DNA of 46,067 nt from a virus. The stretch covers positions 1 through 46,067 of the IMG/VR virus record IMGVR_UViG_3300030202_000854. The stretch is one strand, 5' to 3'. The notes beneath the pieces are model-generated. The model saw nothing but the letters and a program-made list of their open reading frames with translations, searched no databases and was not told the DNA's origin. Shown here one piece after another: positions 1-46,067 of this stretch. The position numbers and the translations under genes are program-made. How positions within the stretch are numbered: the first letter of the stretch is position 1; each line of letters starts with the position of its first letter.

Positions 1-107
1 ATCAAGTTTTTTTCACTATCAAAAACTGGCGAACGTTCAACCACCAATGGCTCGAAAAAAGATAAATCTTTATAATCGTTATGTGTATACACTTCTGCGT
101 TCTGCAT
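1..107 (-). CDS. N-terminal fragment of an unrecognised protein, running off the left edge
   Basis: An open frame begins with ATG at 107 and continues leftward off the window, giving 35 codons (starts MQNAEVYTHN). A clear Shine-Dalgarno (ACGAGG) sits about 7 nt upstream, and a promoter-like sequence lies at 151-178. It is the last visible member of the left minus-strand gene set. I do not recognise the family from 35 residues. If the genome is circularly permuted it would read towards the GP88-like fragment at the right edge, but the two frames are not in register when the ends are joined directly. Confidence 0.6.
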   Translation of the reverse strand, partial: MQNAEVYTHNDYKDLSFFEPLVVERSPVFDSEKNL

Positions 108-150
108 TTTTTTACCTCGTAAAGTTAGTTAATTATTAGTAACATAATCA

Positions 151-178
151 TTTATTCATATATTTTTATTTATGTCAA
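151..178 (-). promoter_or_regulatory. Probable sigma70 promoter for the leftmost gene
   Basis: Read on the minus strand there is a perfect -35 TTGACA (173-178), a 16-nt spacer and AATAAA (151-156; 4 of 6 matches to TATAAT). An A-rich stretch directly upstream (A8 and A7 runs at about 180-200) resembles an UP element. The A7-G-TTGACA arrangement is shared with the minus-strand promoter at 44997-45025. Start site and use are inferred. Confidence 0.5.
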
Positions 179-197
179 CACCTTTTTTTAATTTTTT

Positions 198-716
198 TTA
201 ATCTTCATAAATATCAAACCATGCAGGGGTTTTTGTAAATTTCCATTCTGCAAATCTTCTTTTTTCTCCCAAGTAATAGTCTATGTAAGCTTCTTGGGTT
301 GGGGGTATTGCTCTTGAGGATGGGTTGACAATTTTGTACTGTTCAGGCATACATTGAGGCGGTTCATAGAATTTAGAGTGCTCAATGTTTTTGGGAAGGG
401 CTGACAATTTTGAAAGTAAACCTGACATTTCTACTTTGTGTACTTTCTTGTATCTCAAGGTGTATTGAAAGCAGAGTTCATCCAACAATTTGTGTAGCCA
501 TATATAATTACCTGACCCACTCCTAGCCCATACAGCGCAAGGGTGGTTTTTATATGCTGACTTGTACAAGTCTTTGAATTGCACTCTGTCACCATCGAGT
601 TCATGATGTGCTGTACATAACAATTGAGCACTCTCAAGAACCATCTTGACAACGTGTTTGTCACAGTGCCAAGCGGCACAGGTGGTTGGGTGATCATGCA
701 GAAAAAAGATATTCAT
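198..716 (-). CDS. Conserved phage protein, possible pyrimidine-dimer glycosylase-like fold
   Basis: 172 aa from ATG 716, chosen over the upstream ATG at 728 because GGAACGC lies correctly before it and the family begins MNIFxL. The N-terminus has the conserved block HCDKHVVKMVLESAQLL (about residues 17-33), followed by a Trp/Tyr-rich middle and a C-terminal TPAWF motif. This block is common in phage proteins of unknown function. The C-terminal TPxWF end resembles T4 endonuclease V-type proteins, so a repair glycosylase is possible, but the catalytic residues cannot be assigned by eye. The invariant Cys/His/Lys cluster could be an active or metal site. Confidence 0.6.
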   Translation of the reverse strand: MNIFFLHDHPTTCAAWHCDKHVVKMVLESAQLLCTAHHELDGDRVQFKDLYKSAYKNHPCAVWARSGSGNYIWLHKLLDELCFQYTLRYKKVHKVEMSGLLSKLSALPKNIEHSKFYEPPQCMPEQYKIVNPSSRAIPPTQEAYIDYYLGEKRRFAEWKFTKTPAWFDIYED

Positions 717-746
717 TGTGCGTTCCATCTAACAGTTTTGATTTAT

Positions 747-950
747 TTATTTTTCATCCATCACCTTAGTTACAACCCACCTTCCCCGTTCATGTAAGTA
801 TTCCCACCTTTTAGCCGCACTGGGATGTACAAGACCTAGTTCAGTGTCGTACTTCCATTCCCACTGAATGTATTTACCATCAGAGGCTCTGCGTACAACC
901 TCTGGAAAAGGACGTTTGCTTTTCTTTTTGTTATACTTTTTTTGATGCAT
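747..950 (-). CDS. Small basic protein of unknown function
   Basis: 67 aa. ATG 950 is preferred over a GTG at 962 because AGGTGAG lies 7 nt upstream of it. The N-terminus is Lys-rich (MHQKKYNKKKSKR), followed by a Trp/Tyr-rich stretch (YIQWEWKYD). The start lies inside the 3' end of the PD-(D/E)XK nuclease gene (20-nt overlap), so the pair is translationally coupled. No family recognised. The basic tail may bind nucleic acid; this is inference from composition only. Confidence 0.5.
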   Translation of the reverse strand: MHQKKYNKKKSKRPFPEVVRRASDGKYIQWEWKYDTELGLVHPSAAKRWEYLHERGRWVVTKVMDEK

Positions 951-1239
951 CTTTAATCTCACCTGTTGAAAGATTGTAATAAACTAAACTGACATTCAAA
1001 TCTTTTTGAATAGGTTTCAAAATACGATTAATAAATGTGTTTGGTTTTTTAGCTGTGCTTGATCTAAAAGACATAGTTTTTACTTCTATTAATCTAACCC
1101 TTTTAGTCTCTGGATGTATGGCTACAAGATCAACAGGACCAACATTGTTAGTCTCGTGATATACATAATAACCTTCATCTACAAAATGTTTCATCACAGC
1201 TAGTTTTGATTGCATACCTTTTTTGTGTTTAGTGTTCAT
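931..1239 (-). CDS. Small PD-(D/E)XK nuclease, resolvase-like
   Basis: 102 aa. ATG 1239 was chosen: it overlaps the preceding stop as ATGA and has AAGGCGG upstream. The nuclease signature is visible as E29, GPVD with D37, and IEVKT with E52 and K54, spaced as in archaeal Holliday-junction-resolvase-like and intron-associated PD-(D/E)XK enzymes. The segment QSKLAVMKHFVDEGYYV is the helix that typically precedes the catalytic strands. Expected activity is metal-dependent DNA cleavage; the substrate is unknown. It is one of four nucleases of this superfamily in the window. Confidence 0.7.
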   Translation of the reverse strand: MNTKHKKGMQSKLAVMKHFVDEGYYVYHETNNVGPVDLVAIHPETKRVRLIEVKTMSFRSSTAKKPNTFINRILKPIQKDLNVSLVYYNLSTGEIKDASKKV

Positions 1240-1508
1240 AATAATGCCGCCTTCAATCTTGCAACTGATAACTCGTGCCATGTTAATCTATTTAAACTAG
1301 GTTTTCTTTCACTAGGTTCTCTAACCTTAAACTCTTTTGGAATACCTTGCAAGTGGTATGTAAAACTACATAACTTTGCTCTGTTTTTTATGCCCATAGC
1401 TGAACCAGTTGTTATGTTAGCTAGTTTAGCCACCTCTTTTGTAGTGTGACCTTGTTTAAATAAATCACAAACTTTTTGTTTAAATTCTTCTGAATGTATT
1501 GGCCTCAT
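1236..1508 (-). CDS. Helix-turn-helix DNA-binding protein
   Basis: 90 aa from ATG 1508, preceded by GTGGAG at 8 nt. Residues about 4-38 (SEEFKQKVCDLFKQGHTTKE, then VAKLANITTGSAMGIKNRAK) form a homeodomain-like helix-turn-helix as found in transposase N-termini, sigma-like proteins and phage GcrA-type regulators. The C-terminal half is short and has no recognisable domain, so this is not a transposase. It may regulate the left minus-strand operon or recognise DNA for its neighbour nuclease; both are inference. Its stop overlaps the nuclease start (ATGA). Confidence 0.6.
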   Translation of the reverse strand: MRPIHSEEFKQKVCDLFKQGHTTKEVAKLANITTGSAMGIKNRAKLCSFTYHLQGIPKEFKVREPSERKPSLNRLTWHELSVARLKAALL

Positions 1509-1512
1509 ATTC

Positions 1513-1812
1513 TTACTCCACAAATTCATGTGTTATACCATCAACCGTGACACTCTCTAAAGTATCTAAGTTTACATTTCTGTAGCCTTTGCTTTTAGTG
1601 TCGTACATAGTCAGATACTTGGTTGCATCATTGCGGTTTATACCACCTTTTAGATGTTTGTTTACACCAAGCCTACCGTTCATGTGTCTCACAGAGCCAT
1701 CTGATTTAACAAAGGATACAGAAAAGAACTTGTCTCTAACGGTTGACTCTACAATTCGTTTAGTCATTTCAGTAGTTTTTGGTTTTGGATATTGTATTTT
1801 TATATTTTGCAT
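1513..1812 (-). CDS. SH3 beta-barrel fold phage protein
   Basis: 99 aa from ATG 1812, which has AGGTG six nt upstream; an ATG at 1818 overlapping the previous stop (TGATG) is an alternative. The central pattern FSVSFVKSDGSVRHMNGRLG followed by KHLKGG and YLTMYD..KGYRNVNLDTL is typical of the small phage family annotated as SH3 beta-barrel fold-containing protein. The family is widespread in phage accessory regions and its molecular role is unknown. Nothing suggests catalysis. Confidence 0.75.
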   Translation of the reverse strand: MQNIKIQYPKPKTTEMTKRIVESTVRDKFFSVSFVKSDGSVRHMNGRLGVNKHLKGGINRNDATKYLTMYDTKSKGYRNVNLDTLESVTVDGITHEFVE

Positions 1813-1817
1813 TAGCA

Positions 1818-2000
1818 TCACCTGTACCCATAGTCGTAGTTATATTCTGCATCAAGCATTTGCCAATGTGACTCATAAGCATGATCCCAATTTAAAAATT
1901 CACCTGTTTCAACATCACAATCAGCAAGGGCTTTGGCCCAATGATCTAGGCTAGGTTCATGATTAAGAGGTAGTTCTTCCTGAAAATAATCCTCTGTCAT
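1818..2000 (-). CDS. Small acidic protein of unknown function, first gene of the left operon
   Basis: 60 aa from ATG 2000, which is preceded by TTGGAG at 7 nt. A longer frame back to a TTG at 2063 exists but lacks a ribosome site. It is rich in Asp/Glu, Trp, His and Tyr (for example DHWAKALADCDVETGEFLNW). I do not recognise the family. It faces the replication operon across a 180-bp regulatory gap and its stop overlaps the next start. Confidence 0.45.
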   Translation of the reverse strand: MTEDYFQEELPLNHEPSLDHWAKALADCDVETGEFLNWDHAYESHWQMLDAEYNYDYGYR

Positions 2001-2131
2001 TGGATGACTCCAATTAATAGTTAAAGGGAATATCCTTGTAGCATAGATAAAATACTCTATCAATAATTAATTTTGTTTAGGTAAATAAAAATAATACTAG
2101 ACAGGTGTTTTTTTGCGTGGTATTAGACTAT

Positions 2132-2160
2132 TTGTCGATTGGCAATAACAATATTATTAT
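2132..2160 (+). promoter_or_regulatory. Probable sigma70 promoter of the replication operon
   Basis: TTGTCG (2132-2137; 4 of 6 to consensus), a 17-nt spacer and TATTAT (2155-2160; 5 of 6) precede the primase start at 2181 by 20 nt, with AGGTAA as ribosome site. The promoter lies in the only non-coding gap between the divergent left and replication gene sets (2001-2180). The transcript would have a leader of only about 10-15 nt. Confidence 0.5.
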
Positions 2161-2169
2161 AATAACAAT
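2144..2169 (+). repeat. 9-bp direct repeat around the -10 region, possible operator
   Basis: AATAACAAT occurs at 2144-2152 and again at 2161-2169, a 17-bp period, one copy in the spacer and one just after the -10 box. A perfect 12-bp palindrome, TTATTATAATAA (2154-2165), lies between and partly within them. Such placement is what a repressor or activator of the replication promoter would need. A/T-rich sequence gives such matches easily, so this is tentative. Confidence 0.3.
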
Positions 2170-2180
2170 CAGGTAATACT

Positions 2181-2966
2181 ATGAATAATAGAATAAAAGA
2201 ATTTATATCTACTGAATATATACCAGTAGGTATATCTAATAGATATGATTGTCCTATATGTAATGGAACTAATACTTTATCAGTAACTAACTTTGGTAAT
2301 GAGATTAAGTATTATTGTTTTCATTCAGATTGCAGTAGAGGTGGAGTAATCAAAGAAGGATTGAGTGACAATTCTTTTGAAACTACTAGTAATGCTGTAA
2401 AAGATAAACCTAGTTTTGATATCCTAACTTATAAAAACAATTTCAGTTTAGAGTTAAGCTGTAGACCAGAATGTGTAGATTATTTAGAAAAGAATAATTG
2501 TTGGGAAGCATGGTGGAAAAATAGGGCAGATATAAGATATGATTTTAAACAAAACAGAATTGTATTTATAATAAATGAAGGCAGTAAAATAGTGGATGCT
2601 GTAGGTAGAGCACTTGGAGACAAACTACCAAAGTGGTACAGGTATGGTAACTCTAATATGCCTTTCATTTGTGGTAATCATTCTACAGCAGTCTTAGTTG
2701 AAGATGCCGCATCAGCTACGGCTGTATCAAGTTTTGCAACAGGGGTTGCAATGCTTGGAACTAATCTATCTGAAAAAGCTGTTGATAAGTTATCGGCATA
2801 CAGAAAGGTTCTGGTTTGTTTAGATGAGGATGCTAGTGATAAGGCTATCCACATTGCTCAAAGACTACATTGGGCAGTAGAAAAAGTTGAGATTAGAATA
2901 TTAACTCGTGATTTAAAACGCTTAACAACTAATGAAGCTAAAGAGGTATTAAAATTAGATGATTGA
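2181..2966 (+). CDS. DNA primase, zinc-finger plus TOPRIM (T7 gp4A type)
   Basis: 261 aa. An N-terminal zinc finger is formed by C24, C27, C46 and C51 (CPIC, CFHSDC), the element that reads the priming site in T7-type primases. After a linker comes the TOPRIM core: VLVEDAAS with the catalytic Glu174, and VCLDEDASDKA with the metal-binding Asp215 and Asp217. It makes RNA primers for lagging-strand synthesis. In T7 the helicase is fused to this protein; here the frame stops and a separate helicase starts 8 nt before the stop. It is the first gene of the plus-strand operon. Confidence 0.9.
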   Translation: MNNRIKEFISTEYIPVGISNRYDCPICNGTNTLSVTNFGNEIKYYCFHSDCSRGGVIKEGLSDNSFETTSNAVKDKPSFDILTYKNNFSLELSCRPECVDYLEKNNCWEAWWKNRADIRYDFKQNRIVFIINEGSKIVDAVGRALGDKLPKWYRYGNSNMPFICGNHSTAVLVEDAASATAVSSFATGVAMLGTNLSEKAVDKLSAYRKVLVCLDEDASDKAIHIAQRLHWAVEKVEIRILTRDLKRLTTNEAKEVLKLDD

Positions 2967-4149
2967 TAAATCAGTAATAGTTGCGTGTTTAAAAAAAGAC
3001 AATTACAATCGTGTATCAAGTTTAATTAAAAAGGAGTACTTTCCAAAAGAAGTAGGAACAGTCATTGATGTAATTAATAAATTACATAAAAAATATGAGA
3101 ACGACATATCTCTTGAGGACGTTATGCTATCTCACAGAGATTCATTTCCTGCAATGCCAGAGGCCACAAGGCTGAGAGTAGAACGTGACATAAACTCTTT
3201 GTTTAATGTAAAAGTACAGGATGAGTTGGTAGCTGACATACTGCACAATTTTTGGAAAAGAACTACAGCTAAACAAATAGGAGAACAGGCACTTGATATT
3301 TTTCTTGGTAAATCAGTTGACACAAGCCCCTTGTTATCCTCTGTTGAGGACTTAAAAACTAATGAGGTAAAGTTATCAAACACTTACACAGTTCTAAATG
3401 AAGATATTGAGACTAGTCTAGATGAATTTGAACGTGAGCCTGAGTTTAAGTTTCCATCGCAAATAAGAGATTATGTAACAGGAATTGACAGACAAAACCT
3501 TGGAGTTATATTTGCTAGACCAGAAGTAGGTAAGACATCATTTGCCGCATGGTTGTGTGGATGGTACGTAAAGAATAATCTAAAGGTGGCCTATTGGGGG
3601 AATGAAGAACCAGTTCGTAAAACTCGCATGAGAGTTGCCAAATCTATTCTTGAATTATCTAGACAAGAAATATTATTAGATAAAAATGGGTTTATAGAAA
3701 AATATAAATCAGAAGTATTACCGTATGCTACATTCATGGACTGTGTTGGTACAAGTATACAAGAAATTGAGGACTACTGCTTTCGCAATGAAGTTGATGT
3801 AGTATTTGTAGATCAGTTAGATAAAGTTAGAATAGATGGTGAGTTCTCTCGTGGTGATGAGAGACTAAAAGAATTGTATGCTCGTAGCCGTGAGTTAGCT
3901 AAAAGAAACCAAGTTGCTGTATGGGCAGTATCACAAGCATCTTATGAAGCACATGGTCGTGAAGTAATTGATTATTCTATGCTAGATGGCAGTAAAACAG
4001 GAAAGGCAGGAGAGGCTGATATAATTATAGGAATAGGTGTATCAGAGCATGAGGACTTTAGGACGTTGAAGTTTTCTAAAAATAAGATTAATGGCTATCA
4101 TGGTTCTTTAGTTTTAAGACGAGACGGAGATAGGGATATATTCTTATGA
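2959..4149 (+). CDS. Replicative DnaB-like DNA helicase
   Basis: 396 aa. The N-terminal ~170 residues are helical. The RecA-like core carries a Walker A variant ARPEVGKT (186-193), with Glu where DnaB proteins normally have Gly, and a Walker B strand DVVFVDQLDKV with Asp285. Later motifs are QVAVWAVSQ (H3-like) and SKNKINGYHG near the C-terminus. It is the 5'-3' hexameric helicase unwinding the fork and partner of the primase encoded just upstream (ATGATTGATAA overlap). N-terminus and length fit phage helicases without a fused primase. Confidence 0.9.
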   Translation: MIDKSVIVACLKKDNYNRVSSLIKKEYFPKEVGTVIDVINKLHKKYENDISLEDVMLSHRDSFPAMPEATRLRVERDINSLFNVKVQDELVADILHNFWKRTTAKQIGEQALDIFLGKSVDTSPLLSSVEDLKTNEVKLSNTYTVLNEDIETSLDEFEREPEFKFPSQIRDYVTGIDRQNLGVIFARPEVGKTSFAAWLCGWYVKNNLKVAYWGNEEPVRKTRMRVAKSILELSRQEILLDKNGFIEKYKSEVLPYATFMDCVGTSIQEIEDYCFRNEVDVVFVDQLDKVRIDGEFSRGDERLKELYARSRELAKRNQVAVWAVSQASYEAHGREVIDYSMLDGSKTGKAGEADIIIGIGVSEHEDFRTLKFSKNKINGYHGSLVLRRDGDRDIFL

Positions 4150-4703
4150 TTGTAACAGTTGTTGATATAGAAACAACCTTTGATAAAAACAGAAATGTAG
4201 TATCTTCACCTTTTTTTGGTGATGAGCTTGTCTACATAGGGTGGTTTAGTTTTGATACAGACTCTTCTGAAACAGAAAGATTAGGTGTATTTTTTAATCA
4301 CAATCAAAAGGAACCTGAAGAAAACGGACATAAAATTGTACAAGATACACTAGAGGGAACTGATATTCTTGTAGGTCACAATATTAAATTTGATCTTACT
4401 TGGATGAGAGAGTGTAACTTTAAGTATAATGGTGACATTTTTGACACAATGGTTGCAGAGTATTTGTTATCTCGTGGTGAGAAAAAGCAACTTAGTCTAA
4501 AGGAATGTTGTGCAAGGCGTAATCTTGGCACTAAAAGGACTGATCTCATACAAGAATACTTAGATAGAGGATTATCATACCAAGACATAAACCCACAGTT
4601 GGTTCAAGAATACTGTGACGCTGATGTTGAGATAACAAAACAATTAGCCGATAGTCAGTTGTTTGATATGGAAACAACTTGGAAGGAGTATCTTTATGCT
4701 TAA
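4146..4703 (+). CDS. Stand-alone 3'-5' exonuclease (DnaQ/Pol A proofreading domain)
   Basis: 185 aa. It has all three exonuclease motifs of the DEDDy family: VDIET with D7 and E9 (Exo I), NIKFD with N79 and D83 (Exo II), and YCDAD with Y156 and D160 (Exo III). In T7-like and Pol I-like enzymes this domain is part of the polymerase. Here it ends with TAA 8 nt inside the polymerase gene, which has its own ribosome site. It presumably proofreads in trans or in complex with the polymerase. Its start overlaps the helicase stop (ATGA). Confidence 0.9.
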   Translation: MIVTVVDIETTFDKNRNVVSSPFFGDELVYIGWFSFDTDSSETERLGVFFNHNQKEPEENGHKIVQDTLEGTDILVGHNIKFDLTWMRECNFKYNGDIFDTMVAEYLLSRGEKKQLSLKECCARRNLGTKRTDLIQEYLDRGLSYQDINPQLVQEYCDADVEITKQLADSQLFDMETTWKEYLYA

Positions 4704-6228
4704 AGTTGCTAAGATGAGCATGGAACTAACAGATGCTTTAATTGATATGGAGCGTGTAGGCATAAAAATATCTAATGACAATCTTAATAAAATTAAAAAT
4801 GATTACCAACAACAGTATGAAACATTAAGTTTTGAACTGAGCAAGATTGTGTCAACAGTTATGGGAGACACACCAATTAATCTTGAAAGCCCTGATGATC
4901 GTAGTAGGCTTTTGTACTCAAGAAAAGTATTAGATAAGAATCAATGGAAAGAGTTGTTTAATATAGGTACGGAGTGGAGAGGTAATACTAAAAAACCGAA
5001 ATACAAAACAAGAATGTCTCATAAGTCTTTTAATCATAATGTGAGGGCTTTAGCACCTGTGGAGAGAAAATCCATAGGAAGACAATGCACCGACTGTGAA
5101 GGTAAGGGCTTTTACTTCAAAACTCTAAAGTCAGGTAAACTAAGCTTAAATAAAACAAAATGTAAAAGTTGTAATGCTACTGGTATTTGTTATGATTATA
5201 TTAATGAAGCGGCAGGACTAAGAATAGTACCTCGTGGAGTAGAGGATACTTGTGCGGCAGGATTTAAAACAGATAAAGAAACGTTAGATCAAATACTTCC
5301 TGAGTTAGAAGGAGTAGCTAGTGATTTTGTGAAGAAGTATGTAAAATATTCTAAGATAAGAACTTACTTAAATACTTTTGTAGATAGTTTAGACAAGTTT
5401 CAAGATGAAAACAGTTACATACATCCACAGTTTAATCAATGCATAACCGCTACAGGTAGGCTATCATCTAGTAAACCTAACTTTCAAAATATGCCTCGTG
5501 GTAATACTTTTCCTGCAAGAGAGGCTATAGTATCAAGATTTGATGGGGGCTACATACTTGAAGGTGACTACTCACAACTTGAGTTTCGTGTGGCAGGTTT
5601 CTTATCTAAAGACAAAACTATTTATGAAGAAGTAGAGAAGGGTTTTGATGTACACAGTTACACTGCATCCGTAATGGGTGTGTCAAGACAAGATGCAAAA
5701 GCCCACACGTTTAAGCCTTTGTATGGCGGTATACTTGGTACAGATAGACAAATGAAATACTACTCTGCATTTAAAGATAAGTATTCAGGAATAACCAAAT
5801 GGCATGAGGATTTACAAAATGAAGCGGTCAGCACTAAAAAAGTGGTTCTACCCTCTGGTAGGGAATATGCATTTAAGTTTGCAAAGTTCACATCAAAAGG
5901 AACAGCAACAAATGCCACTGCAATTAAGAACTATCCTGTTCAGGGTTTTGCTACAGCAGACCTCTTGCCCTTGGCTCTAATTAAGTTACATAAAAACCTT
6001 AGAGAATTAAAAGATAAGGGCATTAAAAGTTTGCTAATTAACACAGTGCATGACTCTCTTGTTATGGATGTGCATCCTCAAGAGAAAAAAGAAATGATTG
6101 ACTTAATGAAGGAGAGTATGTTATGTATATCTAAAGAATGTGAAAGACGTTACAACATAGTGTTCGATATGCCCATTGACATCGAACTAAAAATAGGGCA
6201 AGATTGGTTAAACCTACAGGAGATATAA
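4696..6228 (+). CDS. polA: Family A DNA polymerase with a DnaJ-type zinc-finger insert
   Basis: 510 aa from ATG 4696, which has GGAAGGAG 7 nt upstream; a longer frame from 4663 lacks this. Motif A is DYSQLEFR (D291-R298), motif B K335 with F339 and Y343 (KAHTFKPLYGG), motif C VHDS (H452, D453). F339 aligns with E. coli Pol I Phe762. Between the family's N-terminal helices and thumb there is an insert with CTDCEGKG (C131, C134) and CKSCNATG (C156, C159), i.e. DnaJ central-domain zinc repeats. A partial DnaJ domain inside polA was reported for SAR116 phage HMO-2011. The exonuclease domain is encoded separately upstream. Confidence 0.95.
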   Translation: MLKVAKMSMELTDALIDMERVGIKISNDNLNKIKNDYQQQYETLSFELSKIVSTVMGDTPINLESPDDRSRLLYSRKVLDKNQWKELFNIGTEWRGNTKKPKYKTRMSHKSFNHNVRALAPVERKSIGRQCTDCEGKGFYFKTLKSGKLSLNKTKCKSCNATGICYDYINEAAGLRIVPRGVEDTCAAGFKTDKETLDQILPELEGVASDFVKKYVKYSKIRTYLNTFVDSLDKFQDENSYIHPQFNQCITATGRLSSSKPNFQNMPRGNTFPAREAIVSRFDGGYILEGDYSQLEFRVAGFLSKDKTIYEEVEKGFDVHSYTASVMGVSRQDAKAHTFKPLYGGILGTDRQMKYYSAFKDKYSGITKWHEDLQNEAVSTKKVVLPSGREYAFKFAKFTSKGTATNATAIKNYPVQGFATADLLPLALIKLHKNLRELKDKGIKSLLINTVHDSLVMDVHPQEKKEMIDLMKESMLCISKECERRYNIVFDMPIDIELKIGQDWLNLQEI

Positions 6229-6233
6229 AACCA

Positions 6234-7067
6234 ATGAATGATATAGCAAAGATACAACAAAAAGACATTGATGACAACATGGCAAAAATTGCTGAGATGA
6301 TTGGACAAGCAGACACATCAAACAGCAATGCAACTATGGGCTACCCAAGATTAGCCATAGAACAACAGAATGAAAACACCAGTGGAGATGTTTTACCAAA
6401 AGGTTCTTATCGTTTTAAAATGAATGGTAAGGCTTTGTATTCAAAGAATATTGAGGTAAGGCTATTTGTAAGGTACTATGGATATGATTTTTATAGTAAT
6501 GAAAGACCAGAGGATTCAATACGAACAGTATTACAACCATCTCTGAGTGATGACTTTCCTGATACAGCAGGGGGCGATAGATGTGGCAAATTATCTAAAG
6601 ATGATGTAGCCTCATTACCTGCAAATTCTATTGAACACGCTAGACAGAAAAACATTAAATGCACACAGGTTGTGTATGGTATGGTAACTAAAGGCACTGG
6701 CGAAAGCGTGGATAAAGAAACTGTTGATTTAAAGGACACACCATTTATTTGGTCTGCTCGTGGTTCTGCTTTCATGCCAGTAGCAAACTTCATAAGGGAA
6801 ATACCAAGTAATAAAATTATGTTTAGTCAAAAAGCAAAGATGTCTACTAAACGTAATGTAAATGGTTCAGTGATTTACTACACGCCTATATTTGAGAAAC
6901 CACAAACTGTAAAGGTATCTGAAACAGATATAACAATTCTAAATGAGTTTATGGAAGATATAAAAGGTTGGAATGAACGTGTAGTGAAAGATCACAACGA
7001 AAGAAAGGAAAACGTTTTACTTAGAGAAGACCTAGACGTTGCCAAGGAACTTGAGAGTGCCGCCTAG
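6234..7067 (+). CDS. Probable single-stranded DNA-binding protein
   Basis: 277 aa from ATG 6234, downstream of AGGAGAT and 6 nt after the polymerase stop. A polar N-terminus of about 55 residues leads to beta-rich sequence (SYRFKMNGKALYSKNIEVRL, then FVRYYGYDFYS), a conserved-looking DRCGKLSKDD segment and a charged C-terminal helix ending in acidic residues. Place in the operon, between polymerase and a Cas4-like nuclease, and size are those of phage SSB proteins of the T7 gp2.5 kind. I see no motif that proves it, so the call rests on context. Confidence 0.45.
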   Translation: MNDIAKIQQKDIDDNMAKIAEMIGQADTSNSNATMGYPRLAIEQQNENTSGDVLPKGSYRFKMNGKALYSKNIEVRLFVRYYGYDFYSNERPEDSIRTVLQPSLSDDFPDTAGGDRCGKLSKDDVASLPANSIEHARQKNIKCTQVVYGMVTKGTGESVDKETVDLKDTPFIWSARGSAFMPVANFIREIPSNKIMFSQKAKMSTKRNVNGSVIYYTPIFEKPQTVKVSETDITILNEFMEDIKGWNERVVKDHNERKENVLLREDLDVAKELESAA

Positions 7068-7963
7068 TGTCTGATACTCTTCTACAAAGAGTTCAATTCT
7101 TTTTAGAAGCGGCATCAAGGGGGGAGTCGAAAGGCATCCCCCCTAATCTCGTTGAAGAGTTTAAAGAAATGTGTGGTCACGCATTAGAAAGACAATTTAG
7201 CCGTAAACAGGATGGACCTAAAATAAGAATGTCTGGTGTAGGCAAACCAATGTGTCAACAGCAGATGGGTATGCGTGATGATGTTGTAGAAGATGTAGAC
7301 TACACATTAGTTATGAAGTTTCTATTTGGAGATATAATAGAAGCTATAGCGGTTACAGTTATGAAAGCGGCAGGAATAAATATAGAAGATGAACAGAAGG
7401 CTGTAAAGCTAGACATAGGCAACACAACTTTAAAAGGCACATACGATGTAAAGATTGATGGAAAAGTTTATGATATAAAGAGTGCTAGTCCCGGTGCTTT
7501 TTCTATGAAGTTTTCTGCTAATCGTGGTTACAATAACATTAAATCAGATGATGTATTTGGATATGTGCAACAAGGCTACTTGTACTCTGAAGCCGCTGAT
7601 TGTGAATTTGGTGGTTGGATAGCTATTAATAAAGCTACAGGTGAGTGGGCTGTATGTAAGGCTCCTTTACTACAAGATGAAGATAGAAAAGAAGCGTTAG
7701 AAAAAAGCCACAACAACATAGTAGAAGTATTAAGCAATAAGAAGTTTAAGAAATCTTTTTCAGATACAGAAGAAGTATACAAAGATCGCAAAACTAAAGA
7801 AATAAAAAAGACAGGCAACAGATTAATGCACAGAAATTGTGGTTACTGTGGATACAAAGAATACTGTTGGCCTAAAGCAGTAATAAAACCTAAAGCTATT
7901 TCAAGAGCAGAAAACAAACCTAGAGTTTGGTACACTAAATACGTTAAGGAGAGCATAGAATGA
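7067..7963 (+). CDS. Cas4/RecB-like PD-(D/E)XK exonuclease with putative Fe-S cluster
   Basis: 298 aa, GTG start overlapping the previous stop (TAGTG). Nuclease motifs are GDIIE (88-92), GTYD with D127, DIKSA with D136 and K138, and a Q-x3-Y motif at Q169/Y173 typical of RecB-family nucleases. One Cys lies before the nuclease core (C63) and three at the C-terminus (C258, C261, C267 in CGYCGYKEYC), the 1+3 arrangement that holds a 4Fe-4S cluster in Cas4 and AddB. It likely resects DNA ends for recombination-dependent replication. No CRISPR genes are nearby. Confidence 0.8.
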   Translation: MSDTLLQRVQFFLEAASRGESKGIPPNLVEEFKEMCGHALERQFSRKQDGPKIRMSGVGKPMCQQQMGMRDDVVEDVDYTLVMKFLFGDIIEAIAVTVMKAAGINIEDEQKAVKLDIGNTTLKGTYDVKIDGKVYDIKSASPGAFSMKFSANRGYNNIKSDDVFGYVQQGYLYSEAADCEFGGWIAINKATGEWAVCKAPLLQDEDRKEALEKSHNNIVEVLSNKKFKKSFSDTEEVYKDRKTKEIKKTGNRLMHRNCGYCGYKEYCWPKAVIKPKAISRAENKPRVWYTKYVKESIE

Positions 7964-8355
7964 TATTGTTTGTTGAAAGATACACAGACTTTATGATAGA
8001 TCAAAACCCAAATGCAAAGTTTGTATATTTTGAAACTGAGAAGGAAGATGTAGCCTCTGATTGCATACTGCAATTAAGAAGTAAGCAAAATGGTTTACCT
8101 TTAAGACATAGATTAAATATGTCTGATAAAGGTATGTGGAAGGATGAAGATTACACAAGTAAATACTTTATGGTGTCTGTAGATTTTTCTTCTATACTAG
8201 ATGCTAGTAAAGCTTGTGTAACAGTAGTATATCCAATGATATCTTTCAATATTGCATTATCTAATTTAACAGATAAGTATAAAAAGCTATTTGAAAAAGA
8301 GTATTCAAAGCTAGTGGGACACAATACTATTAAAAAGGATGTGTTGATACAATGA
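7960..8355 (+). CDS. Unknown protein between two nuclease genes
   Basis: 131 aa, starts by ATGA overlap with the nuclease and its stop overlaps the resolvase start in the same way. Mixed alpha/beta composition with a hydrophobic strand-rich middle (YFMVSVDFSS, ACVTVVYPMISFN), no signal peptide and no recognised motif. Strict coupling to both nucleases suggests a role in DNA processing; this is inference only. Confidence 0.55.
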   Translation: MILFVERYTDFMIDQNPNAKFVYFETEKEDVASDCILQLRSKQNGLPLRHRLNMSDKGMWKDEDYTSKYFMVSVDFSSILDASKACVTVVYPMISFNIALSNLTDKYKKLFEKEYSKLVGHNTIKKDVLIQ

Positions 8356-8708
8356 AATTTAGATCAAGATTTGAAGCACAAGTTGCATTAGCCTTAAACA
8401 AACAAAAGATAAAGTTTGAGTTTGAACCTCACAAAATAGGATATGTCCCTCCTCCTCGTGTGTACATACCAGACTTTTACATAAAAGATTATGATTTTTA
8501 TATAGAAGTAAAAGGTAGATTGTTACAAGCAGATAGAGTTAAACATTTATTGGTTAAAAAACAAAATCCAGACTTTAATGTTAAATTTTTGTTTGCTAAT
8601 TCGCGTAAAAAGATATACAAAGGTTCTAAGACTAGTCATGCTGATTGGGCTGATAAACATGGTTTTGAATGGGCAGAACAAGTTCCCCCAAAGGAGTGGA
8701 CCAAATGA
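8352..8708 (+). CDS. T7 endonuclease I-like Holliday junction resolvase
   Basis: 118 aa, close to the size of the family core. Matches the T7 gp3 pattern: FRSRFEAQVA with E8, YIPDF with D41, YIEVKGR with E52 and K54, then the diagnostic ADRVKHLLVKKQNPDF, FLFAN.RKKIYKGSKT and HADWADKHGFEWA. The enzyme cuts four-way junctions and branched DNA as a dimer, clearing replication intermediates before packaging. In T7 it also degrades host DNA. All four catalytic residues are present. Confidence 0.92.
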   Translation: MKFRSRFEAQVALALNKQKIKFEFEPHKIGYVPPPRVYIPDFYIKDYDFYIEVKGRLLQADRVKHLLVKKQNPDFNVKFLFANSRKKIYKGSKTSHADWADKHGFEWAEQVPPKEWTK

Positions 8709-9091
8709 GTAATGAAGATGATGTTTTAGAAGGGTTTACATTTAAACCCGAAGATAATGAAATACCTGAAAATATTAAAAAAAGAATAGAAGAAGAGTCC
8801 TTTGGATTACAAGAGGGTAGACTATACATAGTGCTAGATAGCACAAATGATGACAGTGTTGACGTAAGATGTTACGATACAACTTCTACTGATGATATTA
8901 GTCCTGCACACGTTATGTGTCATGGTATGCTAGAGATATTAAACAATGAACACAATTATGTTACGTCAGTGGGACATGATGTTATATTAAACTTTATGAG
9001 TGAAGCAAAGAAAGAAAATGAAGAAGCTGTAATTACAAAACAAGATTTAGGTAGTAATATTATAAACGTAAACTTTGGGAGAAAACATTGA
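8705..9091 (+). CDS. Acidic protein of unknown function
   Basis: 128 aa from ATG 8705 (ATGA overlap with the resolvase stop; AAGGAGTGG upstream). Strongly acidic N-terminus (SNEDDVLEGF), then a beta-rich segment (GRLYIVLDST, VDVRCYDT) and a helical conserved-looking segment ISPAHVMCHGMLEILNN. No catalytic motif is evident and I do not recognise the family. It is locked in the operon between the resolvase and the DUF3310 gene. Confidence 0.55.
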   Translation: MSNEDDVLEGFTFKPEDNEIPENIKKRIEEESFGLQEGRLYIVLDSTNDDSVDVRCYDTTSTDDISPAHVMCHGMLEILNNEHNYVTSVGHDVILNFMSEAKKENEEAVITKQDLGSNIINVNFGRKH

Positions 9092-9390
9092 GTAAAGAAA
9101 TAGATTTAGTGGTTCATAAGAATGTAGAAGATAGAGAGAGTAGAGATAAATATATTCTTAGAAAATTAAAAGAAGAATCTGCTTTAGATAAACAAGTTGG
9201 TGGAAACCATTACAAAGATTGTGTAATACAACCTGTAGAGTTCATAGCAAAAAATGAAATCCTTTTTCTTGAAGGTAACATAATTAAGTATGCAACTAGA
9301 CACGCTAAAAAAGGTGAAGGCAGAAAAGATGTAGAAAAAATTATTCATTATGCTCAACTTATTTTGGAGTTGTATTATGATAATAAATAA
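9088..9390 (+). CDS. DUF3310 family protein (T7 gp1.7-like nucleotide kinase family)
   Basis: 100 aa with a TTG start overlapping the previous stop (TTGA) and GGGAG upstream. The C-terminal ~65 residues hold the family signature: VGGNHYKD (38-44), IQPVEFI, LEGNIIKYATRHAKKGEGRKD and EKIIHYAQLIL. T7 gp1.7, a member of this fold group, is a thymidylate-kinase-like protein without a P-loop and affects dideoxythymidine sensitivity. Placement directly before ribonucleotide reductase fits a role in nucleotide metabolism. The first ~35 residues are a charged extension. Confidence 0.85.
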   Translation: MSKEIDLVVHKNVEDRESRDKYILRKLKEESALDKQVGGNHYKDCVIQPVEFIAKNEILFLEGNIIKYATRHAKKGEGRKDVEKIIHYAQLILELYYDNK

Positions 9391-11170
9391 TGCAGTGTCT
9401 ATTGATCCTAAAAGAGATGATTTATTTGATGATCTAGGTAAGATAAGACTAAAAGAGTCTTATATGATGGATGGTGAAATCTCACCACAAGAGAGATTTG
9501 CGTATGTTTCAAGAACTTTTGCAACCGATGAAAACCATGCTCAGAGATTATATGATTATTCTTCGAGACATTGGTTATCGTATTCTACACCGATACTTTC
9601 CTACGGTCGTTCACGTAGGGGGCTTCCTATTTCTTGTTACCTTAATTACATTAATGATACAGCAGAAGGACTTGTGGAGAATTTAAGTGAAACAAATTGG
9701 CTTTCTATGTTGGGTGGTGGTGTTGGTGTTGGTTTTGGCATACGTTCATCTGGCGATAAATCTACAGGGGTTATGCCTCACCTCAAAATGTATGATGCAT
9801 CCAGTCTTGCATACAGACAGGGGAGAACTCGTAGAGGATCATATGCCGCATATTTAGATATATCTCACCCTGATATTTTATTATTTCTTGAGATGCGTAA
9901 ACCAACAGGAGATCAAAACTTTCGCTGTTTAAATATGCATCACGGCATAAATATATCAGACAGATTTATGAATTTAATTGAAAGATGCATGACTAATCCT
10001 CAAGAGGATGATAGTTGGGATTTAATTGATCCGCATAATAATAGAGTGTGTGATACTGTTTCAGCAAAAGATTTGTGGCAACGCATATTAGAAATGCGTA
10101 TGCAAACAGGTGAACCATACATACATTACATAGACAAATCAAATGATGCTTTACCTCCTTGGCTAAAACAAAAAGGATTATCAGTAAATCAATCTAATCT
10201 TTGTTCAGAAATAATATTACCAACTAATAAAGATAGAACTGCTGTGTGCTGTTTGTCTTCTGTAAATTTAGAATACTTTGATGAGTGGTCTAAAGACAAA
10301 CAATTTCTTCAAGATATACTAGAGATGTTAGACAATGTTTTACAAAACTTTATTGACAACGCTCCTGATACTATTCATCGTGCTCGTCATAGTGCGAAGC
10401 AAGAACGCAGTGTCGGGGTTGGAGCACTTGGATTTCACGCATACCTTCAGAGCAAGCATATACCATTTGATTGTGCGTTAGCAAAGTCTCATAATATTAG
10501 AATGTTTAAGCATATTAGAGAAGGGTTAGATGCTGCAAATAGAGGGTTGGCTTTACTTAGAGGGGAAGCACCTGATGCTACAGGCACAGGACTAAGATGC
10601 AGTCATGTTACAGCTATCGCTCCTAATGCATCTAGCTCTATTATTATGGGTAACACCTCTCCATCAATAGAACCTTGGAGAGCTAACGCATACAGACAAG
10701 ATACTCTTAGTGGGTCTTTCTTAAATAAAAACAAGTTTCTTAATAAAATCATACAAGACAAATGTAATAAAGATACTAAACTAAACTATGAAAGGATATG
10801 GTCTAGTATAATTGCAAATGACGGTTCTGTTCAGCATTTAAGATGTCTTGATGCAGAAGAAAAAGAAGTATTTAAAACTGCTATGGAAATAGATCAAAGA
10901 TGGGTAATAGAACACGCAGGAGACAGACAGCAATACATAGATCAAGCCCAGTCTCTTAACGTATTCTTTAGACCAGACGTAGATATTAAGTATCTACACG
11001 CTATACACTACATGGCGTGGAAAAAAGGACTAAAGACCATGTATTACTGTCGTTCAGAAAAGATTGGCAAAGCTGACAAAGTTAGTCGTAAGATTGAAAG
11101 ACAGATTATAGAAGAACTAGATATGGAAGCAATTGTTTCAGGTGAAGAGTGTTTGGCCTGTGAAGGATAA
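9377..11170 (+). CDS. nrdA: Ribonucleoside-diphosphate reductase, large (alpha) subunit, class I
   Basis: 597 aa from ATG 9377 (TTGGAG 7 nt upstream; 14-nt overlap with DUF3310). Redox Cys87 (ISCYLN) pairs with C291/C292. The active-site triad N-L-C-S-E is at N274, C276 and E278, the radical-path tyrosines are Y556-Y557 (MYYCRSE), and the C-terminal shuttle pair is C592-x-x-C595. It reduces ribonucleotides to deoxyribonucleotides for phage DNA. The protein is shorter than E. coli NrdA and starts straight into the catalytic domain, without a visible ATP-cone, so it probably escapes dATP feedback inhibition. NrdB follows 0.5 kb downstream. Confidence 0.95.
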   Translation: MIINNAVSIDPKRDDLFDDLGKIRLKESYMMDGEISPQERFAYVSRTFATDENHAQRLYDYSSRHWLSYSTPILSYGRSRRGLPISCYLNYINDTAEGLVENLSETNWLSMLGGGVGVGFGIRSSGDKSTGVMPHLKMYDASSLAYRQGRTRRGSYAAYLDISHPDILLFLEMRKPTGDQNFRCLNMHHGINISDRFMNLIERCMTNPQEDDSWDLIDPHNNRVCDTVSAKDLWQRILEMRMQTGEPYIHYIDKSNDALPPWLKQKGLSVNQSNLCSEIILPTNKDRTAVCCLSSVNLEYFDEWSKDKQFLQDILEMLDNVLQNFIDNAPDTIHRARHSAKQERSVGVGALGFHAYLQSKHIPFDCALAKSHNIRMFKHIREGLDAANRGLALLRGEAPDATGTGLRCSHVTAIAPNASSSIIMGNTSPSIEPWRANAYRQDTLSGSFLNKNKFLNKIIQDKCNKDTKLNYERIWSSIIANDGSVQHLRCLDAEEKEVFKTAMEIDQRWVIEHAGDRQQYIDQAQSLNVFFRPDVDIKYLHAIHYMAWKKGLKTMYYCRSEKIGKADKVSRKIERQIIEELDMEAIVSGEECLACEG

Positions 11171-11174
11171 TGAA

Positions 11175-11333
11175 ATGAATACAGCTAGGATTAATCATAT
11201 AGATTATTTAAAAAGAGAGATAGAAGAATTAGAAAACTTACTTGATCCTAAAATAAGTGGACAAGGTAGTATATACACTACCATTTCAACTTTGAAATGG
11301 CGAATAAAAAATTTACAAAATATGGAGAAGTAG
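11175..11333 (+). CDS. Small coiled-coil protein between nrdA and nrdB
   Basis: 52 aa from ATG 11175, with GAAGGA upstream and 4 nt after the nrdA stop. Residues 7-21 (NHIDYLKREIEELENLL) form a charged helix with heptad spacing, and residues 33-50 a second helix. The size and the pattern resemble small phage coiled-coil proteins of unknown function. Its position between the two reductase subunits may be incidental. Confidence 0.5.
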   Translation: MNTARINHIDYLKREIEELENLLDPKISGQGSIYTTISTLKWRIKNLQNMEK

Positions 11334-11338
11334 CTAAA

Positions 11339-11452
11339 ATGAAAAAGCATTGGTTTTGGAATAGTTATTTTATAAACAAACTATCTAGCACAACTTCAAA
11401 TATCTCTTCTTTTTTATGGAGAAAACAATATTCAAAAAGGAGAAGGCACTAA
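11339..11452 (+). CDS. Possible 37-residue basic peptide gene
   Basis: ATG 11339 follows the previous stop by 5 nt, with GGAGAAG about 8 nt upstream, and the TAA overlaps the next ATG (TAATG). The product starts MKKHWFWNSYF and ends in a basic tail (KRRRH). It fills what would otherwise be a 118-nt gap in a densely packed operon, which supports it. No family recognised. Confidence 0.4.
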   Translation: MKKHWFWNSYFINKLSSTTSNISSFLWRKQYSKRRRH

Positions 11453-11709
11453 TGTTAGTTAAATATGTTATAACAATAATAATGTTCTTTCCAAATATAG
11501 CAGACTATGAACGTGGAAATATTTTAAATGTAACTCACTACAAAGGTAAGGTTGTTGATTTTGATTCTCAATCTAAATGTTTTTCTTATGTTACAAAACA
11601 CATAGATGAACTAGTAGCCTTTGCAAGAAACTCATATAAAGATACACAAGGCTCTCAAGTAGCAGAGATTCTTTGTATGCCAAAATCAGTAGAAGAGATA
11701 GAAACATGA
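11452..11709 (+). CDS. Small protein with hydrophobic N-terminus, probably exported
   Basis: 85 aa from ATG 11452, overlapping the preceding stop and with AAGGAGAAGG upstream. Residues 2-15 (LVKYVITIIMFFPN) look like a short signal or membrane segment. The rest is soluble with two Cys (C43 in QSKCFSYV, and C76 in the LCMPK motif). The layout resembles the minus-strand gene at 13546-13731. Its stop overlaps nrdB (ATGA). Function unknown. Confidence 0.55.
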   Translation: MLVKYVITIIMFFPNIADYERGNILNVTHYKGKVVDFDSQSKCFSYVTKHIDELVAFARNSYKDTQGSQVAEILCMPKSVEEIET

Positions 11710-12677
11710 GCACTTTAAAATTACAAGATGAAAGAGATTACTTTAAGCCTTTTCATTATCCTTGGGCTTACGATGCATGGCTAAAACATGAACAATCGCA
11801 TTGGCTTCACACTGAAGTACCCATGATAGAAGATGTAAAAGATTGGAAAGAAAGTTTATCAGTAGAAGAAAAATACTTTCTTACTAACATATTTCGTTTC
11901 TTTACGCAATCAGACATAGATGTATCTGGTGGATATGTAGAAAATTATCTACCGTACTTTCCACAGCCAGAAGTAAGAATGATGCTAACTGGTTTTTGTG
12001 CTAGAGAAGCACTTCATGTAGCAGCATATTCACACCTCATAGAATCACTTGGTATGCCAGAGAGCACATACAATGAGTTCAATGAATACGAAGCTATGAG
12101 AGATAAACATGATTTTTTCAAAGAATATATATCAAAGAAAGATATGCCTATACCATTACAGATTGCGGCTATCTCTGCATTTACAGAAGGGTTAGCACTA
12201 TTCTCATCTTTTATTATGTTGTTAAACTTTCCTAGACATGGTAAGATGAAAGGCATGGGACAAATAGTTACATGGTCTATCGTGGATGAAACACAACACG
12301 CAGAAGGCATGATTAAGTTATTTAGAACTTATGTTGAAGAAAATAGAGAGATTTGGAATGATAAAACAAAATCAGATATATACAAAATTGCTAATAAGAT
12401 GGTTGATCTTGAGGACAAGTTTGTTGATCTGGCGTTCAAGATGGGTACTATTGAAGGACTCACTTCTGATGAGATTAAAAGTTACATTAGGTATATAGCT
12501 GATCGTAGGCTAATAGCTATGGGCATGAAAGGCATATACAAATCAAAGACTAACCCTATACCTTGGGTTGAGACTATGATCAATGCTCCTACTCATACAA
12601 ACTTCTTTGAGAACAGAGCTACGGACTATGCTAAAGGCGCATTGCAAGGAGACTGGTCAGATGTTTGGGCGAACTAA
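11706..12677 (+). CDS. nrdB: Ribonucleoside-diphosphate reductase, small (beta) subunit, class I
   Basis: 323 aa from ATG 11706 (ATGA overlap). Diiron ligands are visible in ferritin-like helices: an Asp at 70 (FFTQSD), E101-x-x-H104 (REALH), E161 (FTEGLA), and E195-x-x-H198 (DETQH). The radical tyrosine sits at Y108, four residues after H104 as in E. coli Y122, so a Tyr-radical enzyme is likely rather than the Tyr-less variant. It generates the radical used by NrdA. No thioredoxin or glutaredoxin gene is seen nearby, so host reductants are presumably used. Confidence 0.95.
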   Translation: MSTLKLQDERDYFKPFHYPWAYDAWLKHEQSHWLHTEVPMIEDVKDWKESLSVEEKYFLTNIFRFFTQSDIDVSGGYVENYLPYFPQPEVRMMLTGFCAREALHVAAYSHLIESLGMPESTYNEFNEYEAMRDKHDFFKEYISKKDMPIPLQIAAISAFTEGLALFSSFIMLLNFPRHGKMKGMGQIVTWSIVDETQHAEGMIKLFRTYVEENREIWNDKTKSDIYKIANKMVDLEDKFVDLAFKMGTIEGLTSDEIKSYIRYIADRRLIAMGMKGIYKSKTNPIPWVETMINAPTHTNFFENRATDYAKGALQGDWSDVWAN

Positions 12678-12864
12678 AAAACACTTACAAGATGTCAACA
12701 TGACGTACTGGCAACACTTTAGATTTGTTCTTACTTGTATGCCCTATTTATTTTTTGCTACAGTATTTTTTATTGTACACGCAATAATACCGGGGTTGTT
12801 TACTAATACAGCAAGCACTATAGTGTCAGAGTTAGATTTCAAACTACTTGAAGGTAAAAAGTAA
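12661..12864 (+). CDS. DUF6356-like small membrane protein
   Basis: 67 aa from ATG 12661, inside the end of nrdB (17-nt overlap), with AGGAG about 10 nt upstream. The pattern MTYWQHFRFVLT, one TM helix (about residues 25-45, LTCMPYLFFATVFFIVHAII), then PGLFTNTASTIVSEL matches DUF6356 proteins, which are common in Alphaproteobacteria and carry Y-x-x-H, H-A-x-x-P and a T-x-S segment. Role unknown; inner membrane location predicted. Its presence in a phage operon suggests acquisition from such a host. Confidence 0.65.
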   Translation: MFGRTKKHLQDVNMTYWQHFRFVLTCMPYLFFATVFFIVHAIIPGLFTNTASTIVSELDFKLLEGKK

Positions 12865-12865
12865 T

Positions 12866-13339
12866 ATGCAAGAATTTAACATTAGTTCTGAAATGCTCTC
12901 AGAAGCCTGTGAGATGGCATCTAAGATGGGAGCCTTACGAGGATCTCTACTACGAGGTAAAGGCAATATGTCGGGCTTTGTAGGGGAAATAGCGGTAAGG
13001 GATATTCTAAGGGCAGACCAAAAGAATACATATGATTATGATTTAGTCTTAGATGATGGTTCTACTGTAGATGTAAAAACACAAGCAGTAAATTCTGTGC
13101 CTAGAGATTACTACGAGTGTAACCTAAACCAACACAGTGTAAAACAGAATTGTAATTATTTTGCTTTTGTAAGAGTGCTATCCAATATGTCAAAGGGGTG
13201 GTATCTTGGAAAGATATCAAAAGAAAACTTTTTAGCAAAAGCTAAATTTAACCGTTCAGGTTCTATGGCTGAGTCAGGTAATTTTGTATTTAAACTAAAT
13301 ACATATACGCTTAGAATTAAGGACATACATAATGAGTAA
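12866..13339 (+). CDS. PD-(D/E)XK family nuclease
   Basis: 157 aa from ATG 12866. The pattern SGFVGEIAVRDIL with E41, YDYDLVL with D59, TVDVKTQ with D69 and K71, and CNLNQHSVKQNCNYFAFVRV is that of small restriction-enzyme-like PD-(D/E)XK proteins of phages and bacteria. The strand pairs and the N-x-x-Q after the DVK motif are typical. Target unknown: it could degrade host DNA or act in repair. It is near the end of the replication operon, starting 1 nt after the preceding stop. Confidence 0.75.
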   Translation: MQEFNISSEMLSEACEMASKMGALRGSLLRGKGNMSGFVGEIAVRDILRADQKNTYDYDLVLDDGSTVDVKTQAVNSVPRDYYECNLNQHSVKQNCNYFAFVRVLSNMSKGWYLGKISKENFLAKAKFNRSGSMAESGNFVFKLNTYTLRIKDIHNE

Positions 13340-13553
13340 CCCACAAGCAACCTTGTTTAAACTAGAAGTGCTGTTAAATACTAAAGGAGAGATAGTCCTT
13401 GAAGCATCTCAGCCTCCTGATTCAAAACTAGTAGAAAAAGCATTTGATAACTGGAATTGTAACTTTGAGGAGACAAAAAAAATAGTCTCATTAGTAGAGT
13501 ACCTAAGAGACTATCAAAATAATTTTATTAAAGGTGTAGAAAAGTTTATTTAG
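13332..13553 (+). CDS. Unknown small protein, last gene of the plus-strand operon
   Basis: 73 aa, starting by an 8-nt overlap with the nuclease stop. Short beta hairpin (FKLEVLLNTKGEIVLEA) followed by two helices. No family recognised. Its 3' end overlaps by 8 bp the 3' end of the opposing minus-strand gene, so no room exists for a terminator between the converging operons; transcripts must run into each other. Confidence 0.5.
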   Translation: MSNPQATLFKLEVLLNTKGEIVLEASQPPDSKLVEKAFDNWNCNFEETKKIVSLVEYLRDYQNNFIKGVEKFI

Positions 13554-13731
13554 TATTTATCCATTTTGGTTCACAGTGAGCCTTAATAAAAATCTTTTGC
13601 CCTCTGCTAACTCCTTCAGTATTGTCTATCTTCTCTGCAAAGTATAGACACCTATTTAAGTCCTCAAACAAAGCAGGACGTTCTGTAGTTACTCCTGCTA
13701 TAGTCCAATACATCGCAAACATCAGTGTCAT
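13546..13731 (-). CDS. Small probably exported protein, distal end of the structural operon
   Basis: 61 aa from ATG 13731, overlapping the o-spanin stop (ATGA). N-terminal residues 1-15 are hydrophobic (MTLMFAMYWTIAGVT) and may be a signal sequence. Two Cys (C28, C53) occur in the contexts NRCLYFAEKI and AHCEPK. The layout is similar to the plus-strand gene at 11452-11709. Position next to spanins suggests the cell envelope, but no function is known. Confidence 0.5.
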   Translation of the reverse strand: MTLMFAMYWTIAGVTTERPALFEDLNRCLYFAEKIDNTEGVSRGQKIFIKAHCEPKWINTK

Positions 13732-14099
13732 TTTGTAATAGCTTTCTCATAATAAATTATTATTTCATTTTGTTGTTTTAAATAACGATCTAGTTCAGAC
13801 ATATTCAAAGACAGGTTTTCATAGTCTCTTACGCTAATCGCATAAAATACTGAATTACCATTTTCTTTTTCAAATACTTTTTTAAACTTATCAATATTAT
13901 CTGGTGTAACCACATAAAAGTGCAGATTATTCATCTGCATAGGTTTTGGTTTACCTTGTAGAGGTATCTTTCTTTTTACTTCTACTGTCTTTACTTCTAC
14001 TGGTATTATCTCCTGTAGACTGCTGCATCCTATTAGCAGACTTGCTAGGCTCAGTCCTGTTAAAATCTTCAAAGTTTTTAAGTAGTTTTTTGATAGCAT
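13728..14099 (-). CDS. Outer-membrane lipoprotein, candidate o-spanin (Rz1-like)
   Basis: 123 aa. Signal peptide with lipobox LLIGC, so Cys25 would be lipidated and the protein anchored in the outer membrane. The gene starts within the 3' part of the i-spanin candidate and overlaps it by 149 bp in another frame, the classic Rz/Rz1 arrangement. It is longer than normal o-spanins (usually 40-80 mature residues). After a Pro/Val/Lys linker it carries an extra domain of about 70 residues (FYVVTPDNIDKFKKVF, YAISVRDYENL) that seems folded. Spanins fuse the membranes in the last step of lysis. Confidence 0.7.
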   Translation of the reverse strand: MLSKNYLKTLKILTGLSLASLLIGCSSLQEIIPVEVKTVEVKRKIPLQGKPKPMQMNNLHFYVVTPDNIDKFKKVFEKENGNSVFYAISVRDYENLSLNMSELDRYLKQQNEIIIYYEKAITK

Positions 14100-14427
14100 T
14101 GTTTATTCTCTTTTCTATAAGCATAGGCTTTTTCATACTAAGAGCAGTAAGATCATGTTTACGTAGCTTAGTAATTAAAGTATCTTTGTATTTAGTAGCT
14201 TCAATTAATTTTGCAGTAAGATTCTTGTTTAGCCTTTCAAATTTTTCTTGATCTTCTTGAAGAACTTTAATAGTATTGTCTTGTTGTTTCTTAGCCATCT
14301 CAAGTTTTACTGTATTTTCAGTAAGGGTTTTAATTTGATTTTGTGTATTTACGTAATACTGATAACCACCATAACAAACTCCACCTACTAGAGAAACTAT
14401 GGCTAATCCTGCATAAAGCTGTATCAT
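13951..14427 (-). CDS. Inner-membrane candidate i-spanin (Rz-like)
   Basis: 158 aa from ATG 14427, overlapping the stop of the EF-hand membrane protein (ATGA). One N-terminal TM helix (about 2-22), then a long periplasmic coiled coil (about 27-120, Gln/Lys/Leu heptads), then a polar Ser/Lys/Arg-rich tail. Topology and the overlap with the downstream lipoprotein gene are those of Rz. The low-complexity tail coincides with the region shared with the lipoprotein frame. Confidence 0.7.
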   Translation of the reverse strand: MIQLYAGLAIVSLVGGVCYGGYQYYVNTQNQIKTLTENTVKLEMAKKQQDNTIKVLQEDQEKFERLNKNLTAKLIEATKYKDTLITKLRKHDLTALSMKKPMLIEKRINNAIKKLLKNFEDFNRTEPSKSANRMQQSTGDNTSRSKDSRSKKKDTSTR

Positions 14428-14741
14428 TTCTTTTTACTCATAAAGGCAGTCGCACCAAAGTATGCAGACACACAACCTGCCATTCCAATGTAGAATAAAG
14501 AAAAAAGATCACCAAGAGCTTTTATTCTAGCGTCAGGAAAGATAGGCATAAATACTAATATAGTGAATACTATCATAGAAACCATAGCAGTCCATGCCAT
14601 TCTTCTTTGTGCATCCATTTTTTCATGCTGTTCTACAGCATTAGCTATTTCTAATTCTCTGTCAGACACACACCCATCATTATCTAAATCTAGTGGGTTG
14701 TATTTACTGTCTTGTTGTAGTTTCTTTTGTTCCACAATCAA
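14424..14741 (-). CDS. Two-TM membrane protein with EF-hand loop, holin candidate
   Basis: 105 aa from TTG 14741 (GTG 14735 is also possible). Residues 18-29, DLDNDGCVSDRE, form a complete EF-hand loop with D18, D20, D22, S26 and E29 at positions 1, 3, 5, 9 and 12. Then come QRRMAW, TM1 (about 50-66) and TM2 (about 79-100) and a Lys-rich end. Size, topology and place beside the spanins suggest a holin. The calcium-binding motif in front of the TM pair is unusual. Similar EF-hand/TM proteins occur in other marine phages, function unproven. Confidence 0.6.
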   Translation of the reverse strand: MIVEQKKLQQDSKYNPLDLDNDGCVSDRELEIANAVEQHEKMDAQRRMAWTAMVSMIVFTILVFMPIFPDARIKALGDLFSLFYIGMAGCVSAYFGATAFMSKKK

Positions 14742-14895
14742 ACTCTATCGTATGTATAGGACCTTCAATATTTTTTCTCCAAAAGCTAACAAAGTTATTC
14801 ATTCTTGGATAAGAAGGTGCAAGATCAAAAAACTGCCACACAAACTCTTGTAAAATATGTGGGTAGTCTGGCATATGATATGTGATGCGTATCAT
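14704..14895 (-). CDS. usg: Usg family protein
   Basis: 63 aa from ATG 14895; a TTG at 14928 would give 74 aa. The sequence RITYHMPDYPHILQEFVWQ followed by DLAPSYPRMNNF, FWRKNIEG and IHTIEF matches the Usg family (named for a gene upstream of trpB in Caulobacter-type genomes), which is essentially restricted to Alphaproteobacteria. The function of Usg is not established. It is complete: all the conserved aromatic positions of the short family are present. It overlaps the EF-hand protein start by 32-38 nt. Confidence 0.8.
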   Translation of the reverse strand: MIRITYHMPDYPHILQEFVWQFFDLAPSYPRMNNFVSFWRKNIEGPIHTIEFDCGTKETTTRQ

Positions 14896-14902
14896 CACAG
14901 GT

Positions 14903-15100
14903 TCATTTGGTATTAAGTGTGTTTTCAATTTTTTCCTTTACCTGATTAGCAGCATTGTAAACATTTGCTCCTAATACATTTATTGTGTCTAATAGCTTTT
15001 GTAATTGTTTATTGTCTGATTCATTTGGGGTAATAGCAGCAACCACTGAAAACCCTCCTATCACTGCAAACACACACACGACTAATACTATTAGTTCCAT
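14903..15100 (-). CDS. Small single-TM protein
   Basis: 65 aa from ATG 15100 (TAATG overlap with the large upstream gene; GGAGAAAG ribosome site). One N-terminal TM helix (about 3-22, LIVLVVCVFAVIGGFSVVAA), then a polar helix of about 40 residues. Possible lysis regulator or second holin because it is in the lysis block, but nothing specific identifies it. Confidence 0.55.
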   Translation of the reverse strand: MELIVLVVCVFAVIGGFSVVAAITPNESDNKQLQKLLDTINVLGANVYNAANQVKEKIENTLNTK

Positions 15101-18100
15101 TATTCTTTCTCCTTTTTAATTCCAAATTTTTCTAGCTCAAGTTCTTTTACTTGCTTTTCAACTTTTTCTTGTTTTTTAATAGCCCCGGCCTCTGCAAGAC
15201 TGATAGCTACTAAAGGCAAAAGCCTTGGGGTAATTCTTTCTAATATTTCTATATCATTAGTTTCTATTAGTTCTATCATATCGTTTACTAGTTTAGGGTC
15301 ATCTAATATTTCTTTCATCATGCTTACATTTGTTTTTCTCATTTTTAATAAAGCTATTTCTGTAGCAACATAACGTGGACTTACAACACCTCTTGATATT
15401 GAGTAAACCCTAGATACAAGAGACTCAAGGGATAAACCACCGGGAGTAGTAATATTGACTCCTCCTTCACGTAAATAGTTTTTTGAGTTTCTGTTTGTAA
15501 TTCTAAGAGAACCTTCTATTGCTTTTAATAATTCAAACTTATCACCTAAAACAGCTTGTAAAGCACCCTCATTCATATTTACTATGGATGAAAACCTATT
15601 TACGTCAAAGTCATATGTAATTTGACCAACATCTACTCCCTCTTTTGGCTTACCGTAGGTTGTTTGTATTATGTGTTTAATGACAGAATTACCTAATTGT
15701 TCTTTTACTTCAGATTCACTTATACCACTGTTTTTAACAATTCTACTAATAATTTCTGGTGTTCTAGTAACCGCACCGGGACTTAATACAAAGGTATTAA
15801 ATATATTTTCGTTAATTTTATTAGGATCAGTAATATTTTTGTCTGGTAAAAAATTAAGAGTAGACCTTATAACATCTCTTCTAGATTTTCCCTCTTCAGC
15901 TACAGTTGCAAACTGCCTATTTACAACGGCAGTTAAACTCTTTTCAGCAAGTTCAAAACTTGCTTTAGCCTCTTTAGTTTTTGTTACTAAAGAATTATAA
16001 TTAACAACTCTATCTAAATCTAAAAGTCCTTCCCTTCTTAGACGATTTAAAAACTCACTCTCAATAACATTCAAACCAGTTATAGATTTTTCTCTTGCCT
16101 GTTTACCTACCAATAATTCTTTTGAGGCAGCACCTAATATAGAACCTTTTACTCTTTTAGTTTGCTCTAAATTAGCCAGCCTGTAACTAAGCACGTTGTT
16201 TAAAAGATTATTTATTGTAGTTTTTCTTTTTCCATCAATAACATATTCTTTTAATCCTGAATCATATTGACCAAAAGTTAATTTTAACTGTTTAATTAAT
16301 TCCTCTGCTTCTATTGCACTACCATTTATAAATTTATCTAGTTTTATCCATTCTTGAGGATTATTTGCATATATACCAGATATTGTTTGTTCTAATTCTG
16401 CCCCTAAAGGGTTTAACTTTTTACTTCTGTAAGGTAGAATTACATCTACAATATAGTTATCTTTTGCAGCACGTAGCTCTGCACTATCACCGGGGTCTAG
16501 CTGTTCAATAAGATCATCAGAAATAGCCCTGTATTTTCCTGCTGTAATTCTATCTCCTCTCTTATAAAACTTAGATGCTTGTTTATTTAGATTAGAGGTT
16601 ATTCTCATTACATCTTCAGAATCTATATTGAGTTTTAAATTAGAAGTATTTATACCTGCATCAGTAGCTATGACCTTTATAGTTGAAAAAATATCTAAAT
16701 TTGTAATGTCTTTATCTTTAGGTACGTCTGCTAATATTCTGGTAGCTTTTCTCAAATCTTCAAAAGTAGCTATTTCAAAATCTTTCTCACCAACAGCTTT
16801 TTTAATTTCATCAAACATATTTGGATTACGTTTAACAAAATCTAATACAGTATCTCTTGATAAATGAGTAGCTAAGACATCTATAGCTACTTGATCTCTC
16901 TCACCCACTATTCTTCTTTTTATTCTTTCTATTAAAGTACCACCTGCAGAAGCATCGTAAGGTTGATTTGAATATAAATTTTCAAACCATTTTGTTACAT
17001 CTACTTGTCTACCTTTAATAGCATTAAATAGTGTGGAAGCAGTTGATTCTCTACCCTCTTTTACTTTTTCAGCTAGTCTAACAAAATCATCTAACGCACC
17101 ATCAGTATTTATAACCCCTGATCCGGCTTCAAAATATGAATTAAAGCCGCTAAGATTATTAATTTCAGTTTTTGCTCCTTCTATTCTTTTTTTAGTTAAT
17201 TCTTCAGCACTTTCACCTGCTACAGCTAAAGATCGTTCTATACGTTCTTTTCCAACATCAGTAACAGGGCTTGTTACTATTAGTTCTTCTGTTATAGCTT
17301 TTCTTAATCTAGATACTTCATCAACTGACACTCCCATTTTTGCAGGATTAAATTTTGGATCGTCAATCACTGCCATTAATTCACGGAGCCTTTCATTAAA
17401 CTTAACAGAAATCTCATTAAGTTCATCGTCAATCATAGTTACATTTTTTTGAAGGTTAGAAATAAAATTACTATACCTTTTATCTGTCTCTGCAAAATCT
17501 TTAGTTTCTCCTGCAAGATCATTTAATACACCTCTTAAAGAAGCTATATACTCAGATGCAAACTTTTTTCCTTCCATTAAATCATCAATATCTGTTATAG
17601 TTTTTGCTATGGATTTTGCTCCAATTGCAGATTGTTTAGCAAAAGTTTCAAGAGTTTCTTGTAGATGCATCACACCTACTAAATTCATAGCTTTACCTAC
17701 TGTAGTTTCAAGAAGTTCTTCATCTACACCTGCAGCAACTAATTTTTTATTAACTCCAGTAAAATATTTAAGTTCTCCTATAGCTCTTTTATATTGATCT
17801 TCGGGAAGAGATTTTAAATAAAAAACAAGATTTTTTACGCTTTTTGTTTTTTCAGGAGATAAATCAAACTTTGATGTTAAATTTTCCAAATTTTTTACAT
17901 TAATTAATTCATCAGGCAAAGCATTACCAATGTCAAATAATATAGAACTTGTAACGTTAGCCCCATATTTTATTAAACTAATACCTGCTTGAATACCAAC
18001 ACCTGCAGCTACTCCACCTGCCATTGCTCCACCCATAGCAAGGAGTGCTCCGGGTTCTCCGTCTTCCGCAAATAAATTAGCTGCAGTAATAGTGCCTAAA

Positions 18101-18435
18101 ATTGCTCCTGCTTCTGTAATAGCTATATCTTTTTTAACTTTATTTATAGCTTTAAATTTTTCTTTAAGACTTCTTGGATCTTTTACTCCTTTTTCTTTAT
18201 TTATTATTTTTTGTAATCTAGCTCTTTCTTGTTTTATATTTTCTAAAGACCTTTTACCTAATGCGGCTCTACCTCTACCTGCTGTTTTTAATGCCGTACC
18301 TGAAGCACCCAACAATCCAATAGTTCTTGATATAGGGGCTTTAAGAATAGTAACTTCTGCAATGCCTCCTCGTCCAATATCTGTAAGTAATAGTCCTAAA
18401 GCCTCATCAATAGGCGAAGCTAATAATCCTTTCAT
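15100..18435 (-). CDS. Very large probable internal virion protein
   Basis: 1111 aa, mostly helical with long charged segments. A Gly/Ala-rich hydrophobic patch (about residues 105-158) looks membrane-active. No enzymatic motif was found by eye. Position as the last of the large structural genes, next to two other large helical proteins and before lysis genes, is that of T7-like internal core proteins (gp15/gp16) that are ejected to form a channel through the envelope. ATG 18435 overlaps the upstream gene by 29 bp and has no strong ribosome site, so translation is probably coupled. Confidence 0.6.
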   Translation of the reverse strand: MKGLLASPIDEALGLLLTDIGRGGIAEVTILKAPISRTIGLLGASGTALKTAGRGRAALGKRSLENIKQERARLQKIINKEKGVKDPRSLKEKFKAINKVKKDIAITEAGAILGTITAANLFAEDGEPGALLAMGGAMAGGVAAGVGIQAGISLIKYGANVTSSILFDIGNALPDELINVKNLENLTSKFDLSPEKTKSVKNLVFYLKSLPEDQYKRAIGELKYFTGVNKKLVAAGVDEELLETTVGKAMNLVGVMHLQETLETFAKQSAIGAKSIAKTITDIDDLMEGKKFASEYIASLRGVLNDLAGETKDFAETDKRYSNFISNLQKNVTMIDDELNEISVKFNERLRELMAVIDDPKFNPAKMGVSVDEVSRLRKAITEELIVTSPVTDVGKERIERSLAVAGESAEELTKKRIEGAKTEINNLSGFNSYFEAGSGVINTDGALDDFVRLAEKVKEGRESTASTLFNAIKGRQVDVTKWFENLYSNQPYDASAGGTLIERIKRRIVGERDQVAIDVLATHLSRDTVLDFVKRNPNMFDEIKKAVGEKDFEIATFEDLRKATRILADVPKDKDITNLDIFSTIKVIATDAGINTSNLKLNIDSEDVMRITSNLNKQASKFYKRGDRITAGKYRAISDDLIEQLDPGDSAELRAAKDNYIVDVILPYRSKKLNPLGAELEQTISGIYANNPQEWIKLDKFINGSAIEAEELIKQLKLTFGQYDSGLKEYVIDGKRKTTINNLLNNVLSYRLANLEQTKRVKGSILGAASKELLVGKQAREKSITGLNVIESEFLNRLRREGLLDLDRVVNYNSLVTKTKEAKASFELAEKSLTAVVNRQFATVAEEGKSRRDVIRSTLNFLPDKNITDPNKINENIFNTFVLSPGAVTRTPEIISRIVKNSGISESEVKEQLGNSVIKHIIQTTYGKPKEGVDVGQITYDFDVNRFSSIVNMNEGALQAVLGDKFELLKAIEGSLRITNRNSKNYLREGGVNITTPGGLSLESLVSRVYSISRGVVSPRYVATEIALLKMRKTNVSMMKEILDDPKLVNDMIELIETNDIEILERITPRLLPLVAISLAEAGAIKKQEKVEKQVKELELEKFGIKKEKE

Positions 18436-19219
18436 CTATCTTTTTTAACATTTTAGGATCATTTTTATATTTTTGTTTTAATAACTCTGTTGCTCTTTTT
18501 ATTTGCTTTGGACCACCTCTAAATGTAAATTTTGTAACAAGCTTTGTTGCTGCGGCAAGTTCTGGTATAGACCTTATTACTTGTTCTTGTATACTTGCTT
18601 CAGGTCGCCAAAAATTACTTATAGAATCTGCTTCTCTTGGAGATACTATATTTCCATAGTCAGATGAACGATTAATTAAACCTGCTACAAACTCACCTTC
18701 ATTTTTTAATTCAGGAGATTCTTCAAATATCTTATATCCAGTTTTTGCAAGAGCCGTAAAAATATTACCTTCATCTTTTTCCTTGTTAAAATAATCTATG
18801 TATCTTTTTTTATTAAATACTTTATTTTTTTTAGTAAAAAGACCCTCTTCAAATAATTTTGAATCAGGAACTTTAGTGGTTCCTGTTGCAAAAACCAAAG
18901 GTATATTAGCAAGACCCACTACTCCATCTACAACATCTGAACCAATAGAATACAAAGTCCTAATAGCACCAAGACCCTCTGCACCACCAAACTTTTCTCT
19001 AGTTTCTGCAATTTGTTTTGCTCTTTCTGCAGTGTCTTCAGGTGTTACGTCTTCAGGAAAAGGTTTTTCACCTAATTCTGGTGTTAGTTCTCTTTCACGT
19101 TTTTTTGCTGCACGTTCAAGACCTGAAGCAATATCAATTGCATCCTCTACATTTTCTTCTTTTTGAAGAATATTTTTTGGAGTAGGGTCTGGAAACATAT
19201 CATCATTAAGTATTATCAT
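18407..19219 (-). CDS. Probable virion protein of unknown function
   Basis: 270 aa from ATG 19219, overlapping the preceding stop (TAATG). Acidic N-terminus, charged helix around 35-90, a hydrophobic patch (VVDGVVGLANIPLVFATGTT, about 114-133), and a basic C-terminus. The end overlaps the start of the 1111-aa gene. It probably belongs to the internal virion complex by context; no domain recognised. Confidence 0.5.
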   Translation of the reverse strand: MIILNDDMFPDPTPKNILQKEENVEDAIDIASGLERAAKKRERELTPELGEKPFPEDVTPEDTAERAKQIAETREKFGGAEGLGAIRTLYSIGSDVVDGVVGLANIPLVFATGTTKVPDSKLFEEGLFTKKNKVFNKKRYIDYFNKEKDEGNIFTALAKTGYKIFEESPELKNEGEFVAGLINRSSDYGNIVSPREADSISNFWRPEASIQEQVIRSIPELAAATKLVTKFTFRGGPKQIKRATELLKQKYKNDPKMLKKIDERIISFAY

Positions 19220-21456
19220 TAGTTTACGTTCCCTCTATTAGCTTGTTCTTCTGCTGTGGGTCGTCTTCTCGTAGGATCGGAACGAGCCTCTAGTACTGGT
19301 ACTGGCGTTTCAGTTTTACTTCCAAATAGATTTTGTATACCTCTAATAGCACTAGACGTTACTGCAAACGTAGGGCTTGCAATGCGAGCAGCAATAGATA
19401 CTGGGTCTGTATTAGATTCTGATTTAGAAGTTTTATTAGTAACTTCGGTTACTTTAATACCTTCACGTTTTGTACCTGTCCAAGTTACAGGCGTTAAACC
19501 ACTTTTATTTGATAAATTTATCCCTCTATTATCACTTGACAATAAATAAATATTATTATTTTCTACCGAAAATTGAAATGTAAGTTCTTTACCATAATTA
19601 TCTATAATATAGTCTCGTAGTGCTCGTTTTTTCTTACCATCTAAGCTTTTCATATTAAACACTTGTCCTCCAAGTTCAACATGACCTGCAAACGTTGTAT
19701 TAATAACAGTGTTAATGTTATCCTTTCCTTTTTGAAAACTTATTTTAGAAAGATCAAAACCAAGAATATTTTTCTTCCTTATTATTTCGTCTGCTCTTGC
19801 AGAAGCTGCTCCAAAATCTGCATAAGGTGTATTATTTGCTAAATTTTGAATTATTTCAGCTTTTCTTGAATTTGTTTCTGATTTAATTTCACTAAGAAGA
19901 TCAACTCTATCTTTAATTCTGTAAACTTCTATTAGAGACTGTCTTAGTTTTTCCTTTTTTTGGTTTGCACTTATACCTGCTCCACCAAGCAAGTTTCTCA
20001 TTATAGCTATGTCTTGGTCAGATATTGTTCTTCCACCAGTTCCTCCCTGTTTAATTGCAGCCAATTGATACAAAAGAGATATTTCAAAAACTGCAGCCCT
20101 TGCTAAAGCTAGTTCTTGCTCGTTTCTTTTACTGTCATTTAAAATCTCAACATTCTTTTTTAAACTTGCCATTTCTCTTTTATGGTTATCACCACCATTT
20201 ATTTCAAAGTTTTGGTTTTTAAAGTTAAAAACATTGTTAGTTAAATTTGAAACACCTGAAGTTATTTGTTTTATAACAGCAGGAACAGCTACAAAACTTT
20301 GTAAAACGTTTTGAGCAATCCCTGAAGCAACATTTTCACCTGATTTTGTATCCAATAGATTATAATAACCTGTAAGATTTGCTATAGCTTCGCTAGTAAT
20401 ACCTCTCATTTCATTTGATTTTTTAGTTATTTCTCTTAACGTTTTTCCGTCTACAAACTTTGATTGAGCAATTGGAAATCCGGGTCTAGCTTTACTCTTA
20501 GTTGCATTTTGTAATCCGTAAATATCAATTAACTTATAATAATCTTGAGTAGGGCGCATAGTTTTAGTTATTGGGTCTCTTTTAAAAAATTCATATTCAG
20601 GATTTTTCATTGCCTTTAAAAAAGCTTGTGACTGTCTCTCAGTTGGTGATAGATTTTGTAAATATTTTATGGCTAAAGGTTCTTCTTTAGCAATGTCATA
20701 AAATTTATTTTCATCATCAAATTTACCTACTTTTTTATTATAAGATACACCAATTTTTTCGTATAATTCTTTAGCAAATCTTGCAGCGCTGTCTTCTGGA
20801 CTCTCACCAAATGTTTTTGGTCTACCCTTACCAAAGGCTGCAGTAGCTTCTGGTAAACCGATTACAGGCTCAACTCTATTGTTGATTGGATTATTAGTAA
20901 GTGCTGCAGCGTTAAAATTTTTCATAAGTACAGAATCACTTGCACCTTTATCTTCTACACGCTTAAAAAGCATTTTTAGTTTTGGATTTATGTTGAGTGC
21001 TTTTCCAAAATAAGTTGTAAAATTTTCTATTGGTTTATCAGTTTGCTTATCATTTATAGTTTGCGTAAACTTAAATAATCCTTGATTAATACTATTACCA
21101 ATAGTACTATTGATAAGCTTTGCAAAACTTTGTTTAGAACTATCGTCACTTAAAATTGAATTTACTATATCTTGATTTTTTTCATCAGTTAAAGTATTCA
21201 TAAAATTTACAACAGTTTGAGCATCATTTTTACCTTTTTGCCATGAAAGTTCATAATCAGTGCCTTTACCAAAAAAGTTCTTTTTTTGTAATTCTTCTGC
21301 TTTATTTTTTAAATTAAATTTAAACTGTTCAAGTTTTTGGGCTTGTTCAAAAGTTTCTTCTCTTTCTTCTTTTTTTAATTCTTGCGCTCTTTCTTCTTGC
21401 TGTCTTCTATAAGTTTCCTCAAGAGCACCTGTAGCAAATGCAGTAAAAAAAGACAT
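19219..21456 (-). CDS. Large probable internal virion protein with N-terminal coiled coil
   Basis: 745 aa. The first ~60 residues are a highly charged coiled coil (YRRQQEERAQELKKEEREET). The rest is helical and Asn/Lys-rich, with a likely disordered Pro/Arg tail (PTRRRPTAEEQANRGNVN). No enzyme motif seen. With the 1111-aa and 536-aa proteins it makes up a set of three large helical proteins downstream of the tail genes, like the ejection proteins of T7-like phages. Confidence 0.55.
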   Translation of the reverse strand: MSFFTAFATGALEETYRRQQEERAQELKKEEREETFEQAQKLEQFKFNLKNKAEELQKKNFFGKGTDYELSWQKGKNDAQTVVNFMNTLTDEKNQDIVNSILSDDSSKQSFAKLINSTIGNSINQGLFKFTQTINDKQTDKPIENFTTYFGKALNINPKLKMLFKRVEDKGASDSVLMKNFNAAALTNNPINNRVEPVIGLPEATAAFGKGRPKTFGESPEDSAARFAKELYEKIGVSYNKKVGKFDDENKFYDIAKEEPLAIKYLQNLSPTERQSQAFLKAMKNPEYEFFKRDPITKTMRPTQDYYKLIDIYGLQNATKSKARPGFPIAQSKFVDGKTLREITKKSNEMRGITSEAIANLTGYYNLLDTKSGENVASGIAQNVLQSFVAVPAVIKQITSGVSNLTNNVFNFKNQNFEINGGDNHKREMASLKKNVEILNDSKRNEQELALARAAVFEISLLYQLAAIKQGGTGGRTISDQDIAIMRNLLGGAGISANQKKEKLRQSLIEVYRIKDRVDLLSEIKSETNSRKAEIIQNLANNTPYADFGAASARADEIIRKKNILGFDLSKISFQKGKDNINTVINTTFAGHVELGGQVFNMKSLDGKKKRALRDYIIDNYGKELTFQFSVENNNIYLLSSDNRGINLSNKSGLTPVTWTGTKREGIKVTEVTNKTSKSESNTDPVSIAARIASPTFAVTSSAIRGIQNLFGSKTETPVPVLEARSDPTRRRPTAEEQANRGNVN

Positions 21457-21458
21457 AT

Positions 21459-22094
21459 CTAGACCTCCTCCTCTTCCATTTCCATAAAGCCTTCAGGGGC
21501 CTCTTCTTCTTTATCTTCCACGTTCATCATTGATTCTTGTTCACCTTCTTCACTAATTTCTGTATCAAGAAGTTCTTCAGTTGAACCTATAATTGCTTCA
21601 TACATATCAGGTCGATTTTCTTTCATATTAATTAATACTTCATCTTGAGGTATAAATCCTGCTTCTCTTTTTTCTTCAGGATCAAGGTTGTATACTTGTG
21701 CAGGTATATTATTTTCCATAGCTAAACCTATGAAATGTAACGCTACAGGGGTTTTTAATGTTTCAGCCACATCTACAGAAAAGAAACCACCTGTAAAACC
21801 TGCAAAAGTAATAGTATTTACTATAGCCTCTACAGGCACACCACTGAGAAGTAACCTTAAAAAGTTTTCTTCATTATCAGGTTCTTCTGCTTTTTGTATA
21901 ATAAAGTCCATAGCCTCTTTAGGATCAGCGTATTGAGGAGGATTTTCCCAAGGCCATTTGCCCGGTTCATCTGTAAGAGAATGACCTGCAGGAGGAGCGT
22001 TAAACTTTTCAAACTCTGCAGGGCTATTAGGATCAGGAGCTAAAGCTTCCTCAATCTCAGGATCAATAAAATTTGGATTTGGATTAATTGCCAT
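21459..22094 (-). CDS. Acidic probable virion protein
   Basis: 211 aa. Pro/Asp-rich N-terminus, then GHSLTDEPGKWPWENPPQYA (about 38-57), a motif I recall from structural proteins of marine phages. The middle is a conserved helical domain (FLRLLLSGVPVEAIVNTITF, about 78-97) and the last 45 residues are almost entirely acidic (EEDK-type repeats ending MEMEEEEV). The acidic tail could mimic DNA or bind a basic partner. Exact role unknown. Confidence 0.5.
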   Translation of the reverse strand: MAINPNPNFIDPEIEEALAPDPNSPAEFEKFNAPPAGHSLTDEPGKWPWENPPQYADPKEAMDFIIQKAEEPDNEENFLRLLLSGVPVEAIVNTITFAGFTGGFFSVDVAETLKTPVALHFIGLAMENNIPAQVYNLDPEEKREAGFIPQDEVLINMKENRPDMYEAIIGSTEELLDTEISEEGEQESMMNVEDKEEEAPEGFMEMEEEEV

Positions 22095-22102
22095 TGTTTT
22101 TC

Positions 22103-22684
22103 CTATGCAAGTGATACTCTATTACTTTTTATTCCTATGCTTGGGGCAGAACCTAATTTAAGAGTTGCCCCTGATGGTTTAGGCATAGTTAGTGAATCTC
22201 TAATTTCAGATAAAGCAAGTCTGTTTTGTCTGCTTAAAGACTGTGCTGCAGCCATCGCTCTACTTGATGAAGATGCAAGTTCAGAAGCAATTCGTCCTTG
22301 AACTTGTCTAGCGTCAGACATACCTCTAGGTTGTGCAAATCTTCCTCCTCCTACTGTTCTTGGAGATTTAACCTCTCTGCCTCCTCTTAAAGGAGAACCT
22401 TTTGATGCAACAGCCCCTGTAATACCTTTTAACGCATCCCCTAATTTGCTGTCTTTTAAACTTTCTATTCCTTTTGTAAGATCATCAAAATTAAAAAAGG
22501 AGGGGTCTTCATCTTCTTTTTCTTCTCTTTTTAAAATTTCAAGTGACGTTAAATCAACATCACCATCTTCTTCTATATCCGAAAGATAATCTTTGTCTAT
22601 TTGATCTTCTCCAAAAAACCCACTAAAAAAGTCTCCTACATCATTTGCAAAATCACCTATACCTGAAAAAAGTGAATCAAACAT
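22103..22684 (-). CDS. Probable virion-associated protein
   Basis: 193 aa. Phe/Gly-rich amphipathic start (MFDSLFSGIGDFANDVGDFF), acidic linker, then a Gly/Arg/Ser-rich region (about 95-125) and an Ala/Ser helix. Low-complexity and probably partly disordered. Between two structural genes with only 2-8 nt spacing; no family recognised. Confidence 0.45.
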   Translation of the reverse strand: MFDSLFSGIGDFANDVGDFFSGFFGEDQIDKDYLSDIEEDGDVDLTSLEILKREEKEDEDPSFFNFDDLTKGIESLKDSKLGDALKGITGAVASKGSPLRGGREVKSPRTVGGGRFAQPRGMSDARQVQGRIASELASSSSRAMAAAQSLSRQNRLALSEIRDSLTMPKPSGATLKLGSAPSIGIKSNRVSLA

Positions 22685-22686
22685 TA

Positions 22687-24297
22687 TTAATTCTTACCCC
22701 CTAATAAACCAAAAATACCACCTGCAGTAACTGCTCCTAGACTTTTAAATAATGTATTGTCTCTATCCTTTTTATACTGCTCTGCATTAAACGATTGTTG
22801 TTGAGCAAGATATGCTATGGCGTGTGCTCTTTGTGAATCGTTTTCATTTGCTTGAATTGCCCAAGATGCTTCATCCCTATACCGTTGCCAAAGTCTATTT
22901 AATGCGTTGTTTTGTATTTGAAGGACGTTAAGAGCATTTATTCTATTAGCTTCATTTTGTGTTGTAGTATTTGCAGTGTTTAAGTTTCTACGCCAATTTG
23001 CATTAGACTGTTGAATAACAGCATCATTTTGTATATTAAACTTTTCTCTAGCATCATTTATCTTTGCAAAATATCTATCAGTAGCATTTGCTTGGTCAAC
23101 ATTAAATTGACTCATAGCCGCCATACGACTAGCATTAGCATTTTGAACTTGAACATCTAATTCTGAAAAGAATTGATCTGTTTGTGCTTGAGACTTTGCA
23201 TTAAATTGTCTTGAAGCATTTTCTTGTGCTTGATCATTAAACAACTTTTGAAACTGTGATTGTAAATCTATAGTTTTTAATTGTTGTTGATTTTTTAAAT
23301 TAGTTAAATCTGTATTTAAAAATATTTGAGAATTATTTACTGCAGCTTGCATACGAGCATTAAGGTTTTGTTTATCCATAGCGGCAAAAGTCATTGCATT
23401 TTGCAAAGCTGCTGTTTGACGATTGTTTAAATTTTGTAATTGAATAGTAGCATAAGATTTTGCATCTGCAGCAGCTATGGGTATACCAGACTCCATCATA
23501 GCTTGAGTAATAGCTGCAGCAGCCATAGAACTTTTACCAAGACCACGAGCAGACATCATGGCTCCCACTTTACGAACTGCAGGAGCAGCCCATGCAGGAG
23601 GAGGTTTACCTTCTTCAAATGAACTAAACAACTGATCCATTTGATATTTAACAGTAGCCCTTTCGTCAAGTTCTCCTTGTGCAGCTTGTGCTACTGAAGC
23701 CTCTGATACTGTGCCTTGTATATCTCCTATTAAGGATTCTGCTGAAGGTATACCTTTTGCCGCTTCATATTCAGGAGTACCCTCTGCAACGTAAGACTGA
23801 TACTTTGGAGCCTCTGTAAGAGTAGGAGTTGTTATTTGCAAACCCTCTGTTTCAGCAACTGTTAAATCAGCCTTTAAATCTGTAACATTAGTTATATCTT
23901 CATAAAGTTCTTCTTCTTGCACTTCTAAGTCTTCAGGACTATATTCTGCTTCAGGAGGAATACTTGGATATAAGGAGTCCTGAAACTGTGCTGCTGTAAG
24001 CTCATCCCCGGTAGGAGTAGCTATAGGTTTAACGTTTGCAGAGGAATCTATAGGAAAACGAGGTCCTGTAGGTCTTGCAGGAGCAGGTTCTTCAGCAGTA
24101 GCAGGGGGAACAGCAGGAGTAGTGGGAGCAACAGGAGCAGCAGGAGCAGCAGCTAAAGTTTTTACAGGAGCACTTGATAACTCCTGTCGTAAACTAGATA
24201 ATCTATTTTGCTCAGAAGGACTAAAGTTTTCATTACTTGAAGCATCATATAGTAATGTATCTATTTCTCTTTGAATTTGTTCTCTAGTTTTTGCCAT
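22687..24297 (-). CDS. Probable internal virion protein, Pro/Ala linker plus Gln/Asn-rich helices
   Basis: 536 aa from ATG 24297 (TAATG overlap). A helix of about 40 residues is followed by an Ala/Pro-rich linker (about 46-80). A conserved-looking Ala/Met segment (KVGAMMSARGLGKSSMAAAA, about 253-272) precedes a long Gln/Asn/Ala helical domain (280-510). The end is a glycine-rich hydrophobic stretch (TAGGIFGLLGGKN). Similar Gln/Asn-rich proteins sit beside tail genes in other marine podoviruses. A role in the ejection apparatus is inferred. Confidence 0.5.
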   Translation of the reverse strand: MAKTREQIQREIDTLLYDASSNENFSPSEQNRLSSLRQELSSAPVKTLAAAPAAPVAPTTPAVPPATAEEPAPARPTGPRFPIDSSANVKPIATPTGDELTAAQFQDSLYPSIPPEAEYSPEDLEVQEEELYEDITNVTDLKADLTVAETEGLQITTPTLTEAPKYQSYVAEGTPEYEAAKGIPSAESLIGDIQGTVSEASVAQAAQGELDERATVKYQMDQLFSSFEEGKPPPAWAAPAVRKVGAMMSARGLGKSSMAAAAITQAMMESGIPIAAADAKSYATIQLQNLNNRQTAALQNAMTFAAMDKQNLNARMQAAVNNSQIFLNTDLTNLKNQQQLKTIDLQSQFQKLFNDQAQENASRQFNAKSQAQTDQFFSELDVQVQNANASRMAAMSQFNVDQANATDRYFAKINDAREKFNIQNDAVIQQSNANWRRNLNTANTTTQNEANRINALNVLQIQNNALNRLWQRYRDEASWAIQANENDSQRAHAIAYLAQQQSFNAEQYKKDRDNTLFKSLGAVTAGGIFGLLGGKN

Positions 24298-24479
24298 TAC
24301 GCACTCTCCCTATTCTTGAAGAGATCATCCATAAGAGTACTCACCTCAAGTCTTTCTATTTTTTTATTTAACATTTGTATTTTTGCCTCTAGCTCTGCAA
24401 TATTATTGTGAGCATCATTTCTTTGTTTAACAAGAATATCAATTAGTTCATCTTTTATATCTAATACTTCATTCTTCAT
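24297..24479 (-). CDS. Small coiled-coil protein
   Basis: 60 aa, almost entirely one heptad-patterned helix (KDELIDILVKQRNDAHNNI onward, to about residue 50), ending DDLFKNRESA. It overlaps both neighbours (start inside the preceding gene by 11 nt, stop shared with the next start). Function unknown; a small accessory or scaffolding partner is possible. Confidence 0.5.
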   Translation of the reverse strand: MKNEVLDIKDELIDILVKQRNDAHNNIAELEAKIQMLNKKIERLEVSTLMDDLFKNRESA

Positions 24480-24657
24480 CAGGTTTTTTCCTGCTTTTAA
24501 ACATAGCCCACAGGCGCACTGCTAATAAAATAGAACCCCCCACAAGCATAAAAAGTTGTAAACTGCTTTCTAACCATTGTAACCACAAAGGAGTAGAAAC
24601 AACGCTAGTAGCAAAAACAGTATCCATTGCATTTTTTACTTGTGAGGGGTCTTTCAT
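24469..24657 (-). CDS. Small single-TM protein, possible holin
   Basis: 62 aa. Hydrophilic N-terminus, amphipathic stretch (TSVVSTPLWLQWLESS), one clear TM helix (about 33-52, LQLFMLVGGSILLAVRLWAM) and a charged end (KSRKKPDEE). Size and topology are compatible with a small holin, but it lies away from the spanins, so this is only a possibility. Starts by ATGA/TAATG-type overlap with DUF6447. Confidence 0.5.
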   Translation of the reverse strand: MKDPSQVKNAMDTVFATSVVSTPLWLQWLESSLQLFMLVGGSILLAVRLWAMFKSRKKPDEE

Positions 24658-24869
24658 TATTCTTCCTCTATTTCTTCTTCCAACTCTTCAATAAGAGAGT
24701 TCATAAAACTAGTAAGACTTGCTTGAACTTGATCTAATTCAAAACGTAAATTGTAAGCCTTTTTTTGCAAATTTTTAATTTGTGCAATAGCATATTTTTG
24801 TTTATCACTTAGATCAGATTCATCGTAATCTGTACCATTAATATTAATTACATTGTTTTCTTCAGTCAT
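24657..24869 (-). CDS. DUF6447-like small protein
   Basis: 70 aa. The start ININGTDYDESDLSDKQKYA followed by a coiled coil fits the DUF6447 pattern of phage proteins (I-x-I-N-G-x-x-Y-x-x-x-x-L-S-D). It ends in a run of Glu (EELEEEIEEE). Unknown role; usually near tail fibre genes, as here. A good ribosome site (AGGAGA) precedes ATG 24869. The 70-nt gap to the fibre gene holds a short inverted repeat (AGTCAATGACT) but no terminator. Confidence 0.65.
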   Translation of the reverse strand: MTEENNVININGTDYDESDLSDKQKYAIAQIKNLQKKAYNLRFELDQVQASLTSFMNSLIEELEEEIEEE

Positions 24870-24939
24870 GCTTTTCTCCTATTAGCTAACAGTCATTGAC
24901 TATCTAATAAATAGAGATTTTGTAAGTAATTTCAATAAA

Positions 24940-27531
24940 TTAATCCACTTCTATTTCTGGTTCGACAATCACTTTACCATTAGAATCTGTCCAATTTGTT
25001 GAAATCATGTGAGCGTCTTTTCGCTCACCAACAACCATCCAACTAATCGTGTCTGTGCATGAATTATCTGCTGCCGTAATGGTCAACACGTTACCTGACA
25101 CACTGCCTTTGACCATCGTGAACCCTGTTTCATTTGATGTAAAACATTGCACATCATCATTTAACAAAACAAAAGTCCCCTCTGTCATTCCGGCAGCAGT
25201 ATCAATATTTACTTCGGCTGAACCTGCAGATAAAGCTACTCTACCTCTGTAGATTAAATCAGCTTGTGGGCCTTCCAGAAAACTGTGTACAAGATTATGA
25301 GTGCTTGCTTTCGATGACAAAGGATGTGGGATTTTGAAACTGCCCGATCCTTTTGATATAGCCCCTGTAATCGTAAAATCACCCGTGGGCATAAGTCGTG
25401 CTCTTTCTGCTCCATCTATTTCGAAAAACAGTCCAGTGCTTCCACCAGCGTTACCGGGGTCTGCTCTAAATGTAAGTTTTCCAGAAGCATCAGTAAAAAT
25501 TTGTGCGAAGATACTTGATGAACCATCAGAATCTTCAAATCTAATAACTGGATTTGATGACTTGATGTGAAGGTCATTAGAAGGCGTAACTCCTATTCCA
25601 ACTCGTCCATTTGATTTAATTCGCACAGCTTCCGTTGCCGCTTCACTTGCTCCGACTTTGAATACCAAACTGGTTGCATTATTGTCGGCGGCAAAATCAC
25701 CTTCTGCAACAGCTTCAATTCCTGCTGCAACCAAGATTGCATCCGTGCCTGTGCCTTCGTCTGGGGCTTGGAAATTAATAGCTCCAAGTTTGTCATCAGC
25801 AGCTATATCTGTGTCACCTGCCGCAAGGGTCAGAGTTGGAAACTTATCATCAGCAGTTGCAGCGTGTTTAAGCGTTAGTCCTGAATCTGCCACATGAGTA
25901 AGAGTTATTTCTTGATCGTTACCAAATAAAATTTGCCCACCATCAGCTAAGAACAGATCACTAAATTCAGCAGATGCGCTTCCCAAAGTTGCACCGTCAG
26001 CAGCACTAGGAATAAAAGATGTTTCTGCGGTAAAAGTATTTGTTCGTATTCCAGAAGTGCCGTTATCAATAGCTCCAAATCCACTCGTAATTGATCCTGT
26101 ATCCAATGCACCTGTGGATACAAGATTAGGCATTGCAGTTATTTCATCGTCAAAATATGCGGCTAAATCAGTGACGGCAACTTGAACCATTGTACCGTTA
26201 TCATTTAACACAACACGATCAGCATCTGCCACAGTGGTTGAGGTTGCAGAGGTATTACCATCCACAATATTTAATTCAGCAGCAGTTGATGCTACATTAG
26301 TTCCACCAATGTCTAAAGTGGTTACGGATATTTCTCCTGCAACTGTAACAATTCCGTCAGCAACAGTTATTAAGTCTGTGTCATCTGTATGACCAATGGT
26401 TGTACCATTTATAACAACATCATCAATATCAAGAGAACCGCCAGATATTAAACCTGTAGTGGTAATAGCAGATGATCCAGTATTGATTGTGCCAAACCCA
26501 GATGTAATAGAACCAGAGTTAAGTGCTCCAGTGCTAACAAGATTAGGCATGGCTGTAATCTCGTCATCAAAATATGCTGCAAGGTCTGTTACCGCAACCT
26601 GTACCATAGTGCCATTATCATTAAATACAACTCTATCAGCATCTGCAACTGTAGTAGAAGTAGCAGAGGTATTTCCATCAATAATATTTAGTTCTGCAGT
26701 CGTTACTGAAGCACCATCAAGTATTTCTAATTCTGTTTCTGTAATCGCAGCAGAACCTATGGTAAATCCTGTAGCAGTTATAGTGCCATTACAAGTTAGC
26801 CCTGTATCTGCAGCATGAGTAAGAGTTATATCGTTATCTGCGCCAAACCCTAAGACTGCACTATCAGAGTCTAATTTAAGATCATTGCTGACTGTAACAG
26901 CGGTAGACGCATTAAGATCAATAGTAGCCTCTCCATCTATACGAAGAACACCATCACTACTTTGCTGTACGAAACTAGCTGCATCACCAAAGGTTAATTT
27001 ATTAGTGGAGTTAAGTGTAAGACCTGTACCATCTGTGTGCGTGAGAGTGGTGTCATTGTCTGCACCAAAACCTAACACGGAAGAATCCGAATCTAGTTTT
27101 AAATCATTGCTTACAGTAACTGCTGTTGAGGCATTAAGATCAATTGTTGCCTCACCATCTACACGAAGAACACCATCACCACTTTGTTGAATAAAACTAG
27201 CAGTATCACCAAACTGTATTTTTTCTGTAGAAGCAATGAGTATATCATCTGAAAACTCAAAGTAGTCTTCATCTTCTTTCCAAGTAAGAACACCGTCACT
27301 AGTATTAGCATTAAAAGTAACTGCTATGTCAGTATCTGCACCTGTTCCAAACGTGATAGTATTACTGAGAAGTTTTTCAATCGCTCCCCCTTCACCATCT
27401 GTTCCGTCATGTTGATGCCCACCAGTTTCAAAAGCTGAATCTACCAAACCAAATTCAGTGGTGAAGTCTGAAGCCTCAATAGTTTCGCCATCTACAAAAT
27501 AGCTAAGACCTTTTGTATAACCTGTACCCAT
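24940..27531 (-). CDS. Tail fibre protein with internal duplications
   Basis: 863 aa. N-terminal ~55 residues probably attach to the tail (DGETIEASDF, GHQHDGTDGEGG). Then come repetitive beta-rich modules: two copies of a ~74-aa unit (104-177, 178-251) and two copies of a ~75-aa unit (279-352, 418-492) with AELNI(I/V)DG motifs common in phage fibres. A G-R-V-G-I-G-V segment introduces the C-terminal domain (FKIPHPL, LVHSFLEGPQADLIYRG) that probably binds the receptor. No S74-type self-cleaving domain is obvious. Overlaps the upstream gene stop (TAATG). Confidence 0.8.
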   Translation of the reverse strand: MGTGYTKGLSYFVDGETIEASDFTTEFGLVDSAFETGGHQHDGTDGEGGAIEKLLSNTITFGTGADTDIAVTFNANTSDGVLTWKEDEDYFEFSDDILIASTEKIQFGDTASFIQQSGDGVLRVDGEATIDLNASTAVTVSNDLKLDSDSSVLGFGADNDTTLTHTDGTGLTLNSTNKLTFGDAASFVQQSSDGVLRIDGEATIDLNASTAVTVSNDLKLDSDSAVLGFGADNDITLTHAADTGLTCNGTITATGFTIGSAAITETELEILDGASVTTAELNIIDGNTSATSTTVADADRVVFNDNGTMVQVAVTDLAAYFDDEITAMPNLVSTGALNSGSITSGFGTINTGSSAITTTGLISGGSLDIDDVVINGTTIGHTDDTDLITVADGIVTVAGEISVTTLDIGGTNVASTAAELNIVDGNTSATSTTVADADRVVLNDNGTMVQVAVTDLAAYFDDEITAMPNLVSTGALDTGSITSGFGAIDNGTSGIRTNTFTAETSFIPSAADGATLGSASAEFSDLFLADGGQILFGNDQEITLTHVADSGLTLKHAATADDKFPTLTLAAGDTDIAADDKLGAINFQAPDEGTGTDAILVAAGIEAVAEGDFAADNNATSLVFKVGASEAATEAVRIKSNGRVGIGVTPSNDLHIKSSNPVIRFEDSDGSSSIFAQIFTDASGKLTFRADPGNAGGSTGLFFEIDGAERARLMPTGDFTITGAISKGSGSFKIPHPLSSKASTHNLVHSFLEGPQADLIYRGRVALSAGSAEVNIDTAAGMTEGTFVLLNDDVQCFTSNETGFTMVKGSVSGNVLTITAADNSCTDTISWMVVGERKDAHMISTNWTDSNGKVIVEPEIEVD
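26056..26697 (-). repeat. Duplicated fibre module (two copies, about 140-residue period)
   Basis: The segments encoded at 26476-26697 and 26056-26280 are nearly identical in protein (shared stretch GNTSATSTTVADADRVV, NDNGTMVQVAVTDLAAYFDD and EITAMPNLVSTGAL) but differ at many third codon positions in DNA. Same-protein, different-DNA shows an old duplication kept under strong constraint. Confidence 0.8.
26779..27222 (-). repeat. Tandem fibre module (two copies of about 74 residues)
   Basis: Units 27001-27222 and 26779-27000 lie head to tail. Both encode FGD(T/A)ASF(I/V)QQS, DGEATIDLNASTAVTVSND, LKLDSDS and VLGFGADND. DNA copies differ at many synonymous sites. This is a tandem duplication of a beta-strand module in the fibre shaft. 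Confidence 0.8.
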
Positions 27532-29054
27532 TACATTCTACCTCCCGGTGTAAATTCTAATCCAAATCCTTTCAGGGTATACGTTGGATTACTACTTGAA
27601 TCTGTAAACTTTAAAGCTACAGCAAAACCTGAACCCTCTACAGATTGTCTATATAAAGGCGTATAAACTAACGCTCCATATTCAGATGAACCATATGTAC
27701 CACCACCATAAAAAGCTGCACCTGCAGGGTCTTTTAAATCGTAGAGAGCAGGACTAGGTAAAAGAATATCGCCATAGTCATACTCAAGATTCATATCTAC
27801 GTCTTTTACAGTTCCTGTGCCTATATAGTTTATGATAATTCTTTGCATATTTTTTCTTCTACCTACATCACCCATAGTATAGTCTACAGTTCTATAGGTA
27901 GCAGATATAGCAGTCCCATCAAAGTCACGGCCATTCTCTTGTTTGTAAACAAGCCCACCATCATAATCGCCATGCAAGATTGTTTCTACATTAGATATAA
28001 ACCCTGAAGCTGCTATACTTGGCTTAATACCTTTAATATCTGCATACTCCCATCCTATCTGTCCTGATTGTGCATTTCTTTTTAATACTCCAATCAGACC
28101 TGTCATATTAGCCTCAGTGCCTGAAGTAGTAGGAAAATACATACGGTATTGGCTTTTACTTTTTATAGTATGAGATGATAAGTTAGAGATTTGATCTGAA
28201 GTAAGAGAATTTAATCTAGGTTGAACTTGCTTTGAAATTGTGCCTAATTCAATGTCATCAATACGCTCAGTTCCTGCTACTGTTCTTAGTCCATCAGGAG
28301 CAAGAAATATAAGATCACCACCTATTTCTTGAATAGTAAAGTGAGATAAACAACCTATGTTTCTAGTTATAGGTTGAACTTGAAAATCTGCTGAACTAGA
28401 ACCAACAAGCTTATATATTTCATTTTTACAAAATATAATTAAAGCTTCTCTAAATGGTTTAAGACTAACCACATCACTACCAAAGGCTATTTCTCCTGCA
28501 CCAGATGCTGCACTAAAATCGTTTTCACTAAACGGTGCGCTAAACTTTACAGTGTGAGGCGAGTTGGACATTCCTCCAAAAAACAAATGTCCTTTAAACT
28601 CTTGTACAATATCAGGAGCAGTAGGCTTGGTTCCACCTGCTGAAGCTGTTATTGTTACATAGTTAGAACCATCCCAAATAGCAGCATCATTAACCCCATC
28701 TGCCATAGCCAAGTTTTCTGTACCATCAAAATCGTATGTTACAAAAGAGTATCTACCTGCACTAGTTCTATTGGTTGCAATATTAGTCCAACCAGACCCA
28801 CTAGAGAACTGCACATTTGCTCCTCTTGCTGCAACTACAAATTGATTTTTGTAAGTTGATATGCCTAAAACAATACCACTGCCTGAAAGAGCATTAGTAT
28901 CAAACTTTTCAAATCCTAATATCTTTGCATATCCACCTTGCACATCTGGCTCAAAATTTTGCAAAGTAGTAGCCTCTCCCGGCTTCATAACAAAAATACT
29001 TTGGTCTAAAACTAAACCACCTTCACAATTTACATTGTAGGCTTCAATTGGCAT
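27531..29054 (-). CDS. Tail nozzle/stabilisation protein, beta-propeller type
   Basis: 507 aa from ATG 29054. The N-terminus GGLVLDQSIFVMKPGEATTL then NFEPDVQGGYAKILGFEKF is the pattern seen in podovirus tail proteins resembling T7 gp12 or P22 gp10. Repeated beta segments (GHLFFGGMSNSPHTVKFS, GDLIFLAPDGLRTVAGTERI) fit a beta-propeller. It sits between the gp11-like adaptor and the fibre gene, as expected for a tail tube protein. Exact homology class is uncertain by eye. Confidence 0.65.
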   Translation of the reverse strand: MPIEAYNVNCEGGLVLDQSIFVMKPGEATTLQNFEPDVQGGYAKILGFEKFDTNALSGSGIVLGISTYKNQFVVAARGANVQFSSGSGWTNIATNRTSAGRYSFVTYDFDGTENLAMADGVNDAAIWDGSNYVTITASAGGTKPTAPDIVQEFKGHLFFGGMSNSPHTVKFSAPFSENDFSAASGAGEIAFGSDVVSLKPFREALIIFCKNEIYKLVGSSSADFQVQPITRNIGCLSHFTIQEIGGDLIFLAPDGLRTVAGTERIDDIELGTISKQVQPRLNSLTSDQISNLSSHTIKSKSQYRMYFPTTSGTEANMTGLIGVLKRNAQSGQIGWEYADIKGIKPSIAASGFISNVETILHGDYDGGLVYKQENGRDFDGTAISATYRTVDYTMGDVGRRKNMQRIIINYIGTGTVKDVDMNLEYDYGDILLPSPALYDLKDPAGAAFYGGGTYGSSEYGALVYTPLYRQSVEGSGFAVALKFTDSSSNPTYTLKGFGLEFTPGGRM

Positions 29055-30400
29055 TAAACGGCTCTCATATAATTTTTTTGTTGCACTAACTCAGAACGCA
29101 TACGTTTTACTCCTAGCTCATAATCTCTAAGAGAAAACTGTGCAGCGTTATCATTACCACGTAATTGATGAGCAAAGTATTTTGCTCTTGCTACAATTAC
29201 ATCGTGAAATCTTTTTGGTATTACAGGAATATCACTAAATGATGAAAGAGGCTCTGGTTCAAAGAATACACCAAGCTCAACTGCATAAAAATCATTATCA
29301 GGAGAGGGGCATAAAACAAAAGCATCAAAATTAGTTGTAGATATTTCTTCTGGTTTACCAAATCCACTATCAGGTGAAGATAAAGCACGATAGGCTTTTT
29401 CTCTTTTTGATGTATAGTTACGACTACCTCTGTAGTATTCATCTTTGTCTAAGAAATACAGATACTCACCTGACACATCATTTGGAAATACTTCAATAAA
29501 ATCTATGTCTACGTTTGCAGAATCTTCATTACTAAGAGTAATAAACGTTTGTTGAGTAGAGGCAGTAAAGCTAGTGGTTTGTATTCTACCTCCACCTACG
29601 TTAGATATAGAAAAAGACTCCGATAGGTCAGAGTCTTTGTCAGAGGAAGAACCTGCAAATACTTTTAAAGTTACTGCAGTTGCGCTACTTGTTCCTGAAG
29701 AAAAACGCACTGTTATTCTGTAAGTATCATTCACTACAGTAGGTATAGCTTGATCTACTGTTCCATCATTTAGTCTAAGAACACCTGCAGCGTAAGCTAA
29801 GTTACCACTAGATGCATTTGATAATGCAGGAGTGCCAGAGGAGCTTGTTCCTGCAGGGTTGGTTGATCTTGAACTCCAATAGTCTGATAGAGTAAATGCC
29901 TTATCAAAACTACCATTTGTAATTAAGTTACGACCTATTATAAAAGCAGTATCAAAATCAATATCTGTGCAGTCAAGAATGTTACCGCTTGTAGCTGTAG
30001 CACTAGAAGATGCACCTGTTAAAGTTTCAGAACTTTGAAATATACCATCCTCTACTTCAAGTATAAGAAAAGAAGGACTAATCTTTCTTACTATTCCTAT
30101 AGCACTGCTAGTTCCTCCTGTAACTCTTTCGTTCATGGTAAATGCACCTGATACAGAAGATATTTTTATTTTAGTAGGAAACTTGTATTCTCTTCTTCCA
30201 CCAAACAAAGTATAGTTTACTAACTCATAATTGTATGGCCATTGATTATGCTCGTTGTTAATATCACGAATAGCCCTGTTGACATCTTCCTTAACAGTCT
30301 TTTGAATACCACGAGTTCCTGATAAACCTACAGCAGAGGCTGCAATAGTAGTTTCATTTAAGTCTAGAAGCACTGCATTTATTAGTTCAGCATAATTCAT
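29054..30400 (-). CDS. T7 gp11-like tail adaptor with inserted carbohydrate-binding-like module
   Basis: 448 aa from ATG 30400 (ATGA overlap). The N-terminus (YAELINAVLLDLNE, DVNRAIRDIN) and C-terminus (RFHDVIVARAKYFAHQLRGN, RDYELGVKRMRSEL) look like the helical bundle of T7 gp11-type adaptors that ring the portal. Between them are a Gly/Thr/Ser beta region (about 85-145) and a jelly-roll-like module (about 158-305: NLITNGSFD at the start, TYRITVRFSS and IDFIEV near the end) typical of CBM/galactose-binding domains. The insert may face outwards and touch surface sugars. Confidence 0.65.
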   Translation of the reverse strand: MNYAELINAVLLDLNETTIAASAVGLSGTRGIQKTVKEDVNRAIRDINNEHNQWPYNYELVNYTLFGGRREYKFPTKIKISSVSGAFTMNERVTGGTSSAIGIVRKISPSFLILEVEDGIFQSSETLTGASSSATATSGNILDCTDIDFDTAFIIGRNLITNGSFDKAFTLSDYWSSRSTNPAGTSSSGTPALSNASSGNLAYAAGVLRLNDGTVDQAIPTVVNDTYRITVRFSSGTSSATAVTLKVFAGSSSDKDSDLSESFSISNVGGGRIQTTSFTASTQQTFITLSNEDSANVDIDFIEVFPNDVSGEYLYFLDKDEYYRGSRNYTSKREKAYRALSSPDSGFGKPEEISTTNFDAFVLCPSPDNDFYAVELGVFFEPEPLSSFSDIPVIPKRFHDVIVARAKYFAHQLRGNDNAAQFSLRDYELGVKRMRSELVQQKNYMRAV

Positions 30401-31041
30401 TTTCTTTGTCCCCACGCTTTATGCAGATAATTTCTTATAAGTTCTGTTTTTACTTTAATCATTTTAGCCTGTTCAGAATTAAGTTTTTCAAGAAAGTCTC
30501 CTACTTCAACTATATTTTTTAATATAAAAGAACTTTCATAAGAAGCACAAGAAGACATCCAACCTACAATATTATGTCTAACACCCTTTGTTACTTCTTT
30601 AACACCGTGAGGATATATTATAGGAAATATTATTGCTTCACCTGCTGCTAACTTTTTTCCTACTTGTCCTATAGGAGTTTCTACTATAAACTCTCCACCC
30701 TCATACTCATCTTGTAAACATATGCTCCATCCATAATCAAAGTACACATTGTTTGATTTAGGTGAAGCCCGAAAAGAATCTATATGCAAATCGTAATAGT
30801 CACCTGATTTATATTTATTATAAAAATTTACTGATACTCTGTTAGGGCAGTAAACACTATCAATATAAAAGCTATCATAAAATCTACTTGATATTAACTT
30901 TTTAACTTCATCTGGTACTGAATTAGATTCTGTATTTTGTTTATTAACACCTGTGTTTTTTCCATCTTCATAAGTTTTATTCTTTGGAAGATGTTTTAAA
31001 CAAAACTCTACATCTTTATCATTTAGTAATTTAAAAAACAT
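30397..31041 (-). CDS. 2-oxoglutarate/Fe(II)-dependent oxygenase (PKHD-type hydroxylase)
   Basis: 214 aa. Iron ligands H86-x-D88 (YDLHIDSF) and H145 (IYPHGVKEVTKG), and R155 for 2-oxoglutarate (GVRHNIVGW). EYEGGEF precedes the second His strand as in PiuC-type hydroxylases. The family hydroxylates proteins or small molecules, with Fe(II) and O2. The gene lies between the decoration/capsid genes and the tail adaptor, overlapping the latter by ATGA, so a capsid or tail protein could be its substrate. Similar genes occur in other marine phages. Confidence 0.85.
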   Translation of the reverse strand: MFFKLLNDKDVEFCLKHLPKNKTYEDGKNTGVNKQNTESNSVPDEVKKLISSRFYDSFYIDSVYCPNRVSVNFYNKYKSGDYYDLHIDSFRASPKSNNVYFDYGWSICLQDEYEGGEFIVETPIGQVGKKLAAGEAIIFPIIYPHGVKEVTKGVRHNIVGWMSSCASYESSFILKNIVEVGDFLEKLNSEQAKMIKVKTELIRNYLHKAWGQRK

Positions 31042-31116
31042 ATCTTACTCCTTCAAAGCAAATCACAACAAAGAGTGTGAGGTTTTTAAAAGGAACCCCA
31101 CAAAACCTTTAGTACA

Positions 31117-31596
31117 TTACGTACCCGAAGAAACAGTTGCCGCTTCAGTTAGTGGGTTGCGCGAAATGTCAACCAAACAAACATGAACACGAAAACGGCA
31201 AGCACTTTCACCAGTCGATCCCCCATCAAGGATAAGAGCGTCAATAGTGTCAGCACTTGTAAGGATACGTGCGTTAGAACCTGAAGCACCAACCGCTGCT
31301 TCAAGAAAGGGCGTGAACCCTGCGGCAAGTGCAGAACCGTCAACAAAACAGTCTACATCACCACCAGTTATTCCAACATCCAAAGTAATTTGACCATTGC
31401 CTCGTGCTTCAAGAACTTCTAAAGCACCTGCAATAACCATGCTATCAGCAGGGACATCAATCAATTGAACAACATCACCACCTGTGCCACCATCTGCAGT
31501 GTCATGGACCTGAGAGGTAATTACATACGGAGTAGGCATACGAGATGGATGACCTGCGGTCCCTCCACCTGAAATAGTACGATCAATAGTAGCCAT
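31117..31596 (-). CDS. Probable capsid decoration or head structural protein
   Basis: 159 aa. Gly/Thr/Ala-rich, beta-strand-rich, Lys-free and acidic (DVVQLIDVPADSMVIAGALE, RNGQ-type turns). It lies directly after the major capsid gene with 16 nt spacing and AGGAGGG before the start. Composition and place are those of small head proteins. The 75-nt gap downstream has a 7-bp inverted repeat (AGGTTTT/AAAACCT on the minus strand) without a T-run. Confidence 0.6.
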   Translation of the reverse strand: MATIDRTISGGGTAGHPSRMPTPYVITSQVHDTADGGTGGDVVQLIDVPADSMVIAGALEVLEARGNGQITLDVGITGGDVDCFVDGSALAAGFTPFLEAAVGASGSNARILTSADTIDALILDGGSTGESACRFRVHVCLVDISRNPLTEAATVSSGT

Positions 31597-31612
31597 AATC
31601 TATGCCCTCCTA

Positions 31613-32587
31613 TTAGCTGTAATCAACTATGCCAAGGACAAGGGATTCAGGGCGAAGCACCTTGCGACCAAAGACATGAAGACCACGTACAACGTCAGCA
31701 AAAGAATCAGGATCACGGATGGCCTCTGTTTTAGCAATCTGAGAAGCAGTTGCTGTAGAAGAAATATGACCTGCGAGAACTACGTTCTCTCCTGTTGCGA
31801 CACCACTCACAGACACCATATCTGTAGTTGTCGTAGCATCTGCAGATTGTCGCAGTGCATTAGACTTGTACAGAGTGAAGCCCATGATTTTTTGATTGGT
31901 TACAAGACCATTACGAAGAGGTGATACTTGATCGCCAGTTACTTGAACTTCAACGATTTTAGCACCTGCTTTGTATAGGTTCTCATAAACACGAGGAGGG
32001 GCTACAAACCAACGACCTTCTTCTGGTACGTCTTGCTCATCAAGCTTACGTGCCATAAGTGCCATGAGGTTTACAACATCATCACCTGCATCTGTTCCTG
32101 TTACTGTTACAGGAGTACCCCCAGTACCAAGATTGGAGTCAGTTTCAACTGAGCCAGAAGCTCCTTTGATACCTGCATTATCAATCATGTTTTGAAGGAC
32201 ATTTTTATCAAAATTACGCTTTAGTGAAAAAGCACCAGAAGAGGTTGACAGGGCCTCAAAGTTTACATGAGACTGTCGCTCTTCTATATCGTCCACTTTA
32301 AAAGCAAACGCATTGGCCTGATCTACAGATAATTGAATTTCATCGTCTGCGAGGTCTTGTGGAGTAACCACAGAACCACGAGTGTAGGATGAAATGGTGA
32401 CTGTTGGTTCTTTAATAATACGAACCGTGTCACCAAAGTTCTCAATTTCTCCTGCGTAGTCAGTGTTTGTAATATCTTCAACTACTGACGCTCTACGAAA
32501 AAATTTAAGAACCTTTTGGCTATAGATTTCGGCCTGAAAGTTACCCGAAGGTAGACTGCCGTATCCGGCTGCAGTTCCTACTGCCAT
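31613..32587 (-). CDS. Major capsid protein
   Basis: 324 aa. N-terminal arm, then a beta-rich HK97-like organisation: GEIENFGDTVRIIKEPTVTI, LADDEIQLSVDQANAFAFKV, FDKNVLQNMIDNAG (spine helix region), EEGRWFVAPPRVYENLYKAG and KIMGFTLYKSN. The helix MALMARKLDEQDVPEEGRW and following strand resemble the P-domain of phage coat proteins of the P22/T7 class. Position after the scaffold gene supports the call. Confidence 0.85.
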   Translation of the reverse strand: MAVGTAAGYGSLPSGNFQAEIYSQKVLKFFRRASVVEDITNTDYAGEIENFGDTVRIIKEPTVTISSYTRGSVVTPQDLADDEIQLSVDQANAFAFKVDDIEERQSHVNFEALSTSSGAFSLKRNFDKNVLQNMIDNAGIKGASGSVETDSNLGTGGTPVTVTGTDAGDDVVNLMALMARKLDEQDVPEEGRWFVAPPRVYENLYKAGAKIVEVQVTGDQVSPLRNGLVTNQKIMGFTLYKSNALRQSADATTTTDMVSVSGVATGENVVLAGHISSTATASQIAKTEAIRDPDSFADVVRGLHVFGRKVLRPESLVLGIVDYS

Positions 32588-32600
32588 TTTTCAAGCTCCA

Positions 32601-33452
32601 TTAATTATTAACGATACGCCCTTCTACACGAGCTTGATCTATTTCCTTTTCATATTTCTCAAACTCATGCGGTTTTAATTTGCGTATCTCCGATGCCATC
32701 CATGTTTTTTTATTAGCTGCAGAATTTGTTGCAACATTAATAGGTGCAGTACGTGTAACTGCCTCCGCTGCTGCAGCGTTTCCTTGCTTACGTGGACGAC
32801 CACGTTTTGTTTTTTTGCCAATGTCGGCTTTATACAAGTCGAGGACTCGTGAAGCCCATTTAACGTCTGTGCTGTTCTTTAAGATACCATCTGCTATACT
32901 AGGTGGCTGCGCTTTAACCCATTCCTTAAATTCTTCAGATCGTTTAATCTCAGGAAAGTCATTGTGCAGTGCCAGTAATTCTTGATAAGCACCTTTTGCT
33001 TTTAGCTTCTCTTCTTGCTTGTTAAGACGAGTTACTTCTGAACGAAGTTCTTCAATCTCTTTTGTAGCACTACGAGTACTAAGAGCTTCAACTACATTAT
33101 AAACGTCAGGATAACTTTCTTTAAATGATGCTATATCATCTTCACTAATTGTAGGTTGCGGAGTTTGAGAAACTAAAGCGTCCTTTTCTTCTTTCCACTC
33201 ATGCAACTTAGAGTCATAGTGTTTTTTTAAATCATCATAACGTTTTTTGTAATCATGTTCTTCTGTTTTAACTTCAGTCTTTTGTTCTTCAGTTTCCACA
33301 GAAATAGTTTCATCTTGCATAAACGTTTGGTCTTCCTCTAGGGTAGCTTCCTCTTGAACTTCTTGAGCATCTTCTTTGTAAACATCTGCTTTATAAGCTC
33401 CTTTGTAAGGGCCTAGATTTTCTTGTTCTACTTCTTGTACTTGTTCTACCAT
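32601..33452 (-). CDS. Capsid scaffolding protein with AT-hook
   Basis: 283 aa, acidic N-terminus (Glu/Gln-rich), long coiled coil (about 67-155) and basic C-terminus, as in scaffolds that bind the coat through the C-terminal end. KRGRPRK at about 216-222 is an AT-hook, so the protein could touch AT-rich DNA as well. The helix IRKLKPHEFEKYEKEIDQA near the end resembles coat-binding segments. The gene is placed between the SleB-domain protein and the capsid. AGGAGG precedes ATG 33452. Confidence 0.75.
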   Translation of the reverse strand: MVEQVQEVEQENLGPYKGAYKADVYKEDAQEVQEEATLEEDQTFMQDETISVETEEQKTEVKTEEHDYKKRYDDLKKHYDSKLHEWKEEKDALVSQTPQPTISEDDIASFKESYPDVYNVVEALSTRSATKEIEELRSEVTRLNKQEEKLKAKGAYQELLALHNDFPEIKRSEEFKEWVKAQPPSIADGILKNSTDVKWASRVLDLYKADIGKKTKRGRPRKQGNAAAAEAVTRTAPINVATNSAANKKTWMASEIRKLKPHEFEKYEKEIDQARVEGRIVNN

Positions 33453-33463
33453 TTTTCCTCCTT

Positions 33464-33532
33464 GCAGGGCCTAGACAGGGTAGCTGCTTGTTTGGTAGTA
33501 TCTAACGCAGGGCTGTAAAAACAGGTAGCTGC
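33464..33532 (-). repeat. Two imperfect copies of a GCAGCTACC...CCCTGC element before the scaffold gene
   Basis: Read on the minus strand, GCAGCTACCTGT...GCCCTGC (33507-33532) is followed by GCAGCTACCCTGT...GCCCTGC (33464-33487). Each copy begins GCAG and ends CTGC, so each can fold, and the first also has TGT-TTTT-ACA. This sits in the 119-nt leader between the 501-aa gene and scaffold, one of the longest gaps in the operon. Possible RNA processing or translational control element. Confidence 0.4.
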
Positions 33533-33571
33533 GATTTTTCAGAAACAAATTAGTTTGCTTCTTGAAACTCT

Positions 33572-35077
33572 TTAAACTTTTCTATCACCCACTATAGTTC
33601 CTCGTGGTGCATCTCTGTATCTTTGTGCTTCAATTTCTTTTACTTTATCTAAACCGGGACGCATACTTCCTTTTGTTTGTCTTTTAGAACCAATACCTCC
33701 CACTTCATCAACTGCATCAAAGATATTAAATTGTTCTAATGTAAGTCCCTCGTCTGGATTAGGGGGAAGGTCTGGTTCTTCATTACTAAAAGAAGGCTTA
33801 GATTTTGGAACAGGTGGCACTCTTCTTATATCAGGTATACCTGACTGCGTATCATATAATATATCGTGATTGCCTATTCTACCTCTATATTTAAGTCTTC
33901 CACTTTTTAAACTATCTTCAAAAAATTGTTTTCTTTCGCTTTCAAATGGGTTATAGAAAAAAGTAGCCCCTGCTGTAATATCTTCTAATCTACCTTCTAT
34001 TTGATCTCTAGCTATTTGCAAAGCTAATTTATATCTTTTGGGTTGTTTTTTATCAGCCTTTTTATAATTATCATTATTATATCCTGAAAACTCATTAATT
34101 TTACTTTTAGGAGTTTTTGCAGTAATAACATCTGTATAAGTTTTATATTTTCTAAAATTAGTTTTTGTGTCTTTTAATAATCTGTTACCAACAACATTCG
34201 CTACTGCTTGCATATTTTCGTATGTTCTTTTTTTAGCTATATCTGTATTTTTATTACCTTCGTCATCTTCACCAATTATAGCCTCTGATATTAAAAGTCT
34301 AGCAAGCATTTCTACTTCTTTTTCATTACCTTTATTTATTTCAATCCGCTTACCAACAGCAGCTTGCATTTGTTGTTGTGGACTAGCCTCTGGTTGTTCT
34401 TCTTTTCTTTCTGCTAATTTTTTTTCTGTTTGCTTCTTACCACGATTATTAATCTTCTCAAGAAGATCATAACCAATCTCTTCTGCAAGCATTCTTGGTA
34501 TGTATATTTCTTTATTTGATATGGCTATAGATACCTCACCTTGAACCTGTTGTTGTGGTTGTGTTATTTCAGCTAATTCAATCATAACTCCTGTCCTTTC
34601 CTCTAAAGACTTTAAGTTAGGTTTAATTATCCTTTCTATAAAGTCTCCATAACCAAATTTCTTTAAGGCTTCAACATTAACTACGAATGAATTATTTTGT
34701 GCTTCCATAGGCACATCATCAGCAATTCCAGAATTATCTTTACCTTCTACGTTAATTGGTCCAGTAGTTGCAACAGGTTCAGTTGGTTGATCACCAAGAG
34801 CCATCATTTGTCGTTCTACTGGTGACATTTCGTCAGTTTGAGGTATTTCTTGTTCTGGTTCAGTAATTTCTTCAGTAGGCTCCTCCATTGGCTCTTGTGG
34901 CTCTTGCACTGGCTCTTGTGGAGGTTCCTCTGTCATTTGTAAGCTAACACCCATGACAGTGGCTAAAGCACGTATGGCCTCTGGTGGAGTTTGTGTTAAA
35001 ATTGTTTCCACCATAGATTTTTCTTCTTCAGGAAGAGCTTCAAAGTTTTGAATAAATTGTTGTTCTGTTATTTGCAT
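33572..35077 (-). CDS. Virion protein with C-terminal SleB-type cell-wall hydrolase domain
   Basis: 501 aa. The N-terminal ~240 residues are acidic and Pro/Gln/Glu-rich with short ordered parts. Residues ~255-409 match the Hydrolase_2 (SleB) fold: MLARLLISEA with candidate catalytic E265, NMQAVANVVGNRLL, ITAGATFFYNP (368-377) and GRIGNHDILYD at the end. SleB-type enzymes cleave peptidoglycan. Fusion to a long linker and location in the head/portal block suggest a virion-borne wall-degrading enzyme for entry, or the endolysin itself since no other one is seen. Confidence 0.75.
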   Translation of the reverse strand: MQITEQQFIQNFEALPEEEKSMVETILTQTPPEAIRALATVMGVSLQMTEEPPQEPVQEPQEPMEEPTEEITEPEQEIPQTDEMSPVERQMMALGDQPTEPVATTGPINVEGKDNSGIADDVPMEAQNNSFVVNVEALKKFGYGDFIERIIKPNLKSLEERTGVMIELAEITQPQQQVQGEVSIAISNKEIYIPRMLAEEIGYDLLEKINNRGKKQTEKKLAERKEEQPEASPQQQMQAAVGKRIEINKGNEKEVEMLARLLISEAIIGEDDEGNKNTDIAKKRTYENMQAVANVVGNRLLKDTKTNFRKYKTYTDVITAKTPKSKINEFSGYNNDNYKKADKKQPKRYKLALQIARDQIEGRLEDITAGATFFYNPFESERKQFFEDSLKSGRLKYRGRIGNHDILYDTQSGIPDIRRVPPVPKSKPSFSNEEPDLPPNPDEGLTLEQFNIFDAVDEVGGIGSKRQTKGSMRPGLDKVKEIEAQRYRDAPRGTIVGDRKV

Positions 35078-35083
35078 ATTTAT

Positions 35084-36829
35084 TTACCAATTACCATCAT
35101 TTTCTTCATCAAAGGATTCATCATCATCATAGCCCCCTGCAGCATCAGCACTAGCACCATCACCAGAAGTGCTTGAGGAGGAAGAATCATCATCACCAAA
35201 TAGCGAATCTCCTAATTGTCCAAATCCTTCTGCTATTCCTGTCAAAGCCTCTTCAATACTATCATAACTAACAGTTGGATCTCCAAACTCATCTATATCT
35301 CCAAAATCAAATCTGGCATTATCAGGAATGTCTGGAAGAGTATCAAAAGTCTCACCATAATTAGACATACCATTTGTTGTTGATAAATAATCAATTCTAT
35401 TTAATTCTTTTTGAACAGGGTCTTGTGTTATTTCCATCATTTCAGTAAGAGGTTCAGTGGCTAGTAAATTTTGGTTAGCCCCAAAAGCGGCAAAGGTTTC
35501 TTGTTGAATGTTTAAGCCTTTACCTATTTGCTCCCTATTATTAGAAATATTTCGTCCCATTTCTTCAATTCTGTCTTCAATTTCTTGTCGTTCTTCAAAG
35601 TCCATCACATCAATAAAACCAAGATCAGGGTCAACTCTTGAGTTTCCATGCAATGCATCTGTTATGTTAGCGGCTACACTATTAGGATTACTAAGATCAC
35701 CCAACTTACCTACATCAAGAGTAACCCCATCAACTGATACTATATCTGTACCATAACCATGACCAACACTAATTCCATTCCCTATTTCTCCAAAACTTCC
35801 TGCTCTACCTATTTCAGCTTCTAACTCATATTCTTTTTGTAAAGTTTCAGTAAATCCTGTAACATCTGCAAGCGCAGAGCCTAATGAAATTGCTGTTCCT
35901 ATACCGGGAACTGCACCGAACATACCCGGAGCACCTGCTAATTTACCTGTACGTGCATCTGTTACATAATTATAATTATTAATACCACGAACTTGATTTA
36001 TTTGAGGAGTTGCAGTTCCCATAGTTGCTTGGTTACTAAAGGCTGTTACTCCTCCTTTTAGAGTATCAACAGGGTTATTAATAAAATCAGTTACTACTTG
36101 ACCTACGTTTTTAACACCGCCTGTTACTTGATCTACAAGATTTCCTGATAAAAGATTTGAAAGACCTTTTCCTGCTGATAATGCATTTGAGGCAAAATTA
36201 AGTGCTCCAATAGGATTACTTATATTTATACCTTTAGTAAAATTATTAACAGCACCATACAATTGATTTACTGGCGAAATAGCCCCCAAAGCTAAACTAG
36301 TGCCAACTCCCTTTGCAAGGTCTGATGCAGAGGCTCCTCCTATTGCTCCTACAGCTACACTAGGACCAAATCTAGAAACAGCTAAAGAACCTGTACTTGG
36401 AAAACCACTCTCAACATTTGGTGTTTCACTAACTGAATCAGAAGTTACACCTAACTCTGAACCAGTAGTTTCTACTACAGGGGGTTGTGTTTCCTTTACT
36501 GAATCAAAATCAGTTAGGTCTACTCTAAGTTGATTATTAACATCTCCTAAGACCTGTTGTTTAAAAGCTTCAATACTCATAGGATCATTATAATTAATAT
36601 TATTAATTAAATTTCCATACGTTTCTTCAATTTGAAAATCAAAAGTTGAAGAGAAGTTTAAAGGTTGATCTTTACGTTTTTTTACACCTAGCTTGTCAAG
36701 CTGTAGTGATATATCAGTGCCACCTGTTACATCAATAGTAGCTTCAGGAATTTGCTCCATAGAAGTAGGTCTTGGAGCACCTGAAGTTCTTGCTAAAGCT
36801 TGTTGAAGTTGTTGTGTGCTAGTTGCCAC
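35084..36829 (-). CDS. Probable virion protein, Gly/Ala/Ser-rich
   Basis: 581 aa. Middle part (about 145-330) is a string of Gly/Ala/Ser-rich hydrophobic stretches (GPSVAVGAIGGASASDLAKG, FGAVPGIGTAISLGSALADV) that could insert in membranes. The rest is acidic, ending in a run DDDSSSSSTSGDG and YDDDESFDEENDGNW. No enzymatic motif. Located between the SleB-domain gene and the portal gene; role unknown, ejection or head protein possible. Confidence 0.5.
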   Translation of the reverse strand: MATSTQQLQQALARTSGAPRPTSMEQIPEATIDVTGGTDISLQLDKLGVKKRKDQPLNFSSTFDFQIEETYGNLINNINYNDPMSIEAFKQQVLGDVNNQLRVDLTDFDSVKETQPPVVETTGSELGVTSDSVSETPNVESGFPSTGSLAVSRFGPSVAVGAIGGASASDLAKGVGTSLALGAISPVNQLYGAVNNFTKGINISNPIGALNFASNALSAGKGLSNLLSGNLVDQVTGGVKNVGQVVTDFINNPVDTLKGGVTAFSNQATMGTATPQINQVRGINNYNYVTDARTGKLAGAPGMFGAVPGIGTAISLGSALADVTGFTETLQKEYELEAEIGRAGSFGEIGNGISVGHGYGTDIVSVDGVTLDVGKLGDLSNPNSVAANITDALHGNSRVDPDLGFIDVMDFEERQEIEDRIEEMGRNISNNREQIGKGLNIQQETFAAFGANQNLLATEPLTEMMEITQDPVQKELNRIDYLSTTNGMSNYGETFDTLPDIPDNARFDFGDIDEFGDPTVSYDSIEEALTGIAEGFGQLGDSLFGDDDSSSSSTSGDGASADAAGGYDDDESFDEENDGNW

Positions 36830-37058
36830 TCTTTAAATAAACCTTTTGTTGTTCATTAACTTGATCTTTTAGATCAATCAAATAATTAACCAATTGGAGC
36901 TTGCCCTGCAGCCGCCTCATCTCTAAGTCCGATTGTTCCTTCATTAGCTGATCCTGAAGGCTGTTCTGGAGTTCCTGCAGGTGCTGCTTCAGGCTGTCCC
37001 AAGGGGCTTGGCTGTTGATTAGCGGCAGGAGCACCTTGCACGTTTCCTTGTTGAGCAT
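36819..37058 (-). CDS. Small coiled-coil protein overprinted on the portal gene end
   Basis: 79 aa from ATG 37058, with GAGAGG 5-6 nt upstream. Its first 173 nt lie inside the 3' end of the portal gene in another frame, and its stop overlaps the next start (ATG 36829). The sequence (LLPLINSQAPWDSLKQHLQE, then RRLQGKLQLVNYLIDLKDQV) has the leading hydrophobic/Trp motif and R-x-x-Q-G helix of small proteins encoded after the portal in many podoviruses. The coding signal in this frame is stronger than in the Pro/Gly/Gln portal tail. Confidence 0.6.
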   Translation of the reverse strand: MLNKETCKVLLPLINSQAPWDSLKQHLQELQNSLQDQLMKEQSDLEMRRLQGKLQLVNYLIDLKDQVNEQQKVYLKSGN

Positions 37059-38943
37059 TTAGTCCTCTCAATACTTCTGCAAATATCTGTGCGTCATTTA
37101 TATCATTTACTAACAAATCAGGATCAATGTCCTGTGATATTGCAAGTTCTCTTACTAAGTTAGGTATTTTTACGAACGGAGCAAGCATTGGATTCATCAC
37201 CGTTTGTAGTAATGTCATTAGCCTTTGGCTACGCACTTCTTTTTGCATAACAGCAGAAGTACCTTGAGGTTTAATTTCAAGATCACCTTTAATATCAGGT
37301 CTGTCTTGATTAAACTGCATATTCCAAAAGAACATAGACTCTCCCATAGGTTTAAGAAGAAAGTCATCAATGTTTTTAATCACAGTTTTAATACTAAGAT
37401 TAGCACCACCAAGAAGCATACTTAGTCCTGCAGCAGTACGTCCTGTGCCTGACACGCCTGTTTGACCATGCATAATGCTAGGAAGTCCAGTCTCTTCATC
37501 TGCTAATTGTCTAGCAGCTTGATACATTTGTATGTTTTCAGGGGCAGTGTTAGGAAACTTAACTGCATTAATAGCAGTTCCTGTAACTCCTGATTGTCTT
37601 CTAAATACTTTGCCGGGGTAAATATCGTAGTTTTGTCCCGGCACAAGTGATGCTTCATCTACATCAAATACTACATTACCTGCAAGAGCTAAGTTATCAA
37701 TAGCCATACGAATATGACCATTCATAAGCAACTGTGCATCTTCCATATTTTCAGGTATACCAACGCCAAATAACTGATATGGATTTATTTCATAAGGAAC
37801 AGCAAAGAAAGGTATGCGGTATGGTGTAAAGGGATTTAACACAAGTCTAAGAACCATGTTACCACAAACCCATGCATTTACTGGCACTTCTGTAAGATCA
37901 TCCATATCAATAGGAAGACCCATATCTGAGGCTAAGTTTGCATCAAGATTACCCCAATACTCAAGAACCTCAAAACGATTGGTGCTTTGTTGTACTTCCA
38001 TATTTTCATTACGGATAGTATCTTCAAAGTATTTGTCATCATAATTAGGACCTTGATCTAAACAAGCTGCTATAGTTTCAGGATTAAAGAATGGTTTATC
38101 CATAAGATCACGCATTTGACTAGGATTAAACCTATGTCGTTGTACAACATAAGAACAATCTTGTACACTTGTAGCAGCAGGATCAGGATAAAAACTCCAA
38201 CATGAAACAGATTCAAGTCTTGGGACTGCCTTTTTATAGGGCATATACTGTCTGTCATCCCAATTATGAATAGTCTTCGATTCATTAAGAGGTCCTTTCA
38301 TAACTCCTGTGCCTAGTAAAGCACATTCAAATATAGAGTTACGAAGAACATTTGTTGCATTGTTTTCGTGAAGTTGATCGTGTATTATTTTTTCTAACAA
38401 ACGTGCAGTTTCACGAGATGGGCTAATAGTAGGCTCTCCTATACGACTAGGACCTTCAGCAAGATTAGCTCCCTCATACTTATCTTGCAACCCTCCTAAA
38501 AATGTAGCTTCAGTTGCTCCCGGTTTTAATTCTTTACCATCACCGGGAAACCCAAAAGGACTTTCAGGAGCTTCTTCTTGTTGTGCTTGTCCTGTAGTAT
38601 CAAGGTGTGCAAATTCTGCTACTCCTTCTGGAACAGGGCTTGATTCAACTACAATAGGAAACTTTTTGTTTGCAAATAAAACATCAATTATTTGCCCATA
38701 GGCAGCAAGAACTTTTGTTTTTGTAATCTTTAAGAATACTCTGCTTCTTTCAGAATCACGAAACTGTGTATCTCCATCGTAGATACCACGAAAGTTTTTG
38801 TATGCTTTTAGCCAACGTTGTTCATGCTGATAACGACCTGTTTCAGCATCTTCAAAACGTGACCTTACTGTTTGTGCTACATTGGTAGCAGTTTCATCTA
38901 CAAAAACTGCACCAACTGCATCTCCTAGTGGCGAATCAGCCAT
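36886..38943 (-). CDS. Portal protein
   Basis: 685 aa from ATG 38943 (GGAAACC upstream). N-terminus with helical clip-type sequence (RYQHEQRWLKAYKNFRGIYD), then segments typical of podovirus portals: RVFLKITKTKVLAAYGQIID, GTGVMKGPL, FYPDPAATSVQDCSYVVQRH, GVGIPENMEDAQLLMNGHIR and ADEETGLPSIMHG. It forms the dodecameric ring for DNA packaging and tail attachment. The last ~58 residues are Gln/Pro/Gly/Ala-rich and coincide with the overprinted small gene. Confidence 0.9.
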   Translation of the reverse strand: MADSPLGDAVGAVFVDETATNVAQTVRSRFEDAETGRYQHEQRWLKAYKNFRGIYDGDTQFRDSERSRVFLKITKTKVLAAYGQIIDVLFANKKFPIVVESSPVPEGVAEFAHLDTTGQAQQEEAPESPFGFPGDGKELKPGATEATFLGGLQDKYEGANLAEGPSRIGEPTISPSRETARLLEKIIHDQLHENNATNVLRNSIFECALLGTGVMKGPLNESKTIHNWDDRQYMPYKKAVPRLESVSCWSFYPDPAATSVQDCSYVVQRHRFNPSQMRDLMDKPFFNPETIAACLDQGPNYDDKYFEDTIRNENMEVQQSTNRFEVLEYWGNLDANLASDMGLPIDMDDLTEVPVNAWVCGNMVLRLVLNPFTPYRIPFFAVPYEINPYQLFGVGIPENMEDAQLLMNGHIRMAIDNLALAGNVVFDVDEASLVPGQNYDIYPGKVFRRQSGVTGTAINAVKFPNTAPENIQMYQAARQLADEETGLPSIMHGQTGVSGTGRTAAGLSMLLGGANLSIKTVIKNIDDFLLKPMGESMFFWNMQFNQDRPDIKGDLEIKPQGTSAVMQKEVRSQRLMTLLQTVMNPMLAPFVKIPNLVRELAISQDIDPDLLVNDINDAQIFAEVLRGLNAQQGNVQGAPAANQQPSPLGQPEAAPAGTPEQPSGSANEGTIGLRDEAAAGQAPIG

Positions 38944-38958
38944 GAGGTTTCCTTTTTA

Positions 38959-39174
38959 TTAATAGTCGCGTTGCTCTGCAAGTGAATCAAAGTTAGCATC
39001 AATCATGTTCTCACCTTTACGTGGCATATCTACCTGTAAAGCTTCACGATCAATAGGACCTACTAGCATTTGATCTAGCCCTTCACGAAACAATTGTGCT
39101 TCATTTTCACTTGATAATTCACCTTGTTTTTTCATCATTCCCATGATGTATCCTGCGTCATTATTGTAATTCAT
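38959..39174 (-). CDS. Small protein between terminase and portal
   Basis: 71 aa, acidic, Met/Gln-rich (YIMGMMKKQGELSSENEAQL), no TM segment. Spaced 12 nt after the terminase and 15 nt before the portal, with a good ribosome site (AGGAGAAAG) upstream. Small proteins at this position are frequent in podoviruses, function unknown. Confidence 0.5.
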   Translation of the reverse strand: MNYNNDAGYIMGMMKKQGELSSENEAQLFREGLDQMLVGPIDREALQVDMPRKGENMIDANFDSLAEQRDY

Positions 39175-39186
39175 AGCTTTCTCCTT

Positions 39187-40881
39187 TTAGTAGCCAAATA
39201 CAGAATCAAAAGCTTGAGGTTGTTTTTCTTTTATCTTATTCATCATAGAATTAATGGTAAGATGTCCTCTAGCTCTAGTCATGCACATATAGCGCAGTGC
39301 ATCATACGCATGGTCATCCGCTTTTGTATCTACATCTTCAGGATTAGACTTAGATAATGGAAGACTAGATAGGGTGCGAATGAGGTTAGTGCAAGTAGAA
39401 AGTATTTTTATTCTTGGTTCCTTACTAATAGGATCAAGTTGTAATCTACGATGCAACTCCATTTTTCCTGCTAACCTATTACGATCTGAAGGAGTAAATC
39501 TAGCACCACAACGTATTAAAGTTTCTGCAATGCTAGGGCCTGTGCCTGTTCTATTCCAACAAGAAGCATCAAGTACAGAATAGTACATTTGAGGATCATC
39601 CCCTTCAATGTTAATAATTATGTTAGCAAGGTTTTCAGCAGTTTGTCCTTTGCCATAAAATTCTTTGTAAATCCAAAGTGTGTCATCCCAATCTAAAGCA
39701 CCCCAAACCACACAAGAAGGGGCAGAATATCCATAATCTGCTGCACGAAGTCGAAGCCAGTTAGTAGGTATTTGAACTTGAGATGCTTCAACAACATGAA
39801 TATTTCTTGAAAATTCTGGGAAGGCTGCTCCCTCTGCAACATCCCAATCCCCATCAAGAAGTCTTCTTCTTTCCACTTCTGGGAGCGATCTTAGCATAGC
39901 TTCATATTCACCGCTTTTTGCTAAGTAGGGGTTATCCGTCAACCTTGCAGGAATAAACTTACGAAGAAATAAAGGTTGACCTGCTTTTCCGTTTGGTGCT
40001 GATTCAGGCCAAAGTAAAGCATTACCTGTTTCAACATCTGTAGCTGCAAATGGTGTATTAGCAGGGGCAGGGTCTATATACATCTTTTTAACCCACCATC
40101 CCCCAACACCACCGGGGTTACCTGTGCAACGCATATAAGCATCAATATCTGGATCAGTGGTACGAAGACGAGAGCGTAAGTATTCCCAAACGTAGGGAGT
40201 TGGGTAATGTGTAATCTCATCAATACCTATCCATGTAAATGCTTGTCCTTGATACCGTGTAACGTCCTTGTCTTTATCAAGGTATGAAAACCATGCAGTA
40301 GCACCAGAGGGAAACTGCCACATCGCTTTAGATTCTCTAAAGACTGCACCGGGAAAAGCTTTTGGATAAAGTTGCTTACTTTTATCAACAAGCTCTGTAA
40401 GTTCGTCCAAAGTACGCCTAATAATAAGAGCACGATGATTGGGGTTATCACAGTACCTAAGAAGATCAGCAAGCAAAGCATAAGACTTACCGCCACCTGC
40501 AGCCCCACCATAGAAAACATCTCTTTCTGGGCTTGCCAAAAAATTTGTTTGGGGTCCTGAATTAGGTTTAAAAACAACATCAGCTTCATTCTCCACAAGT
40601 TCTCTTACAGCTTTTGGCACATTATCTAATGTGCTTTCATCTAATACCTTTGAACCTTTAGAATTAAAGATTGCATCTTCAACTTTTTTTAAAGTCTTTT
40701 CTTTTTTCTTTACTCGTTCTCTTGCTCGTTCTGCTTTTTTAGTAGCCGCTTCTCTCGTTTTTTTAGCTTCTGATACGCTTCTTTGCGATACTCTTCTTGC
40801 TTTTTCTGCACGAGAAACGTTGTAGTTGCCTTTTTTACCTTCAGCAAGTTTAGGTCGTCCTCTTTTTTTAGTTTCTGTCAT
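39187..40881 (-). CDS. terL: Terminase large subunit
   Basis: 564 aa. Walker A GGAAGGGKS (G125-S133), Walker B WIGIDE (D221, E222), a C-motif-like YMRCTGNPGG, then the RNase H-like nuclease: D382 (AADYGYSAPS), D438 (VLDASC), D522/D523/D527 (ADDHAYDAL). It pumps DNA into the prohead and cuts concatemers. Unusual Lys/Arg-rich N-terminal extension of ~100 residues begins with KKRGRPKLAEGKK, an AT-hook-like motif, and forms a charged helix. Starts at a TAATG overlap. Confidence 0.95.
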   Translation of the reverse strand: MTETKKRGRPKLAEGKKGNYNVSRAEKARRVSQRSVSEAKKTREAATKKAERARERVKKKEKTLKKVEDAIFNSKGSKVLDESTLDNVPKAVRELVENEADVVFKPNSGPQTNFLASPERDVFYGGAAGGGKSYALLADLLRYCDNPNHRALIIRRTLDELTELVDKSKQLYPKAFPGAVFRESKAMWQFPSGATAWFSYLDKDKDVTRYQGQAFTWIGIDEITHYPTPYVWEYLRSRLRTTDPDIDAYMRCTGNPGGVGGWWVKKMYIDPAPANTPFAATDVETGNALLWPESAPNGKAGQPLFLRKFIPARLTDNPYLAKSGEYEAMLRSLPEVERRRLLDGDWDVAEGAAFPEFSRNIHVVEASQVQIPTNWLRLRAADYGYSAPSCVVWGALDWDDTLWIYKEFYGKGQTAENLANIIINIEGDDPQMYYSVLDASCWNRTGTGPSIAETLIRCGARFTPSDRNRLAGKMELHRRLQLDPISKEPRIKILSTCTNLIRTLSSLPLSKSNPEDVDTKADDHAYDALRYMCMTRARGHLTINSMMNKIKEKQPQAFDSVFGY

Positions 40882-41351
40882 TAATCAATATTTAAGTATA
40901 TAACAACGCCTATCGTAATAAGCATACCAAAGAAAAGTGTAATTAGTGCGGCTAAAGCTATTCCTTTTATAATCTCTACTTTTTTTCTACGTTTATTTGC
41001 TGCATTTTCTTTTTCTTTTTTTACTAGTAATCTTGCTTCTCTCTCATACTGAAGAAATTGTTGCCAACTACCCGGACTTCCATACAACTGCATAAATTCT
41101 CTAAGTTCTTCACGTTGTTTTTGTATTGTTTGCACATGGATTAATCTATCCATAGCTGCTTGAGAAGTTGAACTTCCCATTACACTTTGTTTATTATTTT
41201 CTTCTTGTACTTGTGAACAACCTCTAGCCCACATACTTAACTGTTTACTGCAATCTGCTACGTCACGACCATTTTGTAAAAGTTGTTTTACTTCTCCAAA
41301 GGCTTTATTAGCAAGTGCAATTCCGCTAATTATGGTTACTGGATCAACCAC
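40881..41351 (-). CDS. Membrane-anchored coiled-coil protein of unknown function
   Basis: 156 aa. Helical N-terminus (IISGIALANKAFGEVKQLLQ), a middle segment QREELREFMQLYGSPGSWQQ, a basic stretch (KKEKENAANKRRKKVEIIKG) and one C-terminal TM helix (about 131-153). The positive patch before the TM puts the N-terminus in the cytoplasm. Proteins of this kind occur next to terminase genes in several marine phages. Role unknown. Confidence 0.5.
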   Translation of the reverse strand: MVDPVTIISGIALANKAFGEVKQLLQNGRDVADCSKQLSMWARGCSQVQEENNKQSVMGSSTSQAAMDRLIHVQTIQKQREELREFMQLYGSPGSWQQFLQYEREARLLVKKEKENAANKRRKKVEIIKGIALAALITLFFGMLITIGVVIYLNID

Positions 41352-41686
41352 TATGATCTTCCTGTAAATACTTCTCTTACAGATATAAGAATATTGCCAT
41401 CTGAACCTGAAGTTGTTTTAGCTTGCAACTTATCTCCTTTTGATAAAGTAATACCTAAATTATCTAATCTTAAAAAGTCATTACCTGCTATTTGTTTATT
41501 GTTCACAATTAAAAATTGTGTAGTAGTTGATCCCTCATAAAAGTACAAAAACCCATTTATATTACTGCTAGTGGTATTACAAATAATTACAGAGTCTACA
41601 ATAGCTTCAAATTGACCGGGAAGCGTATAAATGTCCACTATGGAATTTGTGAGGGCTTTTGCTACTGATCTTCTCTTTTCTGCCAT
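41351..41686 (-). CDS. Probable structural protein, beta-sandwich
   Basis: 111 aa, nearly all beta-strand pattern (AIVDSVIICNTTSSNINGFL, NILISVREV), no Cys-His motif. Resembles small head or tail accessory proteins with an immunoglobulin/decoration-like fold. Stop overlaps the next start (ATGA-type). Confidence 0.5.
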   Translation of the reverse strand: MAEKRRSVAKALTNSIVDIYTLPGQFEAIVDSVIICNTTSSNINGFLYFYEGSTTTQFLIVNNKQIAGNDFLRLDNLGITLSKGDKLQAKTTSGSDGNILISVREVFTGRS

Positions 41687-41810
41687 TAGGTACTTCTTTT
41701 TCTAATAATTTTACTGATCTGTATATCGTTTTACCACTTAAAGTATGAATTACCCCTGCATTTGGAAGTATGAGAGGTGATTCTGTTATCTCAATTGAAA
41801 TGATCTTCAT
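41607..41810 (-). CDS. Possible small protein overlapping its neighbours
   Basis: 67 aa from ATG 41810. It starts 20 nt inside the terminase small subunit gene and its last 80 nt overlap the beta-sandwich gene. Only the first ~35 residues (KIISIEITESPLILPNAGVI) cover otherwise empty DNA. No ribosome site is obvious, so it depends on coupling. It may be real since the 104-nt gap would otherwise be unusual here, but it is weakly supported. Confidence 0.35.
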   Translation of the reverse strand: MKIISIEITESPLILPNAGVIHTLSGKTIYRSVKLLEKEVPNGRKEKISSKSPHKFHSGHLYASRSI

Positions 41811-42225
41811 GGTTTATGACTACAGCCTCCTGTTTAGCTTTGTTTGGAAGAAGAACAACACCATGCAATGCGGTAACATTGTGTTCAACTGTTTCTTTTT
41901 TACCCAAACCTACTCTGTTTAATATGGACTCTGCAGCTTTTACTTTCAACTCTGCACGAGGAATGTTACCATCATCATCCAAAGCATTTATCAAACCCAT
42001 TGTAGCTTTCATAGAATTAGCGGCTAACATTTGTTGTGCCGCATCTATTATTTCAGAAGAAAGAGAACGCATCACTGCAGTGCCTGTATCTTTTGCATAT
42101 CCTGCTTCTCTCAATGCTGCTTGATTATTACCACCATTTTCAATAAATGCAGAAAGGTACGTAGACTGTTTTTCAGTTAGTTCACGTTTCTTTTTCTTTT
42201 GCCTAGCTAATAAATTTGATACCAT
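41791..42225 (-). CDS. terS: Terminase small subunit
   Basis: 144 aa from ATG 42225 (TAATG overlap). Helix-turn-helix at about 16-50 (LTEKQSTYLSAFIENGGNNQ, then AALREAGYA), a helical middle (IIDAAQQMLAANSMKATMGL) and a C-terminal part with AAESILNRVGLGKKE. This is the pattern of phage TerS proteins that bind the pac/cos site and feed DNA to TerL, which is encoded 0.9 kb further along. Confidence 0.75.
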   Translation of the reverse strand: MVSNLLARQKKKKRELTEKQSTYLSAFIENGGNNQAALREAGYAKDTGTAVMRSLSSEIIDAAQQMLAANSMKATMGLINALDDDGNIPRAELKVKAAESILNRVGLGKKETVEHNVTALHGVVLLPNKAKQEAVVINHEDHFN

Positions 42226-42431
42226 TACGCATATATCTCTTTTGTATTGGTGGTTGCACCAATTTCTTTTGACTGCCCATACCGATCATAAACTGTTACA
42301 GAAGATTCAGAAACTGTGGTAACAGGTCCTTCTATAGAGTATTTACGAGTAACATGAGTTATATTATCTCCACCAGAATTAATTGTGTAGCGAGTATAGA
42401 ACTCCACAGGCTCTACACTTCTATTCATCAT
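42225..42431 (-). CDS. Unknown small protein
   Basis: 68 aa from ATG 42431 (the start ATGATG; 42428 is equivalent). Beta-rich polar sequence (RYTINSGGDNITHVTRKYSI, VTVYDRYGQ). No clear ribosome site, and an upstream start at 42497 would overlap the GGKNTK-repeat gene. No family recognised. Directly before terS. Confidence 0.45.
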   Translation of the reverse strand: MMNRSVEPVEFYTRYTINSGGDNITHVTRKYSIEGPVTTVSESSVTVYDRYGQSKEIGATTNTKEIYA

Positions 42432-42456
42432 TGTATGGTTGACTGGTTCTGTCAAG

Positions 42457-42924
42457 TTAAGCCATCTTTGTTTTACGAACACCACCGCCCATTGCATAGG
42501 CTTTCATTTTGGTGTTTTTACCTCCCATAGCTCGACCTTTAGCTTTCATCTTAGTATTCTTACCACCCATAGCCATCATGCTAGTAGGACGAGAAGTAGA
42601 GCCTTGCATCATGTTTTCATCCATTTTGCGTCCCATGTTTGGTGAAGCCATGCCTGTCATGCCTCCGTACATCATAGGTTTCATTTTAGTATTCTTACCA
42701 CCTACTGCTCTGCCCTTGGCTTTCATCTTAGTGTTTTTACCACCAACTGCCATTTTCTTTGCTTGCATGGCTGCAACTTTCATTGGCTCTTTTTTATTGC
42801 CATCTTTGTCTAAATCAAGAAAGTCTGGTTTTCCACCTTTTGCCATAAGCTTGGTGTTCTTTCCTCCTCTAGCCATGTACTTGGTATTTTTACCACCTTT
42901 AGCCATATATTTACTCTTCTTCAT
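42457..42924 (-). CDS. Highly basic GGKNTK-repeat protein
   Basis: 155 aa from ATG 42924, with GGAGGAG 7 nt upstream (ATG 42942 is less likely). Six copies of GGKNTK occur, most extended as GGKNTKMKAKGRA, with very many Met and Lys residues and almost no hydrophobic core. One acidic EF-hand-like patch DLDKDGNKK lies in the middle (about 37-45). Probably disordered and nucleic-acid or capsid binding. Related Lys/Gly repeat proteins are found in marine phages but I know no function. Confidence 0.6.
   Translation of the reverse strand: MKKSKYMAKGGKNTKYMARGGKNTKLMAKGGKPDFLDLDKDGNKKEPMKVAAMQAKKMAVGGKNTKMKAKGRAVGGKNTKMKPMMYGGMTGMASPNMGRKMDENMMQGSTSRPTSMMAMGGKNTKMKAKGRAMGGKNTKMKAYAMGGGVRKTKMA
42498..42755 (-). 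repeat. DNA repeats encoding GGKNTKMKAKGRA
   Basis: Two long copies (about 42499-42575 and 42674-42752) each encode (M/V)GGKNTKMKAKGRA followed by (M/V)GGKNTKMK. They are similar but not identical in DNA, with third-position changes. Shorter GGKNTK units follow at 42850-42905. An internal repeat array of this kind can expand or shrink by recombination. Confidence 0.6.
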
Positions 42925-43588
42925 CTTCTTGCTCCTCCGCATATAAATTATTAAACGTTACATTTGGGTCCATGTAACTATCATGTATTTCTGCAGTGTG
43001 GAGGTATTGACTTGGTGCAAAATCTGGTGCGCCTTCACCAGTTACCCACAAGGCAGGGTTTGTTGCACGTACTCTGTTATTTGGTAAGGCAACTATGTTA
43101 CCTGTAAATTCACCTGCATCTATTAGTTCTAGTACGTGCGATTGTTTATGTTGTGCAGGGTCATCTGAAATATGTGAATCTGTGTAGTCTACGGTAAACA
43201 TATATCTACCTGTATAAAACTCTCCCCCTATCTTACATATCCAAGGGCTAGAGGAGACACGATCTAATACCACTACAGAGTGATTTCGTGAAGAACAGTC
43301 CCAAGGTTGGGCTAAATGGGTTGGCATCATCTCAGGCCACTCTTCAAGGGGTATATCTGCTACTAGAGAGGCTATTGGTAGCCTTGCCCACATAGCACCC
43401 CCATGAACGTTCTCTTCTTCATTACAGCCAGTAAAGACTACCTGAAAGCTAAGACTACGATCTGGTATTGTATTTACTGCAAATGCAAGAGCATGAATGT
43501 ATTCACCTTCATACTTCTCATGGTTGTGTGTAAACTGTTTTCTTACCCAACATTTAAAGTGAGGTATGTTTGATATTAAATACGACAT
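42911..43588 (-). CDS. Conserved marine phage protein of unknown function
   Basis: 225 aa from ATG 43588 (AAAGGAT upstream). It opens with ISNIPHFKCWVRKQFTH, then beta-rich segments (GEYIHALAFAVNTIPDRSLS, GAMWARLPIASLVAD), W-D-C-S-S, and an acidic tail (EEQEDEEE) overlapping the next gene. I recall the ISNIPHFKCWVR opening from other phage genomes, function unassigned. No catalytic motif identified. Confidence 0.5.
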   Translation of the reverse strand: MSYLISNIPHFKCWVRKQFTHNHEKYEGEYIHALAFAVNTIPDRSLSFQVVFTGCNEEENVHGGAMWARLPIASLVADIPLEEWPEMMPTHLAQPWDCSSRNHSVVVLDRVSSSPWICKIGGEFYTGRYMFTVDYTDSHISDDPAQHKQSHVLELIDAGEFTGNIVALPNNRVRATNPALWVTGEGAPDFAPSQYLHTAEIHDSYMDPNVTFNNLYAEEQEDEEE

Positions 43589-43624
43589 TGAGGCATCCTT
43601 TTCTAAACGCCTCCCTTATTATTA

Positions 43625-43933
43625 TTAACAACGCCATCTTTTTCTAGCTTGGCGTAACCTTGAGTTAGGGTTTTTTGCAGCTTTTGGAAACTTTTTCATT
43701 TGTCCTGCTGATCTTGCACAGAAAGACTTTCTTCTTTTTGCTGCTTTACTTCCCGGTTTTACCTTTCCTGTTACTGCAGTTTGTAGCTTTGATCCGGGGT
43801 TTTTCTTTCTGTAGGCTGCAACCCCTTTCTTAGTCATACCTGCACCTGCCTTGGTAGGACGCTTATGACCACCTTTGATGGTCAATCCTTTCATTCCTGT
43901 TCCTTTACGCTTTGGTTTTGCGGCTCTTGGCAT
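43625..43933 (-). CDS. DUF6321-like basic protein
   Basis: 102 aa, about a third Lys+Arg. The segment MTKKGVAAYRKKNPGSKLQ, TAVTGKV and KAAKRRKSFCARSAG is characteristic of DUF6321 proteins found in cyanophages and other marine phages. Likely binds DNA or RNA; C72 lies in the conserved KSFCAR. The start overlaps the previous gene by 29 bp. Confidence 0.65.
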   Translation of the reverse strand: MPRAAKPKRKGTGMKGLTIKGGHKRPTKAGAGMTKKGVAAYRKKNPGSKLQTAVTGKVKPGSKAAKRRKSFCARSAGQMKKFPKAAKNPNSRLRQARKRWRC

Positions 43934-44198
43934 TTGAATATTTCTTCTTGAATGTTCTTACGTTGGTAGGCTTGCCTCCTACTCCTTGTGCTTTTGCTCT
44001 CTTCCTTGCAACAGCACTCCGAATCTGACCTTTGCTCATGCGCTTCGCAGTAGCCCTTGGTACGCATTTTGGATACTTTCTTTTGCTGCCTGTGGCTGAT
44101 TTACGACCACACTGTTGAAATTTACCTTTTTTCTTTGGTGCGCCTATGTCAACCCAATCACCCTTTGGGCCTTTTCCAAACCATTCTTTTAAACTCAC
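43905..44198 (-). CDS. Basic phage protein with conserved DWVDIGAPKKKGKF motif
   Basis: 97 aa with a GTG start overlapping the previous stop (GTGA). The N-terminal half has DWVDIGAPKKKGKFQQCGR, then KYPKCVP with two Cys (C30, C45); the rest is a Lys/Arg-rich helix (KRMSKGQIRSAVARKRAKAQ). This pattern is repeated in viral and phage basic proteins of unknown role. It could be a nucleic-acid-binding protein packed with DNA. Confidence 0.6.
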   Translation of the reverse strand: MSLKEWFGKGPKGDWVDIGAPKKKGKFQQCGRKSATGSKRKYPKCVPRATAKRMSKGQIRSAVARKRAKAQGVGGKPTNVRTFKKKYSNAKSRKTKA

Positions 44199-44377
44199 TT
44201 GTATGTACCACCACGTTTCTTATAGGTACGTACTAGCCAAGCATTTGCATATGCCGAAGGGTATACCTTGAACTTACGTTTAGCTTCCGATTTAACCCTT
44301 GAATAAAGACTAGGATTGGCAGGAGTAGGAGAACCTTTTTTACGCTTTGTTTTTGGTTTTGCTTTTTTTGCGGCCAT
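44195..44377 (-). CDS. Short basic protein, NPSLYSRVKSEAKRKF motif
   Basis: 60 aa. Lys-rich N-terminus (KKAKPKTKRKKG) and a compact motif NPSLYSRVKSEAKRKFKVYP with SAYANAWLVRTYKKRGGTY, seen in phage and large-virus proteins annotated only as conserved. AAGG lies about 9 nt upstream. One of five adjacent basic genes. Confidence 0.6.
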   Translation of the reverse strand: MAAKKAKPKTKRKKGSPTPANPSLYSRVKSEAKRKFKVYPSAYANAWLVRTYKKRGGTYK

Positions 44378-44648
44378 CTTTCAATACCTTCTTTGCTTGT
44401 TTAGCTATTTTTACAACTTCATTCTTACCCATTACTTTTGCACGTTGTTCCATCACAGTAAGTATTTGTATTTTTCTTGCGTAAGGCTTTTTTATTCTTT
44501 TTACTTTTGCAACTGTGGCTCTTGCATCTGCAGGAGTGGCAAACTTAATGCTAACCGTATCTTTAGGGTTCTCATCTGTGTAGAGTCTACGACCACTACC
44601 TTTTGGTTTTTTTCCTGTTCCCTTTTTTGGGTCCTGCTTTTTTGGCAT
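44340..44648 (-). CDS. Basic phage protein of the RRLYTDENPKDTV type
   Basis: 102 aa, very Lys-rich. The motif GSGRRLYTDENPKDTVSIKF (about 17-36) and the following helices (ATVAKVKRIKKPYARKIQIL) recur in marine phages. No enzymatic residue pattern. It overlaps both flanking genes (38 and 53 nt). Confidence 0.55.
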   Translation of the reverse strand: MPKKQDPKKGTGKKPKGSGRRLYTDENPKDTVSIKFATPADARATVAKVKRIKKPYARKIQILTVMEQRAKVMGKNEVVKIAKQAKKVLKDGRKKSKTKNKA

Positions 44649-44778
44649 GGCTTGTCTTATACCTTGTGCGTTGATCTTTTTCTATCTTTGCAAGAGTTGC
44701 TGCTTGTTTAGCATGAGTACGTGATGCTTTCTTCAAACCCTTCACTACCTTTTTTAATGGTTTTGTGTAGTGAGGCAT
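44596..44778 (-). CDS. Short basic protein
   Basis: 60 aa (MPHYTKPLKKVVKGLKKASR onward), nearly one-third Lys/Arg, helical. It starts 2 nt after the stop of the cysteine-rich mini-gene and overlaps the next gene by 53 nt. No family recognised beyond its similarity in composition to its neighbours. Confidence 0.5.
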   Translation of the reverse strand: MPHYTKPLKKVVKGLKKASRTHAKQAATLAKIEKDQRTRYKTSHAKKAGPKKGNRKKTKR

Positions 44779-44780
44779 GG

Positions 44781-44894
44781 CTAACCAAAATCCTTTTTGG
44801 TTTCAGGACAAGAACATACTCCACAGCCACAGTCTTCTGCATCACATACAACTGTATCACAGTGGCAGGAGTGTTTACAAGATGAACATTCCAT
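44781..44894 (-). CDS. Metallothionein-like cysteine-rich mini-protein
   Basis: 37 aa from ATG 44894, which has GGAAA 7 nt upstream; ATG 44906 in frame would add MEIS at the front. Nine Cys occur within 27 residues, as CSSC, CHC, VVC, CGC and CSC, with two His. Almost every Cys is in a C-x-C or C-x-x-C pair, as in metallothioneins and zinc-ribbon peptides. It is the first gene after the strong promoter at 44997-45025, and the next gene starts 2 nt after its stop. Zn/Cu/Cd binding is predicted from composition; a structural zinc protein is the main alternative. Confidence 0.6.
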   Translation of the reverse strand: MECSSCKHSCHCDTVVCDAEDCGCGVCSCPETKKDFG

Positions 44895-44996
44895 ACTAAT
44901 TTCCATTTTATAATAATAACCGTAGTTTATCTCTATACTCCCTTTTTTATTTTTTGTAGGAGTGTGGAGTTGTAGACAAACTCTGGGCTAATTGTT

Positions 44997-45025
44997 AGTA
45001 TACACACCCAGAAGAGGTCTGTCAA
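44997..45025 (-). promoter_or_regulatory. Strong sigma70 promoter of the 31-kb structural operon
   Basis: On the minus strand: TTGACA (45020-45025, perfect), 17-nt spacer, TATACT (44997-45002, 5 of 6). Predicted start is near 44990, giving a leader of about 95 nt before the cysteine-rich gene. No other equally good minus-strand promoter was found between here and 13.5 kb, so this may serve the whole structural and lysis operon. Confidence 0.75.
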
Positions 45026-45077
45026 GTCTTTTTTTATAAAAAATTAAAAAAAAATTTAAAAATAGTGAATTTTTTAC
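45026..45077. promoter_or_regulatory. Shared A/T-tract between divergent promoters (UP element)
   Basis: 52 bp almost entirely A and T, including runs A6, A9, T6 and T7, directly upstream of both -35 boxes. It can act as UP element for RNA polymerase alpha subunits in both directions and would be intrinsically bent. An origin function is also conceivable. Confidence 0.6.
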
Positions 45078-45106
45078 TTGACAACTTGCATTTTGAACTG
45101 TATAAT
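45078..45106 (+). promoter_or_regulatory. Perfect consensus sigma70 promoter, rightward
   Basis: TTGACA (45078-45083), exactly 17 nt, TATAAT (45101-45106). Both hexamers are perfect. The predicted start near 45113 leads into the tiny genes at 45138-45480, which end at the terminator at 45570-45594, giving a transcript of about 480 nt. Confidence 0.85.
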
Positions 45107-45137
45107 AAGTTTACTGCTGCACAGGAATAAATATACT

Positions 45138-45179
45138 ATGAACCCCCTTTTGATTAGCCCTCGATTCCCTTTTGATTAG
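45138..45179 (+). CDS. Possible 13-residue leader peptide
   Basis: ATG 45138 to TAG 45179, encoding MNPLLISPRFPFD, preceded by AGGAA about 10 nt upstream. It covers both copies of the 15-bp direct repeat. It is the first ATG on the transcript and the next gene (45188) lacks its own ribosome site, so translation of this peptide could be coupled to it. May be fortuitous. Confidence 0.3.
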   Translation: MNPLLISPRFPFD

Positions 45180-45181
45180 CC
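45145..45181 (+). repeat. 15-bp direct repeat in the leader of the rightward transcript
   Basis: CCCTTTTGATTAGCC occurs at 45145-45159 and 45167-45181 (22-bp period, two helical turns). Located 35-70 nt downstream of the predicted start. Possible protein-binding or RNA element. Part of it (ATTAGCCCTCGATT, 45153-45166) occurs again at 45381-45394. Confidence 0.6.
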
Positions 45182-45187
45182 AAAGCA

Positions 45188-45295
45188 ATGGCATTAAAAA
45201 TATTATTTGGGATATTAATTGGAGTTATAGGTTTATGGTTTTTATATATAATTGGTGCTGGTATTATTCAAACAGTTTGTAAGTGTTTAATTTGA
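45188..45295 (+). CDS. 35-residue single-TM peptide
   Basis: ATG 45188; the product is one long hydrophobic helix (about 5-29, ILFGILIGVIGLWFLYIIGA) ending VCKCLI. TGA overlaps the next start (TGATG), and a perfect promoter lies upstream. Tiny membrane peptides expressed first in infection often block host functions or superinfecting phage; inference only. Confidence 0.5.
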   Translation: MALKILFGILIGVIGLWFLYIIGAGIIQTVCKCLI

Positions 45296-45480
45296 TGATT
45301 TCACCACCGATCAGATATCGTGTATTTTGTTACTACAAAAATATTCCAAAACCTGTAGTTTCCATCTTTGCAAACAAAAAATTAGCCCTCGATTTTAGAA
45401 AACAGGTACGTAGAGAGCAAAAAGATATTGAAAATGTCATAATATACGATGAAAATGATACAAAAGTCTATGAAAATTAA
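45295..45480 (+). CDS. Small basic protein of the rightward operon
   Basis: 61 aa from ATG 45295 (TGATG overlap; a GTG at 45283 is an alternative). A basic, beta-alpha-beta looking protein (YRVFCYYKNIPKPVVSIFAN, FRKQVRREQKDIENVIIYDE). No family recognised. The only non-membrane product of the strong rightward promoter, therefore a candidate early host-takeover factor. Confidence 0.5.
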   Translation: MISPPIRYRVFCYYKNIPKPVVSIFANKKLALDFRKQVRREQKDIENVIIYDENDTKVYEN

Positions 45481-45569
45481 AAAAAATTTTAAAAAAAGGT
45501 AAAAAATAGAAAAATTATATGGGGATTGCATATAGATATATGGGTACCCCTAGTGGCCCACGCCTACCC

Positions 45570-45594
45570 GTTGCATTATTGCAACTTTTTTTTT
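45570..45594 (+). terminator. Intrinsic terminator of the rightward mini-operon
   Basis: GTTGCA-TTAT-TGCAAC, a perfect 6-bp stem with a 4-nt loop, followed by nine T residues. It lies 90 nt after the stop of the 61-aa gene. Confidence 0.85.
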
Positions 45595-45807
45595 ATTTAT
45601 GTGACATTTTTGCACTAGCATCTGTAAGGGCTATATCTGCTCACTGGTAAACATCTTTGCTGGCTGGTGCTATGCCTAATTAAAACCGAACAACGCCTTT
45701 TTTAGGGCCTTTATGGGGCGGGGTGGCGTATCATACAAAACAACCCCCTACCGTCATAAACCCTGTTTTACTATGCGTATTCAATACCTTAATTAATATT
45801 CTCTGGA
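45595..45807. other. Non-coding interval between two terminators
   Basis: About 210 bp with no convincing gene on either strand and no tRNA-like fold noticed. G/C-rich patches stand out from the A/T-rich genome (GCCTTTTTTAGGGCC at about 45697-45711 and TGGGGCGGGGTGGCG at about 45714-45728). ACGCC and GGCGT can pair around this patch. It might hold a small RNA, a packaging (pac) or recognition site, or nothing. Confidence 0.3.
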
Positions 45808-45839
45808 TAAAAAAAACCCCACCAGAACAGGCAGGGTTT
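45808..45839 (-). terminator. Strong intrinsic terminator, minus strand
   Basis: Minus strand: AAACCCTGCC-TGTTCT-GGTGGGGTTT followed by a T-run. The stem is 10 bp including two G-U pairs, with a 6-nt loop. It lies 23 nt after the stop of the GP88-like gene, ending the minus-strand transcript that enters from beyond the right edge. Confidence 0.85.
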
Positions 45840-45861
45840 GAGGCAGGATATTTTTTATTGA

Positions 45862-46067
45862 TTATGACACGGCTCTGAAACCATCCTTTGCATTTGAAAA
45901 ACGAATTGCAAATCGTGGATCATGGTTGTGCATTGCGATCCGATCACCTATTGGTGTGCCAATGTGCCAACGTGTATAACCATACAGAGCAAGCAATGGC
46001 CGTAGGTTCAATTGGTCAATCCAGAAGTCTACATATTCAGTGTTGTAGAAATCACCTAAGACATGGA
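45862..46067 (-). CDS. C-terminal part of a GP88-like protein, truncated by the window edge
   Basis: 67 residues up to TAA at 45862; the start is beyond the right edge. The sequence HVLGDFYNTEYVDFWIDQL, then LLALYGYTRWHIG resembles the GDFY...EYV..W and YGYTR region of the GP88 (gene product 88) family of phages and mobile elements, whose N-terminal half carries conserved Cys residues. The function of the family is not established. Identification from this fragment is moderate. Confidence 0.5.
   Translation of the reverse strand, partial: HVLGDFYNTEYVDFWIDQLNLRPLLALYGYTRWHIGTPIGDRIAMHNHDPRFAIRFSNAKDGFRAVS

Follow-up and report, generated by a model that had tools for sequence, protein, structure and literature searches.

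A Putative Zinc-Cluster Mini-Protein Family with Metallothionein-like Architecture in Marine Phages

Introduction

A family of cysteine-rich mini-proteins is encoded in several groups of marine phages, and it has been missed by gene finders and family databases. Taken as a whole, and with somewhat less than even confidence, we read it as a virus-specific zinc-cluster family, in which one zinc core is joined to tails or amphipathic helices that can be exchanged, travels with the gene phrog_3704, and acts as a zinc-handling or zinc-scaffolded takeover module. Should these proteins bind zinc, a metallothionein-like protein would be encoded by abundant marine phages themselves, among them phages of SAR11, and trace-metal control during the infection of metal-poor ocean bacteria would become testable in culture, with the phages Mosig EXVC030M and HTVC023P and their host Pelagibacter HTCC1062. 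The family also illustrates how a gene family, though common, can go unnoticed in Pfam, NCBIfam, PHROGs and GenBank annotation; in this case the reason is its short length and low complexity. No papers on phage metallothioneins were found in the open-access literature searched, which omits most subscription journals.

The starting point was a mini-gene in an IMG/VR virus contig of 46,067 nucleotides, referred to here, over its whole length, as the window. The large terminase subunit (TerL) of this virus is about 54% identical to that of HMO-2011-type phages, e.g., HMO-2011 and HTVC115P.

The Mini-Gene and Its Operon

The initial annotation had described a frame of 37–41 aa with nine Cys in 27 residues, first behind a promoter and followed almost immediately by the next gene, and all of this was borne out (Table 1). 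The Cys stand at residues 7, 10, 14, 16, 21, 26, 28, 31 and 33 of the 41-aa form, and, in the same numbering, the candidate ligands are C7, C10, H12, C14, H15, C16, C21, C26, C28, C31 and C33. Translation probably begins at M5 (ATG at nt 44894), giving 37 aa, since syntenic relatives begin MKCTTC.. or MRCMNC... Like many members of the family, the window protein is almost without a tail, and its C-terminal DFG is similar to the DWG tail of relatives.

Table 1. Features of the window around the mini-gene.
Feature	Position	Strand	Remarks
Terminase large subunit, HMO-2011-related type	39187..40881	(-)	Used to find syntenic relatives
phrog_3704 protein, 225 aa	42911..43588	(-)	Named 'PurM' or 'ferredoxin' in records of cyanophages and pelagiphages
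Lys-rich basic protein, 60 aa, next gene	44596..44778	(-)	Starts 2 nt past the mini-gene stop
Cys-rich mini-gene, 41 aa, MEISMECSSCKHSCHCDTVVCDAEDCGCGVCSCPETKKDFG	44781..44906	(-)	Probable start ATG at 44894 (37 aa)
5' leader, ~90 nt	44907..44996	(-)	Blocks conserved among relatives: TCTACACCC.., GGGAG..GAGATAA
Sigma-70 promoter-like site, TTGACA-17-TATACT (11/12)	44997..45025	(-)	Upstream of mini-gene and operon
Divergent perfect sigma-70 match, TTGACA-17-TATAAT (12/12)	45078..45106	(+)	Reads away from mini-gene

In uncultured relatives with a TerL identity of at least about 82% and enough upstream sequence, a Cys-rich ORF heads the same operon. A TTGACA-TATAAT-type promoter lies upstream of the homologous mini-gene in 13 of 14 syntenic loci; the remaining one (L005), a truncated contig, has an upstream sequence of 131 nt. 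The promoter hexamers are kept among these loci and the spacers have mostly diverged. The encoded homologues share ligand-type residues only, with C-x2-C, CHC and CxCxxCxC invariant. Related phages do carry homologues with conserved Cys spacing, the absence of which the initial annotation had named as a refutation. The cultured or named HMO-2011-type phages lack the mini-gene near terL in all nine regions, and the motif is absent from the complete records of the same nine phages.

The conserved blocks of the leader stand far from the start codon, both in the window and in its relatives (alignment A8), and may possibly represent a regulatory element or a leader peptide. An Rfam search of the mini-gene leader gave no match, and thus no known metal riboswitch.

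Following the mini-gene on the same strand are genes for basic proteins, phrog_3704, a gene that reads as terS-like, and terL. Homologues of the Lys-rich 60-aa protein occur near the mini-gene in L003 and L005; in L005, a gene for a SET-domain-like protein (positions 250-600 (+), by reading; phrog_28741) stands between the two. Another 60-aa protein of the window, at 44195-44377 (-), matches DUF5872 (PF19197, E 3.9e-9). The earlier claim that the mini-gene leads the structural operon thus holds here, where basic proteins, the terS-like gene and terL follow on the same strand, but it is limited to this clade: in other phage groups the mini-gene follows the DNA polymerase and a gene called 'PurM', or is found close to baseplate genes of the T4-like type. 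A role as a structural protein, suggested by the neighbours, was dropped because gene contexts differ between the phage groups.

Distribution of the Family

The family was scanned for in viral contigs with a DNA pattern encoding C..C.H.CHC[DE], which was found in at least 119 stretches. As a control, the complete viral scan with the residue order reversed gave 10 stretches, none of them in a comparable gene. Among the matches listed, all but a few fall in short Cys-rich ORFs, 116 of 117 distinct proteins contain a second Cys/His cluster outside the pattern, and 94 of these 117 relatives have 8-9 Cys, the range extending up to 13.

When 257 Gb of genomes from bacteria and archaea were scanned, 95 stretches matched the forward pattern, and 80 of these 95 loci were examined, most of them being chance frames or the C-terminal motif of a larger Colwellia protein. 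The latter, seen in L221, L223, L225 and other Colwellia/Thalassotalea loci, is a cellular protein of ~200 aa that ends in CxxCGHDCHCEAAEMII, a different protein in an unrelated context. The sole family member among the 80 loci (L297) lies on a MAG contig, the genes of which resemble the phage genes that adjoin the mini-gene elsewhere. Because the only member seen in 257 Gb of cellular genomes sits on such a phage-like contig, the family is, on this evidence, viral and so far found only in viruses.

When 19 records of cultured or named phages were searched with the pattern, two members came to light, both in phages of Pelagibacter HTCC1062 (SAR11). The member of HTVC023P, at 29083, immediately follows the 'PurM' gene, where no gene is annotated; that of Mosig EXVC030M, at 90474, is Mosig_00110 (QOI69074.1), a 'hypothetical protein' a few genes away from the gp25 baseplate wedge gene. 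In the HTVC023P region (L211:4338-4748, ~29.0-29.2 kb of the phage), the frame overlaps or directly follows 'PurM', and a long hydrophobic or amphipathic frame precedes the Cys core. HTVC027P gp12, at the syntenic site, is probably a relative with Cys and His swapped. None of the three carries a functional annotation. The DNA pattern found its two members where tblastn, with the mini-protein or with ten joined relatives as the query, gave no family match in cultured phages; these Cys-rich queries were probably masked by the low-complexity filter, and we give that negative result no weight. The suspicion that relatives are overlooked was therefore justified, with one cultured copy unannotated, the other a 'hypothetical protein', and no match in Pfam, NCBIfam or PHROGs.

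Selection and Reality of the Gene

The initial annotation had proposed dN/dS as a check, and among relatives omega is well below 1 rather than at the neutral rate. For divergent pairs taken from synteny, which are free of motif bias, omega is 0.15-0.40 at dS 0.5-1.8. With motif codons removed, the median over 335 pairs, which are not independent, is 0.28, with 99% below 1. Purifying selection acts on the mini-protein family; this statement covers the family, the window gene being too diverged from its closest relatives for direct dS.

One might still regard the mini-gene as a chance or antisense ORF without function, as it is very short and no Shine-Dalgarno is seen directly upstream of it in the window. 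Among sixty dinucleotide shuffles of the window, none contained an ORF 30-60 aa long in which Cys numbered nine or more and made up 20% or more of the residues; the real window contains one. Together with the shuffles, the omega values, the enrichment of the motif over the reversed control, the syntenic homologues and the conserved promoter rule out an artefact, and we regard the probability of a chance ORF as negligible.

Metal Ligation

Three ligand positions of the family exchange Cys and His, as compared over 140 distinct proteins. Position 8 (the first Cys of the window's 37-aa form being 3) is H in 129 and C in 11, the last ligand is C in 103 and H in 37, and in every one of the 140 the inter-cluster loop has either Cys (88) or His (52). 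In HTVC027P gp12, SHH replaces CHC. Zn(II) sites tolerate exchange between Cys and His, and disulphides do not. The non-ligand residues of the core are hypervariable and 24% hydrophobic. Because of the exchanges, we infer a peptide organized by metal, most likely Zn(II), with neither disulphides nor a hydrophobic core holding it together, and on this pattern of residues the mini-protein probably binds zinc. AlphaFold2, a method that sees no metal, returned no usable fold (pLDDT 63, pTM 0.27).

A disulphide-rich exported peptide of the lysis factor, toxin or bacteriocin type would also be short and Cys-rich, and some members do have Trp-rich cationic amphipathic tails. Such a peptide is highly improbable here: the number of Cys is often odd (9, 11, 13), His is tolerated at Cys positions, and inspection of the core members revealed no signal peptide. 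A classical zinc finger or zinc ribbon regulator, with four ligands per unit and a hydrophobic core, does not describe a protein with 9-11 candidate ligands and so few hydrophobic residues in a hypervariable core.

Comparison with Known Families

The window mini-protein has no match in Pfam, NCBIfam, PHROGs or the PDB. Bacterial metallothioneins use histidine ligands and bind Zn tightly (PMC10612145), and the cluster of SmtA is Zn4Cys9His2 (PMC10119931). With nine Cys and two His, the window protein has this very ligand inventory, and it resembles the BmtA/SmtA type (PF02069; Synechococcus SmtA, PflQ2 MT; ~40-60 aa) in its CxC and CxxC clusters, its His ligands and its 37-41 aa. The order of the clusters is different: in the phage protein CxxCxHxCHC precedes CxCxxCxC, and SmtA presumably opens with CxCxxCxC and closes with CxHxxCxC. 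Also unlike BmtA/SmtA, the phage family is confined to viruses in the searches made and lacks an HMM match: PF02069 gave no hit for the window protein, five syntenic relatives or 62 family members. Searched against the window genome, PF02069 found nothing, and of 14 control genomes it was positive in 4, one of them Synechococcus elongatus. The GATA-type finger fold of BmtA/SmtA was not seen in the metal-blind AlphaFold2 model of the phage protein. PDB sequence searches with the window protein and the family profile gave nothing, and those with one relative gave chance-level nuclear-receptor hits.

The eukaryotic metallothioneins (PF12749, PF02067 and others) share the Cys density and CxC spacing, with sporadic weak matches of which the best (E 0.0065) concerns one member only; these matches stem from the Cys composition. 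Eukaryotic metallothioneins presumably lack the His positions and the fixed CHC motif of the phage family. Phage zinc-ribbon or Ral/Lar-type proteins (phrog_1055, PF11058) are likewise small, with CxxC pairs, and gave single weak matches (E 0.028 and 0.36). Proteins of this type have about four ligands and one site, unlike the phage mini-protein with its 9-11 candidate ligands in two clusters. The likeness to metallothioneins proposed in the initial annotation consequently stands as to architecture (nine Cys, two His, CxC/CxxC, short length) and fails as to membership, PF02069 and the other libraries being without a match. The mini-protein may work like a metallothionein; its membership in such a family is unsupported.

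Proposed Mechanism

The best single explanation, which we consider about evenly poised between right and wrong, would be a virus-specific metallothionein-like zinc mini-protein for uptake and buffering. The mini-gene would be transcribed from its host-type sigma-70 promoter during infection, and its product would bind about 2-4 Zn(II), with 8-9 Cys and 2-3 His as ligands, arranged in two clusters. These would follow the plan C-x2-C-x-[H/C]-x-C-H-C, a loop with one more Cys/His, and then (C-x-)C-x2-C-x-[C/H], with the metal, most likely zinc, folding the protein in place of disulphides or a hydrophobic core. The mini-protein could capture zinc set free by the breakdown of host proteins and ribosomes, and either hold it in exchangeable form for phage zinc proteins or keep free zinc low; the initial annotation had suggested the primase and the polymerase insert as possible recipients. 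Where a short tail or amphipathic helix is attached to the core, as in several phage lineages, it would presumably place the core at a partner or membrane. Several points speak against this explanation: known metallothionein and zinc-finger families give no match, a pure buffer would not be expected to carry conserved lineage-specific tails or fused amphipathic helices, the gene regularly found nearby is phrog_3704 rather than a metal transporter or zinc sensor, and the leader has no known metal riboswitch.

The phrog_3704 Neighbour and Modular Tails

Among the matches listed, ~40 of 124 loci have a phrog_3704 gene no farther than four annotated-size ORFs from the mini-gene. Three arrangements are found: behind the DNA polymerase (HTVC023P-type), beside T4-like baseplate genes, and several genes downstream, as in the window. 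When the phrog_3704 proteins of cultured phages were used as the reverse query, 15 of 80 loci had the mini-gene no more than 2.5 kb away, in each case on the same strand. The recurrent neighbours examined included no metal transporter or sensor.

The phrog_3704 protein is annotated 'PurM' or 'ferredoxin' in ~100 phage records, and a survey of pelagiphages reports purM in 45% of 82 genomes, with cysteine, zinc and metallothionein unmentioned (PMC9599517). On reading, it has no ferredoxin Cys motif, and both names were set aside as evidence; they possibly represent a widespread misannotation. Its structural model, of moderate confidence (pLDDT 72), weakly matches tandem SH3-like Agenet/SAWADEE modules (best E 0.0039, low TM-scores), an identity that we treat as a lead and not an assignment. 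The PHROGs label 'ferredoxin' could nevertheless point to a metal carrier of the Cu(I)/Cd type, or one related to Fe-S proteins, in place of a zinc protein, and dense CxC/CxxC clusters can bind Cu(I). We judge such a carrier unlikely, as the recurrent Cys-to-His swaps favour Zn(II), the neighbour lacks the ferredoxin motif, and its best weak fold matches are to SH3-like modules.

The tails DWG..ME, SYENEVK, ECLSCQ and SFNGA recur on different cores, and one core bears different tails. Amphipathic helices are fused at either end of the Cys core, or occur alone at the same site, helices of the MIDKWxYxFFG type being found in both forms. The tail ECLSCQ is likewise seen at the end of an unrelated mini-protein with four Cys, which occupies the same place in the genome. 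This modularity, along with linkage to phrog_3704 in three phage groups, argues for a zinc-structured adaptor for host takeover, in which the Zn core would be a scaffold and the tails or amphipathic helices would bind a host protein or membrane. We regard the adaptor as a serious possibility, albeit one less likely than buffering, as many members, including that of the window, are almost without a tail, the non-ligand core residues are hypervariable, and 8-13 Cys far exceed the need of a minimal scaffold. Uptake and buffering of zinc is the reading we favour, by a modest margin.

The four-Cys mini-protein (CKKCKEAFDANDELDMFCSQQCKEEALA..DECLSCQ) was seen after the phrog_3704 gene in L320, L326, L337 and L339. 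Short amphipathic ORFs of the form MIDKWxYxFFGxxDxxF.. are located behind the phrog_3704 gene in L103, L316, L322, L328, L333 and L343, and in L103 a similar amphipathic stretch is fused to the Cys core.
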